Assembly: GCA_000701725.1 (NCBI GenBank)
Contig: JNJQ01000009.1
Span: 1-64,000, forward strand
Reading direction: 5' to 3'
Length of the DNA: 64,000 bases
Source: Erysipelotrichaceae bacterium NK3D112
GTDB taxonomy: Bacteria > Bacillota_I > Bacilli_A > Erysipelotrichales > Erysipelotrichaceae
Shown: one piece after another, positions 1-64,000 of the stretch
Layout: each line of letters begins with the position of its first letter
Numbering within the stretch: the first letter of the stretch is position 1
The notes under the pieces: model-generated
Told to the model about the DNA's origin: nothing
What the model saw: the letters and a program-made list of their open reading frames with translations, nothing else
The model's database searches: none
Position numbers and translations under genes: made by a program

Positions 1-1173
1 GCGAAACAGGGAGACGGCAATGACAACATCTTCGATTTCAATTTTGAAGGTATGGAAGTCAAAGCCAATGATGTGATTTCCTTCATGATTTCACCGGATA
101 ACAACAACGCATGGGATGCAGGCAGACTCAGTGTCAGAATCAGTGAAGTCAAGGATGAAGAGCCTGCGGCAGAATACAAAGTCAGCTATGAATATGATCA
201 GGAATATCCGCAGGCAGTCATGGATACACTGCCTTCGGATGATCAGACATACGCGGACGGTGCGGAAGTAACCGCAAAAGCACCTTCTTCCGCAACTGTG
301 GAAGGTGAAAAAGACGGCAAAGCCGGTAAATGGGCATTCAATGGCTGGGATGCTGAGAAAAAGACAATCCAGGCAGCTGATGTCACATTCACCGGCAGCT
401 GGACATTCACTGCTGATGAGGAACCTGCGGCAGAGTATTCCGTGAAGTATCAGTACGAAGGAACCTATCCGCAGGCGGTCATGGACACACTGCCTTCGGA
501 TGATCAGAAATACGCGGATGGCGCGGAGGTAACCGCAAAAGCACCTGCATCTGTATCTGTGGCAGGAGAAGTGAACGGCGAGCCGGGCACCTGGGATTTC
601 CAAGGCTGGGACGCTGAAACCAAAACTGTACAGGCAGCTGATGTCACATTCACAGGCACATGGAAATTCACCGCAACCAGAACAAACAACACCGTTCTGA
701 AAGACGATTTCAGTGGTACACAGGGCAAAAACGGCTGGTACTACGGTATGTGTGACTGGGATGGCGCAAACTTCGAACAGTTGCCTTATGATGCGGCGAA
801 TAACAGATATATGAACAACGGCGCCAAGCCTGAACTGAAGGCTGACTATGTTGAACCGGGCAGCGGCAGAAACGCAGCGTATAAGTGGGTTGCCGCAAGA
901 GACGGCAAAATCAAACTCAGCGGTGAGTATGTGAAGTTCGAAAACAATAAAGATTCAGCAGCGAATGGAACATGTTTCAGGATCTTTATCAACGGTGAAC
1001 AAAAGAAATGGTTCGGAGGTAATACACAGGGCAATTTCGCAGAAGAGCAAAAGATTGACATTAACGAAACATACGATGTCAAAATGGGCGATGAGATTAT
1101 TATCGCGATTGACCCGGACGACAATGACAGCTATGACGGCGGCCGTCTCACTCTGACCATTTCTCCCAATTAA
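1..1173 (+). CDS. Secreted SHIRT-repeat protein with duplicated beta-sandwich domains (5' end outside window)
   Basis: The reading frame is open to base 1, so this is the C-terminal 390 residues of a longer protein. Two tandem repeats of about 88 residues (roughly 53-140 and 141-228) share Tyr-rich starts, LPSDDQ-YADGAEVTAKAP cores and GWD-F-G-W ends. These are hallmarks of SHIRT domains, the stiff stalk repeats of Gram-positive surface proteins. A C-terminal domain follows, and its last 45 residues (ending DGGRLTLTISPN) match the window's first 50 residues (ending DAGRLSVRISE). The visible order is therefore beta-sandwich, SHIRT, SHIRT, beta-sandwich. The sandwich may bind carbohydrate, but that is inference. 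No LPXTG sorting signal or C-terminal membrane helix is present, so it is either released or held by something in the missing N-terminus. The function of the whole protein is unknown. Confidence 0.75.
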   Translation, partial: AKQGDGNDNIFDFNFEGMEVKANDVISFMISPDNNNAWDAGRLSVRISEVKDEEPAAEYKVSYEYDQEYPQAVMDTLPSDDQTYADGAEVTAKAPSSATVEGEKDGKAGKWAFNGWDAEKKTIQAADVTFTGSWTFTADEEPAAEYSVKYQYEGTYPQAVMDTLPSDDQKYADGAEVTAKAPASVSVAGEVNGEPGTWDFQGWDAETKTVQAADVTFTGTWKFTATRTNNTVLKDDFSGTQGKNGWYYGMCDWDGANFEQLPYDAANNRYMNNGAKPELKADYVEPGSGRNAAYKWVAARDGKIKLSGEYVKFENNKDSAANGTCFRIFINGEQKKWFGGNTQGNFAEEQKIDINETYDVKMGDEIIIAIDPDDNDSYDGGRLTLTISPN

Positions 1174-1256
1174 TTCATGAACATGATATTCAGGCTGAAT
1201 CCGGCGATGAACCGGGTTCAGTCTGGAAATCAGGATTGAAACCTGAACAGAACATC

Positions 1257-1305
1257 AAAAAACAGGTATGAGACAGATCAATTCATCTGTCATTCATACC
1301 TGTTT
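1257..1305. terminator. Bidirectional hairpin terminator
   Basis: AAAACAGGTATGA pairs with TCATACCTGTTTT around an inner ACAGAT/ATCTGT stem. A-tract on one side and T-tract on the other let it serve both the surface-protein gene and the convergent carboxypeptidase gene. Confidence 0.8.
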
Positions 1306-1331
1306 TCATATGAGTCAGAAGCCGCGGCTTT

Positions 1332-2546
1332 TCAGTTTCCGTTGTTCTTATGGAATATGGAATTCCAGCGCATTTTCACACGTGCCCAGAATTTCACTTC
1401 CTTCGGCACTGTTACACGGATCCCTTCCTCAAACATTAGCTGTCCGTCTTTTTCGATGCGGATCACACCGGTGACCTCACCGTCATTCAGGCCGGCACTG
1501 GCCTCATCGGCAAGCGTGCTGGTAATAACCGGCTCATTGCCTTTGCGCATGTCAAGGACAATGGAGCGGTCGGATGTGATATCCACGGTTTCATCATGAT
1601 CGGAATAATGGATGGTCAGGGTATCAAGCACCTGTCCCTCTTCAACGATTACGGTCTTTTCATAATCATGGAGTCTTTCCAGCATGATGGAAGTTTCCGT
1701 GATATGTCCGGCGGAGTATATATCATCCTCATCACAATGCGCATTCACGCCGACGATCTTCATGCCGTTGAATTCCGCCCAATATGCCAAGCAATGTCCC
1801 GCCTCATAGGTGAAGCCTGTCTTCGATCCGATCAGATCCGGCAGGTCTGTGCCAAGCCGCTCGGCTGCGCTCCATGTGGTGGATTCCATTTCAATGCCGT
1901 CCGGATACCATTGCGTGGGTGAGGAGGTATACTCCTTTGCGGAGAATATCTGAGCGAATGTTTCATTCTGGATTGCATAGGCCAGCAGCGTCGCAATGTC
2001 GCGGGCGGTGGAGTAATGATTGTCATCATGCAGGCCGGTGCAGTTGGCAAAATGCGTGGAGGCCATGCCGATTTCAGCGGCCTTGGCGTTCATCATGTCA
2101 ATGAAGCCTTCCATACTGCCTGCGCACCGGTAAGCCAGCGCATTTGAGGCATCCGCACCTGAAGGCAATGCGCTGCCGTACAGCAGATCGCGCACCGTCA
2201 CCGTATCACCTGGAGCGTAACCGGCAATGGAGGCATTTGCCTCAATCAGTCCGGCGGTCACTTCCTCTGTGATCTCAACCGTTTCATCCGGATTGTCCAG
2301 ATGTTCAATTGCCACAAGAACGGTCATGATTTTGGTCATCGATGCCGGATACATCCGCTCATCCGGATTCTTTTCGCAAAGGACCTGTCCGCTTTCACTG
2401 TCATAGACAAAGATATAATCGCTGCCCAGTCCCTCATAAATAGAAGGATCCGGCTCCTGCGCTTTGATATTGACTGCGGCCGGGATCATGCATAGCAGGC
2501 TGATCTGCGCGGCACACAGCATTCTGCTCAGTTTCTTTAATTCCAT
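1332..2546 (-). CDS. D-alanyl-D-alanine carboxypeptidase (DacF/PBP5-like, class C low-mass PBP)
   Basis: Removes the terminal D-Ala from peptidoglycan pentapeptides outside the membrane and so sets how much substrate is left for cross-linking. The 404-residue product starts with a signal peptide (about residues 1-29, MELKKLSRML...). It carries the penicillin-binding motifs SMTK (Ser69, Lys72), SGAD in the SxN position (about 129-132) and KTG (242-244). A PBP5-type beta domain follows, then a basic amphipathic C-terminal tail typical of membrane-tethered carboxypeptidases. The reading frame could extend 36 codons upstream, but the signal peptide fixes the start at 2546. The SD upstream is weak. 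It lies just downstream of the RpiR-type regulator on the same strand and may share its transcript, although the functions are not obviously linked. Confidence 0.9.
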   Translation of the reverse strand: MELKKLSRMLCAAQISLLCMIPAAVNIKAQEPDPSIYEGLGSDYIFVYDSESGQVLCEKNPDERMYPASMTKIMTVLVAIEHLDNPDETVEITEEVTAGLIEANASIAGYAPGDTVTVRDLLYGSALPSGADASNALAYRCAGSMEGFIDMMNAKAAEIGMASTHFANCTGLHDDNHYSTARDIATLLAYAIQNETFAQIFSAKEYTSSPTQWYPDGIEMESTTWSAAERLGTDLPDLIGSKTGFTYEAGHCLAYWAEFNGMKIVGVNAHCDEDDIYSAGHITETSIMLERLHDYEKTVIVEEGQVLDTLTIHYSDHDETVDITSDRSIVLDMRKGNEPVITSTLADEASAGLNDGEVTGVIRIEKDGQLMFEEGIRVTVPKEVKFWARVKMRWNSIFHKNNGN

Positions 2547-2589
2547 ACGGCTGTATTTTACCCTGTTTTGCGGCACATGAATATTAAAA

Positions 2590-3423
2590 TCAGTCGATTC
2601 TGATTTTCGTGATGTCATCGTATTTGTTGATGAAGTACCAGGAATAAAGCACATTCAGATAGTACTCCATACAGGCGTGGGAGGAGAAATTGGCATAGCG
2701 GCGGTATTTCTTCTCCTTGTCGGGCAGATACAGAACCACATCGCTGAGCCGGGCGAGTTCGCCCGAGCGCAAGGAGGTCAGGGTGACGGATGGAACATGA
2801 TTCTCTTTCAGAATCCGCGCGCATTGCAGGGTTGATTCGGTAACGCCGGAAAAGCTCAGCAGTAAACCGCAGTCCTTTTCCCCGAGGGTCTGGGCGAGAT
2901 GGCTCTGTTCGCCATAGACGGGAGAACTTAAGAATTGATTGAAGCCTGCCCGCATCATTCTCGCCTGAAATGCCAGGCCTGAGACAAACGCGTCACCGAC
3001 CCCGAAAATGACGACTCTTTCCGCATGCATCATCAGATTGCCGGCTTTTTCAAAATCATCTGCGGAAGCGGTGATCAGGCTACGAGCTTCTTTCAGTGAT
3101 TCCTCGGTCAGTTTCTCCAGGCGCAGGGCGATATCGCTGATCCCGTCATTCTTGTGAAAGGGAATGTTGGCATCGATTTCATTGATCAGTTGCCGCTGCT
3201 GTTCCAGCTCGGCGGAGAAACGGATTTTGAATTCCTGGTAGCCGCTTAAGCCGATCCGTTTGCATAAGCGGATGATCGCCGCCGGGGATGTGTATGTGTC
3301 CCGGGCAAGTTCGGCAGCGCTGCGGCTGAGGATCCGGTCTTTTTTCTCGAGAATGTAATTGGAGATTTCTTTTTCGTTATGGGAAAAACCGTTCTGTTCT
3401 TCCAGCTGTCTTATGATTTTCAT
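2590..3423 (-). CDS. RpiR/MurR-family transcriptional regulator (HTH-SIS)
   Basis: A sugar-phosphate-responsive DNA-binding protein of 277 residues. The N-terminus is an HTH_6 domain (about 1-78, with LARDTYTSPAAIIRLCKRIGL as recognition region) and the C-terminus is a SIS domain (about 100-260, VVIFGVGDAF...), which in this family binds phosphosugars. It is divergent from the GH4 phospho-glycosidase, and a palindrome typical of RpiR-family sites sits in the shared intergenic region at 3442-3458. It therefore probably controls that gene and itself. The ATG at 3423 lacks a strong SD. A TTG at 3501 would add 26 residues but would place the palindrome inside the gene, so I prefer the shorter form. 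Confidence 0.85.
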   Translation of the reverse strand: MKIIRQLEEQNGFSHNEKEISNYILEKKDRILSRSAAELARDTYTSPAAIIRLCKRIGLSGYQEFKIRFSAELEQQRQLINEIDANIPFHKNDGISDIALRLEKLTEESLKEARSLITASADDFEKAGNLMMHAERVVIFGVGDAFVSGLAFQARMMRAGFNQFLSSPVYGEQSHLAQTLGEKDCGLLLSFSGVTESTLQCARILKENHVPSVTLTSLRSGELARLSDVVLYLPDKEKKYRRYANFSSHACMEYYLNVLYSWYFINKYDDITKIRID

Positions 3424-3441
3424 GAGTTCATTGTATGTGAT

Positions 3442-3458
3442 ATGAAATAAAATTTCAT
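3442..3458. promoter_or_regulatory. Palindromic operator between RpiR regulator and GH4 gene
   Basis: Perfect inverted repeat ATGAAAT-AAA-ATTTCAT. Its length and layout resemble known RpiR-family sites (HexR/MurR-like, TGWAAT-N3-ATTWCA). It lies 19 bases upstream of the regulator start and about 118 bases upstream of the GH4 start. Confidence 0.65.
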
Positions 3459-3575
3459 CTGTTTTGAAATGAACGGATTCAATTTTGAAAGTTCCTGCCA
3501 ACTTGATCCGCGCGCATTGTTTTCGCTTTTGTGTTCCGATATATTTTTCTTGTCAATCAAAAGGAGAACAACATA

Positions 3576-4976
3576 ATGGCAGAAAAGAAGCGTGTCAAAA
3601 TCGTCACCATCGGCGGCGGTTCCAGCTACACTCCCGAACTTATGGAAGGCTTCATCAAGCGTTACGAGGAGCTTCCCATCCGTGAAATCTGGCTCTGTGA
3701 TATTGAGGACGGAAAAGAAAAACTCGAAATCGTCGGCGCGATGGCGCAGCGCATGTGGGATGCCACACCGTATGATGTCAAGGTTCATCTGACTCTCGAC
3801 CGCAGGGAAGCCCTGCCCGGTGCTGACTTTGTCACAACCCAGTTCCGTGTCGGTCTGCTCAATGCGAGAATCAAGGATGAGAGAATTCCGCTTTCCTACG
3901 GCATGCTCGGTCAGGAGACCAATGGCGCCGGCGGTATGTTCAAGGCATTCCGCACCATCCCCGTCATTCTCGGCATCATCGAGGATATGAAGGAATTATG
4001 CCCGGACGCATGGCTGATCAACTTCACCAATCCGTCCGGAATGGTTACCGAAGCCGCAATCAAATGGGGCGGCTGGAAGAAGACAGTCGGTCTTTGCAAC
4101 GTGCCTGTCGGCGCACTGCTCAGAGAGCCTCCGCAGTTCGGTCTGACCGAAAGAGAATGCATTCACCAGTTCGCCGGTCTCAACCATTTCCACTGGCATA
4201 AGGTGTCTGATGCGCATGGCAACGATCTGACCGACAAGCTGATCGACAACATGTATGATCCGACCGTGGATGACGGCACTCCTGCCAACATCTTCGATGT
4301 CAAGTTCCTCAAGGAGCACCTCAAGCAGATCCAGCTGATTCCGTGCGGATATCACCGCTACTATTACATGCATGATGAAATGCTGAAGCATGCCATCGAG
4401 GAATTCAACACGGTCGGCACACGTGCCCAGCAGGTCAAGCAGACAGAAGCCGAACTGTTCGAGCTTTACAAGGATCCCAATCTGAATTACAAGCCGGAAC
4501 AGCTCTCCAAGCGCGGCGGCGCCCACTATTCCGATGCGGCGTGCGAGTGCATCTGCTCCATTTACAACGACAAGAGAACACACATGGTCGTCTCCACCCA
4601 GAACAACGGCGCGATCTCTGATCTGCCGTATGACTGCATCGTTGAAATCTCCTCCATCATCACCGGCAGGGGACCGATGCCTCTGAACTGGGGCAGCTTC
4701 CATCCGAGTGAGAGAGGCTATGTCCAGCTGATGAAGGCAATGGAAGAGTGCGTCATTGAAGCAGCTATTACCGGCAACTACGGTCTTGCCCTGGCGGCGT
4801 TTGAAATGAACCCGCAGGTTGAACACGGACATGTTGCCCAGACCGTTCTCGATGAACTTCTGGTTGCCCATGAGAAATATCTGCCGCAGTTTGCGGAAAA
4901 GATTGCCGAACTCAAGGCGGCCGGCGTCTATCCGAAGGACGAGGTTGTCCAGGAACTTCTCAAGGAAGGCAAGTAA
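3576..4976 (+). CDS. 6-phospho-beta-glucosidase, glycoside hydrolase family 4
   Basis: GH4 enzymes hydrolyse 6-phosphorylated disaccharides, delivered by a PTS, by an unusual NAD+- and Mn2+-dependent redox-elimination mechanism in the cytoplasm. The 466-residue length is typical. The Rossmann nucleotide-binding loop GGGSSYTPE is at residues 13-21, and the family sequences NFTNPSG (about 149-155) and GLNHFHW (about 201-207) are present, together with metal-site Cys and His residues in the LCNVP and GLNH regions. The ATG at 3576 is chosen because AGGAG lies 13 bases upstream. The divergent RpiR regulator suggests induction by a phosphosugar. No PTS genes are in the window, so the exact substrate (cellobiose-P or another beta-glucoside) is open. 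Confidence 0.9.
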   Translation: MAEKKRVKIVTIGGGSSYTPELMEGFIKRYEELPIREIWLCDIEDGKEKLEIVGAMAQRMWDATPYDVKVHLTLDRREALPGADFVTTQFRVGLLNARIKDERIPLSYGMLGQETNGAGGMFKAFRTIPVILGIIEDMKELCPDAWLINFTNPSGMVTEAAIKWGGWKKTVGLCNVPVGALLREPPQFGLTERECIHQFAGLNHFHWHKVSDAHGNDLTDKLIDNMYDPTVDDGTPANIFDVKFLKEHLKQIQLIPCGYHRYYYMHDEMLKHAIEEFNTVGTRAQQVKQTEAELFELYKDPNLNYKPEQLSKRGGAHYSDAACECICSIYNDKRTHMVVSTQNNGAISDLPYDCIVEISSIITGRGPMPLNWGSFHPSERGYVQLMKAMEECVIEAAITGNYGLALAAFEMNPQVEHGHVAQTVLDELLVAHEKYLPQFAEKIAELKAAGVYPKDEVVQELLKEGK

Positions 4977-4985
4977 TTGATCAAT

Positions 4986-5008
4986 AACCGGGGATCATCC
5001 CCGGTTTT
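4986..5008 (+). terminator. Rho-independent terminator after GH4 gene
   Basis: AACCGGGGAT and ATCCCCGGTT form a 10-bp stem with a minimal loop, followed by a short T stretch. Confidence 0.7.
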
Positions 5009-5031
5009 GAATCACAGGAAAAGAGTGAATC

Positions 5032-6087
5032 ATGCCGTTTGAAATCAGTCACGACGTGTTGAAGAAATACGAAGGAAATGAAACCCGTGTCATCATTCCC
5101 GAAGGAATCCGGGAAATCGCTGACTATGCTTTTTATGGCGCCCATGCCATGGAATACATTTCCATTCCCTCTTCCGTAAAGGAAATCGGAACCAACGCGT
5201 TTTATGACTGTGCCAGCCTCAAGGAGGCGGTATTGCCTGATTCACTCTTTTATCTTGGCAGCGCCGCGTTCGGCAGATGCTTTGATCTGAAACGTGTATG
5301 GCTGCCCGATTCGCTGACCTCACTGCCGCGGATCGCTTTCTTTCAGTGCGAAAGACTGGAACAGATCCGTCTGCCCGAAACAATCACCCGCATCGGGCGG
5401 GCATGCTTTGAGAAATGCCGCAGCCTGCATGTGATCGTTCTGCCGGAAACACTGAGAATTCTCGAGGATAACGTGTTTGATGAATGCACGCAGCTGGAAG
5501 CCGTATTCCTTCCTGAAAACCTTGAGGAAATCGGAAACAATGTCTTCATCGGCTGTGAAAATCTCGCGGAGATCACCCTTGGCAAGAACGTCAGAAAGAT
5601 CGGCACCGGTGCCTTTGAAACAGGCGGAAGCCTGAAGCTGAATGTGCCTGAGGGAACAGAGATCAGACCGCAGATGCTCGACAACCGCTGGAATATGGAC
5701 TGGCGCACCGACACACCAAGCAGGCTGGATGAAAAGAAATATCTGCTTCATGATTCCTATATTCCCTCATTGCGGCTGAATGAGTGGAAGCCTTTGTCCA
5801 GGGTTGTGCTGGCTGTCAATTATCTGGAGACCTACCGCGGACCGCTGGAAAACTATGAAACATGGATTCGTGAACATACACAGGAGCTGCTTGAGATGAT
5901 TGTCTCATCAAAGCGCTATGAGGCGCTTAACAAAGCCCTGGCAAACAATATTCTGGACGCGGACCTGGTACAGCCGTATCTGTACAGGATCAATGACCGC
6001 GACGAAAAGGCGAAGCTGCTTGAAATGAGCAGGAATCAGAAAAAGAAGGATGATCTTCTTTCCATGGATCTGGATGATCTGTTCTGA
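5032..6087 (+). CDS. BspA-like leucine-rich repeat protein, predicted cytoplasmic
   Basis: Residues about 15-225 form eight or nine LRR_5 repeats of about 23 residues with the pattern I..YAF..C..L..I.LP..V..IG..AF. This is the BspA/TpLRR solenoid used for protein-protein contact. Residues 235-351 are a helical tail with YIPSLRLNEW, an ankyrin-like stretch and an acidic end (MDLDDLF). No signal peptide or anchor is visible, which is unusual because most BspA-like proteins are secreted. The start has a GGAAAAGAG SD. It is 16 bases ahead of the VWA gene and 1.4 kb ahead of the MoxR ATPase on the same strand, so the three probably form one operon. A role as adaptor or substrate selector for the ATPase is inference. 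Confidence 0.8.
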   Translation: MPFEISHDVLKKYEGNETRVIIPEGIREIADYAFYGAHAMEYISIPSSVKEIGTNAFYDCASLKEAVLPDSLFYLGSAAFGRCFDLKRVWLPDSLTSLPRIAFFQCERLEQIRLPETITRIGRACFEKCRSLHVIVLPETLRILEDNVFDECTQLEAVFLPENLEEIGNNVFIGCENLAEITLGKNVRKIGTGAFETGGSLKLNVPEGTEIRPQMLDNRWNMDWRTDTPSRLDEKKYLLHDSYIPSLRLNEWKPLSRVVLAVNYLETYRGPLENYETWIREHTQELLEMIVSSKRYEALNKALANNILDADLVQPYLYRINDRDEKAKLLEMSRNQKKKDDLLSMDLDDLF

Positions 6088-6103
6088 AAGGGGGTGAGCG
6101 GAT

Positions 6104-7504
6104 ATGGATGAGGAACTGATTCAGATCAGTGAGGAAATCTTTGCGTATATCAGAAGTCAGCTGACTTTTCATCTGCGCTTCATGGACCTCGCCCTGAACA
6201 ATTATCAACTGATTCCCGACGCGCTGGAATACCGCTGTGACGGGAAGTTTTTCCATTATCCGCCGATCGCTCTGATCAAGACATTCCGGAACAATCCCAA
6301 TGAGATGGTCAGAGGATATCTCCATGTTGTATTGCATTCGGTTTTCCAGCATCTTTATTTCTCGAAAAACCGCCGGATGTCACTCTGGAATCTGGCCGCG
6401 GATATCGCCGTTGAAAATGTGATCGAACAGCTCGGATTATCATGCGCGGAAACACCCGCCTCACAGGAAAAGCAAAGGCAGATCGCAAAGATCCGCGAGA
6501 AGATTCCGGTATTCACTGCTCAGAAGATCTACCATTATCTGGAAGATCTTGAAACCGATCAGATCAAACTGCTCGCACCGGTGTTTTATTTTGACAATCA
6601 TGAATGCTGGTATGAAATCCGCGATTCCATCGGCACTTCCGAAACGCTCTATGGCGAAGAGAACCGCGATAATCCATCCGCTTCAGGCGGCAACCGCTTT
6701 GAAGGAGCCACCCATGACACAGGCGAATCACAGGAAGGGGAGGATCCCCATGCGTCTGAAGAAGAAATCCGGCAGATCCGCAACGCGCTGAAAGACTGGA
6801 AGGAAATCTCGGAAAAGATTGGAACTGATCTCGAAACATTCAACCGCGAGGAAGGCGAAAAGGCAGAAGCGCTGGTGCAGTCGCTCAAGGCGCTTCATAG
6901 GGAAAAATACAGCTACAGAACATTCCTGAGAAAGTTCATGAGTCCGGGTGAAAAGATGAAGATCTCGGATGAGGACTTCGATCTGATCTTTTACACATAC
7001 GGACTGAATCTCTACCGCAATCTTCCCTTAATTGAGCCGCTGGAATACCAGGAGATGAACAACATCCGCGAGCTGGTGATTGCCATTGACACCTCCGGCT
7101 CGGTGCAGGGTGATATCGTGCAGGATTTTCTGCAGAAGACCTATAACATCTTTCAGGAAAAAGAGAGCTTCTTCTCCCATTTCCGCATTCACATCCTGCA
7201 ATGCGACATGATGATCCGCGATACCGCCGTGATCACAACCATGGCGGAATTTGAAAAATACATCGAAACGATGGAAATCAAAGGACTTGGCGGAACGGAC
7301 TTCCGGCCGGTGTTCAGCTATGTGAATGAACAGATTGAACAAAACGTGTTCCGAAGATTCGGAGGACTGCTTTATTTCACGGACGGCGACGGGGTTTATC
7401 CCAAATACCGTCCGTCATACCAATGCGCATTTCTGTTTCCCAAAGGAAACAAGGAAATCACCGTGCCGCCCTGGGCGATCAGATATTCACTGGAGGAGGA
7501 CTGA
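6104..7504 (+). CDS. VWA-domain protein with DUF2201-type putative metallopeptidase-like N-terminus
   Basis: A 466-residue protein. The N-terminal part (about 1-130) resembles the putative metallopeptidase domain that precedes VWA-like domains in this family. Its usual HExxH motif is replaced by HVVLHSVFQH, so catalysis is doubtful. Residues about 180-225 are a polar, acidic linker. The C-terminal VWA domain has an intact MIDAS motif DTSGS (about 328-332) and GGTD near 396. The gene begins 16 bases after the leucine-rich protein with an AAAGGGGG SD, and ends 3 bases before the MoxR ATPase gene. MoxR/VWA pairs commonly act as metal- or cofactor-insertion chaperones, but the target here is unknown. 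Confidence 0.8.
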   Translation: MDEELIQISEEIFAYIRSQLTFHLRFMDLALNNYQLIPDALEYRCDGKFFHYPPIALIKTFRNNPNEMVRGYLHVVLHSVFQHLYFSKNRRMSLWNLAADIAVENVIEQLGLSCAETPASQEKQRQIAKIREKIPVFTAQKIYHYLEDLETDQIKLLAPVFYFDNHECWYEIRDSIGTSETLYGEENRDNPSASGGNRFEGATHDTGESQEGEDPHASEEEIRQIRNALKDWKEISEKIGTDLETFNREEGEKAEALVQSLKALHREKYSYRTFLRKFMSPGEKMKISDEDFDLIFYTYGLNLYRNLPLIEPLEYQEMNNIRELVIAIDTSGSVQGDIVQDFLQKTYNIFQEKESFFSHFRIHILQCDMMIRDTAVITTMAEFEKYIETMEIKGLGGTDFRPVFSYVNEQIEQNVFRRFGGLLYFTDGDGVYPKYRPSYQCAFLFPKGNKEITVPPWAIRYSLEED

Positions 7505-7507
7505 CCT

Positions 7508-8983
7508 ATGCATATCAATGAAGCGAAAACACAGATCCGCAATGCGATCACAGCCTATTGCGCAAAAAATGCCAACGGAACACTGAAAATCCCGGCCCAG
7601 GCACAGCGTCCGGTATTCCTGGTCGGCGCGCCGGGCATCGGAAAAACCGCGATCGTTGAACAGATCGCTTCAGAGATGGATCTCGGCTTTGTCTCCTATT
7701 CAATGACCCACCACACAAGACAAAGCGCTCTCGGTCTTCCCTATATCGTGGAAAAGGAATACGGTGGAAAGAAATACAGTGTTTCCGAATACACGATGAG
7801 TGAAATCCTGGCCAGCGTCTATGATGAGATGGAACGAAGCGGCAGAAAGACAGGCATTCTCTTTCTGGATGAAATCAACTGCGTTTCCGAAACGCTTGCT
7901 CCGAGTATGCTGCAGTTTCTGCAGTATAAGACATTCGGCCGCCACCGTGTGCCGGAGGGCTGGATTGTCGTGACCGCGGGAAACCCGGCGGAATACAACG
8001 ATTCGGTGCGTGAATTTGACATCGCGATGCTTGACCGTCTCAAGAAAATCGAAGTTGAGCCTGATTTTGAGGTTTGGAAGGAATTCGCCGTGAAAACCGG
8101 TGTCCATCCGTCCGTTCTTTCCTATCTTTCCATCAAGCCGCAGTATTTTTACAGAGTCAGCACCACCATTGACGGCAAGAGCTTTGTGACCGCAAGAAGC
8201 TGGGATGATCTTTCCAGGATGATCAGTGTCTATGAGGAAAACGGACTGGAAGTCGACCGCCATCTGATCAGCCAGTATGTGCAGGATGAACAGATTGCTT
8301 CCGACTATGCCAATTATTATGATCTCTACCGCAAATATCAGTCCGATTATCAGGTGGAACAGATCATTGACGGCACGGTGTCAGAAGACATCGTCAAACG
8401 TGCATCCGGTGCGAAGTTCGATGAGCGTCTTTCCCTGATCAGCCTGGTGCTCTCCTCGCTTGAGGATCAGATCTCTGAAACCCTGCGCTATGAGGAAAGC
8501 ATGAAGGAAATCATTGCGGAAGTAAAAGGCAAGGATGCACCGTATCACGCGTTCATGAACGAAAGAGCATCATTCTGGAATGCGAAGTCGATGGAAACCG
8601 ATACCCGCGCGAAAGTGGATAAGGCGCTCTGCACGAAAAAGATCTATGAGGAGCTCGCAAAAGTTCTTGAAGGCAGTGATACAAAAGAGACACTGAAAAA
8701 AGAACTCCAAAGCCGTCTGAATTCATTCAGAGAAATGAATCAGAAAGCGCAGAGTTCTCTGGATCATACATTCCGTTTCATGGAGAAGGCCTTTGCGGCG
8801 GGACAGGAGATGCTCATCCTCGTCTCTGAGCTGACCATTCGACCGGATATCGCGGAATACATCTATGCCCATGGCTGTGAGAAGTATTTTGAATACAATG
8901 ACAAGCTGCTCTTTGAGGATCAGAAGAGCACCCTGAACAAGCGCATCGAGGATCTCAATCTGCTCTCAATGGAAGAGATTTAA
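7508..8983 (+). CDS. MoxR-type AAA+ ATPase
   Basis: A 491-residue AAA+ protein with Walker A GAPGIGKT (about 39-46), Walker B ILFLDE (about 117-122) and a sensor-1 region VVTAGNP. The second half is a long helical extension with a predicted coiled coil (about 350-440) not found in minimal MoxR proteins. MoxR ATPases remodel or activate protein partners, often together with VWA proteins, and the VWA partner is the preceding gene. The last four bases overlap the stop of the convergent metallo-hydrolase gene, and I see no terminator between them. Confidence 0.85.
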   Translation: MHINEAKTQIRNAITAYCAKNANGTLKIPAQAQRPVFLVGAPGIGKTAIVEQIASEMDLGFVSYSMTHHTRQSALGLPYIVEKEYGGKKYSVSEYTMSEILASVYDEMERSGRKTGILFLDEINCVSETLAPSMLQFLQYKTFGRHRVPEGWIVVTAGNPAEYNDSVREFDIAMLDRLKKIEVEPDFEVWKEFAVKTGVHPSVLSYLSIKPQYFYRVSTTIDGKSFVTARSWDDLSRMISVYEENGLEVDRHLISQYVQDEQIASDYANYYDLYRKYQSDYQVEQIIDGTVSEDIVKRASGAKFDERLSLISLVLSSLEDQISETLRYEESMKEIIAEVKGKDAPYHAFMNERASFWNAKSMETDTRAKVDKALCTKKIYEELAKVLEGSDTKETLKKELQSRLNSFREMNQKAQSSLDHTFRFMEKAFAAGQEMLILVSELTIRPDIAEYIYAHGCEKYFEYNDKLLFEDQKSTLNKRIEDLNLLSMEEI

Positions 8984-9756
8984 AGATTTTCCGGATTGTA
9001 GCTGTAAGCTGACATCATGCCATAGGATGCCTCTTTGTATGCCAGCGGTTTTCCCGCGAATTCCATGACACATTCGCGTCCGTTGTCGGTATGATTCAGA
9101 ATCTGATCAGTCAGAGCCAGCGTGTCCTTGAGATATTGCGCATTGAGCTGCACCGGCGACTGCCAGCGGTGTCCCGGATAGATTCTGAGATTCTTCATGT
9201 TTCCGAACCGTTCTGTCAGTTTCAACAGCTCCTGTCTGAATTCATGCAGGGGTGTGCATCCCTCAATCTGCATCCAGAACATTCCCGAACCGACGGCGTC
9301 TCCCGTAAAGAGGCGCCTGTTTTGTTCATCAAAGAGGACAATACTGCCCGGTGTATGGCCTTTGCAAAGAATGGTTTCCAGAGTGATTCCGCCAAGATCA
9401 AAAACATCCTTCTCATTGATTTCGGTAAACCATTCCCCGGGAAATTCCCCGCCGAACATATTCTGATAAAGCGGAAGGTCCGCCTCATGCATATATACCG
9501 GAACACCGGCCTCGTGGAACTGCCGCAGACCTCTTCCGGCATGATCGGGATGGCCGTGGGTGATGATCACTTCCAGAGGAAGATCCGTCAATCGTTTCAC
9601 GGTATCATAAAGCGCTTCGCTCTCCTGGAGCGTGTCAATCAGAACGGCTTTGCGGCTGCCGGTCAGAAGGTAGGCATCCACATTCAGTCCGGGTTCTGCG
9701 GTTTCATTAATCTGGAACAGATCATAACGGATCTGTCCGACGGTAAGTCTGCTCAT
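8980..9756 (-). CDS. MBL-fold metallo-hydrolase
   Basis: A 258-residue metallo-beta-lactamase-fold hydrolase. The zinc motif THGHPDH puts ligands at His67, His69, Asp71 and His72. Further ligands are expected at the His of CKGHTPGS, the Asp of LFTGDAVGS and the His of YPGHRW. The family includes glyoxalase II, lactonases and flavoprotein-like enzymes; the short length and lack of a flavodoxin domain argue against the last. The gene is monocistronic and convergent with the MoxR gene. An AGGAGG-type SD lies just upstream (9765-9771). Substrate unknown. Confidence 0.85.
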   Translation of the reverse strand: MSRLTVGQIRYDLFQINETAEPGLNVDAYLLTGSRKAVLIDTLQESEALYDTVKRLTDLPLEVIITHGHPDHAGRGLRQFHEAGVPVYMHEADLPLYQNMFGGEFPGEWFTEINEKDVFDLGGITLETILCKGHTPGSIVLFDEQNRRLFTGDAVGSGMFWMQIEGCTPLHEFRQELLKLTERFGNMKNLRIYPGHRWQSPVQLNAQYLKDTLALTDQILNHTDNGRECVMEFAGKPLAYKEASYGMMSAYSYNPENL

Positions 9757-9800
9757 AACAGGAAACCTCCTTTTGAGTATCGTAACACAGTGGACAGATA

Positions 9801-9809
9801 TGGTAAGAT
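9801..9809 (+). promoter_or_regulatory. Extended -10 promoter element of luxS
   Basis: TGGTAAGAT: a TG-n extended -10 with hexamer TAAGAT. No good -35 hexamer at normal spacing. Predicted transcription start about 9816, giving a leader of about 22 bases. Confidence 0.55.
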
Positions 9810-9837
9810 TGTTTCAATTCAGAAGAAGGAGTCATTT

Positions 9838-10317
9838 ATGGAAAAAATCGCAAGTTTTACCGTGAATCACCTGGTGCTTGAACCGGGCGTATATGTTTCA
9901 AGAAAAGACCGTTTCCATGATACGGTCATCACTACATTCGATCTGCGTATGACCGCCCCGAACAAGGAGCCGGTCATGAACACGGCTGAGATTCATACCA
10001 TTGAACATCTTGGCGCAACTTTTCTGAGAAACCATGCGCAGTGGAAGGACAGAACGGTCTATTTCGGCCCGATGGGATGCAGAACCGGATTCTATCTTCT
10101 GCTGGAAGGAGATCTGGATTCAAAGGATATCGTTGATCTGATGATTGAAATGTTCACATTCGTCCGTGACTTTGAGGGAGAGATTCCCGGCGCGAAGGCG
10201 GATGAGTGCGGCAATTATCTGGATCAGAATCTGCCCATGGCACACTGGCTGGCAGACCGGTATCTGGAAAAGACATTGAAATGCATTGATGAAAAACATC
10301 TGAATTATCAGGAGTGA
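9838..10317 (+). CDS. luxS: S-ribosylhomocysteine lyase (autoinducer-2 synthase)
   Basis: Cleaves S-ribosylhomocysteine to homocysteine and 4,5-dihydroxy-2,3-pentanedione, the AI-2 precursor, in the activated methyl cycle. The 159-residue length is typical. The metal-binding HTIEH (His53, His57) and the Cys of DECGN (Cys124) are intact, as is Cys81 in GPMGCRTG, the catalytic cysteine. An open frame continues far upstream, across the opposite metallo-hydrolase gene, but the AGAAGGAG SD fixes the start at 9838. The mtnN gene starts four bases after the stop, so the two steps of S-adenosylhomocysteine recycling are co-transcribed. Confidence 0.97.
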   Translation: MEKIASFTVNHLVLEPGVYVSRKDRFHDTVITTFDLRMTAPNKEPVMNTAEIHTIEHLGATFLRNHAQWKDRTVYFGPMGCRTGFYLLLEGDLDSKDIVDLMIEMFTFVRDFEGEIPGAKADECGNYLDQNLPMAHWLADRYLEKTLKCIDEKHLNYQE

Positions 10318-10321
10318 GTTT

Positions 10322-11023
10322 ATGAAAATCGGAATCATCGGCGCGATGGACGCCGAAATCGCATATATCCTTTCAAAGATGGAAGGAAAAAAGGAAACAG
10401 AAAAGGCAGGCCTTCTGTTCACAGAAGGCAACATCGGCACAACTGATGCGGTGGTTGTGAAATGCGGAGTGGGCAAGGTGAACGCGGCGCTCTGCACACA
10501 GATATTGATCGACTGCTTTGGGATCACCCATCTGCTCAATACCGGAATTGCCGGTTCTTTGAACAATGACATCAACATCGGCGATGTGGTTGTCTCCACG
10601 GATGCTGTCATGCATGATATGGATGCGGCGGTGTTCGGTTATGCGCCAGGCGAAACACCGGGTATGGGCGTGCAGAGTTTCGCGGCGGATGAGACACTCA
10701 GAAAGATCATCACCGATGCGATTCACAGAACCGCTCCGGATATTGCCGTGTTTGAAGGAAGGATCGCCACCGGTGATCAGTTCATTTCAGACAGCGCAGT
10801 CAAAGAGAGAATCCGCAGCGTGTTCCATGCGGAATGCACGGAAATGGAAGGGGCGGCGATTGCCCAGTGCGCATTTGTGAACAAAGTTCCGTTTGTGATT
10901 GTGCGCTATATTTCAGACAAGGCGGATGAGAGCACGCTTGTTCCCTATACTGAGTTCGAGGCGCAGGCGGCTGCCAATTCCGCCAAACTGACCGTTGACG
11001 CGATCGGTCATATCGGAAAGTGA
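10322..11023 (+). CDS. mtnN: 5'-methylthioadenosine/S-adenosylhomocysteine nucleosidase
   Basis: Removes adenine from methylthioadenosine, S-adenosylhomocysteine and 5'-deoxyadenosine, supplying S-ribosylhomocysteine to LuxS. The 233-residue protein begins with the family signature KIGIIGAMDAEI (general-base Glu12). It has the ECTEMEG sequence near residue 177 that contacts the ribose, and ISDKAD near 197 with the catalytic Asp. Its start is four bases after luxS (SD GGAGTGAG at the end of luxS), and a nuclease gene follows seven bases after the stop. Confidence 0.97.
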   Translation: MKIGIIGAMDAEIAYILSKMEGKKETEKAGLLFTEGNIGTTDAVVVKCGVGKVNAALCTQILIDCFGITHLLNTGIAGSLNNDINIGDVVVSTDAVMHDMDAAVFGYAPGETPGMGVQSFAADETLRKIITDAIHRTAPDIAVFEGRIATGDQFISDSAVKERIRSVFHAECTEMEGAAIAQCAFVNKVPFVIVRYISDKADESTLVPYTEFEAQAAANSAKLTVDAIGHIGK

Positions 11024-11030
11024 AAGGCAG

Positions 11031-11849
11031 ATGAGTTTCCAGAGCTTTGGAAAAACAGAAATCATGATTGCGGCGGCGCTGGCGCTGAGTGTTCTTGTTG
11101 CCATGGTGTTTTCAGCCGCCTTGAAATGGAACCGTGAGCGCACAAAGAAAAACCGGAATGCGCTGATCAGAAACGCGGCCGTATTTCTTTTCGCATGCAT
11201 TCTTCTGCTTTCCGCGCTCTCATTGTCACAACCTGCGCCGCAGACGGAATACGCATTTGATCTGAATGCGGTTGAGGAATATACAGACAGCCCTTATACA
11301 GAGATCAATGGCAATCAGCCGTTTTTCACGGATGCGGAAAAGAAGCTTTCCTCCTTCGTGCAGTTCAGTGAACTCGATTCCCTCGGCAGATGCGGCGCGG
11401 CCATGGCCTTGCTCGATAAAACAATGATGCCCGAAGAGGAGCGCGGGGAAATTGATTCGGTGAAACCGAGCGGATATCATAACGCGGTTTATGAGGATCT
11501 GATTGAGGACGGTTTTCTTTACAACCGCTGCCATCTGATCGGTTTTCAGATGAGCGGGGAAAACGCCAATGAGAAAAACCTGATCACAGGCACAAGATAT
11601 ATGAACGTCGAAGGGATGGAACCCTTTGAAAATAAGACGGCATATTATCTTCGAAGAACCGGCAATCATGTCCTTTACCGGATCACCCCGGTGTTCGCCG
11701 GCAATGAGCTGGTATGCCGCGGTGTGCTCATGGAGGCTTATTCCGTTGAGGACAAAGGAAAGGGCATCAGTTACTGCATCTTCTGCTACAACGTGCAGCC
11801 GGGCATTGAAATTGATTACGCCACCGGTGAAAGCAGACGCGCTGAATGA
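11031..11849 (+). CDS. Membrane-anchored DNA/RNA non-specific endonuclease (EndA-like)
   Basis: A 272-residue protein with N-terminal membrane segments (about 11-31 and 47-65) followed by an extracellular NUC1-type nuclease domain. The core has YNRCHLIGFQM, in which the active-site His normally sits in DRGH, followed by NEKNLITGTRYMN with the metal-binding Asn, and YNVQPGIEIDYATG at the C-terminus. These match the Streptococcus EndA / Lactobacillus nuclease family, which degrades one strand of incoming DNA or scavenges extracellular nucleic acid. The start overlaps nothing and has a GAAAGGCAG SD. The gene is placed directly behind luxS-mtnN, which suggests co-expression. The NRCH variant is common enough in Firmicutes that activity is likely. 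Confidence 0.85.
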   Translation: MSFQSFGKTEIMIAAALALSVLVAMVFSAALKWNRERTKKNRNALIRNAAVFLFACILLLSALSLSQPAPQTEYAFDLNAVEEYTDSPYTEINGNQPFFTDAEKKLSSFVQFSELDSLGRCGAAMALLDKTMMPEEERGEIDSVKPSGYHNAVYEDLIEDGFLYNRCHLIGFQMSGENANEKNLITGTRYMNVEGMEPFENKTAYYLRRTGNHVLYRITPVFAGNELVCRGVLMEAYSVEDKGKGISYCIFCYNVQPGIEIDYATGESRRAE

Positions 11850-11891
11850 AAAAAATGATCAAAATAATGAGTCAGTCGCCGCAAACCGGAC

Positions 11892-11897
11892 TATAAT
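11892..11897 (+). promoter_or_regulatory. -10 element (TATAAT) of the FMN-binding lipoprotein gene
   Basis: Consensus TATAAT 28 bases before the ATG, directly upstream of an AGGAGGAAG SD. A convincing -35 hexamer was not seen. Confidence 0.55.
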
Positions 11898-11925
11898 AGC
11901 TGATGTTACAGGAGGAAGAATTCAT

Positions 11926-12264
11926 ATGAAAACATTCAAGGCAATGATCGCTGCGGCTGCACTTGTCACCATGGTCGGCTGCTCAGGCTCATCTGCAGCT
12001 TACAAGGCAGGCACATACACAGGCACAGCGGAAGGCCATAACGGCAATGTCAGCGTTGAGGTCACAGTATCCGATACAGCAATCACCGCTGTCAAGGTTA
12101 CTGAGCAGGCTGAAACAGCCGGTATCGCGGATGGTGCTCTGAACACACTGCCCGATGCGATCGTCAAGGCAAATTCCGCAGAGGTTGATGCGGTTGCCGG
12201 CTGCACAGACACATCCGAGGCAATCAAGGAAGCCGTCAAGGCTGCTCTTGCCCAGGCAAAATAA
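11926..12264 (+). CDS. FMN-binding domain lipoprotein
   Basis: A 112-residue lipoprotein. The signal peptide ends in the lipobox VTMVGC (acylated Cys19) and an FMN_bind domain follows (about 26-108). Such domains carry FMN covalently attached by ApbE to a Thr or Ser in a D-x-x-S/T-G-A-T motif and take part in extracellular electron transfer. Here the motif reads DAVAGCTDTS (acceptor Thr94), with Cys in place of the usual Ala. The gene has its own -10 (11892) and terminator (12278), so it is a single-gene unit. No apbE or NADH dehydrogenase for extracellular electron transfer is in the window. Confidence 0.85.
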   Translation: MKTFKAMIAAAALVTMVGCSGSSAAYKAGTYTGTAEGHNGNVSVEVTVSDTAITAVKVTEQAETAGIADGALNTLPDAIVKANSAEVDAVAGCTDTSEAIKEAVKAALAQAK

Positions 12265-12277
12265 TCACCATTCATGC

Positions 12278-12307
12278 AAAACCGCACATCCTGCGGTTTT
12301 CTTTTTT
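12278..12307 (+). terminator. Rho-independent terminator after FMN-binding lipoprotein
   Basis: AAAACCGCA-CATCC-TGCGGTTTT stem-loop followed by CTTTTTT. Confidence 0.85.
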
Positions 12308-12346
12308 GAAAAAACAGGTTTTTCAATGGGCAATCCCTGCCGCCTG

Positions 12347-12355
12347 TGGTATTCT
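12347..12355 (+). promoter_or_regulatory. Extended -10 of the butyrate kinase gene, placed for a leaderless transcript
   Basis: TGGTATTCT is a TG-n extended -10 ending eight bases before the ATG at 12363. Transcription would be expected to start at or within a base or two of the start codon. No SD is present. Confidence 0.45.
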
Positions 12356-12362
12356 TGACAAT

Positions 12363-13472
12363 ATGGAAAAATTCAGAATATTTGTGATCAATCCCGGCTC
12401 GACATCCACGAAGCTGGCGATGTATGAAAATGAGGATAAACAGTTTGAATGCGATGTCTTCCACGACTCGACCATTCTCAGAACCTTTCCGACTCTGAAC
12501 GATCAGGTGGACTACCGTATGGAGGTCATCTTTCAGTTCCTGAAGGACAACGGCATTTCCCTTGAGGGAATTGATGCCATCGCGGCCAGAGGGGGAGGCT
12601 GCTATTCGGTTGTGAGCGGAACATATGAAATCAGTGATCTTCTGATCGCGGATGCCAGAGCGAACAAGGGCAATCTCTACCACGCTTCGCTGCTTGGCGT
12701 TCAGCTGGCAAAGCGGGTTCAGGAAATCTATGGCGGAAAGATGTATATGATCGATCCGACCTGCACCGATGAACTGCAGGATCTCGCCAGAATCACGGGT
12801 GTGAAAGGCTGTTACAGACATGCCGCATCCCATCCGCTCAATCTCAAGGCGGTATGCCGCAAATATGCGGAATCCATCGGAAAGAAGTATTCCGATCTCA
12901 ATCTGATCGCATGTCATATTGACGGAGGCATTTCCGTCACTGCCCACCGCAAAGGCATGATGGTTGACGCCATTGACGGCGCCGGCGGCGAAGGCCCGTT
13001 TACCCCGACCCGTATGGGCGGTATGGCCGTGACCGATGTGCTGCGCTTCCTCTATGGAAAACCGGCGGAGGAAATCCGCAATCTGTGCTCCGTGACCGGA
13101 GGCTTCTCATCATGGTTTGGAACATCCAATTCCGATTATGTGCATTCCCTGGTGGAACAGAAGGATGAAAAAGCGGTCATGATCTGGAACGCGATGATTT
13201 ACCGCATTGCCAAATGCATCGGTGAAATGTCCATGGTTCTGCATGGGGATGTGGATGCGATCCTTCTGACCGGCGGACTGATGCGTTTTGACGACATCCG
13301 TGAGCAGCTTGAGGAATACAGCGGCTGGGTCGCTCCGATTGCCGTATATCCCGGCGAATACGAAATGGAGGCACTTTCCAAAGGCGTTCTCCGTGTTCTC
13401 AAAGGCGAGGAAGAAGCGAAGATCTACAGCGGAAAGCCTGTCTGGGACGGCTTTGACTGGGATCAGGACTGA
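12363..13472 (+). CDS. buk: Butyrate kinase
   Basis: Interconverts butyryl-phosphate and butyrate with ATP formation, the last step of butyrate fermentation in many Clostridia-like bacteria. It can also act on branched short-chain acids. The 369-residue protein begins with the ASKHA phosphate-1 motif VINPGSTSTKL (8-18) and has the AARGGG, HIDGGIS and ILLTGG loops of this fold. Unusually, there is no SD: the bases just before the ATG are TTCTTGACAAT, and an extended -10 lies eight bases upstream, so the mRNA may be leaderless. No phosphotransbutyrylase gene is adjacent. The gene is a single-gene unit, bounded by terminators on both sides. Confidence 0.92.
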   Translation: MEKFRIFVINPGSTSTKLAMYENEDKQFECDVFHDSTILRTFPTLNDQVDYRMEVIFQFLKDNGISLEGIDAIAARGGGCYSVVSGTYEISDLLIADARANKGNLYHASLLGVQLAKRVQEIYGGKMYMIDPTCTDELQDLARITGVKGCYRHAASHPLNLKAVCRKYAESIGKKYSDLNLIACHIDGGISVTAHRKGMMVDAIDGAGGEGPFTPTRMGGMAVTDVLRFLYGKPAEEIRNLCSVTGGFSSWFGTSNSDYVHSLVEQKDEKAVMIWNAMIYRIAKCIGEMSMVLHGDVDAILLTGGLMRFDDIREQLEEYSGWVAPIAVYPGEYEMEALSKGVLRVLKGEEEAKIYSGKPVWDGFDWDQD

Positions 13473-13484
13473 GTGAAAAGAATG

Positions 13485-13526
13485 ACCGGTGTTTTCAGTG
13501 AAAACAAGCTGAAAATGCCGGTTTTT
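13485..13526 (+). terminator. Rho-independent terminator after butyrate kinase
   Basis: ACCGG-TGTTTTCAG pairs with CTGAAAATG-CCGGT, followed by TTTTATT. Confidence 0.75.
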
Positions 13527-13565
13527 ATTGATTTTCAGAGGGGTTTTATTGAAAAACGGATAGAT

Positions 13566-13574
13566 TGGTAATAT
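13566..13574 (+). promoter_or_regulatory. Extended -10 promoter element of the HU gene
   Basis: TGGTAATAT, with hexamer TAATAT at 13569-13574. Predicted start about 13581, with a leader of about 28 bases containing AAGGAGGAGG. Confidence 0.5.
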
Positions 13575-13608
13575 GTTGAAATTAAAGAAAGAAGGAGGAG
13601 GAAAAGCA

Positions 13609-13902
13609 ATGGCAGCACCCAAACCGGTTATCACAAAGAAGTCTCTGGCTGATGATCTTGCGGAAAAGTACGGTCTGACAAAGAAAGATGCCGCTGCGGC
13701 GGTCAATGATATCTTTGACACACTGACTGATGCTTTGAAAAAGGGCGGTGAAGTTTCGATCAATGGGTTCGGCAAATTCACTGTTGTCAAAATGAAGGCC
13801 CGTAACGGTCTGAATCCTGCAACAGGTGAAAAGATCCGGATCAAAGCTTCCAAATCCCCCCGCTTCAAGGCTAGCAAGACACTCAAAGAAAAAGTGAAGT
13901 AA
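13609..13902 (+). CDS. hup: HU-family nucleoid protein
   Basis: A 97-residue histone-like protein that bends and compacts DNA as a dimer. It shows the standard fold: helices at about 9-45, GFGKF at 53-57, and the beta-arm with RNGLNPATGE (65-74) including the Pro that intercalates at DNA kinks. An in-frame ATG exists at 13573, but the AAGGAGGAGG SD sits between it and 13609 and would then be translated, so 13609 is the start. It is a single-gene unit with its own promoter and terminator. Confidence 0.93.
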   Translation: MAAPKPVITKKSLADDLAEKYGLTKKDAAAAVNDIFDTLTDALKKGGEVSINGFGKFTVVKMKARNGLNPATGEKIRIKASKSPRFKASKTLKEKVK

Positions 13903-13911
13903 CAATTCTGT

Positions 13912-13943
13912 AAAAAGGGAGATATTCACGTCTCCCTTTTCAT
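13912..13943 (+). terminator. Rho-independent terminator after HU gene
   Basis: AAAAGGGAGA-TATTCACG-TCTCCCTTTT. A second short hairpin GGTCCCG-TC-CGGGACC follows at 13951-13966 and may back it up or terminate the convergent MATE gene. Confidence 0.85.
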
Positions 13944-14004
13944 TTGAAGAGGTCCCGTCCGGGACCTTTGTGTTATCTATGACGGCTGCGTAACAATCAG
14001 TGAT

Positions 14005-15339
14005 TCAGTCAGTCAGTTTTCTGTATTGAGACCACGCAATCAATACGGCGATGATTGCCGAGCCCGCATCAGCGACGAAATGAGCAGCCGCAATGCCGGT
14101 GAATCCAAGCAGTGTATGCATGAGATAAAGCAGAGGAATCAGAAGCAGACCCTGACGCAGCACGGACACGAATGTCGCTCTTGCGGCATTGCCTGATGCC
14201 TGCAGGAAGTTGGTGCCGAGATAGAACAGGCCGATCACAGGTCCGGCTGCCAGCAGCCATACAACGATCTGCTCACCCATGGCGGCCGCCGCCGCGTCTT
14301 TGAGGAAGATGGAAATCAGGAAGTGTCTTGCGAATGTGCAGATCACCGTCGAAACTGCGCCGAAGGATACGGTCAGGATGATGAGCTTCTGCAGGATTTC
14401 CTTCAGACGGGCAGAGTTTTTCGCACCGTAGTTATAGGCCATCAGAGGCTGCGCACCCATGCAGATACCCATCTGGATCATCGTGATCAGCAGCATCACC
14501 TTGCCCGCAGCGCCGTTTGCGGCAAGTGCCATGGAGCCGTATTGACTTAACAGACGGTTGCCGAAGGTGGATGAGAAGCCGGAAAGGATACTGCTTAGGG
14601 CATTGGGCAGACCGATCATGAGAATGTGTACAAGCGCCTGCGGTTTTCTCATTGCAAGGGCGGGATTCAGAGTCAGGATTTCCGATTTTTTCAATACATA
14701 GATCAGGTAATACAGAGAAGCGACCATATTGCCCGCAACGGTGGCGGCCGCCGCGCCTGCGGTTCCCATGTGAAGACCGAGAATGAGAATCGGGTCAAGC
14801 ACGATGTTTGTCAGGGTGCCGAAGAGGTTGCCGATGAAGCCATGCAGAATCGCACCTTCGGATCTCAATAATGAGGCAAAGCCGACACTGAACAGCATGA
14901 ACGGAGCACCGGAAGCCAGAATGCGCATATAGGATTTCGCATATTCCCACATGTCAGGGGTGGCACCGAGAACACCGAGCATCTGATCCGAGAAGATGAT
15001 CAGAAACGCTGCACCGAGAGTACCCGCGCATAAGCATGTCCATCCGCAGAGGCTTGAAAGAATGCGGGCGGTATCTTTATCACCGGCACCGAACACCCGC
15101 GCGATGGCGGAGCTGCCGCCGATGCCGATCATCGTTGCCAGGGCATTGAAGATTGAAAAGGCGGGGGTGACGACGGATATGGCACCGATCTGGGCATTGT
15201 TTCCGATCTGACCGATGAAATACATATCCGTCACGTTATATACCAGCATGATCAGGATCGTGAACACGCTGGGAATGGAAACGCTCAGGATTGCTTTCCA
15301 CACCGGCGCATCGCGGAACAGTGATTCATTTGATTTCAT
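14005..15339 (-). CDS. MATE-family multidrug efflux pump (MepA-like)
   Basis: A 444-residue, 12-helix antiporter of the MATE family that exports drugs or toxic metabolites in exchange for Na+ or H+. Two homologous six-helix halves are visible. The first helix starts at VWKAILSVSIPSVF, and the family sequences YNVTDMYFIG and YNYGAKN are present. The ATG at 15339 has a CAGGAGGAATT SD, so the longer upstream frame is ignored. It is divergent from a TetR-family regulator, with palindromes in the 155-bp gap, so regulation by that protein is likely. Confidence 0.9.
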   Translation of the reverse strand: MKSNESLFRDAPVWKAILSVSIPSVFTILIMLVYNVTDMYFIGQIGNNAQIGAISVVTPAFSIFNALATMIGIGGSSAIARVFGAGDKDTARILSSLCGWTCLCAGTLGAAFLIIFSDQMLGVLGATPDMWEYAKSYMRILASGAPFMLFSVGFASLLRSEGAILHGFIGNLFGTLTNIVLDPILILGLHMGTAGAAAATVAGNMVASLYYLIYVLKKSEILTLNPALAMRKPQALVHILMIGLPNALSSILSGFSSTFGNRLLSQYGSMALAANGAAGKVMLLITMIQMGICMGAQPLMAYNYGAKNSARLKEILQKLIILTVSFGAVSTVICTFARHFLISIFLKDAAAAAMGEQIVVWLLAAGPVIGLFYLGTNFLQASGNAARATFVSVLRQGLLLIPLLYLMHTLLGFTGIAAAHFVADAGSAIIAVLIAWSQYRKLTD

Positions 15340-15360
15340 TGGAGAATTCCTCCTGTAAAT

Positions 15361-15404
15361 ACACGTGTTTGTTTTGGCAACATGTGTTGCTTTTTTAGTA
15401 TAAT
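15361..15404. promoter_or_regulatory. TetR-type operators and promoter between MATE pump and its regulator
   Basis: Two palindromes: ACACGTGT (15361-15368) and CAACA-TG-TGTTG (15378-15389). A consensus TATAAT (15399-15404) for the rightward regulator gene lies just beyond. The second palindrome would overlap the -35/-10 spacer, a standard autorepression layout. Confidence 0.55.
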
Positions 15405-15494
15405 AAGTGCATGAACCGCATACAAGCAACAATCCGTCTGCAGGTGTCGGTTTTGTATGTATACGTTTTACGAAAGAACGGGAAGGAATGAAAT

Positions 15495-16061
15495 ATGAAA
15501 AGTGATCCCCGCGTCCGCTATACGCAAAGCGTGATTGAAAATGCATTGATCAGTCTGCTGAAAACCAAGCCGCTTGAAAAAATCACGGTGAAGGAAATCT
15601 GTGAAATGGCGATGATCAACCGCAGCACATTCTATAAGCATTATCAGGACTGCTATGATCTGGCTGAAAGGCTGAAGCAGCGTGCCATGCATGATTTTAT
15701 GGAAACGCTGCAGGGAATGAAAGAAGGCGAGGCAACAGAGATGATCACCGCCCTGCTGGAAAAGATGAGAGAGAATTCCGACCTGTTCCACACGCTGGGC
15801 AGACATGAAGGGGAACAGAATTTCATCAATACGCTGGCAGTCAGCTGTTTTGCCTATATGAATGAGCAGATCGATGTGCTGAAGAAGATGGATCTCGATG
15901 AGAGCGGAAAGAAGATGGTCAGCTCCTATGTGACCGGAGGAAGCGCCGCTTTGATTGAATACTGGCTGCGCAGCGGGTGCACACAGCCTGCCCGTGAGAT
16001 TGCCGCGATGATGATCTCCATGAGCAATGCGCTGATGCAGAATCTGCCTGAGTTCATTTGA
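15495..16061 (+). CDS. TetR/AcrR-family transcriptional regulator
   Basis: A 188-residue regulator. The N-terminal HTH (about 8-55) contains KITVKEICEMAMINRSTFYK, the classic TetR recognition-helix region with STFYKHY. The C-terminal helical domain would bind the ligand. The start has a GGGAAGGAA SD. It is divergently transcribed from the MATE pump, and the intergenic palindromes make it the probable repressor of both. The effector is unknown. Confidence 0.88.
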   Translation: MKSDPRVRYTQSVIENALISLLKTKPLEKITVKEICEMAMINRSTFYKHYQDCYDLAERLKQRAMHDFMETLQGMKEGEATEMITALLEKMRENSDLFHTLGRHEGEQNFINTLAVSCFAYMNEQIDVLKKMDLDESGKKMVSSYVTGGSAALIEYWLRSGCTQPAREIAAMMISMSNALMQNLPEFI

Positions 16062-16154
16062 ATCAGGCTGCCTGCCCGGAAGCACAGACACCTTTCAAAA
16101 CACGAAACAGATATATTATGGATACGGAAAAATGAAAAAGAGGAGGAATTGATC

Positions 16155-16784
16155 ATGGATCCGAACACAGTCAAAAGAAACGATCTTCTTGCCCAGAAAG
16201 TCATCAAGGGCCTCCAATCCAGAAACATGACCGGCTATTATGTGCAGACAAAAGAGGAAGCTCTGAAACTGGCGCTTTCCCTGATTCCCGAAGGCAGCAC
16301 CGTTACCATGGGCGGCGGTATGAGCGTTTATGAAACCGGACTGGTCAAAGCGCTCAAGGAAGGCAATTACAATTACATTGACCGTGAAGAGGCACAGGAC
16401 AGAAGAGCTGCGATGCTGAAGGCATACGATGCGGATTTCTTCCTGGCCAGCACAAACGCCATCACTGATGACGGCGTGCTTGTCAATATTGACGGCAATG
16501 CCAACCGTGTGTCCGCGATTGCCTACGGTCCGAAGAAAGTATTGATGATTGTCGGTATGAACAAAGTATGCCCGGATGTCGATACCGCCATGAAGAGAGC
16601 CAGAAATGTGGCTGCCCCGATCAACAACCAGCGTTTCAGCAGCAATAATCCGTGCGTGAAAACCGGCGCATGTGCCAACTGCAAATCACCGGATACCATC
16701 TGCTGCCAGTTCCTGGTCACCAGATATTCAAAGCACACAGACAGAATCCATGTCATTCTCGTCAATGACAATCTCGGCTTCTGA
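16155..16784 (+). CDS. LUD-domain protein (lactate-utilisation YkgG/LutC-like, DUF162)
   Basis: A 209-residue LUD-domain protein. It has the family sequences IPEGSTVTMGGGMSVYETG and FFLASTNAITDDGVLVNIDG, and a C-terminal Cys group (NNPCVKTGACANC...ICC, about 173-192) that could bind metal or an iron-sulfur cluster. LUD proteins accompany L-lactate dehydrogenase complexes (LutABC). No LutA or LutB is nearby, so this stand-alone version has no certain role. The ATG at 16155 has AGGAGG eight bases upstream. The in-frame TTG at 16149 is too close to that SD. Confidence 0.8.
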   Translation: MDPNTVKRNDLLAQKVIKGLQSRNMTGYYVQTKEEALKLALSLIPEGSTVTMGGGMSVYETGLVKALKEGNYNYIDREEAQDRRAAMLKAYDADFFLASTNAITDDGVLVNIDGNANRVSAIAYGPKKVLMIVGMNKVCPDVDTAMKRARNVAAPINNQRFSSNNPCVKTGACANCKSPDTICCQFLVTRYSKHTDRIHVILVNDNLGF

Positions 16785-16802
16785 TTCAAAACATCCAAAG
16801 AA

Positions 16803-16839
16803 AACAAAACAGGGGACTGGCCTTATGGTCAGTCCCCTG
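16803..16839 (-). terminator. Hairpin terminator between convergent LUD and RpiB-like genes
   Basis: CAGGGGACTG and CAGTCCCCTG form a 10-bp stem. The T-rich tail (TTTTGTTTT) is on the minus strand, so it mainly serves the RpiB-like gene. Confidence 0.8.
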
Positions 16840-16865
16840 AATCATTTAAACTGTTCTGGAATCAA

Positions 16866-17504
16866 TCAGCCCTTGAGCTTCTTTACAAGCTCAGCCAGTG
16901 CTTCATCCTTGCAGTCACGGAAGAAATATTCATCGAAATTCTTACCGGCGAATGCGCCTTTGACAAGTTCCGGATCCAGATCGTTCAGAATGTCAGCCAG
17001 CGGTCTGAAGGCAGCTGCTCTGACACCGTCGAGGATCTTCTTGTTTCTCTGTTCGGGAACCACGCGCTCTTTCGGATAGCCGCCGCCGAAAGGCTCAGAG
17101 AAGAGCTTTTCGAAGATGTATTCGAGATTGAGTTCTCCGCCCCAGCCGAAGTTGAGTGCGAACGGAAGGGAAATGGCATTTCCATCATTGATCTGAGCGA
17201 ATGTGTAGGCATCCAGCGGATGTTCAATGTGTCCGCAGATGACACCCGGGAAGGAATTGAGGGCGAGCATGGCGCCTTCACCTGTGCCGCAGCCTGTGAC
17301 CACAAAGTCAGCTGCGCCGGAGTTCAGCAATACCGCCGCGAGAATGCCGTTCTGCACATAAGTCAGCTGAGCCTCATCGTCTGCGCTGTACATGCCGTAG
17401 TTGACAACCTCATAGCCTTTGGTGTCCGCAACCTTGCGCAGGGCAGTCTCAATCAGACTGTTTTTTGCGGCCTGTGAGTTTTCATTGATCAGTGCGATTT
17501 TCAT
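16866..17504 (-). CDS. RpiB/LacA/LacB-family sugar-phosphate isomerase
   Basis: A 212-residue protein. The RpiB/LacAB fold covers residues 1-150, with the active-site Cys72 in VVTGCGTGEG and the phosphate/anion loop around it. The 60-residue C-terminal extension is longer than classical RpiB (about 145 residues). Family members interconvert aldose and ketose phosphates (ribose-5-P/ribulose-5-P or galactose-6-P/tagatose-6-P). The extended subfamily is often annotated only at family level. It is monocistronic with a terminator downstream. The start is at ATG 17504, with an AAAGAAAGAGAGA purine tract upstream rather than a clean SD. Confidence 0.8.
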   Translation of the reverse strand: MKIALINENSQAAKNSLIETALRKVADTKGYEVVNYGMYSADDEAQLTYVQNGILAAVLLNSGAADFVVTGCGTGEGAMLALNSFPGVICGHIEHPLDAYTFAQINDGNAISLPFALNFGWGGELNLEYIFEKLFSEPFGGGYPKERVVPEQRNKKILDGVRAAAFRPLADILNDLDPELVKGAFAGKNFDEYFFRDCKDEALAELVKKLKG

Positions 17505-17741
17505 ATTGTTTTTTCTCTCTTTCTTTCATCTTTATTATACGGATGAGAATATGTCTGTTTCAAAACAGTTTATGGACAATCCGGATCATCAGGACAATCA
17601 CAGCGTATCGTTTCATGTGTTTGGGCAGACTGTCTCATCCGGACTGCCGTCAGTGAATCCGCCAGCGCATCCTTAAGCGGATAGGGATGCTGTGCCGCCT
17701 TTTGAATCAATGCAAACCTGATTTTCCTGTATGTCATAACT

Positions 17742-19268
17742 TCACATCTGCGGAGCGAACAGTCTCAGCAGGGCAAGCATGAATTCGGCAAAAGGACCGA
17801 CTCTGCTTTCCTCGAGGCTGATCTGATTGCACTTTTCACAGGCCTCCAGGAAATCCTGTTTGATATCGGCGATCTTTTTGGATCCGAAGAGATATGTTCC
17901 GTTTTCAAAATGCAGGTACAGACTGCGGTAATCGAGATTGACAGTGCCGACAGTGGCGGCTTTGTCATCCGACACAAACACTTTGGAATGGACGAAACCG
18001 GGCACATATTCAAAGATCTTCACACCGCCCTGGATCAGCTGGGTGTAATAGGATCTTGTGATTCTCCATACAAGCTTCTTGTCGGGAATGCCGGGCGTCA
18101 TGATTCTCACATCCACGCCATGCTTTGCGGCGAGAATGAGCGCATTGATGAATTCCGTATCGATGATGAGATACGGTGTGTAGATGTAGCAGTAATCATT
18201 GGCCTGATTGAGAATGCCCATGTAGATGTTCTGGGCAGTGATTTCATCATCCAGCGGTGTTTCGCCATACGGGGCAATATATCCGTCCGCTTCCCCGGGC
18301 AGCGGCACCTCGGCGCGGAAGGCTTCGAAATTGACATCTTTGTCTTTGCTCAAAGCGTTCCAATGGGTCAGGAACATGACCGTATAAGACCATACCGCCT
18401 CACCCGTAATGCGGATGATATTGTCTTTCCAGTGACCGTGCTTGACCTTGACATTGATATATTCGTCAGCCAGATTGACACCGCCGCTGAAGGCGACTTT
18501 GCCGTCAATGACCATGATCTTGCGATGATCGCGGTGATTCATGATGATGCCGATAATCGGATTGATGCGGTTGAAGGAAATGCATTTGATGCCTTTTTCC
18601 TCAAGCGTTTCCGCATATTTCGCAGACAGTGTCATAAAGGAGCCGAGGTCATCATACATGACACGCACATCCAGACCGGCCTGCGCTTTCTGCTCAAGAA
18701 TATCAAGCATCGTATTCCACATCCGGCCTTCCTCGATGATGAAGTACTCAAGGAAGATAAATTTTTCCGCTGTTCTCATTTCCTCCAGCATGACCGGCCA
18801 GCCGGCTTCACCGAGTCCGTAATAATCAAACCCTGTGTTTCTGTAGAAGGGGAAGCCTGCCTCTTTGGAAATATAATGGAACTGTCCTCTTTCTTCAGGA
18901 TCGGATTCACTGAGTTCCTTCAGGACTTCCTCATCCTGATGATAGTATTTCTTTGCCTTGCCCGTGGAAACGATCAGGTTTTTATAGGTTCTTGAAGAGA
19001 GCATATTCGCACCCAGCAGCAGCCATAAAGCAGTGCCGGGAATCGGAAACATCATGATTCCGACAATCCACATCATGTCACTGGAAAGATGTCTGCTGTT
19101 TTTGATGATCATCAATACGATCACAACACTCAGAACGTGAAGCACGCCTTCGATCCATGCGGCCTGCTCACCAAACCATTTCATCAATGACCAGACGATG
19201 ATCACTTCCAGAACAGCCATCAATGCCATAAAGGTTGTCCGGCTGAAGATTTTCTGCAGTATTTTCAT
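17742..19268 (-). CDS. cls: Cardiolipin synthase (phospholipase D family)
   Basis: Condenses two phosphatidylglycerol molecules into cardiolipin at the membrane. The 508-residue protein has two N-terminal membrane helices (about 13-30 and 42-56, plus one near 65-90). Two HKD motifs follow: HRKIMVID (His248, Lys250, Asp255) and HSKVFVSD (His427, Lys429, Asp434). It ends in a hydrophobic C-terminus. The ATG at 19268 has an AAGGAGGAAG SD. It is monocistronic, and a TnpB remnant lies upstream on the other strand. The 237-bp gap downstream (17505-17741) shows no gene I can support. Confidence 0.93.
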   Translation of the reverse strand: MKILQKIFSRTTFMALMAVLEVIIVWSLMKWFGEQAAWIEGVLHVLSVVIVLMIIKNSRHLSSDMMWIVGIMMFPIPGTALWLLLGANMLSSRTYKNLIVSTGKAKKYYHQDEEVLKELSESDPEERGQFHYISKEAGFPFYRNTGFDYYGLGEAGWPVMLEEMRTAEKFIFLEYFIIEEGRMWNTMLDILEQKAQAGLDVRVMYDDLGSFMTLSAKYAETLEEKGIKCISFNRINPIIGIIMNHRDHRKIMVIDGKVAFSGGVNLADEYINVKVKHGHWKDNIIRITGEAVWSYTVMFLTHWNALSKDKDVNFEAFRAEVPLPGEADGYIAPYGETPLDDEITAQNIYMGILNQANDYCYIYTPYLIIDTEFINALILAAKHGVDVRIMTPGIPDKKLVWRITRSYYTQLIQGGVKIFEYVPGFVHSKVFVSDDKAATVGTVNLDYRSLYLHFENGTYLFGSKKIADIKQDFLEACEKCNQISLEESRVGPFAEFMLALLRLFAPQM

Positions 19269-19420
19269 GAACGCTTCCTCCTTTGGATGATTGAATTGAA
19301 AGAGAGTATGCACTCATTATAACAATCAGAATCGCTCAGTATTTCATAATTTGCCGCCATCGCTCAACAATGAAACAGATCATAATATACTAATTCCGTA
19401 TCAGGTGCTATGAAACACAA

Positions 19421-19930
19421 ATGCAGAATCACGGTGATGTCATTGTCTTTGAGTATCTTGACACAAAGGAAAAGAAGAGAGGATCAAGAAAGCAGAAGCT
19501 TGCCATGTGGAGACACAGGGATATCCAGAAGACAGCCGAGTCCTTAGCTCATAAATACGGCATGAGGATCTCTCATGTGAATGCATGGAACACATCAAAG
19601 CTTGCCCATGACGGCAGCGGAAATGTGAAACGAGGCAAAGCAGTGAAAGAAGGCACATCATACAATATGTGTCAGTTTGAAAGCGGAAAGATGTACAACT
19701 GTGATCTGAACGCAAGCTATAACATCGGCGCACGGTATTTCATCCGTGAGCTCTATAAAGAAACACCTGATCTTATGGCAGAAGTCCCTGGGATCGGGAG
19801 TGGAACCCGAAGGGTATTGGCTGATTTATGGCATATCGATGCCGTAATCAGCCGATATCCCGACATAAGTCTGGGTATTGTTAGTGATATCGGGTTGAAC
19901 AGGCTTTGTACTGTTTCAGCTGGGTATTAA
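19421..19930 (+). pseudogene. 5'-truncated TnpB (IS200/IS605-type OrfB) remnant
   Basis: Only the last 169 residues of a TnpB-related RNA-guided nuclease remain. VIVFEYLD (8-15) carries the RuvC-II Glu, and CDLNASYNIGARYF carries the RuvC-III Asp. The zinc-ribbon area reads WNTSKLAHDGSG...CQFESGKMYNC, missing the first CxxC pair, which is usual for one Firmicutes TnpB subgroup. The N-terminal wedge, RuvC-I Asp and the companion tnpA are absent, so the protein cannot be an active nuclease. The bases ahead (19330-19420) show no coding continuation of the domain. The 3' flank resembles the element's guide-RNA end (separate entry). Confidence 0.8.
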
Positions 19931-20021
19931 CCGTATCAGTATTCAGACGGAAGTCTTTGGCACCGCAGGTGCCTTGGAAGCCACGTCTATAGTGCATGGC
20001 ACTTAGGCGGGGAGAGTTCAC
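19931..20021 (+). ncRNA. Candidate omega-RNA (reRNA) 3' scaffold of the TnpB remnant
   Basis: Directly after the TnpB stop lies a structured segment: hairpin GGCACC-GCA-GGTGCC (19959-19973), then GGAAGCCACG...GGCACTTAGGCGGGGAG and a terminal GTTCAC ending at 20021. In IS605-type elements the omega-RNA spans the 3' end of tnpB and the right end, and the guide is the next sequence outward. By that rule the guide would start at 20022 (CAGCAGCATATCCCC). Assignment is by position and general resemblance only. Confidence 0.4.
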
Positions 20022-20111
20022 CAGCAGCATATCCCCCTACCGCTTCCTTTCACGCATGTGCAGACGCTCTTTTATTTTTCGTAAGTTCAAGAATGACACC
20101 TCATAAAAGAA

Positions 20112-20143
20112 AGAAGAGGGAAGGATTTTTTTCCTTCTTTCCC
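20112..20143 (-). terminator. Hairpin terminator after second MATE gene
   Basis: On the minus strand GAAGGA-AAAAAA-TCCTTC is followed by a pyrimidine tail CTTCTTTCTTTT. The stem is short, so the call is moderate. Confidence 0.5.
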
Positions 20144-20151
20144 GGATGTGT

Positions 20152-21486
20152 TCAGATCTGTTCCTCCATATGCTTCATATGAATCAGAACATAAGGAATT
20201 TCAAACAATAACATTGCCGTCCAGCCGATCCCGCTGGCAAAGGCAATGCTGCGGATGCCGGTTCTTGCGGCAAGCAGATAAGTGCCCAATGTGCGCAATG
20301 AGATCTGGATGAATGTGCAGAAGATCGTGACCGGAATTCTTCCCGCCCCGCGGCAGTATCCCTGGAAGCCGTTGGTCAGACCGGGCAGGGTGTAGATGAA
20401 GATCATGACGGAAAGATATGCCATTCCTTCCTGGATGACTTCGGCTGCCTCACTGCCTTTGACAAACAGGGAAAGCAGATATCTTCCCGAAAACAGGATC
20501 ACGATGCCGATGAAGATGCCGTAGGCGATCTCCATGGCAATGCCGGTGAAGAAGCCTCTGCGGATCCGCTCCGGTTTTTTCGCGCCTCTGTTCTGGGCGA
20601 TCAGGGTGGCGATGGAAGCGGCGATGGACTGTTCGGGAATCAATGCGAAGGAATCGATCCGGCTGACCGCGCTGAAGGCAGCGATGGTGGATACACCGAG
20701 CATGTTGACCTGCGACTGAATGAGAACTTTTCCGATCGGTTGCACCGCCTGCTGAAGCGCCGCCGGCAGACCGTAGCCCATGACTTTTTTCAGAATGGAG
20801 CGGTCGGTTGTCCATTCCTCTTTCCGGGGGACAAGCTCCTTCATTTCATTGAGCATGCAGCGGGCTGCCAGTGCCGCGGAGACAAGTTCCGCAAACACGG
20901 TGGTCAGGGCGCTGGTCACGATGCCAAGATGAAAGACACCCAGCAGAATCAGGTCGAGAATGATATTCATCACAGAACAGATTGCCAGAAAGCGAAGCGG
21001 CCGTTTGGAGTCACCGACACTTTTCATGGCTGCCGCTAATGCGTTATAAATAAAGGTAAAGGGAACCCCGAGAAAGGTGATCCGCATGTAGACTGTGCTC
21101 AATCCGTGAATTTCCGCGGGAACCGACAGCGCATCGCAGATCAAAGGGGTCAGAAGAATGCCGGGAATCATCACCGCAAAGCTCATGAGAATGCCGGCTT
21201 TCAGTATGGCGGACAGCGATTTGCGGAACGAGACCATATCCTTTGAACCGTAGCGCTCGCTCATGAAAACCCCGGCGCCGATACAAAGACCGGAAACACC
21301 GAGTATCACGAGATTCATGACCGGTGCCGCAATGCCTTCGGCGGCCAGCGCCTGTCTGCCGATGAACCTTCCGGCAATCATCGAGTCAGCCGCGTTGTAT
21401 GCCAGCTGAAGCCAGTTGGTCAGAATCAAAGGCAGCGCATAGCGCCATAAATGTGAAAACAGTGAACCTTCCGTCATGTCACGCAT
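20152..21486 (-). CDS. MATE-family efflux transporter
   Basis: A second MATE antiporter of 444 residues, only distantly similar to the one at 14005. It opens with LWRYALPLILTNWLQLAYNAADSMIAGRF, the typical first helix and loop, and has 12 predicted helices in two halves. It belongs to the DinF/NorM-like branch found in many gut Firmicutes. The start is ATG 21486, with GGAG at normal distance; an ATG three codons later is possible. No regulator is adjacent, so the substrate is unknown. Confidence 0.88.
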   Translation of the reverse strand: MRDMTEGSLFSHLWRYALPLILTNWLQLAYNAADSMIAGRFIGRQALAAEGIAAPVMNLVILGVSGLCIGAGVFMSERYGSKDMVSFRKSLSAILKAGILMSFAVMIPGILLTPLICDALSVPAEIHGLSTVYMRITFLGVPFTFIYNALAAAMKSVGDSKRPLRFLAICSVMNIILDLILLGVFHLGIVTSALTTVFAELVSAALAARCMLNEMKELVPRKEEWTTDRSILKKVMGYGLPAALQQAVQPIGKVLIQSQVNMLGVSTIAAFSAVSRIDSFALIPEQSIAASIATLIAQNRGAKKPERIRRGFFTGIAMEIAYGIFIGIVILFSGRYLLSLFVKGSEAAEVIQEGMAYLSVMIFIYTLPGLTNGFQGYCRGAGRIPVTIFCTFIQISLRTLGTYLLAARTGIRSIAFASGIGWTAMLLFEIPYVLIHMKHMEEQI

Positions 21487-21564
21487 AAGTGTGCTCCGTC
21501 ATATGTGAATCATCTTATCACTGAATACCATCGAAATGAAAAAAGACACCTGTGAAAGATGTCT

Positions 21565-22416
21565 TCAGAGTTTCTTTGCCCAGCTGACTCTTCCTTCGGG
21601 CATCGGCTTTTCATAGAAACGCGCGGTTTTGTCGCGGTTCGTGTCGTTCCATTTGTCGAAGCCTTCCGGACTGATATGGGTACCGTAGGTGCAGTCCTCA
21701 AACACACACAGGCCATAGTCGCGCCACGGTCTTGCCAGATAGATGGATTTTTCATTCACGCCTTCTGTGCAGGTGAATGCGCAGTTATGGAAACGGAATC
21801 CTTCCGTCTGGGAAAGCGGATGGGCGGGAGCGGCCGCATAGCCGGTATATCTTGCGTCATATACGGAACGGATTTCACAGTTTTCAAACAGTGTTTCACC
21901 GCAGCCGAAAATGAAATCGACAGTACCTTCAATCAGACAGTTTTCAAAATACTGGCGGCAGTATTTTTTCTGTCTGAGGTCATCCGTGAGGAAACCGTCA
22001 TAGCGTTCGATCAGATCATCGGGAAGGGGACCGAGGAAAAGCGTATCCTGGGTTGAGACAAGCCGGCAGTTTCTCATATGGAAGTCATCGCCATAAACCG
22101 TCAGGGCAACCTCCTGTCCTTTCGTTTCGGGATGTCCCGCATCATTGATGATGGTCAGATCCTCCATCGTGACGTGATCGCTGACCACTGCCACCGTCCA
22201 GGTGCGGAAAGTGTTGAACTCTTTTCCGTCATCGGCGATTTTCTGCGCATAGTCATCCCAGACGATTTTTGTCAGATCTCTTCCGGCCCCGCGGATGGTC
22301 AGGCCGGGTGTGCTGATCTTCAGTTTGAGCCGGAAAGTTCCCGGCGGAAGTTGAATAATTCCACCTGCTGGTGCATTCTCTAAATAATTTAATATGTCAA
22401 CAGATGATGTCGGCAT
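21565..22416 (-). CDS. Pectinesterase, carbohydrate esterase family 8, cytoplasmic
   Basis: Removes methyl esters from galacturonate residues of pectin fragments. The 283-residue right-handed beta-helix protein has TQDTLFLG (122-129, acid Asp124), GTVDFIFG (164-171, nucleophile Asp167) and YLARPWRDYG (226-235, substrate Arg). No signal peptide is present, so it should act on imported methylated oligogalacturonides rather than on polymer. It is divergent from the large pectin operon across 255 bp and has a strong GGAGGTGATT SD. On its strand a possible -10 TATACT lies at 22444-22449. Shared regulation with the operon is likely. Confidence 0.93.
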   Translation of the reverse strand: MPTSSVDILNYLENAPAGGIIQLPPGTFRLKLKISTPGLTIRGAGRDLTKIVWDDYAQKIADDGKEFNTFRTWTVAVVSDHVTMEDLTIINDAGHPETKGQEVALTVYGDDFHMRNCRLVSTQDTLFLGPLPDDLIERYDGFLTDDLRQKKYCRQYFENCLIEGTVDFIFGCGETLFENCEIRSVYDARYTGYAAAPAHPLSQTEGFRFHNCAFTCTEGVNEKSIYLARPWRDYGLCVFEDCTYGTHISPEGFDKWNDTNRDKTARFYEKPMPEGRVSWAKKL

Positions 22417-22625
22417 TTAATCACCTCCGTGAATTGCAGAATAAGTATAAATGATGTTGAGAATGAAAAATGGATGAAATCTTTTGAAATCAGAAATGTC
22501 CATGTTTTCGTTCATAACCTCCATGTACTTTACGGGGGGTGGGGCGATAATTAATTTAGTGAAATTTCCACAGCAGCAAAACTGTAAAAATCGAGGTTAA
22601 TTCCCGTTTTTATTAAGCAAAGCAA

Positions 22626-22639
22626 TGTAAGCGTTTACT
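22626..22639 (+). promoter_or_regulatory. cre-like operator upstream of the pectin operon
   Basis: TGTAAGCGTTTACT matches 13 of 14 positions of the CcpA cre consensus TGWNANCGNTNWCA. It lies 32 bases before the first gene of the block, where CcpA or another LacI-family protein would block transcription. A definite promoter upstream could not be fixed; AT-rich candidates lie at 22550-22620. Confidence 0.65.
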
Positions 22640-22671
22640 GAGCGGGAAAATAACCCAAAGGCGGGAAAGCG

Positions 22672-23262
22672 ATGAGAAGACAAAGGACATTTCAGGAATA
22701 CAGAATGATCGATCTTTCGATCTTCGCTTTCATGCTTGTGGTTTGTGAATTTTTAGCTGTCAAAGCGGCGGATTCATGGTTCCCGGGCACGCCTTATACA
22801 GTTTCAGTCGCTGCGGCGATCACCAGTATTGTTTATATGCGCTGGGGATGGTGGGGCTGTTTCCATGCTTTTTTCGCGGGGACAGTCTTTTGCGCATCTC
22901 ATGGCGCAGCTCTCTTTTCTTACTTTATATATTGCTTCGGAAATCTGTTTTCCGCCCTTGCGGTACCAATTCTGCTGAAGTACGGCAAGGAAAAAACACG
23001 GACCGGGATGTTCGGCCAGATCTTTCCGCTGCTGGTTCTTCTGCTGATGCAGTGCGGCAGAGCAATCGTGGCGCTGATCACTGGCGCATCTCTTGCGAGT
23101 GTGACAGGTTTCTTCACAACCGACAGTATCTCGATGCTGTTCACGTTTGTGGTCATCTGGGTAGCCAGAAGGCTTGATGGCGTATATGAAGATCAGAAAC
23201 ATTACTTGCTTCGCCTTTCCGATAAGGAGAAAGCAGAAAAGGAGGTTCATTATGAAGGCTAA
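22672..23262 (+). CDS. Unrecognised integral membrane protein at head of pectin operon
   Basis: A 196-residue protein with about five or six predicted membrane helices (about 13-31, 42-60, 62-82, 84-100, 115-140, 145-163) and a charged C-terminal tail. I do not recognise a family with certainty. Its size and layout (short helices with a GWWG turn) recall ECF-transporter substrate-binding components, but no EcfA or EcfT partner is present. It is the first gene after the cre-like site. Its last 11 bases overlap the start of the first ABC permease, so the two are translationally coupled and it probably works with that importer. Confidence 0.7.
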   Translation: MRRQRTFQEYRMIDLSIFAFMLVVCEFLAVKAADSWFPGTPYTVSVAAAITSIVYMRWGWWGCFHAFFAGTVFCASHGAALFSYFIYCFGNLFSALAVPILLKYGKEKTRTGMFGQIFPLLVLLLMQCGRAIVALITGASLASVTGFFTTDSISMLFTFVVIWVARRLDGVYEDQKHYLLRLSDKEKAEKEVHYEG

Positions 23263-24307
23263 GGCGGCAGATTTTCTCATTTTAGACAAAGAAACAGGGG
23301 TGTACAAGGTTGACCCCGAACAGGCGGTCCGCGATGACGTCGAAAAGCATTACTGGAAACATGTACTGCTGACAATCGCGAAGGACTGGCGTCTGTATCT
23401 GATGCTGATCCCGATGCTGCTTGTATTCCTGTTTTGGCGTTACTTCCCGATGTACGAGCTCTTGGGCTGTTTCAAGGTATCGGACAACGTGCTTCCGGTA
23501 TCACAGCAGCTGTTCTCGGGATTCTCGTACTTCAAGCGTCTGCTGTTTGCAGGAGACGGCCTCTCCACTGACTTCTGGAGAGCGCTGAGAAACACATTCC
23601 TGCTCAGCTTCTATGGATTGTGCTTCGGTTTCCCGATTCCGATCATCCTGGCGTTGTTCTTCAACGAAGTTCGTTCCAACGGCGCAAGAAGCGTATTCCA
23701 GGTATTGACGTATCTGCCGAAGTTCATGTCCACCGTCGTCATGGCATCGCTCGTTACGATGCTTGTCAAGCAGGGTTCCCTGACAACAGGTATGGGTATT
23801 GTCAGTAAATTCCTGTCAAGTATTGGTCTGATCAGTTATGAATCGGCGAATGCGGGTCTTCTCAACAACCCTGCATACTTCCGTTCCATCTATCAGATCA
23901 GCGGCATCTGGGAAGGCGCAGGTTACGATTCCATCGTATTCTTCGCTGCTATCATCGCAATCTCACCGACCAGCTACGAGGCGGCACAGATTGACGGCGC
24001 GGACAAGTGGGCGCAGATGCGCTATGTTGTCCTGCCCTCCATTCTGTCAACCATCGTCATCATGCTGATCACGAGAATCGGTTCACTTCTGAATGTCGGT
24101 TATGAAAAAGTATTGCTGCTGTATAACGCAAAGACCTACGTCACTGCAGACGTCGTCTCCACCTTCGCTCACCGTAACGGTATGGGCACCGGCGCCGGAA
24201 CAGGTATTGCTGCTGCAGCGGAAATGATGAACAACGTGATCGGTATGCTGCTGGTTATCGGTGCGAATACGATTGCCCGCAAAGCATCCAACACATCACT
24301 CTACTAA
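23252..24307 (+). CDS. Sugar ABC transporter permease, LplB-like
   Basis: First permease of an Lpl-type (CUT1) importer for oligosaccharides, here probably oligogalacturonides. The 351-residue protein has a 50-residue cytoplasmic head, six helices and the EAA loop that contacts the ATPase, EAAQIDGADKWAQMRYVVLP (about 246-265). The start at 23252 has AAAGGAGG immediately upstream and overlaps the preceding gene by 11 bases. The second permease begins 15 bases after the stop. Confidence 0.92.
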   Translation: MKAKAADFLILDKETGVYKVDPEQAVRDDVEKHYWKHVLLTIAKDWRLYLMLIPMLLVFLFWRYFPMYELLGCFKVSDNVLPVSQQLFSGFSYFKRLLFAGDGLSTDFWRALRNTFLLSFYGLCFGFPIPIILALFFNEVRSNGARSVFQVLTYLPKFMSTVVMASLVTMLVKQGSLTTGMGIVSKFLSSIGLISYESANAGLLNNPAYFRSIYQISGIWEGAGYDSIVFFAAIIAISPTSYEAAQIDGADKWAQMRYVVLPSILSTIVIMLITRIGSLLNVGYEKVLLLYNAKTYVTADVVSTFAHRNGMGTGAGTGIAAAAEMMNNVIGMLLVIGANTIARKASNTSLY

Positions 24308-24322
24308 TCACAGGGGGCTTCA

Positions 24323-25213
24323 ATGAAAAGAAAACTTGAATTATCAGAACTGATTTTTAAGATTCTGAGCTACACAATGCTTTGCATTTTCGCTCTGTGC
24401 TGCCTGTATCCGTTCGTGTTCGCGGTCAGCGCCGCCATCAGCGGCAGATCCGCAGTAGAGTACGGTTCAGTTGTTCTGTTCCCGAAGGACATCCAGTTCG
24501 AGGCTTTCAAGAGAATGTTCGGCGACAACATGTTCTGGAATGCTTATTCCAACACATTGTTCCTGACATTGTTCGGTACTCTCTGGGCAATGTTCGTCGC
24601 TATTCTCGGTGCTTACGCATTATCCAAGAAGAGACTTCTCTTCAGAAAGTTCTTCAATTTCTTCCTGGTATTCACCATGTGGTTCTCTGCCGGTATCGTT
24701 CCGCAGTATCTGAACTACCTGGCTACCAAGGATGTATTCAACTCATTTGGCATCACGGATGACAAGTGGCTCGTCGTTATCGCCATGGGTATGGCGGCGA
24801 TGAACATCATCCTGCTGAGAAACGCCTTCGAAGGTGTTCCTTCAGAAATTGAAGAGGCTGCGATCGTTGACGGCGCAAGCGAGCTTCAGGTCCTCAAGCA
24901 GGTTTACCTGCCGATGACAAAATCAACAATTGCGACAGTCGCGCTGTTCTTCGGTATCTCCAGATGGAACGGTTACTTCTGGGCAAGACAGATGATTTCA
25001 AACCAGAATGAACATCCGCTGCAGGTATTTATCCGCCTGCGTCTGGAACAGTTCACTGACGCGGAACAGATGGCCGGCTGGAATCAGCCTTACGCATCTG
25101 ACTCGGTCATCTACGCATTGATCGTTTGCTCAATCGTACCGATTCTGATCATTTATCCGTTTATTCAGAAATACTTTGCAAAAGGTGTCAACGTGGGCGG
25201 TGTCAAGGAATAA
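24323..25213 (+). CDS. Sugar ABC transporter permease, LplC/YtcP-like
   Basis: Second permease of the importer, 296 residues, with six helices. The EAA loop is EIEEAAIVDGASELQVLKQ (about 177-195). It ends in the basic KYFAKGVNVGGVKE tail typical of this family. Lpl-type systems have no dedicated ATPase next to the permeases and use a shared MsmX-type one. Two such ATPases lie further down this block. Confidence 0.93.
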   Translation: MKRKLELSELIFKILSYTMLCIFALCCLYPFVFAVSAAISGRSAVEYGSVVLFPKDIQFEAFKRMFGDNMFWNAYSNTLFLTLFGTLWAMFVAILGAYALSKKRLLFRKFFNFFLVFTMWFSAGIVPQYLNYLATKDVFNSFGITDDKWLVVIAMGMAAMNIILLRNAFEGVPSEIEEAAIVDGASELQVLKQVYLPMTKSTIATVALFFGISRWNGYFWARQMISNQNEHPLQVFIRLRLEQFTDAEQMAGWNQPYASDSVIYALIVCSIVPILIIYPFIQKYFAKGVNVGGVKE

Positions 25214-25269
25214 TTCCTTCACACCTGCGTTAATAAGAACAATTAATAAAAATTCATAAGGAAGGGAAT

Positions 25270-27426
25270 ATGAAACATTTCGAAAAAATTTCAAAAGTAT
25301 TGCTTACTTCCGGTCTCGCTCTTGCCGTACTGACAGGCTGCGGACCTTCCATCAATGTTGAACCGGGAAGCGGCTCTGGAACACAGGGCGGCGGAACAAG
25401 CGGCGGCAGCACAGGCGATCTGTCATATGCTGAAGGCACAGTCCTCCGCATGGCTACAGGTTATAACTCCAAACAGACAGGTATCAGCTACGACCCGGAT
25501 ATCGCAGGCAACGGTGTCACACTTGCAGCCAACGGTGTCACATACAACACAGGCGACCTCAAGCCGACCTGGCAGGCAGTCGAGCAGATCCTCGGTGTTA
25601 AATTTGAAGACAAATATCAGGGCAACGGTTCAAGCGATGAATTCAATTACTGGAAAGAGCGTATGTCTGACATTGACATGGTTTCCGGTACAGCTGCTCT
25701 GTTAACAGCAAACGGCGAGGCAGGAAGCCTTGTCAATATCGCAGACTATCTCGACAGCATGCCTAACTTCAAGGCATATCTGGATGCCAACCCCATCGTC
25801 CGTCTCTCTATCACAGGTAACACAAGCACAGGCGCGATCTATTTCAGCCCGTACTTCGACGGTGTCAACGATATCGAGCGTATGCCGCTGATGCGTGTTG
25901 ACTGGGTACAGAAGCTCCTCGATGGCGAAGGCGACTTCGCAGCTGACGCTAGCAAGAACATCAAGGCTCCGGTTTATGAACCTTATATGCCGACAAGCGG
26001 AAAAGTCGAAGTTGATGTAGTCAACCTCGAAGGCACAGCTGCTGAAAAGGTCACAAAGGACTATGACACAGCAGGTAACATCGTTGCCAACATGAACGCT
26101 GCAGGCGAAATCGACGGTGTCACAGCTGTCAACATGCTCCGTAAGTACATCGACGAAGCATATGGCGGATACTATGGAACAGACCGTTCCAACCTCTTCA
26201 TCGGCCAGAATGCCGCTTGGGATGCTGACGAACTCGTTGCTCTGCTGCGCTGCGTTGTTGCCAACCCGCAGACACTCAACGGCACAGATTCCATCCAGGG
26301 TATGTTCTCAAGAGAAGAAAACAACAACTCCCGCCGCGTCGACCTGATCCGTTTCGCAGGCCACCTCTTCGGTGTTCGTGGTCTGGAATCCAGACAGGAT
26401 TATCTCTATGTCGGTTCTGACGGAGCTCTCCATGATGCAAGACAGGAAGAAGACACATATAAGGCAGTTGAACGCCTCAACGCAATGCTCAAGGAAGGCC
26501 TCATCTCCGAGTCCTTCGCAAGCCAGGGCGATGAAAACTCCCAGAAGTATATGGAACAGGATCTCGGCTTCATGAGCTATGACTACAACCAGACACAGAC
26601 CATCTTCAACAACAACCCGGATGTTCTGCAGGAAGGCGAAAAGTACATGGCAGTCATGATCCCGGTTGCCCGCTGGTATGACGGATCAAATGCAGACGGT
26701 GTCTACATGCACTTCACAGAGTCCTGGCGTTCAGTCAAGACTGATGGTTGGGGCATCTCCGTTGCAGGTGTCGGCAGCGATGAGAACAAGCTGCACGCAG
26801 CTCTCGCACTGATCGACTTCGCTTACTCTGACAGAGGCCAGGTTCTCATGAGCTATGGACCGGATGAATTCATCAAGACAAAGGCAGACGGCAGCTATGA
26901 GACATTCGACTTCAACGGCAAGCAGATGCCTGTCATCGCTGATGCAACTAAGGAAGACCTCTGGAAGTACACAAACGGCAACTATACAAACTTCGCAAGA
27001 CAGTACCTCGGATCCACTCTGTCCTTCGTCAAGAACCAGGCATTTGAATATCAGTGCACAACTGAAGCAGGTCAGGAAGGCGCAGGCCACCTCTCCAAGG
27101 CTATCGCTCTCGGTGTCATCAAGCATCCTGAACTCGCAGTTGCTTCCAACAGCTGGTACACATCTGTTCCGACAGTTCTGCCGACAACTTCAGTTGAAAA
27201 CGACAAGATCTCTGGCTACACAGAACTGACAGAGAAGTTCTCCGCACAGAAGGGCGGCGACAACCTCCTGGTCAACCTGATCGTCAGCGGTTATACAGAT
27301 GCTTCCATGACAGATGCAGCTTCCGCAGCTGACACAGTCAAGAATGCATGGAACGGCGCTGCTTACCTCGGCATCAAGGAAGACGCCTGGAAGCGTGACG
27401 TTGAATTCTACAACAGCAACAAATAA
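25270..27426 (+). CDS. Lipoprotein substrate-binding protein of the pectin-oligosaccharide ABC importer (LplA-like)
   Basis: Captures the sugar at the outer face of the membrane and hands it to the two permeases. The signal peptide ends in the lipobox AVLTGC (acylated Cys at about 20), followed by a Gly/Ser-rich flexible linker. At 718 residues it is clearly longer than usual Lpl-type binding proteins (about 500-560). Family-like motifs include WGISVAGVGSDENKLHAALALIDF, typical of the C-lobe. It starts 56 bases after the second permease with AAGGAAGGG as SD. A strong hairpin without T-tract follows the stop, which may stabilise this part of the mRNA. Confidence 0.9.
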   Translation: MKHFEKISKVLLTSGLALAVLTGCGPSINVEPGSGSGTQGGGTSGGSTGDLSYAEGTVLRMATGYNSKQTGISYDPDIAGNGVTLAANGVTYNTGDLKPTWQAVEQILGVKFEDKYQGNGSSDEFNYWKERMSDIDMVSGTAALLTANGEAGSLVNIADYLDSMPNFKAYLDANPIVRLSITGNTSTGAIYFSPYFDGVNDIERMPLMRVDWVQKLLDGEGDFAADASKNIKAPVYEPYMPTSGKVEVDVVNLEGTAAEKVTKDYDTAGNIVANMNAAGEIDGVTAVNMLRKYIDEAYGGYYGTDRSNLFIGQNAAWDADELVALLRCVVANPQTLNGTDSIQGMFSREENNNSRRVDLIRFAGHLFGVRGLESRQDYLYVGSDGALHDARQEEDTYKAVERLNAMLKEGLISESFASQGDENSQKYMEQDLGFMSYDYNQTQTIFNNNPDVLQEGEKYMAVMIPVARWYDGSNADGVYMHFTESWRSVKTDGWGISVAGVGSDENKLHAALALIDFAYSDRGQVLMSYGPDEFIKTKADGSYETFDFNGKQMPVIADATKEDLWKYTNGNYTNFARQYLGSTLSFVKNQAFEYQCTTEAGQEGAGHLSKAIALGVIKHPELAVASNSWYTSVPTVLPTTSVENDKISGYTELTEKFSAQKGGDNLLVNLIVSGYTDASMTDAASAADTVKNAWNGAAYLGIKEDAWKRDVEFYNSNK

Positions 27427-27448
27427 TTGATTCTTACTGACAGTCTTT

Positions 27449-27476
27449 CCGGGGAAATGAGAAATCATTTCTCCGG
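27449..27476 (+). other. Intercistronic GNRA hairpin after binding-protein gene
   Basis: CCGGGGAAATGA and TCATTTCTCCGG form a 12-bp stem (one G-T pair) closed by a GAAA tetraloop. No T-tract follows, so it looks like an mRNA-stabilising or processing element rather than a terminator. Confidence 0.65.
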
Positions 27477-27596
27477 GAGGGCATCCATACATGAAACAGG
27501 GCCACAATCCCCGGTCCTGCGGAAAACATGTTCAAGGGGACAGAAAGGAGAGTATGGGCATCCGCTGAAAACAGCCTATGCCTATACGGGGTCATA

Positions 27597-28187
27597 ATGT
27601 ACAAAAAACAAATGACTATGCAGCGCATTTTATGCCTTGCTGCGGTTGTCGTAAGTGCAATCGTATTCGTTTATGCACTTGGAATCATGACCGATCTTTA
27701 TGACGCTTTGTATGATACAATGCGCAATCCGGCTGATGTCTTCCAGACAGATGTTCCGGGTTCCATCGTTTATTACAACATGCAGGCATTCAATAAGGTT
27801 TTCCTCAACTACAGTATCGTGCTGATTTTAATCGCTGTTCTGCTGTTCATCACGAACACGCACAGCCGCAGAAGATACTACATCGGCAACTATGTTGCGA
27901 CAGGCCTGTTTGCGGCAGCTTCAATCTATCTGTCAATCTTTGGCCACAGCTACATTGAAATCTTCAAGGGACAGTGGAAGCAGGTGGATTTCGCAGCGCT
28001 GAAAGCACATGCTGATATGTGGGGTACGCTTTATACAGAATCAACATTCTGGTTTGACATTCATTATCTTGTATTCGCGCTTCTTCTGATCGTGGCGGGT
28101 CTGCTTGTCTACAACGCAGTTCTGAAATACAAGCTGATGAAGGAAGAGGACCAGCTGGTTGAAGAGGGAAGGAGAGTACTGCAATGA
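27597..28187 (+). CDS. Unrecognised four-helix membrane protein (module protein 1)
   Basis: A 196-residue protein with four predicted membrane helices (about 9-30, 73-95, 102-121, 156-180). It has an extracellular or luminal loop after helix 1 (YDALYDTMRNPADVFQTDVPG) and an acidic C-terminal tail. I do not recognise a family. The start at 27597 is preceded by ACGGGGT, a weak SD; other in-frame ATGs at 27612 and 27618 are possible. It overlaps the next gene by four bases (ATGA). Position between importer and ATPase suggests a membrane accessory of the transport system, but this is inference. Confidence 0.65.
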   Translation: MYKKQMTMQRILCLAAVVVSAIVFVYALGIMTDLYDALYDTMRNPADVFQTDVPGSIVYYNMQAFNKVFLNYSIVLILIAVLLFITNTHSRRRYYIGNYVATGLFAAASIYLSIFGHSYIEIFKGQWKQVDFAALKAHADMWGTLYTESTFWFDIHYLVFALLLIVAGLLVYNAVLKYKLMKEEDQLVEEGRRVLQ

Positions 28188-28675
28188 CGACACTCGATGA
28201 AAAAAGCATCGCCCGTGACCGGATGAGGTATATCAAAAATACCCAGTCCGCCAATCTTTGCTATCTTGGTATTCTCTTCAATGTTCTGTTCTTTGTAAAT
28301 ATCTACAAGTCAGACGTCGGAACATATTACTATGACGTTCTGATCGGTGTATCAATCGTTTACAACCTTCTTTTCCTTCTCGCAGCCTTCCTGGCTTCGG
28401 AAAGTGTAAAGAGCTACTCTAAGAACTATTCATACGTTTTATTCTTCCTTGGAATTATGCAGATTGTCCGTATCTTCATCATTCCGATGCGTGCCCATGG
28501 CGCAACAACCATCGTCAACAACGAAACCGTCAAGGTTATGGGCAACGGCCAGTTCTTCACAGTTGTGGTTTATTTGGTGCTTTCTGCTGTTGCAATTCTT
28601 GCGGCAGGATGGATCAACCTGAAGAAATGCAACGAACTGAACGCGCATCTGAAGGAAATCGGCGAGATCAAGTAG
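28184..28675 (+). CDS. Unrecognised four-helix membrane protein (module protein 2)
   Basis: A 163-residue protein. Four predicted helices (about 22-41, 49-70, 81-100, 123-143) are flanked by charged ends (N-terminal TTLDEKSIARDRMRY, C-terminal KKCNELNAHLKEIGEIK). No family recognised. It is translationally coupled to module protein 1 by an ATGA overlap and lies 10 bases ahead of the first ATPase. Its architecture matches that of module proteins 1, 3 and 4, but the sequences are not obviously homologous by eye. Confidence 0.7.
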   Translation: MTTLDEKSIARDRMRYIKNTQSANLCYLGILFNVLFFVNIYKSDVGTYYYDVLIGVSIVYNLLFLLAAFLASESVKSYSKNYSYVLFFLGIMQIVRIFIIPMRAHGATTIVNNETVKVMGNGQFFTVVVYLVLSAVAILAAGWINLKKCNELNAHLKEIGEIK

Positions 28676-28685
28676 GAGACAGATT

Positions 28686-29765
28686 ATGGCAGAGTTAAGC
28701 TTACAGCATATTGATAAAATATATGATAACAATGTACAGGCGGTCTTTGACTTTAATCTGGATGTCAAGGATGGTGAGCTGATTGTCCTGGTCGGTCCTT
28801 CCGGCTGCGGAAAATCAACAACCCTTCGTATGGTTGCGGGTCTTGAGGATATTTCCAACGGAAAGCTCCTGCTCGACGGCAAAGACATCACCAATGCGCC
28901 GGCTAAAGACAGAGACATGGCAATGGTCTTCCAGAGCTATGCCCTGTACGGACACATGACAATTTACGAAAACATGGCTTTCTCTCTGACACTGCGCAAA
29001 GAGAATCCCAATGTTATCCACAAAAAGGTTCTCGCCGCGGCGGAAGTCCTCGGTCTGACCAGTCAGCTGAACAAGAAACCTGCTCAGCTTTCAGGCGGAC
29101 AGAGACAGCGTGTTGCGATGGGTCGTTCGATCGTCCGCAACCCGAAAGTCTTCCTCTTCGATGAACCGCTCTCCAACCTCGACGCCAAGCTGCGCGGTGC
29201 CACAAGACGTGAAATTCTGCTTCTCCACAAGAGACTGAATGCCACCATGATGTATGTCACTCATGACCAGACAGAAGCTCTGACTCTCGCAGACAGAATC
29301 GTATGTATGTCCATGGGTCATGTACAGCAGATCGGCACACCGCTTGAACTCTACGATTCACCGAACAACATCTTCGTCGCAAGCTTTATCGGCCTGCCGC
29401 CGATGAACTTCTTCGATGTCCGTGTTGACGGCGACAAGCTCAGCGGCAACGGCTTCCAGGTTTCCCTGAATGACGAGGAGAAATACACTCTGGCCGCATA
29501 TCAGGGCAGAGAGATTGTCCTTGGCACACGTCCGGAAAATATCATCGTGGGCAAAGACGTTCCCGCAAGTGTCACAATGAACGAGAACCTCGGTATGAAC
29601 ACACTGGTACACGGCAATGTTGCCGGCAACCCGGCAGTCAAGGTCACAGCCAAGATCAAGGGCTGGACAGACTACAAGAACGGCGATGATGTTTCCTTCG
29701 AATTCACAAGAAAGCACTTCTTTGACAAGGAAACAACAAACGCTATCCGCGGAGGTGACAAATGA
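28686..29765 (+). CDS. Sugar ABC transporter ATPase, MsmX/UgpC-type (first copy)
   Basis: Energises CUT1 sugar importers. The 359-residue protein has Walker A GPSGCGKST (37-45), Q-loop FQSYALYGHMT, signature LSGGQRQRVAMG, Walker B VFLFDEP and the switch His in YVTHDQTEA. A C-terminal TOBE/OB domain (about 240-359) follows. The Q-loop region has GHM where most relatives, including the second copy at 34561, have P-H/Q-M. It is sandwiched between unrecognised membrane proteins, and its stop overlaps the next by four bases. Confidence 0.93.
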   Translation: MAELSLQHIDKIYDNNVQAVFDFNLDVKDGELIVLVGPSGCGKSTTLRMVAGLEDISNGKLLLDGKDITNAPAKDRDMAMVFQSYALYGHMTIYENMAFSLTLRKENPNVIHKKVLAAAEVLGLTSQLNKKPAQLSGGQRQRVAMGRSIVRNPKVFLFDEPLSNLDAKLRGATRREILLLHKRLNATMMYVTHDQTEALTLADRIVCMSMGHVQQIGTPLELYDSPNNIFVASFIGLPPMNFFDVRVDGDKLSGNGFQVSLNDEEKYTLAAYQGREIVLGTRPENIIVGKDVPASVTMNENLGMNTLVHGNVAGNPAVKVTAKIKGWTDYKNGDDVSFEFTRKHFFDKETTNAIRGGDK

Positions 29766-30328
29766 GCACGAAGAAACAGGGCGGCGGACTGAAAGAAGTC
29801 TGGAGAAAGATTATGGTCGCTCTCAAGCGCAGACCGTACAATATTCCGATGGTCGCACTGGTAATCACATTCCTGTATTACGCACTGCACCTCTCCACAA
29901 TTTCCAATACAACCGCTAAGATTCAGGGCAGCGGAATGGGATTTGCAGGCTTCGTTACCATGCTGGTCTCAATGCTTTCCTATATGGTATTTATCAACAC
30001 ATTCCAGTACCGCAAGCCGGTCAACAAGCCGATGCTGGCACTGCTGATTGTGATGTTCGGAATCATCGCATTCGCTGATATTTACTATAGAAATCAGATC
30101 TTCGCTGCCATTCAGCGTCCGGTCAACCCGATCGTTGTCACGCAGAATACAATCTACATCGCCTATGCGGAGTATTATCTCCGTATCCATCTGATCCTGC
30201 TTGCGATCACACTTGTCCTGATCCTCACACTGCCGATTTATGCAAAGGCGCTGCGCAAGGTCAAGACTTCCATCGAAGTCGAGGACAACGGATCCCTGGG
30301 TGCGATCGATATTTCCGGCGACGAATAA
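29762..30328 (+). CDS. Unrecognised four-helix membrane protein (module protein 3)
   Basis: A 188-residue protein. A basic N-terminus (KEVWRKIMVALKRRPYN) is followed by four predicted helices (about 27-45, 60-80, 88-107, 140-160) and an acidic C-terminal tail ending SGDE. No family recognised. The ATGA overlap with the ATPase gene implies coupled translation, which often marks physical partners. Confidence 0.7.
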   Translation: MSTKKQGGGLKEVWRKIMVALKRRPYNIPMVALVITFLYYALHLSTISNTTAKIQGSGMGFAGFVTMLVSMLSYMVFINTFQYRKPVNKPMLALLIVMFGIIAFADIYYRNQIFAAIQRPVNPIVVTQNTIYIAYAEYYLRIHLILLAITLVLILTLPIYAKALRKVKTSIEVEDNGSLGAIDISGDE

Positions 30329-30340
30329 AAATGACATGGT

Positions 30341-30369
30341 GCGGACAGTCTGGTATCAGACTGTCCCGC
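30341..30369 (+). other. Intercistronic hairpin between module proteins 3 and 4
   Basis: GCGGACAGTCTG-GTAT-CAGACTGTCCCGC forms a 12-bp stem with one bulged C and a four-base loop. No T-tract follows. Confidence 0.6.
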
Positions 30370-30393
30370 GCATGACAGATTGCAGGAGAATTC

Positions 30394-31029
30394 ATGGCTA
30401 AGAAAAGGAAGCAGGTTAAACCCGAAATTGAAAAAGAAACAGATTATTATGATCTGAAAAAGGACGCGGTTCAGGCACTGGCTGAAGCGGATGAATCCAA
30501 TTCCCCGGAGGTTTCCGAAGAGGAACTGAAGAAATACCGTTCCACGACAGGTCTCCATCTGGCGCCCTGGCTCAAGGCTGTTCTGATCAAATTCTGGTTT
30601 GCCGGAGCGGTGTGTTTCTTCTTTATATGGGGACTCGGCATTTACATGGCGGATGTGTATGACACACTGTTTGTGACCGGGATCGGTATGGGTATCGTCA
30701 CCGATATCCTCACCAACAACGCGCTGCGCTTCATTGAACGCACAAGAGGCGAGAATGAACGCTTTATCATGGTGACAAAAAGAGGATATATCAGCTTCAT
30801 ACTGAACATTCTGTATGCATGGCTTGTCGTCTTCTTTGTCTACACACTGTACAACGTGATCAATCTCATGGCTGCGAATATCAGCGGGCAGCCGGACAAG
30901 GTCTTCCTGGGTGTTGAACCCATCCTGTTCGGACTGTTCTACCTCGGCTTTGATCTTCTGTTTATTGAAATCAAACACTTTATTATCAGTGTGCTGGAGA
31001 AATCCGGAAAACACACGAAGAACAGATGA
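30394..31029 (+). CDS. Unrecognised four-helix membrane protein (module protein 4)
   Basis: A 211-residue protein. A charged, helical, cytoplasmic N-terminus of about 60 residues (KKRKQVKPEIEKETDYYDLK...) precedes four predicted helices (about 66-88, 92-112, 130-155, 175-198) and a basic C-terminus. No family recognised. The SD is CAGGAGAATTC. It is the last of the membrane genes before the enzymes of the pathway, seven bases ahead of the GH28 gene. Confidence 0.7.
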   Translation: MAKKRKQVKPEIEKETDYYDLKKDAVQALAEADESNSPEVSEEELKKYRSTTGLHLAPWLKAVLIKFWFAGAVCFFFIWGLGIYMADVYDTLFVTGIGMGIVTDILTNNALRFIERTRGENERFIMVTKRGYISFILNILYAWLVVFFVYTLYNVINLMAANISGQPDKVFLGVEPILFGLFYLGFDLLFIEIKHFIISVLEKSGKHTKNR

Positions 31030-31036
31030 ATAGATT

Positions 31037-32593
31037 ATGATTCGAACACTTTATACCGGAAGCAGCACAGCCTGCTTCGAAATACAGAATGATTCCCCCT
31101 ATCATACGGCTGAAGAATATTCTGTCAGCCTTGAGGGAAGGGAAGTCTTCCGCGGTCAGACAAACGTATTCTCACTGTTTGATCTGACACCTGCAACCGA
31201 ATATGAAGCCCGGATCAGTTTTCCGGACGGCGATCAGACCGTAAAGTTTGAAACAAAGTCCGAAAGCTGCTGTGTGGATGTCCATGCCTTCGGCGCAGCC
31301 GGTGACGGTGTTCATGATGACACTGCCGCTATCCAGACCGCGATCAATCTGCTTCCTGAAAACGGAAGACTGTATTTCCCTAAGGGAACATACCTTACAC
31401 TGCCGCTCTCTCTGAGAAGTCATATGACTCTCGAATTCGGCAAAGACGCGGTTCTGCTCGGCTCAACGGAACGTGAAAAGTATCCCATTCTTCCCGGTGT
31501 CGTGACCGACTGCTATGGCAAGGAGATCCCAGTGACCGGATTTGAAGGAATCGAACAGGATACATATCAGTCTCTGATTCACGGCTCGTATGTCGAGGAT
31601 GTCCGCATCGTCGGACAGGGACGGATTGACGGCAACGCAATGAACGGTGACTGGTGGAAGGACTTCAACAACTTCCCCGCCAAACGTCCGCGGGCTGTAT
31701 TTCTGAACCGCTGCAGAAACATCACACTTCACGGTGTCACTGTCGCCAACAGCGCATCGTGGCATATTCATCCGTATTTTTCACAGAATGTATCAATTCT
31801 CGACTGTTTCATCACAGCTCCGAAAGTATCCCCCAACACGGATGCGATCGATCCGGAAAGCTGTGATTACGTTGACATGATCGGCTGCCGTTTCTCAGTC
31901 GGCGATGACTGTATCGCTGTCAAATCCGGCAAGTTCGACATGGCAATGAAATACCATGTGCCGGCAGACCATTACACAGTGCGCAACTGTCTGATGGAAT
32001 TCGGCCATGGCGCGCTCACCCTTGGAAGCGAACTGTCAGCGGGCATCAGAAATGTGACCGTGACACAGTGCCTGTTCCGTGAAACCGACCGCGGTCTGCG
32101 TATCAAATCCAGACGCGGAAGGGGTAAAGAGAGCATTATCACAAATGTGATTTTCGATAATATCCGCATGGAAAAGGTCAGGACACCGATCGTGATCAAC
32201 ATGTGGTACAACTGCGTTGATCCGGACAGATTTACGGAATATGTCTGGAGCAGGGAACACCTTCCTGTTGATGAGCGCACACCGCATCTTGGATTCTTTG
32301 AGTTCAAGAACATGGTATGCACAGACGCGGAAGTGGCGGCCTGCTACATTGACGGACTTCCTGAAAGTCCGATCGACCGGGTTGAACTTGAGAATATCTC
32401 CGTCAGCTTTGCGGAAGATGCCAAGCCGGGTGTTCCGGCGATGCAGAACTTCGCGGAAGAAAGATGCCGTCTCGGACTGTATCTGGACAATGTCCGCGAG
32501 ATCTCCGTCAAAAATGTGCAGCTTTCCGGTGTTGAAGGGGAACATGTGATTGCGGATCATTACGAAACAATCAGTACTGAGGAATCAGAATGA
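31037..32593 (+). CDS. Polygalacturonase / exo-polygalacturonosidase, glycoside hydrolase family 28
   Basis: Hydrolyses alpha-1,4-galacturonate links. The 518-residue protein has a short N-terminal beta-sandwich (about 1-75, fibronectin-like) of the type found in exo-acting relatives. The beta-helix follows with the catalytic signatures NTD (267-269), GDD (289-291), GHG (323-325) and RIK (355-357). No signal peptide, so it is cytoplasmic and should release galacturonate from imported oligomers. Its last four bases overlap the GH105 gene. Confidence 0.93.
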   Translation: MIRTLYTGSSTACFEIQNDSPYHTAEEYSVSLEGREVFRGQTNVFSLFDLTPATEYEARISFPDGDQTVKFETKSESCCVDVHAFGAAGDGVHDDTAAIQTAINLLPENGRLYFPKGTYLTLPLSLRSHMTLEFGKDAVLLGSTEREKYPILPGVVTDCYGKEIPVTGFEGIEQDTYQSLIHGSYVEDVRIVGQGRIDGNAMNGDWWKDFNNFPAKRPRAVFLNRCRNITLHGVTVANSASWHIHPYFSQNVSILDCFITAPKVSPNTDAIDPESCDYVDMIGCRFSVGDDCIAVKSGKFDMAMKYHVPADHYTVRNCLMEFGHGALTLGSELSAGIRNVTVTQCLFRETDRGLRIKSRRGRGKESIITNVIFDNIRMEKVRTPIVINMWYNCVDPDRFTEYVWSREHLPVDERTPHLGFFEFKNMVCTDAEVAACYIDGLPESPIDRVELENISVSFAEDAKPGVPAMQNFAEERCRLGLYLDNVREISVKNVQLSGVEGEHVIADHYETISTEESE

Positions 32594-33729
32594 TGAACAA
32601 TTACGAAAGAATCGACAGCTATGTTCTGAGGCTGGTTGAGGAATCCACACCGGAAAAGACGATGTGGAACCTTGAAAAGCTTCGCGAAGGCAAAAAAGGA
32701 ACATGGAATTATATCGATGGCTGCATGCTCACCGCTTTGATGGAAATGACCCGCATCACAAAAGATGCCCGTTATGAAGCCTTTGCGGAGACGGTGGCAG
32801 ACTATTATGTCCAGGATGACGGAACCATCCTGACCCTGGAAGCTGACAAGGCAAATCTTGATGACATCAATGAGGGCAGAGTTCTGTTTGAACTGTTTGA
32901 AAAGACAGGCAAGCAGACGTACCGACTGGCTGCGGACAGACTCTATCAGCAGCTGGAAGCTCAGCCCCGCACATACGAAGGAAACTTCTGGCATAAGGCA
33001 ATTTATCCCAATCAGGTCTGGCTTGACGGTATCTATATGGCCCAGCCTTTCCGCGCAATGTATGAAAAATACTTCGGAGAGCATGACTACAGCGATATCG
33101 CAAAGCAGATCAGAACCGTGCATGAGCGCATGCTCGATGAGAAAACGGGATTGTATTTCCACGGATACGACGCATCCAAAACTGCCTTCTGGGCGGATCC
33201 GGAAACCGGATGTTCAAAGAACTTCTGGCTCAGGTCCCTCGGCTGGTTCGCAGTGGCGATGGCGGATCTTGCGGATATCATTCCCGAAGGCAGCGAAAGA
33301 GATGAACTGGTTCAGATCTTCGCGGATCTGATGAAGTCCATGCGCGGCTATATGGATGAGGAAACCGGAATGTACTGGCAGGTGCCGAACATGCCGGGCA
33401 GAGAAGGAAATTATCTTGAGACCAGCGGAAGCGCCATGATGGCCTACGCAATGCTCAAGGGAAGCCGTCTTGGCATTCTTCCTGCTGAATTCGCTGAAGC
33501 CGGCGAAAAAACCTTCAACGGAATTATGGCAAAATATCTGACTTTCACGGATGCCGGTATCAACCTGGGCGGAATCTGCCTGGTAGCCGGACTCGGTCCT
33601 GAAAATAACCGCCGCCGCGACGGTTCCTACGAGTATTACATCTCTGAACCTGTAGTGGAGAATGATGCGAAAGGTGTTGCGCCGTTTATTCTGGCATACA
33701 CAGAAATCAAACATAAAGAGACATTGTGA
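32590..33729 (+). CDS. Unsaturated rhamnogalacturonyl/galacturonyl hydrolase, glycoside hydrolase family 105
   Basis: Removes the 4,5-unsaturated uronic acid left at the non-reducing end by pectate or rhamnogalacturonan lyases, by hydrating its double bond. The 379-residue (alpha/alpha)6-barrel protein resembles YteR/YesR. The catalytic Asp is expected in NQVWLDGIYM (Asp146), and SGSAMMAYAM is in the last third. It is cytoplasmic. It overlaps GH28 by ATGA, so saturated and unsaturated fragments are handled together. Its product feeds KduI. Confidence 0.92.
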   Translation: MMNNYERIDSYVLRLVEESTPEKTMWNLEKLREGKKGTWNYIDGCMLTALMEMTRITKDARYEAFAETVADYYVQDDGTILTLEADKANLDDINEGRVLFELFEKTGKQTYRLAADRLYQQLEAQPRTYEGNFWHKAIYPNQVWLDGIYMAQPFRAMYEKYFGEHDYSDIAKQIRTVHERMLDEKTGLYFHGYDASKTAFWADPETGCSKNFWLRSLGWFAVAMADLADIIPEGSERDELVQIFADLMKSMRGYMDEETGMYWQVPNMPGREGNYLETSGSAMMAYAMLKGSRLGILPAEFAEAGEKTFNGIMAKYLTFTDAGINLGGICLVAGLGPENNRRRDGSYEYYISEPVVENDAKGVAPFILAYTEIKHKETL

Positions 33730-33735
33730 CCGCTC

Positions 33736-34512
33736 ATGAACGACATTGTTTACGTTGGAAAACATGCATTGACACACACCGTTGAAAAGCATATGCATAA
33801 CTATTGCGAACTGATCTACTGCACAGGCGGCAGTGGAGAGCTTGTGTTCGCAAACAAGACACTGGCATATGAAGAGGACAGTGTGGCGATCATTCCGCCC
33901 ATGATTCCGCACAGGAATCACGGAATCGAAGGCTTTACCAACATACATTGTGTTATGAGCGATGTATCTCTCAGCTTCGCTGAGCCGGTGATCATCACCG
34001 GACTCAAGAACAGGCATCTCAGAAATGCGTTTGAAGCGCTGTTCTACTATTATTCGAGCGACCGCTCCGAATCCGCATCGCTGGTGTCGATCTATGCGCA
34101 GCTGATCATCGCTACCATTGAAACAATGGTCAGCACGGATGTATCCTTTACCGATATTGTGCGTCAGATCACCGATACGGTGCTGAAGAATTATCCGGAT
34201 CCCGGATTTGATCTGAATGATTATCTGGCATCCTTCTCGTTCAGCACTGAGTATCTCAAGAAGATATTCAAGCATGAAATCGGTATGACGCCGAGACAGT
34301 TCCTGACTGAAACACGTCTGAACAACGCGGCCAAGATGCTTGGTTCACATGGCGCCAATCTGAATATTTCCGAAATCGCAAGACAGTGCGGTTACAATGA
34401 TCCACTTTATTTCTCAAAGCTTTTCAAACGGAAATTCGGGGTCTCCCCGAAGAACTACGTCAGAGAGGAACCGGTGATCGGTGATTCTGACGGTACCAAA
34501 ATTTACCAGTAA
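33736..34512 (+). CDS. AraC-family transcriptional regulator, cupin sensor
   Basis: A 258-residue regulator with an N-terminal cupin ligand-binding domain (about 10-95, with IPPMIPHRNHG) and a C-terminal pair of helix-turn-helix motifs (about 155-250, ending NDPLYFSKLFKRKFGVSPKNY). AraC-type regulators inside sugar operons are usually activators responding to a pathway intermediate, here probably a galacturonate derivative. It is co-transcribed with the enzymes, six bases after GH105. Its SD is poor, so expression may depend on translation of the gene before it. Confidence 0.9.
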   Translation: MNDIVYVGKHALTHTVEKHMHNYCELIYCTGGSGELVFANKTLAYEEDSVAIIPPMIPHRNHGIEGFTNIHCVMSDVSLSFAEPVIITGLKNRHLRNAFEALFYYYSSDRSESASLVSIYAQLIIATIETMVSTDVSFTDIVRQITDTVLKNYPDPGFDLNDYLASFSFSTEYLKKIFKHEIGMTPRQFLTETRLNNAAKMLGSHGANLNISEIARQCGYNDPLYFSKLFKRKFGVSPKNYVREEPVIGDSDGTKIYQ

Positions 34513-34560
34513 ATGGTCTTCCTTAAAGTCATATAAAAATACGCTAGGAGGCGATATTCT

Positions 34561-35640
34561 ATGGCATACATTACACTGAAAAATATCAATAAGATTTATC
34601 CGAACGGTTATCATGCAGTGCATGACTTCAATCTGGAGATCGAAAAGGGCGAATTCATCGTTTTCGTCGGTCCTTCCGGATGCGGAAAATCAACAACACT
34701 GCGTATGATTGCCGGTCTTGAGGATATTTCCAATGGTGATTTCCTGATCAACGGAAACCGCGCAAACGAGCTTGGCCCGCGTGAACGTGAGGTGGCGATG
34801 GTCTTCCAGAGCTATGCTCTGTATCCGCAGATGACAGTATTTGACAATATCGCCTTCGGTCTGACTCTGCAGGGTGTTGATGAAGAAGTCATCGAGGAAA
34901 AGGTCAAGAAAACAGCCGCGATTCTCGGTCTGACCGATTATCTCGACCGTCTGCCGAGAGCTCTTTCCGGCGGACAGAGACAGCGTGTCGCAATCGGACG
35001 TGCGATCATCCGTAAGGTCGGTATCTTCCTGATGGACGAACCGCTTTCCAACCTTGACGCGAAGCAGCGTGTCACCATGCGTTCCGAAATTGCGTCCATT
35101 CACCGTGAAACAGGCGCGACAACCATCTATGTCACACACGACCAGACCGAAGCGATGACTCTGGCAGACAGAATCGTCGTCATGAAGGACGGTTATGTGC
35201 AACAGATCGGCACACCGTACGAACTGTACTTCAACCCGGTCAATGTGTTCGTTGCCGGATTCATCGGCGAACCTCCGATGAACTTCATCCGCGGCAAAGT
35301 CAGCGGCGGAAAGATGGCATTCGGAAAGAATACCATCGATCTGACCAAGAAGATGGGCAAAAAGGCTGCTGATTACGAGGGCAAGGAAATTGTCTTCGGA
35401 TTCCGTCCTGAAGCCATCGATCTGTTTGCGGAAGAGAATGCATACAAGATTGACGCGGATGTTGAGCTGACCGAAATGCTTGGCGACAATACCAACGTCT
35501 ATATCACTTCCGGTGAGGAAAAGGCCATCCTCAAGGTTGACCCGCATGACACACCGGAAATTGATGAGCCGATCACTTTCTGCATCCCTTACGAGAGTGT
35601 TTATCTGTTCGATGCGGAAACTGAACAGCGCATCATGTAA
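34561..35640 (+). CDS. Sugar ABC transporter ATPase, MsmX/UgpC-type (second copy)
   Basis: A second 359-residue importer ATPase. It has Walker A GPSGCGKST (37-45), Q-loop FQSYALYPQMT, LSGGQRQRVAIG, Walker B IFLMDEP, switch His in YVTHDQTEA and a C-terminal TOBE domain. It is a standard MsmX-like sequence, so this copy more likely powers LplB/LplC, while the copy at 28686 may be tied to the membrane-protein module. This split is inference. The SD is AGGAGGCGATATTCT, with the best match in the block. Confidence 0.93.
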   Translation: MAYITLKNINKIYPNGYHAVHDFNLEIEKGEFIVFVGPSGCGKSTTLRMIAGLEDISNGDFLINGNRANELGPREREVAMVFQSYALYPQMTVFDNIAFGLTLQGVDEEVIEEKVKKTAAILGLTDYLDRLPRALSGGQRQRVAIGRAIIRKVGIFLMDEPLSNLDAKQRVTMRSEIASIHRETGATTIYVTHDQTEAMTLADRIVVMKDGYVQQIGTPYELYFNPVNVFVAGFIGEPPMNFIRGKVSGGKMAFGKNTIDLTKKMGKKAADYEGKEIVFGFRPEAIDLFAEENAYKIDADVELTEMLGDNTNVYITSGEEKAILKVDPHDTPEIDEPITFCIPYESVYLFDAETEQRIM

Positions 35641-35652
35641 AAAGGAGTTTTT

Positions 35653-36495
35653 ATGGATATCCGTTATTCAGCCAGTCCCAACGACGTAAAAAGATATACA
35701 ACCGAAGAGCTGCGCAATGAGTTCCTGATCACGGATCTTTATGTTCCGGACACGGTCAAGGCAACCTATTCGCACGTTGACAGAATGGTCATCCTCGGTA
35801 TCATGCCTGTTCATGAGAAGGTTTCGATTGACAAGGGTATTGATATCTGGGCAAACTTCGGCACAGAGTATTTCCTGGAACGCCGTGAGGCCGGTGTCTT
35901 CAATCTCGGCGGCAAGGGCGCCATCACAGCGGACGGTGTCCGTTATGAGATGGGCTATGAGGACTGCCTCTATATCACCAAGGAAACAAAGGAAGTTTAT
36001 TTCGAAAGCGCAGACCCGGAAAATCCCGCTAAGTTCTATCTTGCGTCCACACCGGCTCATAAGCCCTGCGTCACAAAATTCCTCTCCTTTGAAAATGCGA
36101 ACCATCGTCCGACCGGTGATGTGAAGACAGCCAACAAGCGTGTCATCAACCAGTTCATCCATCCGGATGTGCTGGAGACATGCCAGCTTTCGATGGGCCT
36201 GACACAGCTTTCCGAAGGCAGTGTCTGGAACACAATGCCGAGCCATACACATGAGCGCCGTATGGAAGTCTACACATACTTTGAGATTCCCGAAGGCGAA
36301 GCTGTCATCCATCTGATGGGACAGCCGAAGGAAACAAGACACCTCGTCATGAAGAATTTTGACGCGGTCATCTCTCCTTCATGGTCCATCCACAGCGGAT
36401 GCGGCACATCCAACTACACATTTATCTGGGCAATGGGCGGTGAGAACCAGGCCTTCGATGACATGGACAACCTCATGCCCACAGATCTTGAATAA
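35653..36495 (+). CDS. kduI: 5-dehydro-4-deoxy-D-glucuronate isomerase
   Basis: Converts 5-keto-4-deoxyuronate, the product of unsaturated galacturonate, to 2,5-diketo-3-deoxygluconate. The 280-residue length is normal. The zinc site is clear: SHTHERRMEVY supplies His198, His200 and Glu205, with a further His in IHSGCG near 247. It lies 12 bases after the second ATPase with AAAGGAG as SD, followed by a GC-rich hairpin and then kduD. Confidence 0.96.
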   Translation: MDIRYSASPNDVKRYTTEELRNEFLITDLYVPDTVKATYSHVDRMVILGIMPVHEKVSIDKGIDIWANFGTEYFLERREAGVFNLGGKGAITADGVRYEMGYEDCLYITKETKEVYFESADPENPAKFYLASTPAHKPCVTKFLSFENANHRPTGDVKTANKRVINQFIHPDVLETCQLSMGLTQLSEGSVWNTMPSHTHERRMEVYTYFEIPEGEAVIHLMGQPKETRHLVMKNFDAVISPSWSIHSGCGTSNYTFIWAMGGENQAFDDMDNLMPTDLE

Positions 36496-36512
36496 TCAAA
36501 AAAGACACAGAA

Positions 36513-36547
36513 ATGCGGCAGCCGCTCTGAAACAGGCGGCGCCGCAT
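36513..36547 (+). other. GC-rich intercistronic hairpin between kduI and kduD
   Basis: ATGCGGC-a-GCCGC pairs with GCGGC-GCCGCAT, a 12-bp stem with one bulge. No T-tract follows; the kduD SD is five bases beyond. Confidence 0.6.
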
Positions 36548-36565
36548 TGAATGGAGGAAATTTAT

Positions 36566-37363
36566 ATGGATATGAATTCATTCCGTCTTGACGGCAAAGT
36601 TGCGCTGATTACCGGTGCGGTTTACGGAATCGGCTTCGCAATTGCGACCGCATATGCGGAAGCAGGCGCAAAGATCGTCTTCAACTGCCTCAGCGAAGAC
36701 GCAAAGCAGAAAGCTCTCGACGCTTATCATGAACTCGGAATCGATGCCCGCGGCTATGTTGCGGACTGCACAAAGGAAGACGAAGTTCAGGCAATGGTCG
36801 CGGACATTGAAAAGGAACTCGGCCCTGTTGATATTCTCGTCAACAACGCCGGTATCATCAAGAGAATCCCGATGATTGAGATGAGCGCTGAAGACTTCCG
36901 CAAGGTTGTCGATGTTGACCTGAACGCTCCGTTCATCGTTTCAAAGGCAGTCATTCCCGGCATGATCAAAAAGGGACACGGCAAGATCATCAACATCTGC
37001 TCCATGATGTCTGAACTGGGCCGTGAGACTGTATCCGCTTATGCGGCAGCCAAGGGCGGTCTCAAGATGCTCACAAGAAACATCTGTTCTGAATACGGCG
37101 GAGCGAACATTCAGTGCAACGGCATCGGCCCGGGCTACATCGCAACACCGCAGACAGCACCGTTAAGAGAAAGACAGCCGGATGGCTCAAGACATCCGTT
37201 TGATCAGTTCATTATTGCAAAGACACCGGCAGCCCGCTGGGGAACAGCTGAAGACCTTCAGGGACCGGCAGTCTTCCTCGCTTCCGATGCATCGAATTTC
37301 GTAAACGGACACATTCTGTACGTTGACGGCGGAATTCTGGCATACATCGGCAAGCAGCCGTAA
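36566..37363 (+). CDS. kduD: 2-deoxy-D-gluconate 3-dehydrogenase (2,5-diketo-3-deoxygluconate reductase)
   Basis: Reduces 2,5-diketo-3-deoxygluconate to 2-keto-3-deoxygluconate with NAD(P)H. The 265-residue short-chain dehydrogenase has TGAVYGIG (16-23), NNAG, and the YAAAK pair (about Tyr159, Lys163) with a catalytic Ser upstream in the ICSMMSE stretch. An ATG at 36551 lies before the GGAGG SD, so 36566 is the start. The stop codon overlaps the next ATG (TAATG). Confidence 0.93.
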   Translation: MDMNSFRLDGKVALITGAVYGIGFAIATAYAEAGAKIVFNCLSEDAKQKALDAYHELGIDARGYVADCTKEDEVQAMVADIEKELGPVDILVNNAGIIKRIPMIEMSAEDFRKVVDVDLNAPFIVSKAVIPGMIKKGHGKIINICSMMSELGRETVSAYAAAKGGLKMLTRNICSEYGGANIQCNGIGPGYIATPQTAPLRERQPDGSRHPFDQFIIAKTPAARWGTAEDLQGPAVFLASDASNFVNGHILYVDGGILAYIGKQP

Positions 37364-38142
37364 TGAGACTGATTTCGTTTCATGCGTCTGACGCGGAAGT
37401 CCGCGGCATTCTGCAGGATGATTACGAAACCCTCAAAGCGCACAAGGTGCGTCCCGTGCTGATCATCTGCGCAGGCGGCGCCTACCGCTGGAGAAGTCCG
37501 CGGGAAAAAGATCCGGTTGCGTTCGAATTTCTGAGCATGGGATTCCAGGTATTCATCCTGGAATACTCATGCGGGGAAAAGGCAGCCGGCATGAGACCGC
37601 TGAAAGAACTGGCAGAGGCCGTCCGCACGGTGCGGAAAAACAGCACGGAATGGCATATTAATCCGCAGCAGATTGCGGTATTGGGCTTTTCAGCCGGCGG
37701 CCATCTCGCGGCGAGCCTTGGTGTTTACTGGAACGACCCAGAGATCGGCGGCGGTGAAGAAGTCAGACCCGACGCATTAATTCTGTGCTATCCGGTGATC
37801 AGCACAAAAGAATACGCCCACGAGGAGTCAGCGATGTGGGTCAGCGGCAATGATCCTCTCATGAGAGAGAAGATGCATCTGCCTGACCATATCACGGAAG
37901 ATTTCCCGCCCGTATTCATGTGGCATGGCGGAGAGGATACAAGCGTTCCGCCCGAAAACAGCCTGATGCTGGCGGTGCAGCTGCGAAAGCACCATGTGCC
38001 GTTTGAATATCATCTATTTGAAACAGGCGTACACGGAATCTCCATGTGCACGCAGGAGGTCGAAACACCCGATGACGTATGCAGACAATGGGTGCCTCTT
38101 TGTAAAACATGGATCAGCCGTCAGTTCAGATACGTACCCTGA
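37363..38142 (+). CDS. Alpha/beta-hydrolase esterase, probable sugar acetyl-esterase
   Basis: A 259-residue hydrolase of the BD-FAE/carboxylesterase type, which removes acetyl groups from plant sugars. It has oxyanion loop CAGGAY (36-41), nucleophile Ser110 in GFSAGGH, Asp192 in HGGEDTS and His224 in GVHGIS. It is cytoplasmic. Since pectin is O-acetylated and the gene overlaps kduD by one base, deacetylation of imported galacturonides is the likely job. The exact substrate is not proven. Confidence 0.82.
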   Translation: MRLISFHASDAEVRGILQDDYETLKAHKVRPVLIICAGGAYRWRSPREKDPVAFEFLSMGFQVFILEYSCGEKAAGMRPLKELAEAVRTVRKNSTEWHINPQQIAVLGFSAGGHLAASLGVYWNDPEIGGGEEVRPDALILCYPVISTKEYAHEESAMWVSGNDPLMREKMHLPDHITEDFPPVFMWHGGEDTSVPPENSLMLAVQLRKHHVPFEYHLFETGVHGISMCTQEVETPDDVCRQWVPLCKTWISRQFRYVP

Positions 38143-38146
38143 CAAG

Positions 38147-38180
38147 AAAAGTGAAGGTACGTATGTATCTTCACTTTTTC
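38147..38180 (+). terminator. Terminator or attenuator in the middle of the pectin block
   Basis: AAAAGTGAAG and CTTCACTTTTT form a stem with a T-tract, 5 bases after the esterase stop and about 34 bases before uxaB. It probably separates an upstream transcript from the uxa genes, perhaps with partial read-through. Confidence 0.7.
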
Positions 38181-38213
38181 AATATTGACAGGGAATGAAA
38201 GGAGAACCCCATT

Positions 38214-39728
38214 ATGAAAAAATTAAATTATGAAGTACTGAGAGAGTCCGGCTATGACGGATACATTCTGGAAAAGGCTCCGGAAAAAGTACTTCAGTTC
38301 GGCGAAGGAAACTTCCTTCGCGCATTCGCAGATTATTGGTTTGATGTGTCCAACGAAAAGGCCGGATGGAACGGAAAGTGCGTTCTTGTCTGCCCGATCC
38401 AGGGCGGTCTGTCTGATCTGATCAATGAACAGGAAGGTCTTTACACCCTGTATCTGCGCGGCCGTGAAAACGGTGAGAAAGTTGACCGCAAGAGAGTGAT
38501 TTCCGTCGTTTCAAGATGCCTCAATCCGTATCGTGACGCGGATTTTGACGCGATGATGGAAGTTGCCCGTTCCGCAGACCTCGAATATGTCGTTTCCAAC
38601 ACAACCGAGGCCGGTATTGTTTATGATCCCGCCTGCCAGCTGGCTGACAGACCCGCTTCCTCATTCCCTGGCAAACTGACCCAGGTTCTTCTGGAGCGCT
38701 TCAAGGCAGGACAGAAGGGTCTTGTGATCCTTTCCTGTGAGCTGATCGACAACAACGGCAAGGAACTTCTCAGATGCGTCAACCAGTATATTGACCAGTG
38801 GGAACTTTCCGATGAATTCCGCAAATATGTCAATGAAGACTGCCTCTTCTGCTCCACCCTGGTCGACCGTATCGTTCCGGGCCGTATCCGCGATCCGAAA
38901 GAGGTTGAACGTCTGGAACAGCTCCACGGCTATGCCGATCCGCTGCTTGATGTCGGTGAAGTCTTCGGTGTCTGGAATATCGAAGGACCGGCATGGCTGG
39001 AAGAAAAGCTGCCGTTCAAGAAGGCCGGACTCAACTGCCCGGTTGTACCGGATGTCACTCCTTACAAGAAGAGAAAGGTGCGCATCCTCAATGGCGCCCA
39101 TACAGGATTCGTTCTCGGCGCTTATCTGGCCGGATTTGATATCGTGCGCGACTGCATGCAGAATGACACAGTTCTGAACTTCATGAACACAATGCTTTAT
39201 GACGAAGTCATCCCGACCCTGCCGCTTGACAAGGATGATCTGATGAACTTCGCAAGAGCGGTCCAGGACCGTTTCAACAACCCGTTCGTCAACCATGAAC
39301 TGATGAGCATTTCCCTCAACTCCACCTCCAAGTGGAGAGCACGTGATCTGCCCAGCCTGATTGAATACAAGGAAAAGACAGGCAAGCTGCCTGAATGCCT
39401 GACTGCAAGCTTCGCCGCTTACATGGCATTCTTCTCCAATGACATCCAGGAACTCAATGACAAGGGCCTTGTCTGCAGACGCGCTGCCGGCAATGACTAT
39501 GTTGTCAGCGATGACCGCTTCGTTCTGGAATTCTACTATGAACACAGAAATGACACACCGGCAGAACTGACTCACGCTGTCATGAAGGATGAGCGTATGT
39601 GGGGCATGGATCTGACATCCATCGAAGGCTTCGAGGAAGCTGCCTGCGCATATCTGGAAGTCATCCGCAAGGAAGGCGCTCTTGCCGCATATGATCTGGC
39701 TCTGAAGAAGGGAGCTGCCAATGCTTGA
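38214..39728 (+). CDS. uxaB: Tagaturonate reductase (altronate oxidoreductase)
   Basis: Reduces D-tagaturonate to D-altronate with NADH in galacturonate breakdown. The 504-residue protein is a polyol-type mannitol dehydrogenase family member: VLQFGEGNFLRAFADYW (about 24-40) is the N-terminal nucleotide loop, and the family region KKRKVRILNGAHTGFVLGAYLA (near 283-304) holds catalytic Lys and Asn/His. The neighbours uxaA and uxaC specify tagaturonate rather than fructuronate. The SD is AAAGGAG. It overlaps uxaA by eight bases. Confidence 0.93.
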   Translation: MKKLNYEVLRESGYDGYILEKAPEKVLQFGEGNFLRAFADYWFDVSNEKAGWNGKCVLVCPIQGGLSDLINEQEGLYTLYLRGRENGEKVDRKRVISVVSRCLNPYRDADFDAMMEVARSADLEYVVSNTTEAGIVYDPACQLADRPASSFPGKLTQVLLERFKAGQKGLVILSCELIDNNGKELLRCVNQYIDQWELSDEFRKYVNEDCLFCSTLVDRIVPGRIRDPKEVERLEQLHGYADPLLDVGEVFGVWNIEGPAWLEEKLPFKKAGLNCPVVPDVTPYKKRKVRILNGAHTGFVLGAYLAGFDIVRDCMQNDTVLNFMNTMLYDEVIPTLPLDKDDLMNFARAVQDRFNNPFVNHELMSISLNSTSKWRARDLPSLIEYKEKTGKLPECLTASFAAYMAFFSNDIQELNDKGLVCRRAAGNDYVVSDDRFVLEFYYEHRNDTPAELTHAVMKDERMWGMDLTSIEGFEEAACAYLEVIRKEGALAAYDLALKKGAANA

Positions 39729-41193
39729 TTTCATCAAAATCAATGAGACCGACAATGTCGCGGTTGCCCTGCATCCGATTACAGCGGGAACCGTGTTTGA
39801 AGGTGTTGAAATCAAGGAGGATATTCCCCAGGGACACAAGGCTGCCCTGAGAACAATCCGCAAAGATGAAACCGTCATGAAATACGGTCTGCCGATCGGT
39901 CATGCGACTGCAGATATTGAACAGGGCCATTGGGTTCATACCCACAACATGGCCACCAATCTGTCCGGCGAGGTCGAATACACATACTGCCCGAAGAATG
40001 TTGTCCAGCAGCCGCTTGAGCCGCGCACATTCATGGGCTACCGCCGCAAGGACGGCAGAGCCGCGATCCGCAACGAGATCTGGATCATTCCGACTGTCGG
40101 CTGCGTCAATGACGTTGCCAAGACACTGGTCAGAGACAACCAGGATCTTGTTCAGGGCTCCATCGACGGCTTATATACATTCACACATCCGTTCGGTTGC
40201 TCACAGACCGGACATGACCATGCCCAGACCAGAAAGCTTCTGGCTTCCCTGGTCAGACATCCCAATGCCGGCGCTGTTCTGGTATTGAGCCTCGGATGTG
40301 AAAACCTGACTCATGAGCAGTTCCTTTCCGAACTTGGCGAATATGATGAGAAGCGCGTGAAGTTCCTGACCTGCCAGGCGGTTGAGGATGAATTCGAAGC
40401 CGGCAGAAAGCTGCTTGAAAAATGCGCGGAATACGCATCCCAGTTTGAGCGTGAGGAAATTCCGGTCAGCGAACTGGTAGTCGGTATGAAGTGCGGCGGC
40501 TCCGACGGACTTTCCGGCATCACCGCCAACCCGACTGTCGGCCGTTTCTCCGATATGATGACGGCGATGGGCGGCACCACAATCCTGACCGAGGTTCCGG
40601 AAATGTTCGGCGCGGAAAGCTTCCTGCTTGACCGCTGCGTCAATGAGGCTGTCTTCAACAAAGCTTCAAAAATGCTCAACGGCTTCAAGGATTACTTCCT
40701 TTCCCATAACGAGGTTGTTTATGACAACCCGTCCCCGGGCAACAAGCAGGGCGGCATCACAACGCTTGAGGACAAATCATGCGGCTGCGTCCAGAAGGGC
40801 GGCAGCGCACCGATCGCCGATGTCATCGGCTATGCCGAAACAGTCAAGACCAAGGGTCTCAACCTGCTCTACGGTCCGGGCAATGACCTGGTATCCGCTA
40901 CCGCTCTGACAGCGGCAGGCGCACATATGATTCTGTTTACAACCGGTCGCGGAACACCGTTCGGCGCACCGGCACCCACTTTGAAAATCGCAACAAACAC
41001 ACCGCTTGCGACCAAGAAGGCCAACTGGATTGACTTCAATGCCGGCGCGGTCGCGGATGGAGAAAAGACACTCGATGAGGCAGGCGCGGATCTTCTGGAT
41101 CTGGTTGTCCGCACGGCATCCGGTGAGAAGACCTGCACAGAGCGCAAGGGCTTCCGTGAAATCTCCATCTTCAAAGACGGCGTTGTGCTCTGA
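39721..41193 (+). CDS. uxaA: Altronate dehydratase
   Basis: Removes water from D-altronate to make 2-keto-3-deoxygluconate. The 490-residue protein has the small N-terminal SAF domain (about 1-95, with AVALHPITAGT) and the large UxaA domain with conserved Cys/His metal ligands. Examples are the HPFGCSQTGHDH stretch (about 156-167), MKCGGSDGLSG (about 256-266) and KSCGCVQKGG. The family is iron-dependent. Its ATG overlaps the end of uxaB, so the two are translated together. Confidence 0.95.
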   Translation: MLDFIKINETDNVAVALHPITAGTVFEGVEIKEDIPQGHKAALRTIRKDETVMKYGLPIGHATADIEQGHWVHTHNMATNLSGEVEYTYCPKNVVQQPLEPRTFMGYRRKDGRAAIRNEIWIIPTVGCVNDVAKTLVRDNQDLVQGSIDGLYTFTHPFGCSQTGHDHAQTRKLLASLVRHPNAGAVLVLSLGCENLTHEQFLSELGEYDEKRVKFLTCQAVEDEFEAGRKLLEKCAEYASQFEREEIPVSELVVGMKCGGSDGLSGITANPTVGRFSDMMTAMGGTTILTEVPEMFGAESFLLDRCVNEAVFNKASKMLNGFKDYFLSHNEVVYDNPSPGNKQGGITTLEDKSCGCVQKGGSAPIADVIGYAETVKTKGLNLLYGPGNDLVSATALTAAGAHMILFTTGRGTPFGAPAPTLKIATNTPLATKKANWIDFNAGAVADGEKTLDEAGADLLDLVVRTASGEKTCTERKGFREISIFKDGVVL

Positions 41194-41212
41194 GTATTGA
41201 AGGAGGAAAACA

Positions 41213-42070
41213 ATGATGCAGCTGGGAATTCGCCTGCATGATGTCAACGCATCACTTTCTGAAGAATATCAGACATTGGAAAAGCGTGCGGAAAAGGCCC
41301 GTGAGGAAGGTTTCTCATGTGTGCATCTTGCTTATTCCAAAGTCATCAAAGGCTATACCTTCGACAACTGCGCGCTGACGGAAGGACTTGCCCGTTACAC
41401 ACGCAGAGTATTTGAAAAGGAAAATCTGGATGTGGCAGTGCTGGGATGCTATCTCAACCTTGCCCATCCGGATGCCGGTAAACTCAAGGAGATCCAGTCC
41501 CGCTATTACGGGAATATCCGGGTCGCCTCGCTGCTTGGCGCATCGGTTGTCGGAACCGAGACCGGTGCTCCGAATGCGGCATACAAAACCGACGCGAACA
41601 CCCACTCCAAAGAAGCGCTGGAAACCTTTATCAAAGGACTTGCGCCGGTTGTGGAGTGCGCTGAAAAGTACGGTGTCTCAATGGCTATTGAGCCGGTCTG
41701 GAAACATATCGTTTACTCTCCGGAAAGGGCGAGAATCGTACTCGATGCGATCGGCAGCCGCAATCTGCGCATCATCTTTGATCCGGTGAATCTGCTCTGT
41801 GTTGAAAACATGGATCAAAGAGAAGAGATCTTTGCAAAGACCATTGAGCTGCTCGGTGATGATATCGCTGTGGTTCATCTCAAGGACTTTGTGCCGGAAG
41901 GAAATGATCTCACCAGCATCGCGGCCGGCACCGGCATGATGGATTACAGACAGATCCTGAAATTCGTGAAGGAAAGAAAACCCTTCATCCAGGCAACCCT
42001 TGAGAATACCAATAACGACAATGCGGTTGCGTCCAGACTTTATCTGGAGAATGTTTACAGAGAACTCTGA
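41213..42070 (+). CDS. Sugar phosphate isomerase/epimerase-like TIM-barrel protein
   Basis: A 285-residue xylose-isomerase-like TIM barrel (AP_endonuc_2 family). Metal ligands can be placed in GTETGAP (about 122-128), AIEPVWKH, IIFDPVN and VHLKDF, with a final Glu in TLENT. Members isomerise or epimerise sugars, inositols or keto-acids, but the family does not tell the substrate. Its location between uxaA and kdgK suggests work on a galacturonate-related or side-chain sugar. ATG 41213 is followed by a second ATG; GGAGG is upstream. Confidence 0.75.
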   Translation: MMQLGIRLHDVNASLSEEYQTLEKRAEKAREEGFSCVHLAYSKVIKGYTFDNCALTEGLARYTRRVFEKENLDVAVLGCYLNLAHPDAGKLKEIQSRYYGNIRVASLLGASVVGTETGAPNAAYKTDANTHSKEALETFIKGLAPVVECAEKYGVSMAIEPVWKHIVYSPERARIVLDAIGSRNLRIIFDPVNLLCVENMDQREEIFAKTIELLGDDIAVVHLKDFVPEGNDLTSIAAGTGMMDYRQILKFVKERKPFIQATLENTNNDNAVASRLYLENVYREL

Positions 42071-42219
42071 GCATGATCATTGCATAAACACGTTTTTTGC
42101 AATGTGAACCGCAATTATGACAATCGAAAACACACCGGAAATGATTGATTATGAAACAGGATCAATGACCGGATGTGAACGACCTGAAAAACTTAGACAG
42201 AAGAGAGGCGAATAAGGTT

Positions 42220-43305
42220 ATGGAACATCATAATCCTCTGCTGAATATCAATCCAGGCAAGAAATTCATCACTTTCGGTGAAGTCATGATGAGACTGACA
42301 CCGCCCAACTATGACAAGATCCGTGTGGCAACCACATTTGAAATCAGCTACGGCGGCTCGGAAGCCAACATTGCCCTGGCACTGGCAAACCTGAAGATTG
42401 ACAGCACATTCTTCAGTGTTGTGCCGGACAATTCCCTGGGAAAGAGCGCGGTGCGTATGCTGCGAAGCAATGATGTGCACTGCACACCGGTGATTCTCTC
42501 CACACCAGAGCAGACCCCGACTCACAGAATGGGTGTCTATTATCTGGAAACCGGTTACGGAATCCGTCCGTCAAGAGTCACCTATGACCGCAAGCACAGC
42601 GCGATTTCCGAATTTGATTTCTCGGTAATTGATGAAAAACAGCTGCTGGAAGGCTATGACTGGCTCCATCTGTCCGGCATTACGCCGGCACTCAGCGAAA
42701 GCTGCCGTGAATTCATCCTGCGCCTGATGAAGGCTGCCAAGGAAATGGGGCTGACCGTCAGTTTTGACGGCAACTTCAGATCCAAGCTGTGGAGCTGGGA
42801 AGAAGCGAGAGACTATTGCACACAGTGTCTGCCTTATGTGGATGTGCTGTTCGGCATTGAACCGTATCATCTTTACAAGGATGACAATGATCCGTCCAAA
42901 GGTGACTGGAAGGACGGCCTGTCCATGCATCCGAGCTATGAGGATCAGGATGAGGTCTTCCAGAGATTCATCGAAAAATATCCGAATATCAAATGCATTG
43001 CCCGTCACGTCCGCTACGCGCACTCAGGCTCTGAGAACAGTCTGATGGCATACATGTGGTATGACGGACACACATTCGAAAGCAAAAAGTTCACGTTCAA
43101 CATTCTGGACAGAGTCGGCGGCGGCGACGCGTTTGCCAGCGGACTGATTTATGCGATGATGAATAACTATAAACCGATGGACATGATCAATTTCGCGGTT
43201 GCGTCCAGTGTCATCAAGCATACAATCCATGGCGACGGCATGATCGTCGATGACGTTGAATCCATCCGGAACCTGATGAATATGAACTATGATATCAAGA
43301 GATAA
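42220..43305 (+). CDS. kdgK: 2-keto-3-deoxygluconate kinase
   Basis: Phosphorylates 2-keto-3-deoxygluconate to KDPG, where both pectin branches meet. The 361-residue PfkB-fold protein has the start region ITFGEVMMRLTPPNYDKI, the substrate loop SYGGSEANIALALANL and the ATP-site DRVGGGDAFASGLIYA with the catalytic Asp (about 301-316). It is longer than many kdgK products (about 310-340). GTG 42175 is an alternative start, but 42220 gives the normal N-terminus. The 149-bp gap before it holds a CATTGCA...TGCAATG hairpin and nothing I can call a gene. Confidence 0.9.
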   Translation: MEHHNPLLNINPGKKFITFGEVMMRLTPPNYDKIRVATTFEISYGGSEANIALALANLKIDSTFFSVVPDNSLGKSAVRMLRSNDVHCTPVILSTPEQTPTHRMGVYYLETGYGIRPSRVTYDRKHSAISEFDFSVIDEKQLLEGYDWLHLSGITPALSESCREFILRLMKAAKEMGLTVSFDGNFRSKLWSWEEARDYCTQCLPYVDVLFGIEPYHLYKDDNDPSKGDWKDGLSMHPSYEDQDEVFQRFIEKYPNIKCIARHVRYAHSGSENSLMAYMWYDGHTFESKKFTFNILDRVGGGDAFASGLIYAMMNNYKPMDMINFAVASSVIKHTIHGDGMIVDDVESIRNLMNMNYDIKR

Positions 43306-43318
43306 GAGGTAAAAGAGA

Positions 43319-44752
43319 ATGAAAGCATTTATGGACAGGAATTTCCTTCTGGAGACAGAAACCGCTCAGCATCTGTTCCACGATTACGCTGACAGCATGC
43401 CGCTGGTTGACTATCACTGCCACATCTCCCCGAAGGAAATCTACGAGGACAGGCGCTTCAACAACCTGGCGGAAGTATGGCTCGGCGGAAAGAATCCGGA
43501 CGGAACTTATTTCGGCGACCACTACAAGTGGAGAGTCATGCGTTCCAACGGAACACCGGAAGATTACATCACCGGCGACAAGCCTGACTTTGAGCGTTTT
43601 ATGAAATTCACGGAAGCACTGGAAATGGCCATCGGCAATCCGATGTATCACTGGTGCAACCTTGAACTGCACAAGTATTTCGGCATCGAGGAACCGCTGA
43701 CTGTTGAATCAGCTGAAAGAATCTGGAACAAGTGCAATGACATGCTGAAGAATGATCCGGGAATGACCGTACGCGGACTGATCAAAAAGTCCAACGTCGC
43801 ATTCATCGGCACAACCGATGATCCGGTTGATTCCCTGGAATGGCATAAGAAGATCAAGGAAGATCCGACCATCGAAGTGAAGGTTTGCCCTTCCTTCCGT
43901 CCTGACAAAGCCCTCAATATCCATAAGGAAGGCTTCGCGGAATATATCGGCCAGCTCGCAAAGAGCGTCGGCAAGGAATCCCTGAACTCCGCTGAGGAAG
44001 TCATTGACGCCCTCATCGAACGTCTGGAATTCTTCGCGGAAATGGGCTGCCGCGCAAGTGACCACGGTCTGGATTACATTCCGTTCCGCAAGACTGACAT
44101 GGCAAAGATCAACGCAACCTTCTGCAAGGTCATGAAGGGTGAGGCGATCACTGTTGAAGAGGCTGAGGAATATCAGACAGCAGGTCTGCTCGCACTGGGC
44201 AAGGCATATCACCGCCTGAACATTGCCATGCAGCTGCACTATTCCTGCCACAGAAACGCAAATGAGCGTATGTACCGCAGACTCGGTCCGGATACCGGTT
44301 TCGATATGATCGCAACCAACACCTGCGGTGAGGATATCGCAAACTTCCTCTCCGAACTGGACAAGACAAACGAATGCCCCAAGACCATTCTCTATTCCCT
44401 GAATCCGGTTGACAATGAACTGCTTGGCACAATGCTGGGCTGCTTCCAGTCGGATGAGGTTCCGGGCAAGATCCAGCTCGGTTCCGCATGGTGGTTCAAT
44501 GACACAAAGAGCGGAATGGAAGATCAGATGAGAGCACTGGCCAACCTCGGTCTGCTCGGCAACTTTGTCGGCATGCTCACAGACTCCCGTTCCTTCCTCT
44601 CCTATGCCCGCCATGATTATTTCCGCCGCATTATGTGCAACATGGTCGGCAACTGGGTTGAAAACGGAGAATATCCGAACATCGAATCATCCCTGAAGAA
44701 GATCGTTGAAGGCATCAGCTACACTAACGCAAAGCGCTACTTCGGTCTGTAA
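43319..44752 (+). CDS. uxaC: Glucuronate (galacturonate) isomerase
   Basis: Isomerises D-galacturonate to D-tagaturonate, and D-glucuronate to D-fructuronate, the first intracellular step for saturated monomers. The 477-residue length is typical. The TIM-barrel metal-site motif DYHCHISPKEIYED is at about 31-44, and LHYSCHRNAN and GSAWWFND occur in the second half. It is the last gene of the pectin block, 13 bases after kdgK, and is followed by a strong terminator. Beta-glucuronidase at 57637 would also feed it. Confidence 0.96.
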   Translation: MKAFMDRNFLLETETAQHLFHDYADSMPLVDYHCHISPKEIYEDRRFNNLAEVWLGGKNPDGTYFGDHYKWRVMRSNGTPEDYITGDKPDFERFMKFTEALEMAIGNPMYHWCNLELHKYFGIEEPLTVESAERIWNKCNDMLKNDPGMTVRGLIKKSNVAFIGTTDDPVDSLEWHKKIKEDPTIEVKVCPSFRPDKALNIHKEGFAEYIGQLAKSVGKESLNSAEEVIDALIERLEFFAEMGCRASDHGLDYIPFRKTDMAKINATFCKVMKGEAITVEEAEEYQTAGLLALGKAYHRLNIAMQLHYSCHRNANERMYRRLGPDTGFDMIATNTCGEDIANFLSELDKTNECPKTILYSLNPVDNELLGTMLGCFQSDEVPGKIQLGSAWWFNDTKSGMEDQMRALANLGLLGNFVGMLTDSRSFLSYARHDYFRRIMCNMVGNWVENGEYPNIESSLKKIVEGISYTNAKRYFGL

Positions 44753-44776
44753 TTCAAAATTGATCCCATCTGTGTG

Positions 44777-44806
44777 AATCCCGTCAGAAATGGCGGGATT
44801 TTTTTG
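44777..44806 (+). terminator. Rho-independent terminator closing the pectin block
   Basis: AATCCCG-TCAGAAATGG-CGGGATT followed by TTTTT. Confidence 0.88.
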
Positions 44807-44841
44807 CGTTTTCTTGTAAAGGGTTTCAGAAATTTCACAAA

Positions 44842-44855
44842 TGAAAACGTTTTCC
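44842..44855 (+). promoter_or_regulatory. cre-like site upstream of the microprotein promoter
   Basis: TGAAAACGTTTTCC matches 13 of 14 cre consensus positions. Its centre is about 75 bases upstream of the predicted start (about 44924), upstream of the -35, a placement more compatible with activation than with blockage. Confidence 0.6.
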
Positions 44856-44889
44856 GCAAAATTTTCTGAAAATTATTTTCATAAATCCA

Positions 44890-44917
44890 TTGCTTCTGTT
44901 TCGCGGATGCCTATAAT
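44890..44917 (+). promoter_or_regulatory. Promoter of the 39-residue microprotein unit
   Basis: TTGCTT (44890-44895), 16-base spacer, TATAAT (44912-44917). Predicted start about 44924, so the leader to the ATG at 45019 is about 95 bases. Confidence 0.7.
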
Positions 44918-44923
44918 AAACAG

Positions 44924-45018
44924 TGTCAGGAAAAAGTCCTGAGATCTGATCAGAAATACGGTGCCGAAACGAGGCACAATGAGTAAAAAGTGAATTGACG
45001 AAAGTCAGGAGGCAATAT
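44924..45018 (+). ncRNA. Structured leader with possible Shine-Dalgarno switch
   Basis: Three hairpins can be read: TCAGGA-AAAAG-TCCTGA (44926-44942), GTGCC-GAAACGA-GGCAC (44961-44977) and TGAC-GAAA-GTCA (44996-45007). The 3' arm TCCTGA of the first could instead pair with TCAGGA in the SD (45005-45010), which is identical to its own 5' arm. Two mutually exclusive folds, SD open or closed, are thus possible. I do not recognise a known riboswitch class. The segment fills much of the 586-bp gap between uxaC and the next large gene. Confidence 0.5.
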
Positions 45019-45138
45019 ATGAACACACTTATGAGAGCAGCGGTTTTATTCGGAGAACCCGCGGAAAACAAAAATCTGAATGAAGAGTCAGTCTGGAACA
45101 CAGTCTTATGGGCAATCCGTTCCATCGACAGAGACTGA
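45019..45138 (+). CDS. 39-residue microprotein, unrecognised
   Basis: A short frame, MNTLMRAAVLFGEPAENKNL and on to SIDRD, with a perfect-strength SD (CAGGAGG, six bases before the ATG). It has its own promoter at 44890 and own terminator at 45163, so the transcript is only about 280 bases. The peptide is mildly amphipathic (two Trp, alternating hydrophobic and charged residues in VWNTVLWAIRSID). It has no signal peptide, no lanthipeptide-type Cys/Ser/Thr core and no run of a single amino acid that would mark an attenuation leader. It could be a regulatory peptide, a membrane-associated small protein, or a dual-function RNA. No database match can be claimed. Confidence 0.6.
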   Translation: MNTLMRAAVLFGEPAENKNLNEESVWNTVLWAIRSIDRD

Positions 45139-45162
45139 GCCAGAACTGGATATATGAAACAG

Positions 45163-45204
45163 CGGCCTGACATGCGCAAAACCCGCATGAAAAGCCGTTT
45201 TTTT
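45163..45204 (+). terminator. Terminator of the microprotein unit
   Basis: Outer stem CGGC/GCCG encloses CATGCG-CAAAACC-CGCATG and is followed by seven T. Confidence 0.75.
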
Positions 45205-45304
45205 ATTTCCCGGGGAATGCGATCATCAGTTTTGTACATTCTTTTTTCCTTTATTGCCATCCCAAAAGCATTGTGAAGTGAATACAATATATGTGAAACA
45301 ACAT

Positions 45305-45324
45305 GATTCACTCACATGTGAATC
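45305..45324. promoter_or_regulatory. Inverted repeat in front of the GltD-like gene
   Basis: GATTCAC-TCACAT-GTGAATC, with the inner 10-bp palindrome TCACATGTGA. Further GTGAA copies lie at about 45276-45300. A CRP/FNR-type dimer could bind such a site; the identity is unknown. It ends 14 bases before the GTG start, so a bound protein would sit inside the leader. Confidence 0.45.
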
Positions 45325-45338
45325 CCAGGAGGAAAACA

Positions 45339-46556
45339 GTGGCACTTACAATTATCAATGAGGCGAATCGCTGCCTTCAGTGCAAGGTACCGATGTGCCA
45401 GAAGGGATGCCCGATCAGCACCCCGATTCCGCAGATCATCGCGGAGTTCAAAGAAGGCAAGGTCATGGATGCCGGAAAACAGCTCTTCCAGAATAATCCG
45501 ATGTCTGTTTTCTGCGCAATCGTCTGTGATCACCAGGCACAGTGCGCAGGTCATTGCGTTCTTGGCAGAAAGGGTACTCCGGTACATTTCTATAATATTG
45601 AAAAGTTTGTTTCCGATGCATATCTCGACAGAGTGAAATTTGAAAAGCCTGAAAAGAAGGGAAAGACAGTCGCTGTTCTCGGTGCCGGTCCTGCCGGCCT
45701 GACTGCTGCAGTCATCCTGGCACAGAACGGATATGATGTGACCATCTTTGATGACAATGAGCATATCGGCGGTATGCTCAGATACGGTATCCCTGAATTC
45801 AGACTGCCCAAGACAATCATCGACAGATACAAGAAACTTATGGACAAGCTGGATATCCAGTACAGACCGAATACTGCAATCGGTGCGGCTCTGACCATCG
45901 ACAACCTGTTCCGTGACGGCTATGCGTCCGTCTTTGTCGGAACCGGTGTATGGAGACCGAAGACACTTGGAATCGAAGGTGAAAGCCTTCCGCATGTACA
46001 CTTCGGTATTTCCTATCTGGCAACTCCGGATGCCTTCCAGCTTGGTGAAAATGTGGCGATCATCGGTATGGGCAACGTGGCAATGGACGTCGCAAGAACC
46101 GCACTCAGACATGGTGCACAGAATGTTACACTCTATGCAAGATCCAAGAGAATCGCTGCCAGCGAACATGAAATGGATTATGCAAAACTCGACGGTGCCC
46201 AGTTTGAATTCGGCCAGGCGATTGAAAAGATTGAACCGGAAGGACCGGTCTTCAAAGTGGCCATCTTCGATGAAAACGACAAGGTTATCGGCTATGAAGA
46301 TGAGCTGAACCATGTCAAGGCTGACTCGGTCATTCTTGCCGTTTCACAGGCCCCTAAGAACAAGCTGATCCTGACAACGGCCGGACTGGAAGGCAATGAG
46401 AAAGGCCTTCTGATCACCGATGAAAACTGCATGTGCACCGTTCCGGGTGTGTTTGCGGCAGGTGATGTCGTCACAGGTTCCAATACTGTTGTGGCAGCTG
46501 CGGCTGAGGCAAAGAAAGCTGCTTATGCCATGATGGAATACATGGAAAATCATTGA
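45339..46556 (+). CDS. NAD(P)-dependent iron-sulfur flavoprotein oxidoreductase (GltD-like)
   Basis: A 405-residue protein of the glutamate synthase small-subunit type. The N-terminal double-cluster domain shows CLQCKVPMCQKGCP (Cys12, 15, 20, 24) and CAIVCDHQAQCAGHC for two [4Fe-4S] clusters. The FAD Rossmann motif VLGAGPAGLTAA lies at about 119-130 and the NADPH motif IIGMGNVAMDVA at about 244-255. No GltB is adjacent, so it probably works as a stand-alone electron-transfer unit, for instance as an NfnA/SudA-like NADPH donor. The start is GTG 45339, fixed by AGGAGG. An ATG at 45303 would put the SD inside the gene. Confidence 0.87.
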   Translation: MALTIINEANRCLQCKVPMCQKGCPISTPIPQIIAEFKEGKVMDAGKQLFQNNPMSVFCAIVCDHQAQCAGHCVLGRKGTPVHFYNIEKFVSDAYLDRVKFEKPEKKGKTVAVLGAGPAGLTAAVILAQNGYDVTIFDDNEHIGGMLRYGIPEFRLPKTIIDRYKKLMDKLDIQYRPNTAIGAALTIDNLFRDGYASVFVGTGVWRPKTLGIEGESLPHVHFGISYLATPDAFQLGENVAIIGMGNVAMDVARTALRHGAQNVTLYARSKRIAASEHEMDYAKLDGAQFEFGQAIEKIEPEGPVFKVAIFDENDKVIGYEDELNHVKADSVILAVSQAPKNKLILTTAGLEGNEKGLLITDENCMCTVPGVFAAGDVVTGSNTVVAAAAEAKKAAYAMMEYMENH

Positions 46557-46566
46557 TCTGAATATG

Positions 46567-46602
46567 AAAATCCGGGAAGCATCTGCATCCCGGATTTTTT
46601 GC
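46567..46602. terminator. Bidirectional terminator
   Basis: AAATCCGGG-AAGCATCTGCAT-CCCGGATTTTTT serves the oxidoreductase and the convergent M48 protease gene. Confidence 0.85.
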
Positions 46603-46626
46603 GGTTTATGTTTGTCTCTGACATCT

Positions 46627-47922
46627 CTATTCCCTGTTCATTTCCATTATGGCATTGCGGATGGTTCTGATCCGGCTGACGATCGAAGGATGATCATCTT
46701 CAAGGAATTCAAGGATGGGAGCCGGATTGACATCGATCAGTTCGTCACTGCCCATCTTTTTGAATGTTTCAATCAGCTCCTCACCATAGCCTTCCTTTAC
46801 CGCATTGAGATCCGCCTCGGTTTCATTTCTTCTGGAAATGTAATTCGAGAAGACACCTGATACAAATGTGAGCGGAGTCAGTACCGCTGAAACATAAGAA
46901 AGCAGAAGGACATAATTGTTTACGGTGATGCCGTAGGACTGATTGATCTGCTGTGCAATCTCAGTGACAATGTGCGCGTGAGGCAGCAGGAATGTCATCA
47001 GAATCAGCAGGATGACAATCGTTGCGTATTCCAGATATTCCGGAAGAATCTTTTTATGCTTCAGATGTCCCGCTTCATGGGCTAGCACGGCAAGCAGCTC
47101 CCGCTCACTGTTTTCATCGAGATAATTGTCCGCGATTCCAAATGCCCTGTACCAGAGAATTCTGAGCATGTAGGCATTCTTGCTGTTGGATTTTTTCGAT
47201 TCATCATAGATTTCAATCCGGCGGATCTTTCTCTTCGCACCTTTGGTCAGAGCCATGATTTTATCGCGCAGCTCACCCGGTTCAAGATCACGGTAGCTGT
47301 ACTGCATGCGCTGAATGAAATAGGCGATGATGGAAACGGCAAAGATGAATACGGCACTGATCACAATGATTGCCCCGACCAGCAAAAACGAACGGCCGTA
47401 TGTGAGCGGCTCAATGCCTGTCCAGGAAGGAAGCCTGTGCATGATGAAGATCACAAATCCATACAGAGCGGCTGACACGAACAGACTGGTGAATACGGAG
47501 ATGCATTGATCCTTCCAGAAGCTCTTTCTGCTCATCCGGTTCAGTCCGTATTTCTCCTCGATCGTAAAGGTGGCGTAATAGGAGCGCGGTACGCTGAGCA
47601 CAAAGGAAACAAGCTCACTGCTCAGAATCGTTGCCAGAACAATCAGATATTCGTTGCCCCGGCCAAGGATTTCCATCCATGCATAATAAGGTGAGTAGAT
47701 GAAGAAGGCATTGGCCAGAATATTGGTGATTCTTGCGGCAATGAACAGCGGAAGATAATCATGTTCACGGTTCAGAAAATCCCGGTATTTTTCCGGTGTG
47801 TAAATGTCCCGCACTTCAGAAGGAATCGGTTTTTTCTGCTGTCTGTCCGTAATGATCCTGCGCCAGATGCGGTATGCATTCCCGCATAACAGCAGTCCGA
47901 ACAGAAGATGTCTGTAAAACAT
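46627..47922 (-). CDS. M48-family membrane metallopeptidase (Ste24/HtpX-like)
   Basis: A 431-residue zinc protease with several membrane helices (about 1-15, 58-80, 103-125, 150-175, 182-205, 300-325). The active-site motif HEAGHLKH sits near residues 280-287, with a downstream Glu ligand in RRNETEADLNAVK. The layout matches CAAX-protease-like Ste24 proteins, which degrade damaged membrane proteins in bacteria. The start is ATG 47922, the first ATG after a GGAGGATTC SD. The serine hydrolase gene lies 20 bases upstream on the same strand, so the two may be co-transcribed. Confidence 0.87.
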   Translation of the reverse strand: MFYRHLLFGLLLCGNAYRIWRRIITDRQQKKPIPSEVRDIYTPEKYRDFLNREHDYLPLFIAARITNILANAFFIYSPYYAWMEILGRGNEYLIVLATILSSELVSFVLSVPRSYYATFTIEEKYGLNRMSRKSFWKDQCISVFTSLFVSAALYGFVIFIMHRLPSWTGIEPLTYGRSFLLVGAIIVISAVFIFAVSIIAYFIQRMQYSYRDLEPGELRDKIMALTKGAKRKIRRIEIYDESKKSNSKNAYMLRILWYRAFGIADNYLDENSERELLAVLAHEAGHLKHKKILPEYLEYATIVILLILMTFLLPHAHIVTEIAQQINQSYGITVNNYVLLLSYVSAVLTPLTFVSGVFSNYISRRNETEADLNAVKEGYGEELIETFKKMGSDELIDVNPAPILEFLEDDHPSIVSRIRTIRNAIMEMNRE

Positions 47923-47941
47923 ATGATGAATCCTCCGTTAT

Positions 47942-48820
47942 TCAGAGCTGATCAGCGATTTCACTCATGATCAGATCAAGGTAATCCTGTGAATCCAGCG
48001 CCATCGATGTGATGAAGGCATTCTTCTTTGGAATGACAACGCAATACTGACCGAATTTGCCGGATGCGTAAAAAGCATCTGCCTTTGAATTCAGCCAGAA
48101 CTGATATCCATACTCAGGACCGCCGCCTTCCTGGATATGATTGCGGACTGCATCCGCCAGATAATCTTCCGGAACAATCTGCTTTCCGTTGTACATGCCA
48201 TGGTTCAGCAGCATTCTTCCAAACGAGCTGATCTCATCGATGGTCACATACAGGCCGTTGGCCGCATGGATATGGCCTTTCGGACATCTGGTCCAGTCAA
48301 CGCTTCTGATCCCTAGCGGCGCAAAGAATTTCTCATTCATATAATCCAGAAAATCACGTCCTGTTTTCTTTTCAGCCAGCACCGCCGCCATATAGGTGTT
48401 GAAGTTGGAGTAAAGAAAGCGTTCGCCGTTGGGATACGGGAAATTCTGCGCAAAGAAATAAGAAACCCAGTCCTGCGTCTCATAGCGGAGCGGATCATCG
48501 CCGAAGAACATGGCATGTTCCATACCGGAAGTCATTGTGAGCATATCCCTCAATGTCAGGTTTTTCAGGGAAGGGGAAAGATCATCCCGCTGATATTCCG
48601 CAAAGGAATCAATCAGTTTCTCATCCAGTGAAAGATATCCCTCGTCAATGGCAATGCCGATTCCGCAGGAGACAATGCTTTTGCATAGTGACCACGTGTT
48701 CAGTCTTGTCTTTGAATCCAGGCGGCTGTAATCCGCAAGTATTTCATCATGCTGAAACACCTGCATATAATTCAGAACAATACCGCGTTCCTTGATTCTT
48801 TCGAAAAATGAGTCAAACAT
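47942..48820 (-). CDS. Serine hydrolase of the beta-lactamase class C / PBP4* family
   Basis: A 292-residue protein. The active-site SxxK motif is SLCK (Ser44, Lys47) and the second motif is YSN (137-139). The usual KTG is replaced by GKFGQ in the last third. It has no signal peptide, so it is probably cytoplasmic, unlike true beta-lactamases. Such proteins are esterases or D-amino-acid peptidases. The SD is GAGGTG. The closest neighbour is the M48 protease; no pathway is evident. Confidence 0.82.
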   Translation of the reverse strand: MFDSFFERIKERGIVLNYMQVFQHDEILADYSRLDSKTRLNTWSLCKSIVSCGIGIAIDEGYLSLDEKLIDSFAEYQRDDLSPSLKNLTLRDMLTMTSGMEHAMFFGDDPLRYETQDWVSYFFAQNFPYPNGERFLYSNFNTYMAAVLAEKKTGRDFLDYMNEKFFAPLGIRSVDWTRCPKGHIHAANGLYVTIDEISSFGRMLLNHGMYNGKQIVPEDYLADAVRNHIQEGGGPEYGYQFWLNSKADAFYASGKFGQYCVVIPKKNAFITSMALDSQDYLDLIMSEIADQL

Positions 48821-48922
48821 GACAGCACCTCACATAATTAATACGTCACAGTCAGATTATATATGGAAATATGCCAGTCTGATCATGCATAATATTTCTG
48901 CAGGACAGACAGGAGAAATCAT

Positions 48923-49468
48923 TTGCATTATATACAGCAGGATATCGAAAAAGTGCTGTTCACGGAGGAACAGCTGAGAACCAGGGTAAGGGAACTCGGG
49001 AAAATGATCGAGAAAGACTATGATGGTCAGAAACTCATCATCGTCGGCATCCTCAAAGGCACCGGCATCTTTATGAGCGATCTGATCCGGACCATTGAAA
49101 TGCCCATCCGTACCGACTACATGGTTGTTTCAAGCTACGGCAATACCACGATCTCCTCAGGTATTGTCCGGATTATCAAAGACCTCGAAACCGACATCGC
49201 CGGCTGGAATATTCTGATTGTGGAGGATATTGTGGACACCGGCAGAACACTCAGCTATCTCAAGGAATATCTGCTTAACCGCGGCGCTAGCAGCGTGAAG
49301 ATCTGCACATTGCTGGATAAGCCGGACCGCAGAGTGAAACCCGTGGATATTGATTACTGCGGATTTATCGCACCGGATGAATTCATTGTCGGCTATGGCA
49401 TTGACTATGCGGAAAGGTACCGCAATATGCCGTTCATCGGCGTTCTGAAACGCTCGGTTTACGAATGA
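48923..49468 (+). CDS. hpt: Hypoxanthine phosphoribosyltransferase
   Basis: Salvages hypoxanthine and guanine to IMP and GMP using PRPP. The 181-residue protein has the PRPP-binding motif ILIVEDIVDTGRT (97-109), the VSSYGN flexible-loop sequence and KGTGIFMSDL. The start is TTG at 48923, supported by AGGAG seven bases upstream; no ATG in frame fits. It is a single gene, with a terminator shared with the following TetR gene. Confidence 0.95.
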   Translation: MHYIQQDIEKVLFTEEQLRTRVRELGKMIEKDYDGQKLIIVGILKGTGIFMSDLIRTIEMPIRTDYMVVSSYGNTTISSGIVRIIKDLETDIAGWNILIVEDIVDTGRTLSYLKEYLLNRGASSVKICTLLDKPDRRVKPVDIDYCGFIAPDEFIVGYGIDYAERYRNMPFIGVLKRSVYE

Positions 49469-49492
49469 ACTGAAAAACATCTGTAAAAGAAT

Positions 49493-49521
49493 AAAGACAG
49501 CGGACTGATCTGCTGTCTTTT
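49493..49521. terminator. Bidirectional terminator between hpt and a TetR gene
   Basis: AAAGACAGC-GGACTGATCT-GCTGTCTTTTT. Confidence 0.85.
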
Positions 49522-50097
49522 TCAACGGTTCATATGGCTGAGCATATTCTCAAAATCCTCGGTTTTCAGAAAGGAAGGAAGAATCTCATACATGGCCTGG
49601 GCCGCTTCCTTTGAGCTTAACGGGTATTTTCCCCTGATCCAGTCCTCATATATTTCAGCGGCTCCCGACGCAAACAGATGCAGCTGGAATTCCTCTTTCA
49701 TGCTCATATGATTCATGCATTCATCCTGCGCATACAGGGAATGATATTCATAAAGGCAGCGGGCCGCGTCATAGCTGTAATCACGGATGAATGTGTATAA
49801 GGAGTTGGCGCCTTCACTGCGAAACAATGGCAGCAGCGGTTTCCAATAGCGGATTCCTTCCTCCAGCAGCAGTTCGAACAGATCTTTCATGGATGTGATT
49901 TTCCCCTGCTCAATATGTTTCTGAAGAAGGGAGGAGTAGTTGTAATTCATCACATCATATTTGTCTTTGAAATGCCGGTAGAATGTCGCTCTGGAAACCC
50001 CTGCTTTCTGCGCAATCTGAAAAACCGTGATTGCATCAAAATCACGGTGCGAAGCCAGCTGATTGAATGCGTTCAGAATCCGGTCTCTGGTATCCAT
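49522..50097 (-). CDS. TetR/AcrR-family regulator of the iron-sulfur flavoprotein operon
   Basis: A 191-residue regulator. The HTH region is AITVFQIAQKAGVSRATFYRHFKDKYDV (about 23-50), a textbook TetR motif. The C-terminal domain is helical with several aromatic residues (YWKPLLPLF, TFIRDYSYDA). It is divergent from the large flavoprotein gene. A perfect inverted repeat covers its own start codon, so it should repress itself and perhaps the neighbour. The ligand is unknown. Confidence 0.88.
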   Translation of the reverse strand: MDTRDRILNAFNQLASHRDFDAITVFQIAQKAGVSRATFYRHFKDKYDVMNYNYSSLLQKHIEQGKITSMKDLFELLLEEGIRYWKPLLPLFRSEGANSLYTFIRDYSYDAARCLYEYHSLYAQDECMNHMSMKEEFQLHLFASGAAEIYEDWIRGKYPLSSKEAAQAMYEILPSFLKTEDFENMLSHMNR

Positions 50098-50125
50098 ATG
50101 AGACAGTTTAACAGAAGTGTCTCAT
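50098..50125. promoter_or_regulatory. TetR operator in the flavoprotein divergon
   Basis: ATGAGACA and TGTCTCAT are perfect 8-base arms separated by 12 bases. The left arm overlaps the TetR start codon. A TATAAT for the rightward operon lies at 50175-50180. Confidence 0.7.
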
Positions 50126-50210
50126 TTAATAAAGATGTTTCCGGATTGCGGTTTTTTGCGGTTTTGTTCATTACTATAATTTCAGTAAAGAACCAATGGA
50201 GGACATCATC

Positions 50211-52949
50211 ATGTTTCGTACCCCGCATGAATTGACTGAAGGCGAGAAAAAATGCCTTGAGGCGTATGAGCGCGAGAAGAGTCAGAAGCCCAGAAAAAAT
50301 CTGATTAAACTTGTGCGTCATATCAACATGCTCAACCCGCTTCCCGATGAGAATTCATGGGAATACATTTTCTTTGACAGACAATTGACTGATGAACAGA
50401 TCGATTTCGCACTGAAAATGAAACTGCGCCATCAATATACAATTCCCGAACTGGCCGAAAGGGAAAAGATGAGTGTGGAAGATACCGCGAAGATGGTCTA
50501 TGACCTCTGCTATATCGGTCTTCTGGAGTATTGCAGCGCAAGGGATGAGGAGGATAAGGTTCAGCTGCCCGTCTTTGCACCAGGCACCATGGAAAGCACG
50601 GTCATGACAAAAGAGCGTACCGATGCCTATCCCGAAACCGCTCCCGCATTCCTGAATTATGTTCTGGATCTGCAAAAGAAGATCTCCGGCGCCAGCTTCA
50701 TGGGAGCCGCTTTGATGCGTGCCATTCCGGTGGAAAGCGCGATCGTGAACAACACCCGCAAAATCAAATACGAGGAAGTCAGCTACTGGCTCGACAAAGC
50801 CGGCGACTCGATCGGCGTGGCACCTTGCGAATGCCGCAAATTAAGAAGAATGGTCGGTGAAGGAACTGCGGATCTTGAAGGCGAATGGTGCATCAACCTC
50901 GGCAATTATGCCGAATCCTGCATCCGTATGGGCAAGGCGAGAAGAATCACAAGAGAAGAGGCGGAAGCCAAGATTAAGCGGGCGGAGGAACTCGGTTATG
51001 TTCATCAGCTCTCCAATATCGACGGTCCCGACTTCTCCATCTTCATCTGCAACTGCCCGTGGGACACCTGCATGGCATTAAGAACAAGCTGGTGGACATC
51101 CTCGCCCGATCTTTCCAGGTCCAACTATACCGCAAGTGTTGATCCCAACAACTGCGTGGCCTGCGGCGGATGTGTGGAAGTATGCCCGCAGAATGCCGTT
51201 AAGCTCGGTGAAAAGCTCTGCACAAAGACACCGGTTAAAATCGAAGAGGCCAAGGTTGCCAGTGATTATGTCTTCATGCCGCCAAAACTCTGGGCAGGTC
51301 CCTCTTTCCTGACTGACAGAGAAAACGTGGTTCCTGAAACAGGCACTGCGCCTTGCAAGACCAACTGCCCGGCTCATATTGCCGTTCAGGGTTACCTCAA
51401 GATGGCAAATGAGGGCAGATACAGAGAAGCGCTCGCTCTGATCAAGAAGGAAAATCCGTTCCCCGCCATGTGCGGACGCGTGTGCGCCAGATTCTGCGAA
51501 CAGGTCTGCACCAGAGGCGACATTGATTCGCCGGTCGCAATCGACGAGGTCAAGAAGTTCCTTGCCGATCTTGAACTCAAAGATGAAAACCGCTACATCC
51601 CTGAGAAGCGTTTCAACGAAGGCAAGAAGGTCGCCGTCATCGGTTCCGGTCCGGCCGGCCTTTCCGCAGCCTATTATCTGGCTGTCTGGGGACATGATGT
51701 GACCGTCTTTGAAAAAGAATCCAGACCCGGCGGTATGATGACATTCGGTATGCCGTCCTTCCGTCTTGACCGCAAGGTCGTGGAAGCGGAAATCGATGTG
51801 GTCAGACAGCTTGGCGTTGATATCCGCTGCAATGTTGAAGTCGGAAAAGATGTTACCCTCGATGACCTCAGAAAAGAAGGCTTTGCCGGATTCTATGTGG
51901 CAATCGGCGCCCAGGGCGGCAGAAAGCTCGGCATTGAAGGCGAAGACAGTGAAGGCGTGATTTCCGGTATCGACTTCTTACGCAATGTTTCCTTTGAAAA
52001 GATGGAGCACTTAAGCGGCAATGTCGTGGTTGTCGGTGGCGGCAACGTGGCAGTTGATGTGGCAAGAACCGCGGTCCGTTTCGGCGCTGAAAAGGTCACC
52101 ATGCTGTGCCTGGAACAAAGAGATGAGATGCCCGCAAGTGAAGAGGAGGTTCTCGAGGCGCTTGAGGAAGGCATTGAACTGAAATGCGGATACGGTCCGA
52201 AGTTCATCACTGCCCAGGACGGCAAAGTGAAATCAATCACCTTCAAGGTCTGCACACGCGTCAAGGATGACGATGGCAGATTCAATCCTCAGTATGATGA
52301 GGACAATACAGTCACCCTGGATGCAGACTATGTTCTTTCCGCCATCGGTCAGTCCATCGAATGGGGAAACCTGCTGGAAGGTTCAAAGGTTGAACTCAAC
52401 CGCAACAAGACCGCCAAAGCGGATTCCTGGACATACCAGACCGCGCAGGAGGATGTCTTCGTCGGCGGTGATGTCTATACCGGTCCAAGCTTTGCGATTT
52501 ATGCCATCGCAGCCGGCAAGGAAGGCGCGGAATCCCTGCACAGATATGTCTGGGAAGGCCATTCCCTGACCCTTGGCAGAGTGAAGAGAGACAATTATCA
52601 CTACATTGACAAGGACAATCTGGTCATTGCCAGCTATGACAGAGGCCAGCGTCAGGTTCCGGGCAAAGATCCTGAAAAGATCAGAACATTCTCCGATGAA
52701 AGATGCACATTCACCGAAGAACAGGTGAAGAAGGAAACCGCGAGATGTCTGTCATGCGGCGCTGCCAAGGTTGATCCGAAGCTCTGCATCGGCTGCGGCC
52801 TCTGCACACTCAAGTGCAATTTCGACGCCATCCATCTTGACCGCACGGCGGATGTCTGGGGCGTTCCTTATGAACAGCTGGTTCCGACTGTCATCAAGGA
52901 AGAGGCAAAGAAGATCGGCAGAATCGCCCTGCGCAAGATCAAAGGCTGA
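50211..52949 (+). CDS. Large multi-cluster iron-sulfur FAD/NAD(P) oxidoreductase
   Basis: A 912-residue cytoplasmic flavoprotein. Parts in order: an N-terminal region (about 1-290) with scattered Cys (PCECRKL near 205, FICNCPWDTC near 280); a ferredoxin [4Fe-4S] set NCVACGGCVEVCP (about 312-325); a GltD-type double-cluster domain (CKTNCP near 382, MCGRVCARFCEQVC near 418-431); FAD motif VIGSGPAGLSAA (about 476-487) and NAD(P) motif VVGGGNVAVDVA near 605-616; and a C-terminal pair of clusters (CLSCG near 846, CIGCGLCTLKC near 859). It resembles SudA/NfnA-like electron hubs with added ferredoxin parts. The start at 50211 is set by GGAGG. hypA starts two bases after the stop, and a TetR gene is divergent. 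The electron partner is unknown. Confidence 0.85.
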   Translation: MFRTPHELTEGEKKCLEAYEREKSQKPRKNLIKLVRHINMLNPLPDENSWEYIFFDRQLTDEQIDFALKMKLRHQYTIPELAEREKMSVEDTAKMVYDLCYIGLLEYCSARDEEDKVQLPVFAPGTMESTVMTKERTDAYPETAPAFLNYVLDLQKKISGASFMGAALMRAIPVESAIVNNTRKIKYEEVSYWLDKAGDSIGVAPCECRKLRRMVGEGTADLEGEWCINLGNYAESCIRMGKARRITREEAEAKIKRAEELGYVHQLSNIDGPDFSIFICNCPWDTCMALRTSWWTSSPDLSRSNYTASVDPNNCVACGGCVEVCPQNAVKLGEKLCTKTPVKIEEAKVASDYVFMPPKLWAGPSFLTDRENVVPETGTAPCKTNCPAHIAVQGYLKMANEGRYREALALIKKENPFPAMCGRVCARFCEQVCTRGDIDSPVAIDEVKKFLADLELKDENRYIPEKRFNEGKKVAVIGSGPAGLSAAYYLAVWGHDVTVFEKESRPGGMMTFGMPSFRLDRKVVEAEIDVVRQLGVDIRCNVEVGKDVTLDDLRKEGFAGFYVAIGAQGGRKLGIEGEDSEGVISGIDFLRNVSFEKMEHLSGNVVVVGGGNVAVDVARTAVRFGAEKVTMLCLEQRDEMPASEEEVLEALEEGIELKCGYGPKFITAQDGKVKSITFKVCTRVKDDDGRFNPQYDEDNTVTLDADYVLSAIGQSIEWGNLLEGSKVELNRNKTAKADSWTYQTAQEDVFVGGDVYTGPSFAIYAIAAGKEGAESLHRYVWEGHSLTLGRVKRDNYHYIDKDNLVIASYDRGQRQVPGKDPEKIRTFSDERCTFTEEQVKKETARCLSCGAAKVDPKLCIGCGLCTLKCNFDAIHLDRTADVWGVPYEQLVPTVIKEEAKKIGRIALRKIKG

Positions 52950-52951
52950 TC

Positions 52952-53308
52952 ATGCACGAGATCAGTGTTCTTTACAAAGCCGTGGAACTGGCCGAACAGA
53001 CCGCAAAGGACAACGGAATCAGTCATCTTTCCTATATCACCCTGGAAGTCGGTGAACTTTCCGGCTACCTTCCCGTCTTCTTTGAAAAATACTTTCCGGT
53101 GGTCATCGAAAACAGACCGGTGTTCAAAGACTGTGAGCTGAAAATGATCATCGCAAGAGGAGAGGGCCTTTGCCTGGAATGCAATGCGATGTACAACATC
53201 ATGGCCAATGAGGGAAAATGTCCCAAATGCGGGTCCCGCTATAAAAAGATTCTCGGCGGCCAGCAGTTCCTGCTAAAGGAAATCGGTTTTGAAGAAGAGA
53301 AAGAATAA
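52952..53308 (+). CDS. hypA: HypA-like hydrogenase nickel-insertion protein
   Basis: A 118-residue protein that delivers nickel to [NiFe] hydrogenase (or urease) maturation. The N-terminal MHE supplies the nickel-binding His2, and the zinc site is CLEC...CPKC (Cys74, 77, 90, 93). Both are intact. Only two bases separate it from the flavoprotein gene, so the two are co-transcribed. No hydrogenase or hypB-F gene is in the window. Either the hydrogenase lies elsewhere, or this HypA serves the flavoprotein or another metalloprotein. Confidence 0.9.
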   Translation: MHEISVLYKAVELAEQTAKDNGISHLSYITLEVGELSGYLPVFFEKYFPVVIENRPVFKDCELKMIIARGEGLCLECNAMYNIMANEGKCPKCGSRYKKILGGQQFLLKEIGFEEEKE

Positions 53309-53391
53309 TTGAGAACAAGGACTGTATCATTCAACGGATACGGGCCTTTTTGCGGAAAACATGAGACCTGCTGTGTATGCATGGAAAATCA

Positions 53392-53400
53392 TGGTAAGAT
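53392..53400 (+). promoter_or_regulatory. Extended -10 element of the HAD gene
   Basis: TGGTAAGAT, identical to the luxS element. Predicted start about 53407 and leader of about 30 bases. Confidence 0.55.
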
Positions 53401-53436
53401 TGTGCGGGAAAAACCAAACAGGAAGGAAGTGGCAAT

Positions 53437-54264
53437 ATGATCAACAAAGTCAGTGCAATCTTCGCCGATATCGACGGCACGCTCGTCAACAAGGGTGAAA
53501 ACATCATGCCTGTTACAAAACAGGCGCTGGAAACACTGCACAGTCAGGGAGTCCTGCTCGGGCTTTCCACAGGCCGCAAGATCAACAACGGAATGTTTCA
53601 GAGGGCAAAGGACTGGGGACTATCCTTCCAGTTTGACATGATGATCGGTATGAACGGAGGGCAGCTCTGGGACAGATTCCATCCGGAGATTGAAAACTAC
53701 TATCTCCTGAAAACAGAAACGATGAAAGAGATCATCGACAGAATGTCGCCGCTGGATCTCAATGTGATGATCTATGAGGATGAGCATATGGTCACTCTGC
53801 GTTTTGATGACATGATTGCGGCCTCCATGAAGCGCAACCATATGAAGGTGGTGGTCGCAGACGGCAACGCGGACCGTTTATGCGTCAATGACAATTACAA
53901 TGTGCTCTTCCGCTTTGATCCGGAAAGAACAGAAGAAGTGGCCGCTTTTGCGGAAACACTCGCCTGTGAAAAATATCATGCCATCCTGACTTCACCCGGC
54001 ATCATCGAATTCATGGATCCCCGCGTCAACAAGGGCATGGCGCTGCACAAGTTCAGTGAGCGCAACAATATTCCGGTTTGCGAAATCATGGCCTTCGGCG
54101 ATATGGACAATGACAAGGAAATCCTCAAAGAGGCAGGCTGGGGTGTCTGTCTGCTTAACGGCAGCGACATTTCCAAATCCATGTCAGATGCAGTCACTGA
54201 ATATCCCTGCACGGAAGACGGCATGGGCCGTTATCTTGCAAAATACGTTCTGAATCAGGGTTAA
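53437..54264 (+). CDS. Cof-type HAD phosphatase
   Basis: A 275-residue haloacid-dehalogenase phosphatase with a type IIB cap. Motif I is FADIDGTLVN (nucleophile Asp11, Asp13), motif II lies in LSTGR, and motif IV is AFGDMDND (about 221-228). Such enzymes dephosphorylate sugar phosphates, flavin mononucleotide or pyridoxal phosphate, and the sequence does not show which. GGAAGGAAG is the SD. A paralogue at 56095 lies across the pyruvate kinase gene. Confidence 0.9.
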   Translation: MINKVSAIFADIDGTLVNKGENIMPVTKQALETLHSQGVLLGLSTGRKINNGMFQRAKDWGLSFQFDMMIGMNGGQLWDRFHPEIENYYLLKTETMKEIIDRMSPLDLNVMIYEDEHMVTLRFDDMIAASMKRNHMKVVVADGNADRLCVNDNYNVLFRFDPERTEEVAAFAETLACEKYHAILTSPGIIEFMDPRVNKGMALHKFSERNNIPVCEIMAFGDMDNDKEILKEAGWGVCLLNGSDISKSMSDAVTEYPCTEDGMGRYLAKYVLNQG

Positions 54265-54376
54265 GGAATGTTTTAAAAGCCATCGCTCGATGAGCATTTT
54301 CAAGACAGTCAATCATGAAAAGATCAGCAGTACAGACTGTTTCAGGCTGATCCATTCTGCAAAGCGATACATACAT

Positions 54377-54407
54377 AAAAAAAGTTCTTCGCGTGAAGAA
54401 CTTTTTT
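54377..54407. terminator. Bidirectional terminator
   Basis: AAAAGTTCTTC-GCGT-GAAGAACTTTTTT serves the HAD gene and the convergent pyruvate kinase gene. Confidence 0.9.
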
Positions 54408-54420
54408 GATCGGGATTTGA

Positions 54421-55836
54421 TCAGATCCGGTCAACCTTGATCAGGTTGGTGTTTCCGGACTGTCCGGTGACACCGGCACCTGTAATGACCAGCTTGTCGC
54501 CTTTCTTCAGATTCATGGTATCCTGGGCAATCTTTCTTGCCATGTAGAAGAGGACATCCGTGGAAGGAACCACTTCGCACATCTTCGGAGTGACACCCCA
54601 TGACAGGGCGAGGGAACGCCATGTCTTCTCGTTGGTGGTCAGACCGATGATGTCAACCGGTGAACGGAATCTGGAAACCATCTTGGCGATTCTGCCGCTC
54701 ATGGTGCAGGCAACGATTGTTTCGGCATTGACATCCATTGCCATTGTGCATGTTGCATGGGAAATGGCGTCCATGTCATTTGTGATTTCGAAATCGCTGT
54801 TATAGAAACGCTTCTTGTAATTGATGGAGTTTTCGGCTGCCTCGGCGATCTTGGCCATTGCCTTGACGGCGAGCACCGGATAGGAGCCCGCTGCGGTTTC
54901 GCCGGATAACATGACAGCGCTTGTTCCGTCATAGACCGCGTTGGCAACGTCGCTGGTTTCAGCTCTGGTCGGACGCGGATTGTGAATCATGGATTCGAGC
55001 ATTTCAGTGGCGGTGATGACGCGCTTGCCGATCATGCGGCAGCGGGAGATCAGATCCTTCTGGATGGCCGGCAGTTTTTCAAATGCGACCTCGACACCCA
55101 TGTCGCCTCTGGCAACCATGATGCCGTCGCATTCCTGGCAGATTTCATCGATATTGTCATAACCGGACTGGTTTTCAATCTTGGCAATCAGCTCAACGGT
55201 GTCATCCTTGCCCAGTGACTTCAGCAGATTGTGAACATCCACGAGGTCCTGCCTGACGGATACGAAGGAGCAGGCAATGAAATCGATGTCATTCTGCACA
55301 CCGAATGTGATATCGCTCTTATCCTGTTCGGACAGATATACCTGCTGCATGTGCTTGCCCGGGAAGCTCATGGATTTGCGGTTGGAAAGCTCACCGCCGG
55401 AGAGCACTTTTGTTTCGATGTTTGTGCCGTCGGTGGAGACAACCTCAAATTCGAGAAGGGCATTGTTAAGAAGAATCTTATCGCCGGCTTCAAGTTCATT
55501 GGCAAGATTCTTGTAGCTGACGGAAACGATGTTCTGATTGCCGGTGACCTCTTCGGTTGTGAAGGTGAATGTGTCGCCTTCCTCCAGCATGATCTTTCCG
55601 TTTTCAAATGTGCCGATACGGAATTCCGGACCCTTGGTATCAAGCATGATCGCAATCGGAAGGCCGAGTTCTTCTCTGACTTTCTTGATACGGTTGATTC
55701 TTTCGAGATGTTCCTCATGGGTGCCATGGGAAAAATTCAGTCTGGCGACATTCATGCCCGCCAGGCATAATTCCTTCAGTACTTCTTCAGACTCGCTGGC
55801 CGGTCCGATGGTGCATACGATTTTTGTTTTACGCAT
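54421..55836 (-). CDS. pyk: Pyruvate kinase
   Basis: Makes pyruvate and ATP from phosphoenolpyruvate and ADP, the last glycolytic step. The 471-residue length is that of the short form without the extra C-terminal PEP-utiliser-like domain of many Bacilli. Motifs: MRKTKIVCTIGPAS at the start, LNFSHGTHEEH, the signature VELIAKIENQSGYDN with the catalytic Lys, and VMLSGETAAGSYP. The start is ATG 55836 with GGAGAAAAAACG as SD. On its strand a TATAAT lies at 55880-55885 next to two overlapping palindromes. Confidence 0.97.
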   Translation of the reverse strand: MRKTKIVCTIGPASESEEVLKELCLAGMNVARLNFSHGTHEEHLERINRIKKVREELGLPIAIMLDTKGPEFRIGTFENGKIMLEEGDTFTFTTEEVTGNQNIVSVSYKNLANELEAGDKILLNNALLEFEVVSTDGTNIETKVLSGGELSNRKSMSFPGKHMQQVYLSEQDKSDITFGVQNDIDFIACSFVSVRQDLVDVHNLLKSLGKDDTVELIAKIENQSGYDNIDEICQECDGIMVARGDMGVEVAFEKLPAIQKDLISRCRMIGKRVITATEMLESMIHNPRPTRAETSDVANAVYDGTSAVMLSGETAAGSYPVLAVKAMAKIAEAAENSINYKKRFYNSDFEITNDMDAISHATCTMAMDVNAETIVACTMSGRIAKMVSRFRSPVDIIGLTTNEKTWRSLALSWGVTPKMCEVVPSTDVLFYMARKIAQDTMNLKKGDKLVITGAGVTGQSGNTNLIKVDRI

Positions 55837-55879
55837 ATCGTTTTTTCTCCTTTTTCATCCTTTGATGCAAACCACTAAT

Positions 55880-55909
55880 ATTATAAACGCTGAAACGTTT
55901 CATGAAACT
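55880..55909 (-). promoter_or_regulatory. Pyruvate kinase promoter with overlapping palindromes
   Basis: TATAAT on the minus strand at 55880-55885. The perfect palindromes TGAAACGTTTCA (55891-55902) and GTTTCATGAAAC (55898-55909) overlap and cover the spacer and -35 region. The first is too short to be a regular cre. Confidence 0.6.
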
Positions 55910-56044
55910 GTGAACTGCGGAGATTTCATCAATTACACACGTATACCGCGAAAGCTGCCGTCCGTACGGAGTCTGCGAACCATGCATGAGTGAAATTCAT
56001 ATTATAATGAGTGCAGTGAGGAGATCATATCAATTATCGGAAAA

Positions 56045-56088
56045 GCAAAAAGAGGGAGGAATTCCGGATTGGATTCCTCCCTTTTTGA
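56045..56088 (-). terminator. Terminator after second HAD gene
   Basis: AGGGAGGAAT and ATTCCTCCCT form a 10-bp stem. The minus-strand tail is CTTTTTGCTTTT. Confidence 0.85.
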
Positions 56089-56094
56089 AATGTC

Positions 56095-56949
56095 TTATTC
56101 GTTCCAGAGACCGTTGGGTTTCAGGTACTTTTCGATCAGGTAGATGCCTGCGCCGCCTGCGAAGCAGTCCTGTTCGGTAACGTCATCGGCGATTGCCTTG
56201 GTTCCGTCTGAACCGTTGGCCAGACATACGCCCCAGCCGGCAGCTGTGAGCAGCGGATTGTCGTTTTCATTGTCGCCGAAGGCAATGACTTCATCCATGC
56301 TGATATTGTTTGCGGCTGCGATCTTTGCCAGACCTGTGCCTTTGGTTACGTTTTTGTCCATGACCTCAACCGTTCCGGGGAAGGTGCTGATGATCTGGAA
56401 ACGGTCGCCGTAAACCGGTGTGAATTTTTCACGGATCAGCTTTTCCACATCCGGGGTTGTTCTGAAGAGAATCTTGTAGCAGGGTTTGGAGCAGAAGCCT
56501 TCGATATCGCCTGTGAAGTCATCAAACTTCCATCCGCGACGCTTCATCGAGGCGAACAGTTCACCCTTGATGTTCATGGCCGCGTGGTTGCCGCCGCCTT
56601 CGACATTGACGGAAACCTCATACTCATCCACGATCGGTTTCATGAAATAGAGGATTTCCTTCATGGTGTCCATGCTCATGAGGTCCATGTTCCATACATT
56701 GCCATGGAATCTGTCCCATAACATGCCGCCGTTCATACCGATCAGAAAGTCCATCGGATAAGAGAGACCCCATTCCGCTCCCTGATTGTAAAGCCTGTCA
56801 TTGAGCTCGCGTCCTGTCGCAAGTCCGATCAGCACGCCGTTTTCATGCATGGCGTCAAATGCTTTTTTTGTGATTTCCGGAAGATCTCCGCCTTTTGCGG
56901 TCAGTGTCATATCAATATCTGCCGCGATTGCCTTAATTTTCTTGATCAT
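56095..56949 (-). CDS. Cof-type HAD phosphatase with variant motif I
   Basis: A 284-residue paralogue of the HAD phosphatase at 53437. The two share length, cap type and many positions. Motif I reads AADIDMTLT (Asp11, Asp13), with Met where nearly all relatives have Gly after the second Asp. The remaining motifs (ATGRELNDR, AFGDNENDNPLL) are intact, so activity is likely. It is monocistronic with its own terminator. The start is ATG 56949; the bases upstream (GGAGAGATAATAAAT) hold a GGAG SD. Confidence 0.88.
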   Translation of the reverse strand: MIKKIKAIAADIDMTLTAKGGDLPEITKKAFDAMHENGVLIGLATGRELNDRLYNQGAEWGLSYPMDFLIGMNGGMLWDRFHGNVWNMDLMSMDTMKEILYFMKPIVDEYEVSVNVEGGGNHAAMNIKGELFASMKRRGWKFDDFTGDIEGFCSKPCYKILFRTTPDVEKLIREKFTPVYGDRFQIISTFPGTVEVMDKNVTKGTGLAKIAAANNISMDEVIAFGDNENDNPLLTAAGWGVCLANGSDGTKAIADDVTEQDCFAGGAGIYLIEKYLKPNGLWNE

Positions 56950-57011
56950 ATTTATTATCTCTCCGCATTCTGTATACTAATGAAATTCTGGTAATTTGCA
57001 ATACATAAGGA

Positions 57012-57053
57012 CAATAAAAGCAGAATTTTCCATATCTCGGAAGATTCTGCCAT
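57012..57053 (-). terminator. Terminator after flavodoxin gene
   Basis: On the minus strand GCAGAATCTTCC-GAGATAT-GGAAAATTCTGC is followed by TTTTATTG. Confidence 0.8.
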
Positions 57054-57081
57054 GCATACTCAAACTGTGCGTGAAACGGGC

Positions 57082-57555
57082 TCAGAACTGTGCCCAGGCT
57101 TTCAGCTGTTCATCGCTGACACTGGCCGCGAAACGCTTTGCGCCGGATACTTTCACACCGGTGATCGCTTCGATTCTTTCGCCTGCCTCAGTGCCGATAT
57201 CGCTGGAGCCGCTGGTTGCGAAGAGAACGATTTTCTTTCCGCTGAAATCATAGGCGGCCGCAAATGTGTCGATGATGGAAGGCTCTCTGTACCACCATAC
57301 CGGATAGCCGATGTAAACAACATCCGCATCCGCTACCGGCGCGTCATTGTCCGCGAGTGCCGGACGGCAGTCTTTGTCTGCCATTTCCACACTGCTTCTG
57401 GAAGCCTTTGTTGTCCAGTCGAGATCCGCTTTTGTATACGGAGTTTCAGGCTTGATCTGATAGAGTGTTCCGCCTGTGAGTGAAGCGATGCGCTTTGCAA
57501 GTTTTTCCGTGACGCCTGCACCGCTCGCTGTGAAATAAGCAACCAATACTGACAT
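57082..57555 (-). CDS. Flavodoxin family protein
   Basis: A 157-residue FMN-binding electron carrier. The phosphate loop is AYFTASGAGVT (about 6-16; slightly atypical, as the usual S/T-x-T-G-N-T is replaced by TASGAGVT). The second loop is YPVWWYREPS (about 83-92), which stacks on the flavin. This layout (flavodoxin_4-like) occurs in small NAD(P)H-linked flavodoxins used in anaerobes. It is monocistronic. The SD on the minus strand is AAAAGGAGAAAAA. Confidence 0.87.
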   Translation of the reverse strand: MSVLVAYFTASGAGVTEKLAKRIASLTGGTLYQIKPETPYTKADLDWTTKASRSSVEMADKDCRPALADNDAPVADADVVYIGYPVWWYREPSIIDTFAAAYDFSGKKIVLFATSGSSDIGTEAGERIEAITGVKVSGAKRFAASVSDEQLKAWAQF

Positions 57556-57636
57556 TTTTTCTCCTTTTCTGACTCTTCTATTTTAGTGTATCTGTCCTGA
57601 CCGGGGCGGTTTATGCCCCGATGATCTGTGAAATGA

Positions 57637-59436
57637 TTATTTCTGTTCCCAGCGCTTTTTCAGCAGGAAGGCGGCATCTTTGGGCTGACGGTTTCTGGTG
57701 AAGATGCCTTTTTTATTTCCGTTAAGCCGCATGATTCCTTCCGTGGTCTGGAAATCGGCGAAGTTCCATACGAGTTCGCCCTGCACAAAATCATAATCAT
57801 CCATGACTCTGAAATTCATTTCATAATACTCATTCTGATATTCCTGGCTCCACATGACGGAGGGCAGTTTGTGTTCAGCGGCATATGTGTCCGCACCGAA
57901 CTCGGTGAAAATCAGCGGCTTGTCTTTGCATATAAGTGCCCATTGATCCATCTCTTTGCGGAAAGCCATCTCAGCCTCAGGCAGATCGGGACCGCCCATG
58001 ATATACCAGCCATAGTAGCGGTTGAGGGCGACAATGTCGCAAAGCTCTGCGCAGGTATCCTTGCCCGGTGTGCTGTTGACAAGCAGCGCGCCAGTCAGCG
58101 GACGCTTCTGCGGATCCAGTTCTCTTGCGAAATCAAAGAGTGGCTTGAAATAATCATGCGCCTCCTTGTAAGTGGTTTCGGGCTCATTGAAAATGGAGAA
58201 TGCGATAACGGAAGGATGATTCTTATCACGTATGATCATCTCCTCCAGTGCGTTTCTGTGATTTGCCTGCAGCTGAGGAACGGTATCAGCCGTGAAGAAA
58301 CGGGTGTCTTTTCCGCCTGCGCCGGCTGCCGCAAAGTTCATGAGTGAGCGCATCATGCCGACAGCGGGAACCTCGTCAATGATCAGGAAGCCTTCCTCAT
58401 CCGCCATCTGATACCAATGTTCATCATAAGGATAATGGGAGGTGCGGAAACAGTTGGCATTGGTCCATTTCATCAGTTCGAAATCACGCTTTGCCAAAGC
58501 CGGAATAAACTGTCTGCCGACCACTTCGAAATCCTCATGTCTGCCATATCCTTTGAGATAGATTTCCTTACCGTTGAGCAGAATCTTGTTTCCTTTTACT
58601 TCAACGGTGCGGATGCCGATCTTTGCCGGGTATTTGTCAATGTTGTTTCCGGCCTCATCCACAATGCGGAATACGAGCGAATACAGATACGCATCTCTGA
58701 CCTCCCAGAGACGGGCATTTTGGACATGAAGCACACCGCTTTTTCCTTCACACAATGCGACTTTCTGGCCGTCCCTGTCAAACAGTTCCGCAATGACCGG
58801 ATGTTCACCGTCCGTGTATACGCGGTAAGTAATGTCAGCGTCATTGTTTTCCAAAGTGAAAGATGTGTCATAGTCACGGATGGATTCTTTTGGAATCCGC
58901 ATCAGATGAACACTTCTCTGAATACCGGAATAATTATAGAAATCAAAATACGGAGCCGCGGTTTTTCTGCCGTCCATATGAGTCTTCACACTTCCGCAGG
59001 GGATGGATGTCTCATTCAGTTCATTGTTGACTCTGACACTGAGCAGGTTTCTGGCACCGTAATTGACAAGATCTGAAATATCCAGCGCGAACGGTGTGAA
59101 TCCGCCTTCATGGCTGCCTGCCTTTACACCGTTGATATATACATCTGCACGGTGCGTGACGCCGGAGAATCTCAGAATCACTCTTGTTGAGCGGTCCTCA
59201 TCCAGGAAGAACTTTGTTTCATACCAGAAGTCGCCGCAGTATTCACGCTTTTCCTTTTCGGTAAAGAGATCCGCAAAACTGGCAGGCACTGGCATGGAAA
59301 AAGCATCGGGAAGACCGTTCTGCCATTCATTTTTTTCACCGAGAACTTCCGGATCAAACCGCATCTTCCACATTCCGTCAAGCAACGTGTAATCTCTGGC
59401 GTCATTGCGCACAGGATAAAGTAATGATTGTTCCAT
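57637..59436 (-). CDS. uidA: Beta-glucuronidase, glycoside hydrolase family 2
   Basis: Hydrolyses beta-D-glucuronides such as host drug or steroid conjugates and plant glucuronides. The 599-residue protein has a sugar-binding jelly-roll, an immunoglobulin-like domain and a TIM barrel. The acid/base is Glu418 in FNEPET and the nucleophile Glu512 in FTEFGAD. The N-x-K motif NKKG (Asn574, Lys576) that recognises the glucuronate carboxylate is present and separates it from beta-galactosidases. No signal peptide, so the substrate must be imported. The ATG at 59436 has a GAGGTGA SD. A palindromic operator lies 28-50 bases upstream. Released glucuronate could enter UxaC. Confidence 0.95.
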   Translation of the reverse strand: MEQSLLYPVRNDARDYTLLDGMWKMRFDPEVLGEKNEWQNGLPDAFSMPVPASFADLFTEKEKREYCGDFWYETKFFLDEDRSTRVILRFSGVTHRADVYINGVKAGSHEGGFTPFALDISDLVNYGARNLLSVRVNNELNETSIPCGSVKTHMDGRKTAAPYFDFYNYSGIQRSVHLMRIPKESIRDYDTSFTLENNDADITYRVYTDGEHPVIAELFDRDGQKVALCEGKSGVLHVQNARLWEVRDAYLYSLVFRIVDEAGNNIDKYPAKIGIRTVEVKGNKILLNGKEIYLKGYGRHEDFEVVGRQFIPALAKRDFELMKWTNANCFRTSHYPYDEHWYQMADEEGFLIIDEVPAVGMMRSLMNFAAAGAGGKDTRFFTADTVPQLQANHRNALEEMIIRDKNHPSVIAFSIFNEPETTYKEAHDYFKPLFDFARELDPQKRPLTGALLVNSTPGKDTCAELCDIVALNRYYGWYIMGGPDLPEAEMAFRKEMDQWALICKDKPLIFTEFGADTYAAEHKLPSVMWSQEYQNEYYEMNFRVMDDYDFVQGELVWNFADFQTTEGIMRLNGNKKGIFTRNRQPKDAAFLLKKRWEQK

Positions 59437-59463
59437 TATGTTCACCTCGATTATCTTCTTCAA

Positions 59464-59486
59464 TGATACATGACAATCATGTGTCA
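59464..59486. promoter_or_regulatory. Palindromic operator in front of beta-glucuronidase
   Basis: Arms TGATACATGA and TCATGTGTCA with a three-base centre (CAA) and one mismatch. No regulator gene is adjacent, so the protein that binds it is encoded elsewhere, possibly a TetR- or GntR-type glucuronide sensor. Confidence 0.6.
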
Positions 59487-59564
59487 GGTGCACGTCTTTT
59501 GAAGTTCAGGTGAATTAATCCACTTTCTCTTTCGGCATTGATTTCAGATACAGCCGGAATGCAT

Positions 59565-59606
59565 GAAAAAAGAGAGGCACATTATGCATAGAACATGTGC
59601 TTCTCT
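59565..59606 (-). terminator. Terminator after alanine:sodium symporter gene
   Basis: On the minus strand AGAGAAGCACAT-(loop)-ATGTGCCTCTCT is followed by TTTTTTC. Confidence 0.85.
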
Positions 59607-59617
59607 GTGTGTTTCAA

Positions 59618-61123
59618 TCAGTTGTCAATGCCGCCGTTGGCCATCAGCTCCGCTTCCTGCACTTCCTGGATTTCGGGAATCAGCGAGAGCATCGGTCTTT
59701 CATTTTTGCCATGGAGAACACGGTCAACATAGTTCTTCGTGCACGCCCGTACCTGAGGTGAGAGGATCACCACACCGATCAGGTTCGGCAGCATCATCAG
59801 ACCGTTGAATGTATCCGAGATATCCCAGGCAAGCTGCGCCTCAAGAACCGAACCGGCCAGAACGATCACGGCGAAGATCACGCGGTAAACCATAACCGCC
59901 TTTGTGCCGAAGAGATATTCAAAGGCTTTGGAACCGTAATGACTCCAGCCAAGCACGGTGGAGTAGGCGAATAAGAGAATCGCCACAGCCACAAACATCG
60001 CGCCGATCCGTCCGAACTGGTTGGAGAATGCCCATGAGACCAGGGAAGAGGAGCCGACCGCTTCCGCCTCTGCCGTTAACATGCCTGTTTTCAGATCAAC
60101 CGCGCCGCTGGTGAGAATGACAAGCGAAGTCAGGGTGCAGACCACAACCGTGTCCGCGAAGACTTCGAAGATACCCCACATGCCCTGTCTGACCGGCTCC
60201 TTGACGTTGGAGCTGGAATGGACCATGACGGAGGAACCAAGACCTGCCTCATTGGAGAAGACACCGCGCTTCATACCCATTTTCATGGCTGACGCAATGC
60301 CTGCGCCGACGATGCCGCCGCCGACCGATTTCATCGCGAAAGCGCCTTTGAAGATGGAAACAAGCGCTGAAGGGATCACGTTGATATGCATGATCACGAT
60401 GATCAGTGCTCCGGCAAGATAAAGGATAACCATAAACGGAACAAGTCTTTCCGTGAATGCCGCGACTCTTTTCAGACCGCCGACAATGACCGCACCGACC
60501 GCAAAGAACAGGAAGATGCCGGTGACAATCTTGGGCACGCCGAATGCGGTGTTAACGTTGGATACCATCGAGTTGACCTGGCTCATATTGCCGATGCCGA
60601 AGGAGGCGATGACACAGAAGATGGAGAACAGCAGTGCAAGCGCTGCACCGATTGTCTTCATGCCCGGCTTTGCGCCAAGACCGTCCTTGAGATAATACAT
60701 GGCGCCGCCGCACCACTCACCATCGGAGTTCTTTCTGCGGTAAAGGATACCGAGGACGTTTTCAGAGTAGTTTGTCATCATTCCGAAGAATGCGATCAGG
60801 ATCATCCAGAATACCGCGCCGGGTCCACCGACGGCGATCGCGCCTGCCACGCCGACGATATTGCCGGTGCCGACTGTTGCGGCAAGGGCAGTGCATAATG
60901 ACTGGAACTGGGAAATCGTCCTGTCACCTGTATGCTTGGTAATATGTTCTTCTTTGAAGATGGCGCCGATGGTCTGTTTCCACCAGTGACTGAAATGCGT
61001 GATCTGGAACCATCCGGTCAGACATGTCATCAAAACACCGGTAAAGCCCAGCAATGCCAGTGCCGGCCATCCCCATATCTGAGAATTGAGCGCATCATTG
61101 ATCGCTGTAATTGTCTCAATCAT
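59618..61123 (-). CDS. Alanine/glycine:cation symporter (AGCS family)
   Basis: Imports alanine or glycine with Na+ or H+. The 501-residue protein has about 11 membrane helices. The family signature is TALAATVGTGNIVGVAGAIAVGGPGAVFW (near 77-105), and GMKRGVFSNEAGLGSS is in the middle. The ATG at 61123 has GGGGGAAG as SD. It is monocistronic. The AT-rich 150 bp upstream contain the palindrome CAGAAATTTCTG (61205-61216). Confidence 0.93.
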   Translation of the reverse strand: MIETITAINDALNSQIWGWPALALLGFTGVLMTCLTGWFQITHFSHWWKQTIGAIFKEEHITKHTGDRTISQFQSLCTALAATVGTGNIVGVAGAIAVGGPGAVFWMILIAFFGMMTNYSENVLGILYRRKNSDGEWCGGAMYYLKDGLGAKPGMKTIGAALALLFSIFCVIASFGIGNMSQVNSMVSNVNTAFGVPKIVTGIFLFFAVGAVIVGGLKRVAAFTERLVPFMVILYLAGALIIVIMHINVIPSALVSIFKGAFAMKSVGGGIVGAGIASAMKMGMKRGVFSNEAGLGSSVMVHSSSNVKEPVRQGMWGIFEVFADTVVVCTLTSLVILTSGAVDLKTGMLTAEAEAVGSSSLVSWAFSNQFGRIGAMFVAVAILLFAYSTVLGWSHYGSKAFEYLFGTKAVMVYRVIFAVIVLAGSVLEAQLAWDISDTFNGLMMLPNLIGVVILSPQVRACTKNYVDRVLHGKNERPMLSLIPEIQEVQEAELMANGGIDN

Positions 61124-61204
61124 AAGAATCTTCCCCCTGCGGTGTGAAAACACCATGGGAACATTATAATGATAAACTGTTACACATTTCCACAGAAAAT
61201 TTCA

Positions 61205-61216
61205 CAGAAATTTCTG
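61205..61216. promoter_or_regulatory. 12-bp palindrome upstream of the symporter gene
   Basis: CAGAAATTTCTG, perfect, in an AT-rich stretch with CACAGAAAATTTCACAG alongside. Possible operator; could be chance in AT-rich sequence. Confidence 0.3.
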
Positions 61217-61244
61217 AAACAATTTACATTTTTAGCGTATAACG

Positions 61245-61270
61245 TAAAAAAACACCGGATGAGCGGTGTC
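61245..61270 (-). terminator. Terminator after the 102-residue protein gene
   Basis: On the minus strand ACACCG-CTCAT-CCGGTGT is followed by seven T. Confidence 0.85.
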
Positions 61271-61289
61271 TCAGACTGTTCAATATGAA

Positions 61290-61598
61290 TTATTTGCAGA
61301 AGAATCCGGGCCTGGTCGCTTTGTATTCCGGATCGCCTTCCTTGTAAACGGGACCGTTTTCGAAGAACTGTCCGTCTACCAGCACTCTGTACATGATGAT
61401 ATCTCCATAGGGGATGGAACGGATCATCCGCTTGGTCAGCCGGACCACCTGATTGCCATCCATCTCCGTATCGACATTAAACTGCATCTCAATGGCACCG
61501 ATCATGCCGAGATAGGTGTATTTCATACTGGTTTCCTTTTCCAGACGCTCGCGGATCTGATCGCGCAGAATCGGGGCGGATACGTTAATGGTTACCAT
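61290..61598 (-). CDS. Unrecognised 102-residue protein
   Basis: A compact, soluble protein of mixed alpha and beta content (VTINVSAPILRDQIRERLEK..., ending YKATRPGFFCK). No signal peptide or membrane helix. It has a strong AAGGAGGCCTGA SD before the ATG and a clear terminator, so it is a real single-gene unit. I do not recognise the family and see no catalytic signature. Confidence 0.7.
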   Translation of the reverse strand: MVTINVSAPILRDQIRERLEKETSMKYTYLGMIGAIEMQFNVDTEMDGNQVVRLTKRMIRSIPYGDIIMYRVLVDGQFFENGPVYKEGDPEYKATRPGFFCK

Positions 61599-61703
61599 TC
61601 AGGCCTCCTTATGCAGAAACTGACTGCCGAAAGCTATTCAATCACAGCCTGCCCGCAAAGAAAAGGAAAATGCATGCAAATTGCCCAAGATCAGCGCATT
61701 CAA

Positions 61704-61712
61704 TGATAAGAT
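61704..61712 (+). promoter_or_regulatory. Extended -10 element of the oxidoreductase-fusion gene
   Basis: TGATAAGAT, hexamer TAAGAT at 61707-61712. Predicted start about 61719 and a leader of about 19 bases. Confidence 0.5.
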
Positions 61713-61737
61713 GATTTTGTGCAACAGGGGGAGTCTT

Positions 61738-63180
61738 ATGATACGTTGGGGAATCATCGGGGCCGGCAATATCGCGCACCGCTTCGCAAAAAGTCTTGAA
61801 AATGAACAGGACAGTGTTCTGTATGCCATCAGCGGCCGCAATGCGGAAAAGCTGAGCGCATTCGCAAAGGAGTTTCCGTGCGAAAAGCAATATGTCGGAC
61901 ATGATCTTCTGCTCAATGATGAAAATGTGGACGCGGTCTATGTCGCCCTGCCGCATGTCATGCACGCAGAGTGGGCAATGAAAGCACTGCAGCACCATAT
62001 TCCGGTACTCTGCGAAAAGCCGGCGGCGGTCAATGAGGAACAGACACGTGAAATCGCGGCGTGCGCGAAACAGAATGACACCCTGTTTATGGAAGCGATG
62101 AAGTCTCGTTTTGTACCGGCTTATGAAAAACTCAGGGAAGTGCTTCAAAGCGGTGAGATCGGAGAGATCGAACGGGTTGAGACAAGCATGTGCTTTGTGC
62201 TGCCCATGGAATATTTCGGTAAATCCTACCATACCAAACCAGAGGGCGGGGGAGCTCTGCTGGATGGAGGCATCTATTGCGCAAGCCTGATTGAGGATCT
62301 TCTCAAAGGGGATCCGGAATACATCCAGACTTATGCCTCTTATTACAAAGGGGTGGACCTGTATGCGCACAGCACAATGAAATTTGAAAACGGCATTGCC
62401 GCTCTGGAGGCGGGCTTTGACAGAAACGCGCCGAAAAACGCGCTGATCAAAGGCACAAAGGGATCCGTCACAGTTGTGGATCTGCACCGTCCGCAGACCC
62501 TGATCATATACACTGAGGAAGGGGAAAGAACAGAGACAGTGCCATATGAATATGATGACTTCTATTCCCAGATCCATCACTTTGTGCAGCTTGTGAAAGA
62601 GGGTAAGAATGAAAGCCCCTTGATGCCTTATGAGGCAATGATCCGCGAAGCACGGATTCTTGACGGCATCCGTGCCCAGTTCACGGAATATGATGAAAGT
62701 GATCTCGCTGTGCTTGAGGCACAGGAGAAGGAGCTTTCAGCGGATTCATTCACCAACGCGGATGCGCTGGCGCTGGGCAATATCATCGCTCAAAAAGCGC
62801 TGGAATATGACCGTGGCGTCTCCATCCGGATTGACCGATGTGAAGATGATCTGACCATGTTCCTGTATATGATGGAAGGCAAGAATGAGCGCAACCTGAA
62901 ATACATGGACGGCAAGAAGAAATGCGTTTATGACACCGGCCATTCCAGTGCATGGGCATGGCTGAAAAACACCCTGACAAAGGAATACGCGGACTGGTAT
63001 GGCGATGGCGTGCATGCGTTAAGCGGCGGTGCTTTCCCGTTATATGTCAACGGAGAAATGAAGGCGGTGATCCAGGTGTCGGGACTTCATGAAGGCAAGG
63101 ATCACGAACTGGTCGTCAGAAGCGTCAGCCAGTGGCTTGGCGAAAGACCGTATTCCCGTTTCACAAAAGTGCTTGGCTGA
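61738..63180 (+). CDS. Gfo/Idh/MocA oxidoreductase fused to a UPF0303/HbpS-like domain
   Basis: A 480-residue two-part protein. Residues about 1-310 are a Gfo/Idh/MocA NAD(P)-dependent sugar dehydrogenase: GIIGAGNIAHRFAK dinucleotide loop (5-18), CEKPAAVN motif with the catalytic Lys, and GGGALLDGGIYCASLI. Residues about 322-480 match the whole length (about 155 residues) of UPF0303 (HbpS/GlcG-like) proteins, with LEAQEKEL, SFTNADALALG, DTGHSSAW, GGAFPLYVNGE and VSGLHEGKDHELVV. These small proteins are implicated in haem or glycolate-related binding. The fusion suggests that both act on the same substrate or are co-regulated; which substrate is unknown. The start is fixed by the GGGGGAG SD. 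Confidence 0.88.
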   Translation: MIRWGIIGAGNIAHRFAKSLENEQDSVLYAISGRNAEKLSAFAKEFPCEKQYVGHDLLLNDENVDAVYVALPHVMHAEWAMKALQHHIPVLCEKPAAVNEEQTREIAACAKQNDTLFMEAMKSRFVPAYEKLREVLQSGEIGEIERVETSMCFVLPMEYFGKSYHTKPEGGGALLDGGIYCASLIEDLLKGDPEYIQTYASYYKGVDLYAHSTMKFENGIAALEAGFDRNAPKNALIKGTKGSVTVVDLHRPQTLIIYTEEGERTETVPYEYDDFYSQIHHFVQLVKEGKNESPLMPYEAMIREARILDGIRAQFTEYDESDLAVLEAQEKELSADSFTNADALALGNIIAQKALEYDRGVSIRIDRCEDDLTMFLYMMEGKNERNLKYMDGKKKCVYDTGHSSAWAWLKNTLTKEYADWYGDGVHALSGGAFPLYVNGEMKAVIQVSGLHEGKDHELVVRSVSQWLGERPYSRFTKVLG

Positions 63181-63201
63181 GTAAAAAAACATCAGAAAAA
63201 T

Positions 63202-63234
63202 AAGAAGACTGGATCGCGTGATCCGGTCTTCTTG
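63202..63234. terminator. Terminator between convergent genes
   Basis: AAGAAGAC-t-GGATC-GCGT-GATCC-g-GTCTTCTT. The T-rich tail is stronger on the minus strand. Confidence 0.8.
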
Positions 63235-63246
63235 GCTATAAAGGGT

Positions 63247-63744
63247 TCAGTTTTTTCTGACCAGTGAAAACCAGTCGGTATCCTCGAATTCCGGGAAGAC
63301 TTCGGTCACTGCCGAGAAACCTTCCGCGGTGGAGGGAATTTCGAGTTTATCCTTTTCATATTCATGAAGGCTGATCAGGGTCGGATGGTCTTTGAGCAGA
63401 TCCCGGATTTTCTTCTCATCCGGACATAAGAGCACGCATTCCACAGGCGTATCAGTGACTTCTCTGACCGCGTTGAGGAAGAAGGTGCGGGCCTTTTTGC
63501 TGAGCAGTTGGGCCTCAAGGACCACGGTGTCATTATCAGATGCTTTTCTGATCGTGTTCATCAGAGCCTCGCGGCAGTAGAAATATGCGTTTTTAGCGAT
63601 CTCCTCGAGTTCTTCATTGGTTTCCGCTGCATCTGCCGACTTTTTAAAAACATTGATATTCACGACTCTGGCGTCTTTGTGTTCTTTGCGGATATAGATG
63701 CTTTTTCCGGAAAAGGACGGGCCTGTGACAAATAAGATCTTCAT
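63247..63744 (-). CDS. P-loop ATPase/kinase-like small protein (AAA_33-type)
   Basis: A 165-residue protein beginning MKILFVTGPSFSGKS, an intact Walker A motif (8-15). A conserved VVLEAQLLSKKAR stretch and a C-terminal CVLLCPDEKKIRDLL follow. The fold resembles zeta-toxin/polynucleotide-kinase-like small ATPases (AAA_33). Function not assigned. The SD is AGGAGGAAT. It lies 19 bases downstream of the partial gene at the window edge, on the same strand, so both may be one unit. Confidence 0.72.
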   Translation of the reverse strand: MKILFVTGPSFSGKSIYIRKEHKDARVVNINVFKKSADAAETNEELEEIAKNAYFYCREALMNTIRKASDNDTVVLEAQLLSKKARTFFLNAVREVTDTPVECVLLCPDEKKIRDLLKDHPTLISLHEYEKDKLEIPSTAEGFSAVTEVFPEFEDTDWFSLVRKN

Positions 63745-63763
63745 ATATTCCTCCTGATTGAAT

Positions 63764-64000
63764 TTATGCGATCAGACTCTTTTCAATAATATCTGTTTCC
63801 CCGACACGGACCGGTTTCTTCTGTTCCGTGTCATACATGATGATGTCATAGTACGGCTGATCATGTTTGAACATCGGCCCCCATGGATGAACTTCTTTGA
63901 TGGTGCCGAGCTTATGCTCATTCTGCCAATGGAAGAGCACCGCCTCGCCGCGTCTGAATTTGGGAACGCCGAGCATGGTTGCGGAGCCCATGATGGTTGA
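63764..64000 (-). CDS. Small unrecognised protein, possibly partial at the window edge
   Basis: The frame is open to base 64000. A possible start is ATG 63991 (75 residues) or ATG 63976 (70 residues, MLGVPKFRRGEAVLFHWQNE...). The sequence resembles short, soluble SH3-like barrel proteins (KFRRGEAVLFHWQNEHKLGTIKEV), but no family is recognised. Upstream context is outside the window, so the true start and length are uncertain. Confidence 0.55.
   Translation of the reverse strand, partial: STIMGSATMLGVPKFRRGEAVLFHWQNEHKLGTIKEVHPWGPMFKHDQPYYDIIMYDTEQKKPVRVGETDIIEKSLIA

What the first reader, a model, noticed from the sequence alone, without database searches (positions are those of the whole stretch)
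5032..8983. Cytoplasmic leucine-rich protein encoded with a VWA/MoxR pair
BspA-like repeats are normally on secreted proteins. Here the protein has no signal peptide and sits 16 bases before a VWA protein and in one unit with a MoxR ATPase. The metallopeptidase-like part of the VWA protein has a broken HExxH (HVVLHSVFQH), so it may be structural. The three may form a chaperone or sensing complex in which the repeat protein selects the target.
Basis: partly seen in the sequence, partly recalled or inferred. Interest (0 to 1): 0.55.

Follow-up and report, generated by a model that had tools for sequence, protein, structure and literature searches.

The report
Leucine-rich adaptor with MoxR–VWA machine
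Three neighbouring genes appear to encode a bacterial protein-remodelling machine whose leucine-rich 'adaptor' can be swapped while its docking end stays constant; this three-part set recurs in many gut bacteria and I found no description of it in the papers I could search.

Summary
An LRR gene lies beside every true MoxR relative in the window's family sample (14 of 14 places). Beyond the family, an LRR and/or LRR-tail gene lies near MoxR in 62 of 64 loci with flanks in the similarity-ranked set, and in 11 of 15 in a Clostridia sample not chosen by similarity. The third proteins are cytoplasmic. They share a helical C-terminal module and a hydrophobic tail. Ankyrin proteins in the same slot carry the same module. 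LRR-module proteins occur in 11 of 19 MoxR-positive and 0 of 322 MoxR-negative Clostridia genomes, including unlinked copies. The VWA protein keeps its metal ligands but never the HExxH glutamate (37 of 37). In the window's genus a near-identical GH4 6-phospho-beta-glucosidase sits beside the set in 14 of 15 loci.
Most likely this is a MoxR–VWA remodelling machine with exchangeable client adaptors docked by a common tail. GH4 is the best client guess here. A sensor or defence role remains open, because one transferred cassette differs almost only in its LRR. No physical interaction was tested.

The parts
5032..6087 (+). Cytoplasmic BspA-type LRR protein (adaptor/sensor), 351 aa
   Evidence: ORF; PF13306 E 3e-55; model pLDDT 89.2; best LRR match 6mlx Z 24.9 (rmsd 1.8, 194 aligned)
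5071..5646 (+). LRR solenoid, residues about 14-205
   Evidence: strands about every 23 residues
5647..5790 (+). Linker 206-253; residues about 213-238 form a loop strongly conserved in the window's own clade
   Evidence: alignment of 19 type I proteins; pLDDT under 50 at 221-237
5791..6063 (+). Helical C-terminal module, residues 254-344, homologous to the module of the clostridial third components
   Evidence: helices; profile-profile probability 94%, E 1.3e-7; control probability 0.3%
6064..6084 (+). Acidic/hydrophobic C-terminal tail (..MDLDDLF)
   Evidence: sequence; tail statistics in relatives; last residues pLDDT under 50
6104..7504 (+). VWA protein: pseudo-metallopeptidase domain (DUF2201_N) plus C-terminal VWA domain
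6323..6352 (+). HVVLHSVFQH: peptidase motif without the glutamate, three histidines kept
   Evidence: 37 of 37 relatives lack E, all keep H74/H78/H83
7073..7483 (+). VWA domain with intact MIDAS (DTSGS at 7088-7102; T398; D427)
   Evidence: PF09967; invariant 37 of 37; Z about 13 to VWA/I domains
7508..8983 (+). MoxR-type AAA+ ATPase, Walker A 7625-7648, Walker B D121/E122 at 7868-7873
   Evidence: invariant G43 G45 K46 T47, D121 E122, N159, R177
3573..4976 (+). GH4 6-phospho-beta-glucosidase (CNVP motif, meaning recalled), candidate client, conserved neighbour in the window's clade
   Evidence: PF02056/PF11975; 1s6y E 4e-157; synteny
4986..5006 (+). Terminator-like hairpin AACCGGGG..CCCCGGTT then TTTTG between GH4 and the LRR gene; similar hairpin at this place in most relatives
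   Evidence: sequence; intergenic sequences; not listed by the scan
2593..3501 (-). RpiR-type regulator with SIS domain, divergent from GH4
   Evidence: PF01418 E 4e-16, PF01380 E 5e-14

Best explanation
The three genes encode one AAA+ remodelling machine. MoxR forms the motor ring and the VWA/pseudo-peptidase protein is its co-factor. The LRR protein is an exchangeable client adaptor: its repeat domain binds a specific protein, and its helical C-terminal module with a hydrophobic tail docks it to the VWA-MoxR pair (tail in the MIDAS site or AAA+ pore; inferred). ATP turnover then remodels the client. In the window's clade the client is most likely the neighbouring GH4 6-phospho-beta-glucosidase, an NAD+/metal-dependent enzyme (family knowledge), whose maturation or reactivation would parallel NorQD or CbbQO. 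Shown here: the conserved set, the shared module, the sequence features and the GH4 linkage. Inferred: complex formation, docking, client and outcome.
For: LRR gene beside all 14 MoxR places in 12 of 195 family genomes. LRR or module gene near MoxR in 62 of 64 similarity-ranked loci and 11 of 15 class-sampled loci with flanks. Gene order varies: LRR-VWA-MoxR, VWA-LRR-MoxR, VWA-MoxR-LRR and divergent. Same C-terminal module in ankyrin proteins of the slot, found by a model built from 12 LRR proteins only: E 7.6e-13 and 6.1e-10. Window-type module homologous to it, probability 94%. LRR-module proteins in 11 of 19 MoxR-positive, 0 of 322 MoxR-negative genomes, with three unlinked copies on other contigs; in the family, strong hits in 10 of 12 versus 0 of 183. 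Hydrophobic last residue in 65 of 74 versus 35% of 1194. Intact MIDAS and AAA+ motifs. GH4 of at least 89% identity beside the set in 14 of 15 genus loci, two of them with GH4 on the other side; GH4 paralogues of 50-66% in 0 of 14 within 1.5 kb. Type I LRR repeats and the loop at 213-238 are well conserved, as a fixed client would require.
Against: No interaction, expression or activity data. GH4 is not seen beside the set in the other clades I read, and the GH4 linkage could be inherited synteny; one GH4 locus (L260) lacks the set. In Clostridia the LRR part can be hypervariable and multi-copy, which a housekeeping client adaptor would not need. One class-sample locus (L139) has no third component found; L134 has none linked. 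In the window's clade the C-terminal module is less conserved than the repeats (mean entropy 1.68 against 1.34), which is not what a rigid docking site predicts. The DUF4132 protein matches the module only weakly (E 0.38 with the seed model).
Confidence: 0.55

Rival explanations
1. Conflict (immune-like) system: a variable LRR protein senses invader or foreign proteins, and the MoxR-VWA pair is the threshold switch, as proposed for the MoxR-vWA ternary systems of multicellular bacteria.
For: Two Ruminococcus flavefaciens genomes carry a cassette of about 6.7 kb that is nearly identical over most of its length, with unrelated flanks; two LRR stretches of the big LRR protein are only 62-64% identical while its last 498 aa, VWA and MoxR are 99-100%. 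Several LRR paralogues per locus. Patchy distribution, Erysipelotrichales MoxRs in at least three clades. LRR diverges about twice as fast as VWA/MoxR in most pairs compared.
Against: No effector domain seen in the loci read. 103 neighbour proteins of 16 Clostridia loci show little defence signal (PADLOC at E 1e-10: mad3-type in 6 members and single hits such as AbiD or DndA/SspA). In the window's clade the LRR is conserved rather than hypervariable. dN/dS in the variable LRR stretches is 0.43-0.44, not above 1. Core third components of the published systems are absent.
Confidence: 0.27
2. The LRR protein is itself the client: the MoxR-VWA pair assembles or activates LRR (or ankyrin) proteins that act elsewhere.
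For: Several LRR proteins per pair and unlinked copies fit one machine serving many LRR clients; a shared tail is also what a client recognition tag would look like.
Against: Simple LRR solenoids are not known to need assembly factors (general knowledge). It does not explain the GH4 linkage. It is hard to separate from the adaptor model by sequence.
Confidence: 0.13
3. The LRR gene is a neighbour without function in the pair's work (chance or hitch-hiking).
For: LRR genes can be numerous in some clostridial genomes (not counted here).
Against: Fisher p 5e-16 for presence in genomes; varied gene orders; unlinked copies found only in genomes with the pair.
Confidence: 0.03

Closest known systems
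MoxR-vWA ternary systems (VMAP, iSTAND, FtsH, beta-propeller; later iSTAND2 and TERNS3), PMC7159879 and PMC8195603, passages read
   Same: MoxR AAA+ ATPase and VWA protein encoded with a third component thought to recognise something
   Different: Third component here is an LRR (or ankyrin, DUF6273, DUF4132) protein with a common C-terminal module; VWA fused to a pseudo-metallopeptidase; no effector seen; found here in gut Bacillota and Coriobacteriia. LRR third components are not mentioned in the passages I read.
NorQD of Paracoccus (PMC9976466, PMC13036017, passages read)
   Same: MoxR ring plus VWA protein with intact MIDAS; MIDAS proposed to bind an acidic patch of the client; pair encoded beside its client
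   Different: NorD is itself described as the adaptor; no LRR protein; client is a membrane nitric oxide reductase
CbbQO rubisco activase and CoxDE (search listing only, plus recall)
   Same: MoxR-VWA pair dedicated to a client enzyme encoded nearby
   Different: No exchangeable repeat adaptor known to me
E. coli yehI-yehL-yehM-yehP-yehQ
   Same: MoxR and VWA genes beside a DUF4132 protein; one locus here (L062) has DUF4132 in the third slot
   Different: No HMM match of this MoxR or VWA family to YehL or YehP
DUF2201 VWA proteins beside other MoxRs (e.g. L146-L150, L157)
   Same: Same two-domain kind of protein next to a MoxR gene
   Different: 9 of 10 distinct proteins keep HExxH; no LRR gene found within the roughly 1.5-kb flanks

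Membership tests
MoxR AAA+ ATPase | AAA+ core with Walker A/B, sensor and arginine finger | tested here: met
   AAA_5 E 1e-9; invariant G43 G45 K46 T47 D121 E122 N159 R177
MoxR AAA+ ATPase | Adjacent VWA co-factor with MIDAS | tested here: met
   (DxSxS, T398, D427 invariant in 37 of 37)
MoxR AAA+ ATPase | Helix-2 insert of the MoxR clade | not tested
   no MoxR structure was predicted
MoxR-vWA ternary conflict systems | Third component VMAP, iSTAND, iSTAND2, FtsH or TERNS3, or beta-propeller fused to VWA | tested here: not met
   the third protein is LRR_5 plus an unnamed module; VWA protein has DUF2201 domains only; bpMoxR model below its cut-off (25.1 against 27 bits)
MoxR-vWA ternary conflict systems | Linked effector domains / defence context | tested here: not met
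   none in the window trio; little PADLOC signal in 103 neighbours of 16 loci
DUF2201_N metallopeptidase | HExxH catalytic motif | tested here: not met
   E absent in 37 of 37
DUF2201_N metallopeptidase | Pfam domain score over cut-off | tested here: met
   32 bits against 23.2
BspA-type LRR surface proteins | LRR_5 repeats | tested here: met
BspA-type LRR surface proteins | Secretion signal / surface location | tested here: not met
   window protein and 104 of 105 LRR proteins of this set have no N-terminal hydrophobic stretch (hydropathy screen, not a signal-peptide predictor)
Metal-insertion / activase MoxR-VWA chaperones (NorQD, CbbQO type) | Demonstrated client remodelling | not testable with these tools
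   only gene linkage to GH4

The most novel reading that the evidence does not exclude
A programmable bacterial sensor-chaperone: a constant MoxR-VWA motor reads a library of exchangeable, partly hypervariable cytoplasmic LRR/ankyrin receptors through one shared C-terminal docking tail, a split and modular counterpart of NLR-type receptors, spread as a cassette among gut bacteria.
Probability: 0.25. Interest if true: 0.85.

Novelty: new variant of a known kind. Interest (0 to 1): 0.62.

Why it matters
MoxR-VWA pairs are widespread, and few have known clients. A three-part version with a swappable recognition protein and a common docking module would give a direct handle on how such machines choose clients. 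It would give a function to cytoplasmic BspA-type proteins and a concrete, testable client (GH4) in one clade. If the hypervariable reading holds, it would be a new receptor type in gut bacteria.

Tried and rejected
Kinship with E. coli YehL/YehP: no HMM match. Solved homologues of MoxR and VWA full length: only generic AAA+ hits for MoxR and nothing convincing for VWA by sequence. Defence-island context: not supported. Carriage by viruses or plasmids: none in plasmids; IMG/VR gave 2 weak 29% hits over 87 residues; 7 unannotated human-fecal 'Bacteriophage sp.' scaffolds encode relatives of 42-58% identity (6 over at least 92% of the query, 1 over 62%). The one of these I looked at is marked UNVERIFIED, so I treat them as possible bacterial contamination.

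Module model drift: after iteration the model also matches internal stretches; so I rely on the seed model and on profile comparison (negative control 118). A7 against A8 directly is not significant; their link goes through A4. Three hits of the module search in MoxR-negative genomes were dropped as false: PilB-like, recombinase and glycosyltransferase proteins without LRR (names by reading the sequences, not by a family search). In the family searches, hits weaker than E 1e-35 were taken as noise, except G070:C62, the end of the same split gene.

Dropped before counts: L141 and L142 (diverged MoxRs) from the Clostridia set, and loci with short flanks. The first LRR count (53 of 64) missed diverged LRRs. 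The VWA row of WIN/G022 picked a wrong ORF and is ignored.
Full report
OBSERVATION. The trio is present as described: LRR 5032-6087, VWA 6104-7504, MoxR 7508-8983, all on the + strand, gaps of 16 and 3 nt. Domains: LRR_5; DUF2201_N + DUF2201; AAA_5. NCBIfam names none of them at its cut-offs, and PADLOC gives only weak AAA+ matches.

CO-OCCURRENCE IN THE FAMILY. Of 195 genomes of the window's family, 53 have any MoxR-query hit at E 1e-3, but only 12 genomes (14 places) have a true relative (E below 1e-100); the rest are weak AAA+ matches, mostly short. I fetched all 13 places other than the window. An LRR gene adjoins the pair in 12 of 13. In the 13th the contig ends 212 bases past the VWA start, inside an open frame ending ..STYSFEDF, the end of such an LRR protein; the rest lies on another contig. 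In two genomes the order is VWA-LRR-MoxR. Two genomes carry two different sets.

BEYOND THE FAMILY. A scan of named genomes found at least 589 relatives, of which the best 80 were kept: Clostridia, Eggerthellaceae/Coriobacteriia and some Erysipelotrichaceae. Counting only loci with flanks, an LRR or module gene lies within 2.8 kb of MoxR in 62 of 64 (LRR 57, module 56); the exceptions are L088 and L089. Because these were ranked by similarity, I also sampled 341 Clostridia-class genomes: 19 have the MoxR. Of the 15 loci with flanks among L125-L140, 11 have it near. L138 has an LRR gene further upstream in the same direction, and L137 has what looks like the same protein, cut by the end of the fetched stretch. 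L134 has none linked but has one on another contig, though its VWA gene looks split. L139 has none found. In a 392-genome sample of the window's phylum only 2 genomes have the MoxR. Genes of at least 150 aa that are LRR: 75 of 262 within 1.8 kb of MoxR against 3 of 69 beyond 4.5 kb.

A SHARED C-TERMINAL MODULE. The LRR proteins end in a helical module of about 60-90 residues and a short tail. A model built from 12 LRR C-termini finds 87 proteins at E 1e-3, among them two ankyrin-repeat proteins that take the LRR protein's place (E 7.6e-13 and 6.1e-10, at their C-termini), and, more weakly, DUF6273 proteins (2e-5 to 2e-3) and a DUF4132 protein (0.38). The window-type module is homologous by profile comparison (probability 94%, E 1.3e-7), and so is the second family type (96.7%). 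A control profile gives 0.3%. Where the module is at the C-terminus, 65 of 74 proteins end in a hydrophobic residue against 35% of 1194 other ORF products. The predicted window structure shows a regular series of repeat strands, a disordered loop, helices 254-344 and an uncertain tail.

GENOME-LEVEL TEST. Searching the 341 Clostridia genomes for the module gave 14 genomes. The 11 with genuine LRR proteins are all MoxR-positive; the 3 others are unrelated proteins. So 11 of 19 against 0 of 322. Three genuine copies lie on contigs other than the pair's (G828, G546, G878). In the family, strong module hits fall in 10 of the 12 MoxR-positive and 0 of 183 other genomes; the remaining two MoxR-positive genomes have LRR genes of a third type beside the pair. 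The family profiles were made from these members, so the informative part is the absence elsewhere.

THE VWA PROTEIN. In 37 aligned relatives H74, H78, H83, W95, D100, E104, D164, H166 and W169 are invariant and residue 75 is never E; the MIDAS residues are invariant. DUF2201_N proteins from the same class beside other MoxRs keep HExxH in 9 of 10 distinct proteins; the 5 belonging to this set lack it in 5 of 5. I read this as a metal-binding pseudo-peptidase domain (inference). The C-terminal half folds as a VWA domain (Z about 13).

EVOLUTION. In most closely related pairs the LRR protein diverges about twice as fast as VWA and MoxR, under purifying selection where measurable. The MoxR tree puts Erysipelotrichales rows in at least three separate places (quick tree, many open forks), suggesting repeated transfer. 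The Ruminococcus flavefaciens pair L087/L094 shares a block of about 6.7 kb with unrelated flanks. Within it two LRR stretches (aa 17-120 and 185-347) are 62-64% identical with dS 0.56-0.72, while the last 498 aa are 99% identical; VWA and MoxR are 99-100%. This looks like local replacement of recognition repeats. It is one case. A tandem pair in L070 shows the same pattern, variable repeats and near-identical ends; other paralogue sets show it less clearly or not at all.

GH4 LINK. The gene upstream in the window is a GH4 6-phospho-beta-glucosidase. In 60 genomes of the window's genus, 15 loci other than the window's have a GH4 of at least 89% identity. In 12 the trio (or as much as the contig holds) follows directly, in 2 (L258, L259) the end of MoxR lies just before GH4, and in 1 (L260) there is nothing. 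GH4 paralogues of 50-66% identity have no trio gene within 1.5 kb in 14 of 14. In three loci of other genera (L031-L033) GH4 also lies upstream, in two of them with one gene between. A GC-rich hairpin followed by T's lies between GH4 and the LRR start in most of these loci. L260 has one too although it lacks the trio, so it is probably GH4's own terminator; little room is left for a promoter after it, so read-through is likely (inference). Type I LRR proteins share a conserved loop (213-238), not evident in the other types as aligned. Other clades have other redox or metal enzymes next to the pair: FAD and 2Fe-2S proteins in both type III loci, a DUF362 4Fe-4S protein in L136 and a Fe-ADH in L139. 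These were picked by eye, not counted against a background.

MECHANISM. MoxR-VWA pairs with known function remodel a client enzyme. In NorQD the MIDAS site is proposed to bind the client, and a finger of the VWA domain sits in the ring's pore (passages). By analogy the LRR protein would hold the client and dock by its tail. No step after gene linkage was tested.

LITERATURE. Held full texts searched for MoxR with vWA and leucine-rich repeat (2 papers), ternary system with MoxR and beta-propeller (3), DUF2201 (4), MoxR/VWA/chaperone/AAA+ (31), MoxR with ankyrin and LRR (1), BspA terms (3 and 0), midasin MIDAS (6), GH4 terms (4), and PF13203/PF09967/TM0930 (4). I opened passages of four papers and saw none that describes an LRR-VWA-MoxR set; the others I saw only as listings. 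Subscription journals are mostly not held.

Noticed in passing
L073:7531-9015 and L087:431-1444: LRR-linked proteins in two loci begin with or contain KIRTDFVTNSSSSSF / KFRTDFVTNSSSSSF, a striking shared N-terminal motif of unknown meaning.
   Followed up: no
L107:5090-5992: A SIR2_2 / AbiH-like protein gene sits between the LRR gene and MoxR in this locus.
   Followed up: no
L148:1093-2898, L149, L150, L152: Some DUF2201_N proteins hold two peptidase-like motifs, one intact (HELLH or HEFLH) and one HCLLH without the glutamate, as if a duplicated domain has one dead half.
   Followed up: no
L119, L120, L098, L060: DUF6273 proteins occupy the adaptor slot in L119, L120 and L098; L060 ends similarly by eye, and L098 also shows by eye a BRCT-like stretch (no database hit for it).
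   Followed up: partly
phage collection records H1-H7 (MT83xxxx; L212 = MT835935.1): Unannotated human-fecal 'Bacteriophage sp.' scaffolds encode relatives of this MoxR at 42-58% identity; virus origin doubtful.
   Followed up: partly
L134 (G828) and L143: The VWA frame is split into two adjacent ORFs, so the gene may be broken or the sequence faulty.
   Followed up: no
window 38214-44752: A run of genes that reads like a uronate pathway (by eye from ORF starts; no family search).
   Followed up: no

Follow-up and report, generated by a model that had tools for sequence, protein, structure and literature searches.

A genus-restricted microprotein gene with a conserved two-box promoter and hairpin leader in Erysipelotrichaceae bacterium NK3D112

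Introduction

Carbon-controlled small proteins are known in few bacteria. In Bacillus subtilis, the short, stand-alone and carbon-regulated transcript SR1 encodes SR1P, a peptide of 39 residues that binds GapA (PMC8152036), and in Vibrio cholerae, VcdRP encodes the 29-residue VcdP, which activates citrate synthase and thereby places a small protein controlled by carbon status on central metabolism (PMC8672173). On the promoter side, cre boxes upstream of the -35 element activate transcription in B. subtilis, as in the CcpA-activated promoters of ackA, pta, ilvB and opuE; the activating box of opuE lies at -103, and ackA carries further conserved sequence upstream of its cre (PMC3463425).

Here, we describe a stand-alone gene of 39 codons that adjoins pectin-use genes in Erysipelotrichaceae bacterium NK3D112. 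It lies within a stretch of 64,000 nucleotides (contig JNJQ01000009.1, positions 1 to 64,000), which we refer to as the window. With SR1 it shares the length of the peptide and the short, stand-alone transcript, whose carbon regulation is in this case inferred from promoter boxes. However, SR1 is repressed by CcpN and CcpA, whereas the boxes described here are in an activating position, and SR1 also acts by base-pairing, of which we see no sign. To our knowledge, the microprotein bears no sequence resemblance to SR1P. VcdRP corresponds to the model that we propose, a small protein under carbon-status control acting on central metabolism, but it is controlled by CRP, has a base-pairing part and belongs to another phylum. 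Finally, the promoter resembles those of ackA, pta, ilvB and opuE in having a cre upstream of -35, and that of ackA also in having further conserved sequence upstream of it; unlike them, it has two boxes 27 bp apart and drives a microprotein gene. The four B. subtilis promoters drive ordinary enzyme or transport genes.

Results

A compact transcription unit

All elements of the unit lie on the forward strand. The core promoter (44890-44917) consists of a -35 element TTGCTT (44890-44895) and a -10 element TATAAT (44912-44917) separated by 16 bp, an arrangement that recurs as TTGnnn-16-TATAAT in most homologues, and its position predicts a transcription start near 44924. The Shine-Dalgarno sequence AGGAGG (45007-45012) ends 6 nt from the ATG at 45019, which opens the gene MNTLMRAAVLFGEPAENKNLNEESVWNTVLWAIRSIDRD (45019-45138, stop codon at 45136-45138). 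An intrinsic terminator, CGGC..CATGCG/CGCATG..GCCG with a T run, follows at 45163-45204; nearly all homologues have a terminator-like hairpin and T run 3' of the frame, with varying sequence. A first-pass annotation, made from the letters of the window, had listed a cre-like site, a promoter, a leader of some 95 nt containing three hairpins, a Shine-Dalgarno sequence, 39 codons and a terminator, and we find every one of these in its place.

Most copies of the gene have a common architecture: two boxes, promoter, 5'-end hairpin, Shine-Dalgarno-side hairpin, frame and terminator. The frame, the promoter spacing and two of the three hairpins of this leader reappear in relatives beyond chance, and this sequence comparison makes the gene and its architecture all but certain. 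The annotation had named a lack of frame or stem conservation in relatives as one ground for its refutation, and both are conserved.

A microprotein family confined to one genus

A protein search followed by a profile search recovered 15 copies of 37-41 residues, most of them 36-77% identical, in 13 of 70 congeneric genomes; two genomes, G015 and G031, have two copies each. The second G031 copy was weak at first (E 0.0078) and reached 3e-15 once in the profile, and its promoter and 5' hairpin agree with those of the family. The two G015 copies (L057, 5024-5146 and 7603-7728) are spaced 2.6 kb apart and flank a single predicted lipoprotein gene. Outside the genus, the profile search found no copy among 316 genomes of the order, the window copy was the sole match in a class sample of 395 genomes, and none was found in viral contigs. 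Weak matches in other genera were rejected: they have stops in frame (G185, G276), and two that were inspected sit inside other sequence without promoter or leader. Likewise, Pfam, NCBIfam, PHROGs and PADLOC hold no usable model for the microprotein, the only hit being a stray WW match (E 0.045); a profile search of PDB sequences gave chance-level matches (E 0.16 and above), and a literature search for earlier descriptions of the family returned nothing.

Codon-position comparison of the homologous frames shows a predominance of third-position changes, and for the window frame against its four closest relatives, dN is 0.14-0.29 compared with a dS of 0.5-1.3. The frame comparison indicates selection on the peptide sequence along its whole length. 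M1, T3, P14 and W31 do not vary among the aligned sequences; for M1 this counts the L050 copy, which was entered as M where its start reads ACG and which is 97 bases away from the end of its contig. On this comparative evidence, the 39 codons constitute a protein-coding gene, previously unclassified, genus-restricted and monocistronic; the stand-alone microprotein gene proposed by the annotation is borne out by its homologous frames.

The products carry a net charge of -2 to -5, and the best 19-residue Kyte-Doolittle (KD) mean is -0.15 for the window protein and at most 0.44 in the four proteins tested, none of which has a hydrophobic transmembrane helix. A structure model built on four sequences places helices at residues 3-11 and 20-38 with low confidence (mean pLDDT 68). 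The peptide is probably soluble and two-helical, as far as these predictions go.

Two boxes at fixed positions

The cre box ATGAAAACGTTTTC (44841-44854), a perfect match, is centred at about -76, and a second, cre-like sequence TTGTAAAGGGTTTC (44814-44827), which had escaped the annotation, is centred at about -103, exactly 27 bp upstream; these positions assume a start 7 nt downstream of TATAAT. Nine of the 14 readable promoters, that of the window included, have boxes at -76 and -103; in L057b both boxes, still 27 bp apart, are offset by one base. L049 and L051 retain one box, and L054, which is near a contig end, has none. In clade B, where it reads AAG[AT]AAGGGGTT[AT]C, the -103 sequence matches cre poorly. 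A search of the 70 genomes for the exact two-box pattern gave seven occurrences, every one at the microprotein gene, and none for its reversed control. The originally noted cre-like site is accordingly confirmed as conserved and fixed in position across homologues, and in lying upstream of -35 it agrees with the CcpA-activated class.

Between the -76 box and -35 there is an AT-rich inverted repeat (44868-44881; AAAGTGAAAAAAATAACTTT in clade B), possibly an UP element. Elsewhere in the genome, several cre-like boxes are located close to the starts of sugar transport and regulator genes, and a further perfect cre-like box, ATGTAAGCGTTTAC (22625-22638), separates two divergent genes and is followed downstream by a transport-like gene block.

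A ccpA-like LacI protein is present in 69 of the 70 genus genomes, with scores below the NCBIfam family cut-off in all 70. NK3D112 itself encodes four such proteins at E 1e-20 or better, among them a full-length one (G000:C2:209149-210129, E 2.4e-72) that likewise falls below the family cut-off. Because of these scores, we leave the regulator as CcpA or another LacI-family protein; such a protein, to go by the promoter sequences, probably activates the microprotein gene.

A leader of conserved hairpins

The leader folds at -24.5 kcal/mol (z -3.46), better than all 200 of 200 dinucleotide shuffles. Folding and homologue comparison define a 5'-terminal hairpin with the stem TCAGGA/TCCTGA (44925-44945; probability about 0.9-1.0 in the window), which begins 5-7 nt past the -10 box in 13 of 14 leaders and later in L057b. 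A middle hairpin, GTGCC/GGCAC (44961-44977), differs in sequence from its counterparts in several clade A leaders and is absent from clade B. The third, TTGAC-GAAA-GTCAG (44995-45008; clade A core TGACGAAAGTCA), exemplifies a hairpin that ends beside the Shine-Dalgarno sequence in 13 of 14 leaders, with no clear one in L057b. Pairing is kept across 11 distinct stem sequences of the 5' hairpin and nine of the Shine-Dalgarno-side hairpin. When the arms were permuted among homologues, none of 5000 permutations paired as well for either hairpin, in a test that favours own pairing through arms picked by folding and in which the Shine-Dalgarno-side arms of L057b are those of L057. Combined segment z-scores are -10.7 (5') and -7.7 (Shine-Dalgarno side) with related sequences counted as independent; these tests are not independent of ancestry, since the carriers may be related. 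Rfam gave no match at the gathering score. Directly after the 5' hairpin, the perfect palindrome TCTGATCAGA (44945-44954), kept in clade A and absent from clade B, is a possible operator or RNA contact site.

In the ribosome-binding region, GAG is unpaired with a probability of about 0.98 and the first two Shine-Dalgarno bases are paired in the hairpin. The annotation had proposed an on/off riboregulator, in which TCCTGA pairs with either of two copies of TCAGGA in the leader (44926-44931 and, at the Shine-Dalgarno sequence, 45005-45010). Both copies are present in the window, and the duplex energy there stands out against shuffles (p 0.02). However, forcing TCCTGA onto the Shine-Dalgarno sequence costs 5.6 kcal/mol, which puts the pairing at a probability of about 0.001 at equilibrium, and the complement is not kept: at the Shine-Dalgarno sequence, TCAAGG (L048) or TCAGAA (L084) replaces TCAGGA, the 5' stem of L051 is a different one, and in clade B no such complement is present. 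We therefore regard the pairing as an unconserved coincidence, helped by the purine-rich Shine-Dalgarno sequence, and a switch of this kind as highly improbable.

Changing neighbourhoods and a loose link to pectin use

The copies of the window, L048 and L049 lie after uxaC and that of L084 about 2.6 kb past it, the L051 copy is followed by a sugar kinase of pfkB type resembling that of the window, and a GH28 gene lies 2-3.5 kb from the L052 copy and, by cluster membership, from those of L053, L055 and L083. The remaining copies sit elsewhere, and neighbours differ between genomes. GH28 is found in 11 of 13 carriers versus 15 of 57 non-carriers (p 0.0002), an association that is not independent of ancestry because the carriers may be related. 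It holds among genomes of at least 2.3 Mb (p 0.006), in which that of carriers with uxaC does not (p 0.12). The suggested pectin connection is partly supported, by the copies near uxaC or GH28 and the GH28 enrichment, but some copies lie away from pectin genes, and the link to pectin and uronate genes is a loose one.

Discussion

The frame, promoter and hairpin leader are kept by selection, which makes the gene a good candidate for a small regulator of carbon use. In the model that we propose, CcpA or another LacI-family protein would bind the upstream boxes and raise transcription when a preferred carbon source abounds, in the manner of B. subtilis genes whose cre lies upstream of -35. Hairpins at the 5' terminus are well known to slow mRNA decay that depends on the 5' end, from which the 5' hairpin may shield the short transcript, and the Shine-Dalgarno-side hairpin may keep the ribosome site open. 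Since the neighbourhood changes between genomes, we argue that the peptide would function in trans, presumably by binding a protein of carbon, perhaps pectin or hexuronate, metabolism. We hold this reading of activation and a trans-acting peptide, as a whole, with moderate confidence; with SR1P and VcdP as precedents, the peptide's partner would most likely belong to carbon metabolism.

Much of this would still apply if the boxes bound a pathway-specific LacI-family regulator of pectin or uronate use instead of CcpA. LacI-family operators resemble cre, the genome offers four candidate proteins, and several copies adjoin uxaC, a pfkB kinase or GH28; yet the exact two-box pattern is absent from all other genes of the 70 genomes, uronate genes included, and some copies lie away from pectin genes, so that we consider such a regulator unlikely. 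That the transcript also base-pairs with target mRNAs, a dual function raised by the annotation, is decidedly improbable. Its size and layout are like those of SR1 and VcdRP, and clade A keeps TCTGATCAGA, but outside the frame the clades have no unpaired stretch in common; it is mainly stems that are kept there, their sequences drift, and we see no positive evidence for this second role.

A short, monocistronic gene for a tryptophan-containing helix might also specify a membrane-active type I toxin or an exported peptide. Against this stand a hydrophobicity too low for a membrane span, the negative net charge and the lack of PADLOC and usable Pfam matches, while the sole antisense promoter-like site near the unit (minus strand, 45297-45270) corresponds to the number expected by chance; we judge this very improbable. 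A leader peptide controlling the downstream gene, as a short frame upstream of larger genes might suggest, is scarcely credible: the unit has its own terminator, the peptide sequence is under selection along its length, and we dropped the idea because the neighbours differ between genomes.

Returning to the activation model, one could go further and picture a lineage-specific microprotein with a dedicated catabolite-activation promoter that binds an enzyme or a transporter and so resets the metabolism of pectin/hexuronate or of central carbon. Such a protein would be a Gram-positive counterpart to VcdP or SgrT that evolved separately; this we offer as tentative and rather doubtful. The comparative evidence, encompassing frame, promoter geometry and leader hairpins, is unusually complete and comes from a lineage with little genetics, and the microprotein lends itself to direct testing. 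If the activation reading is true, the two fixed boxes would represent a clean natural case of activation from an upstream cre.
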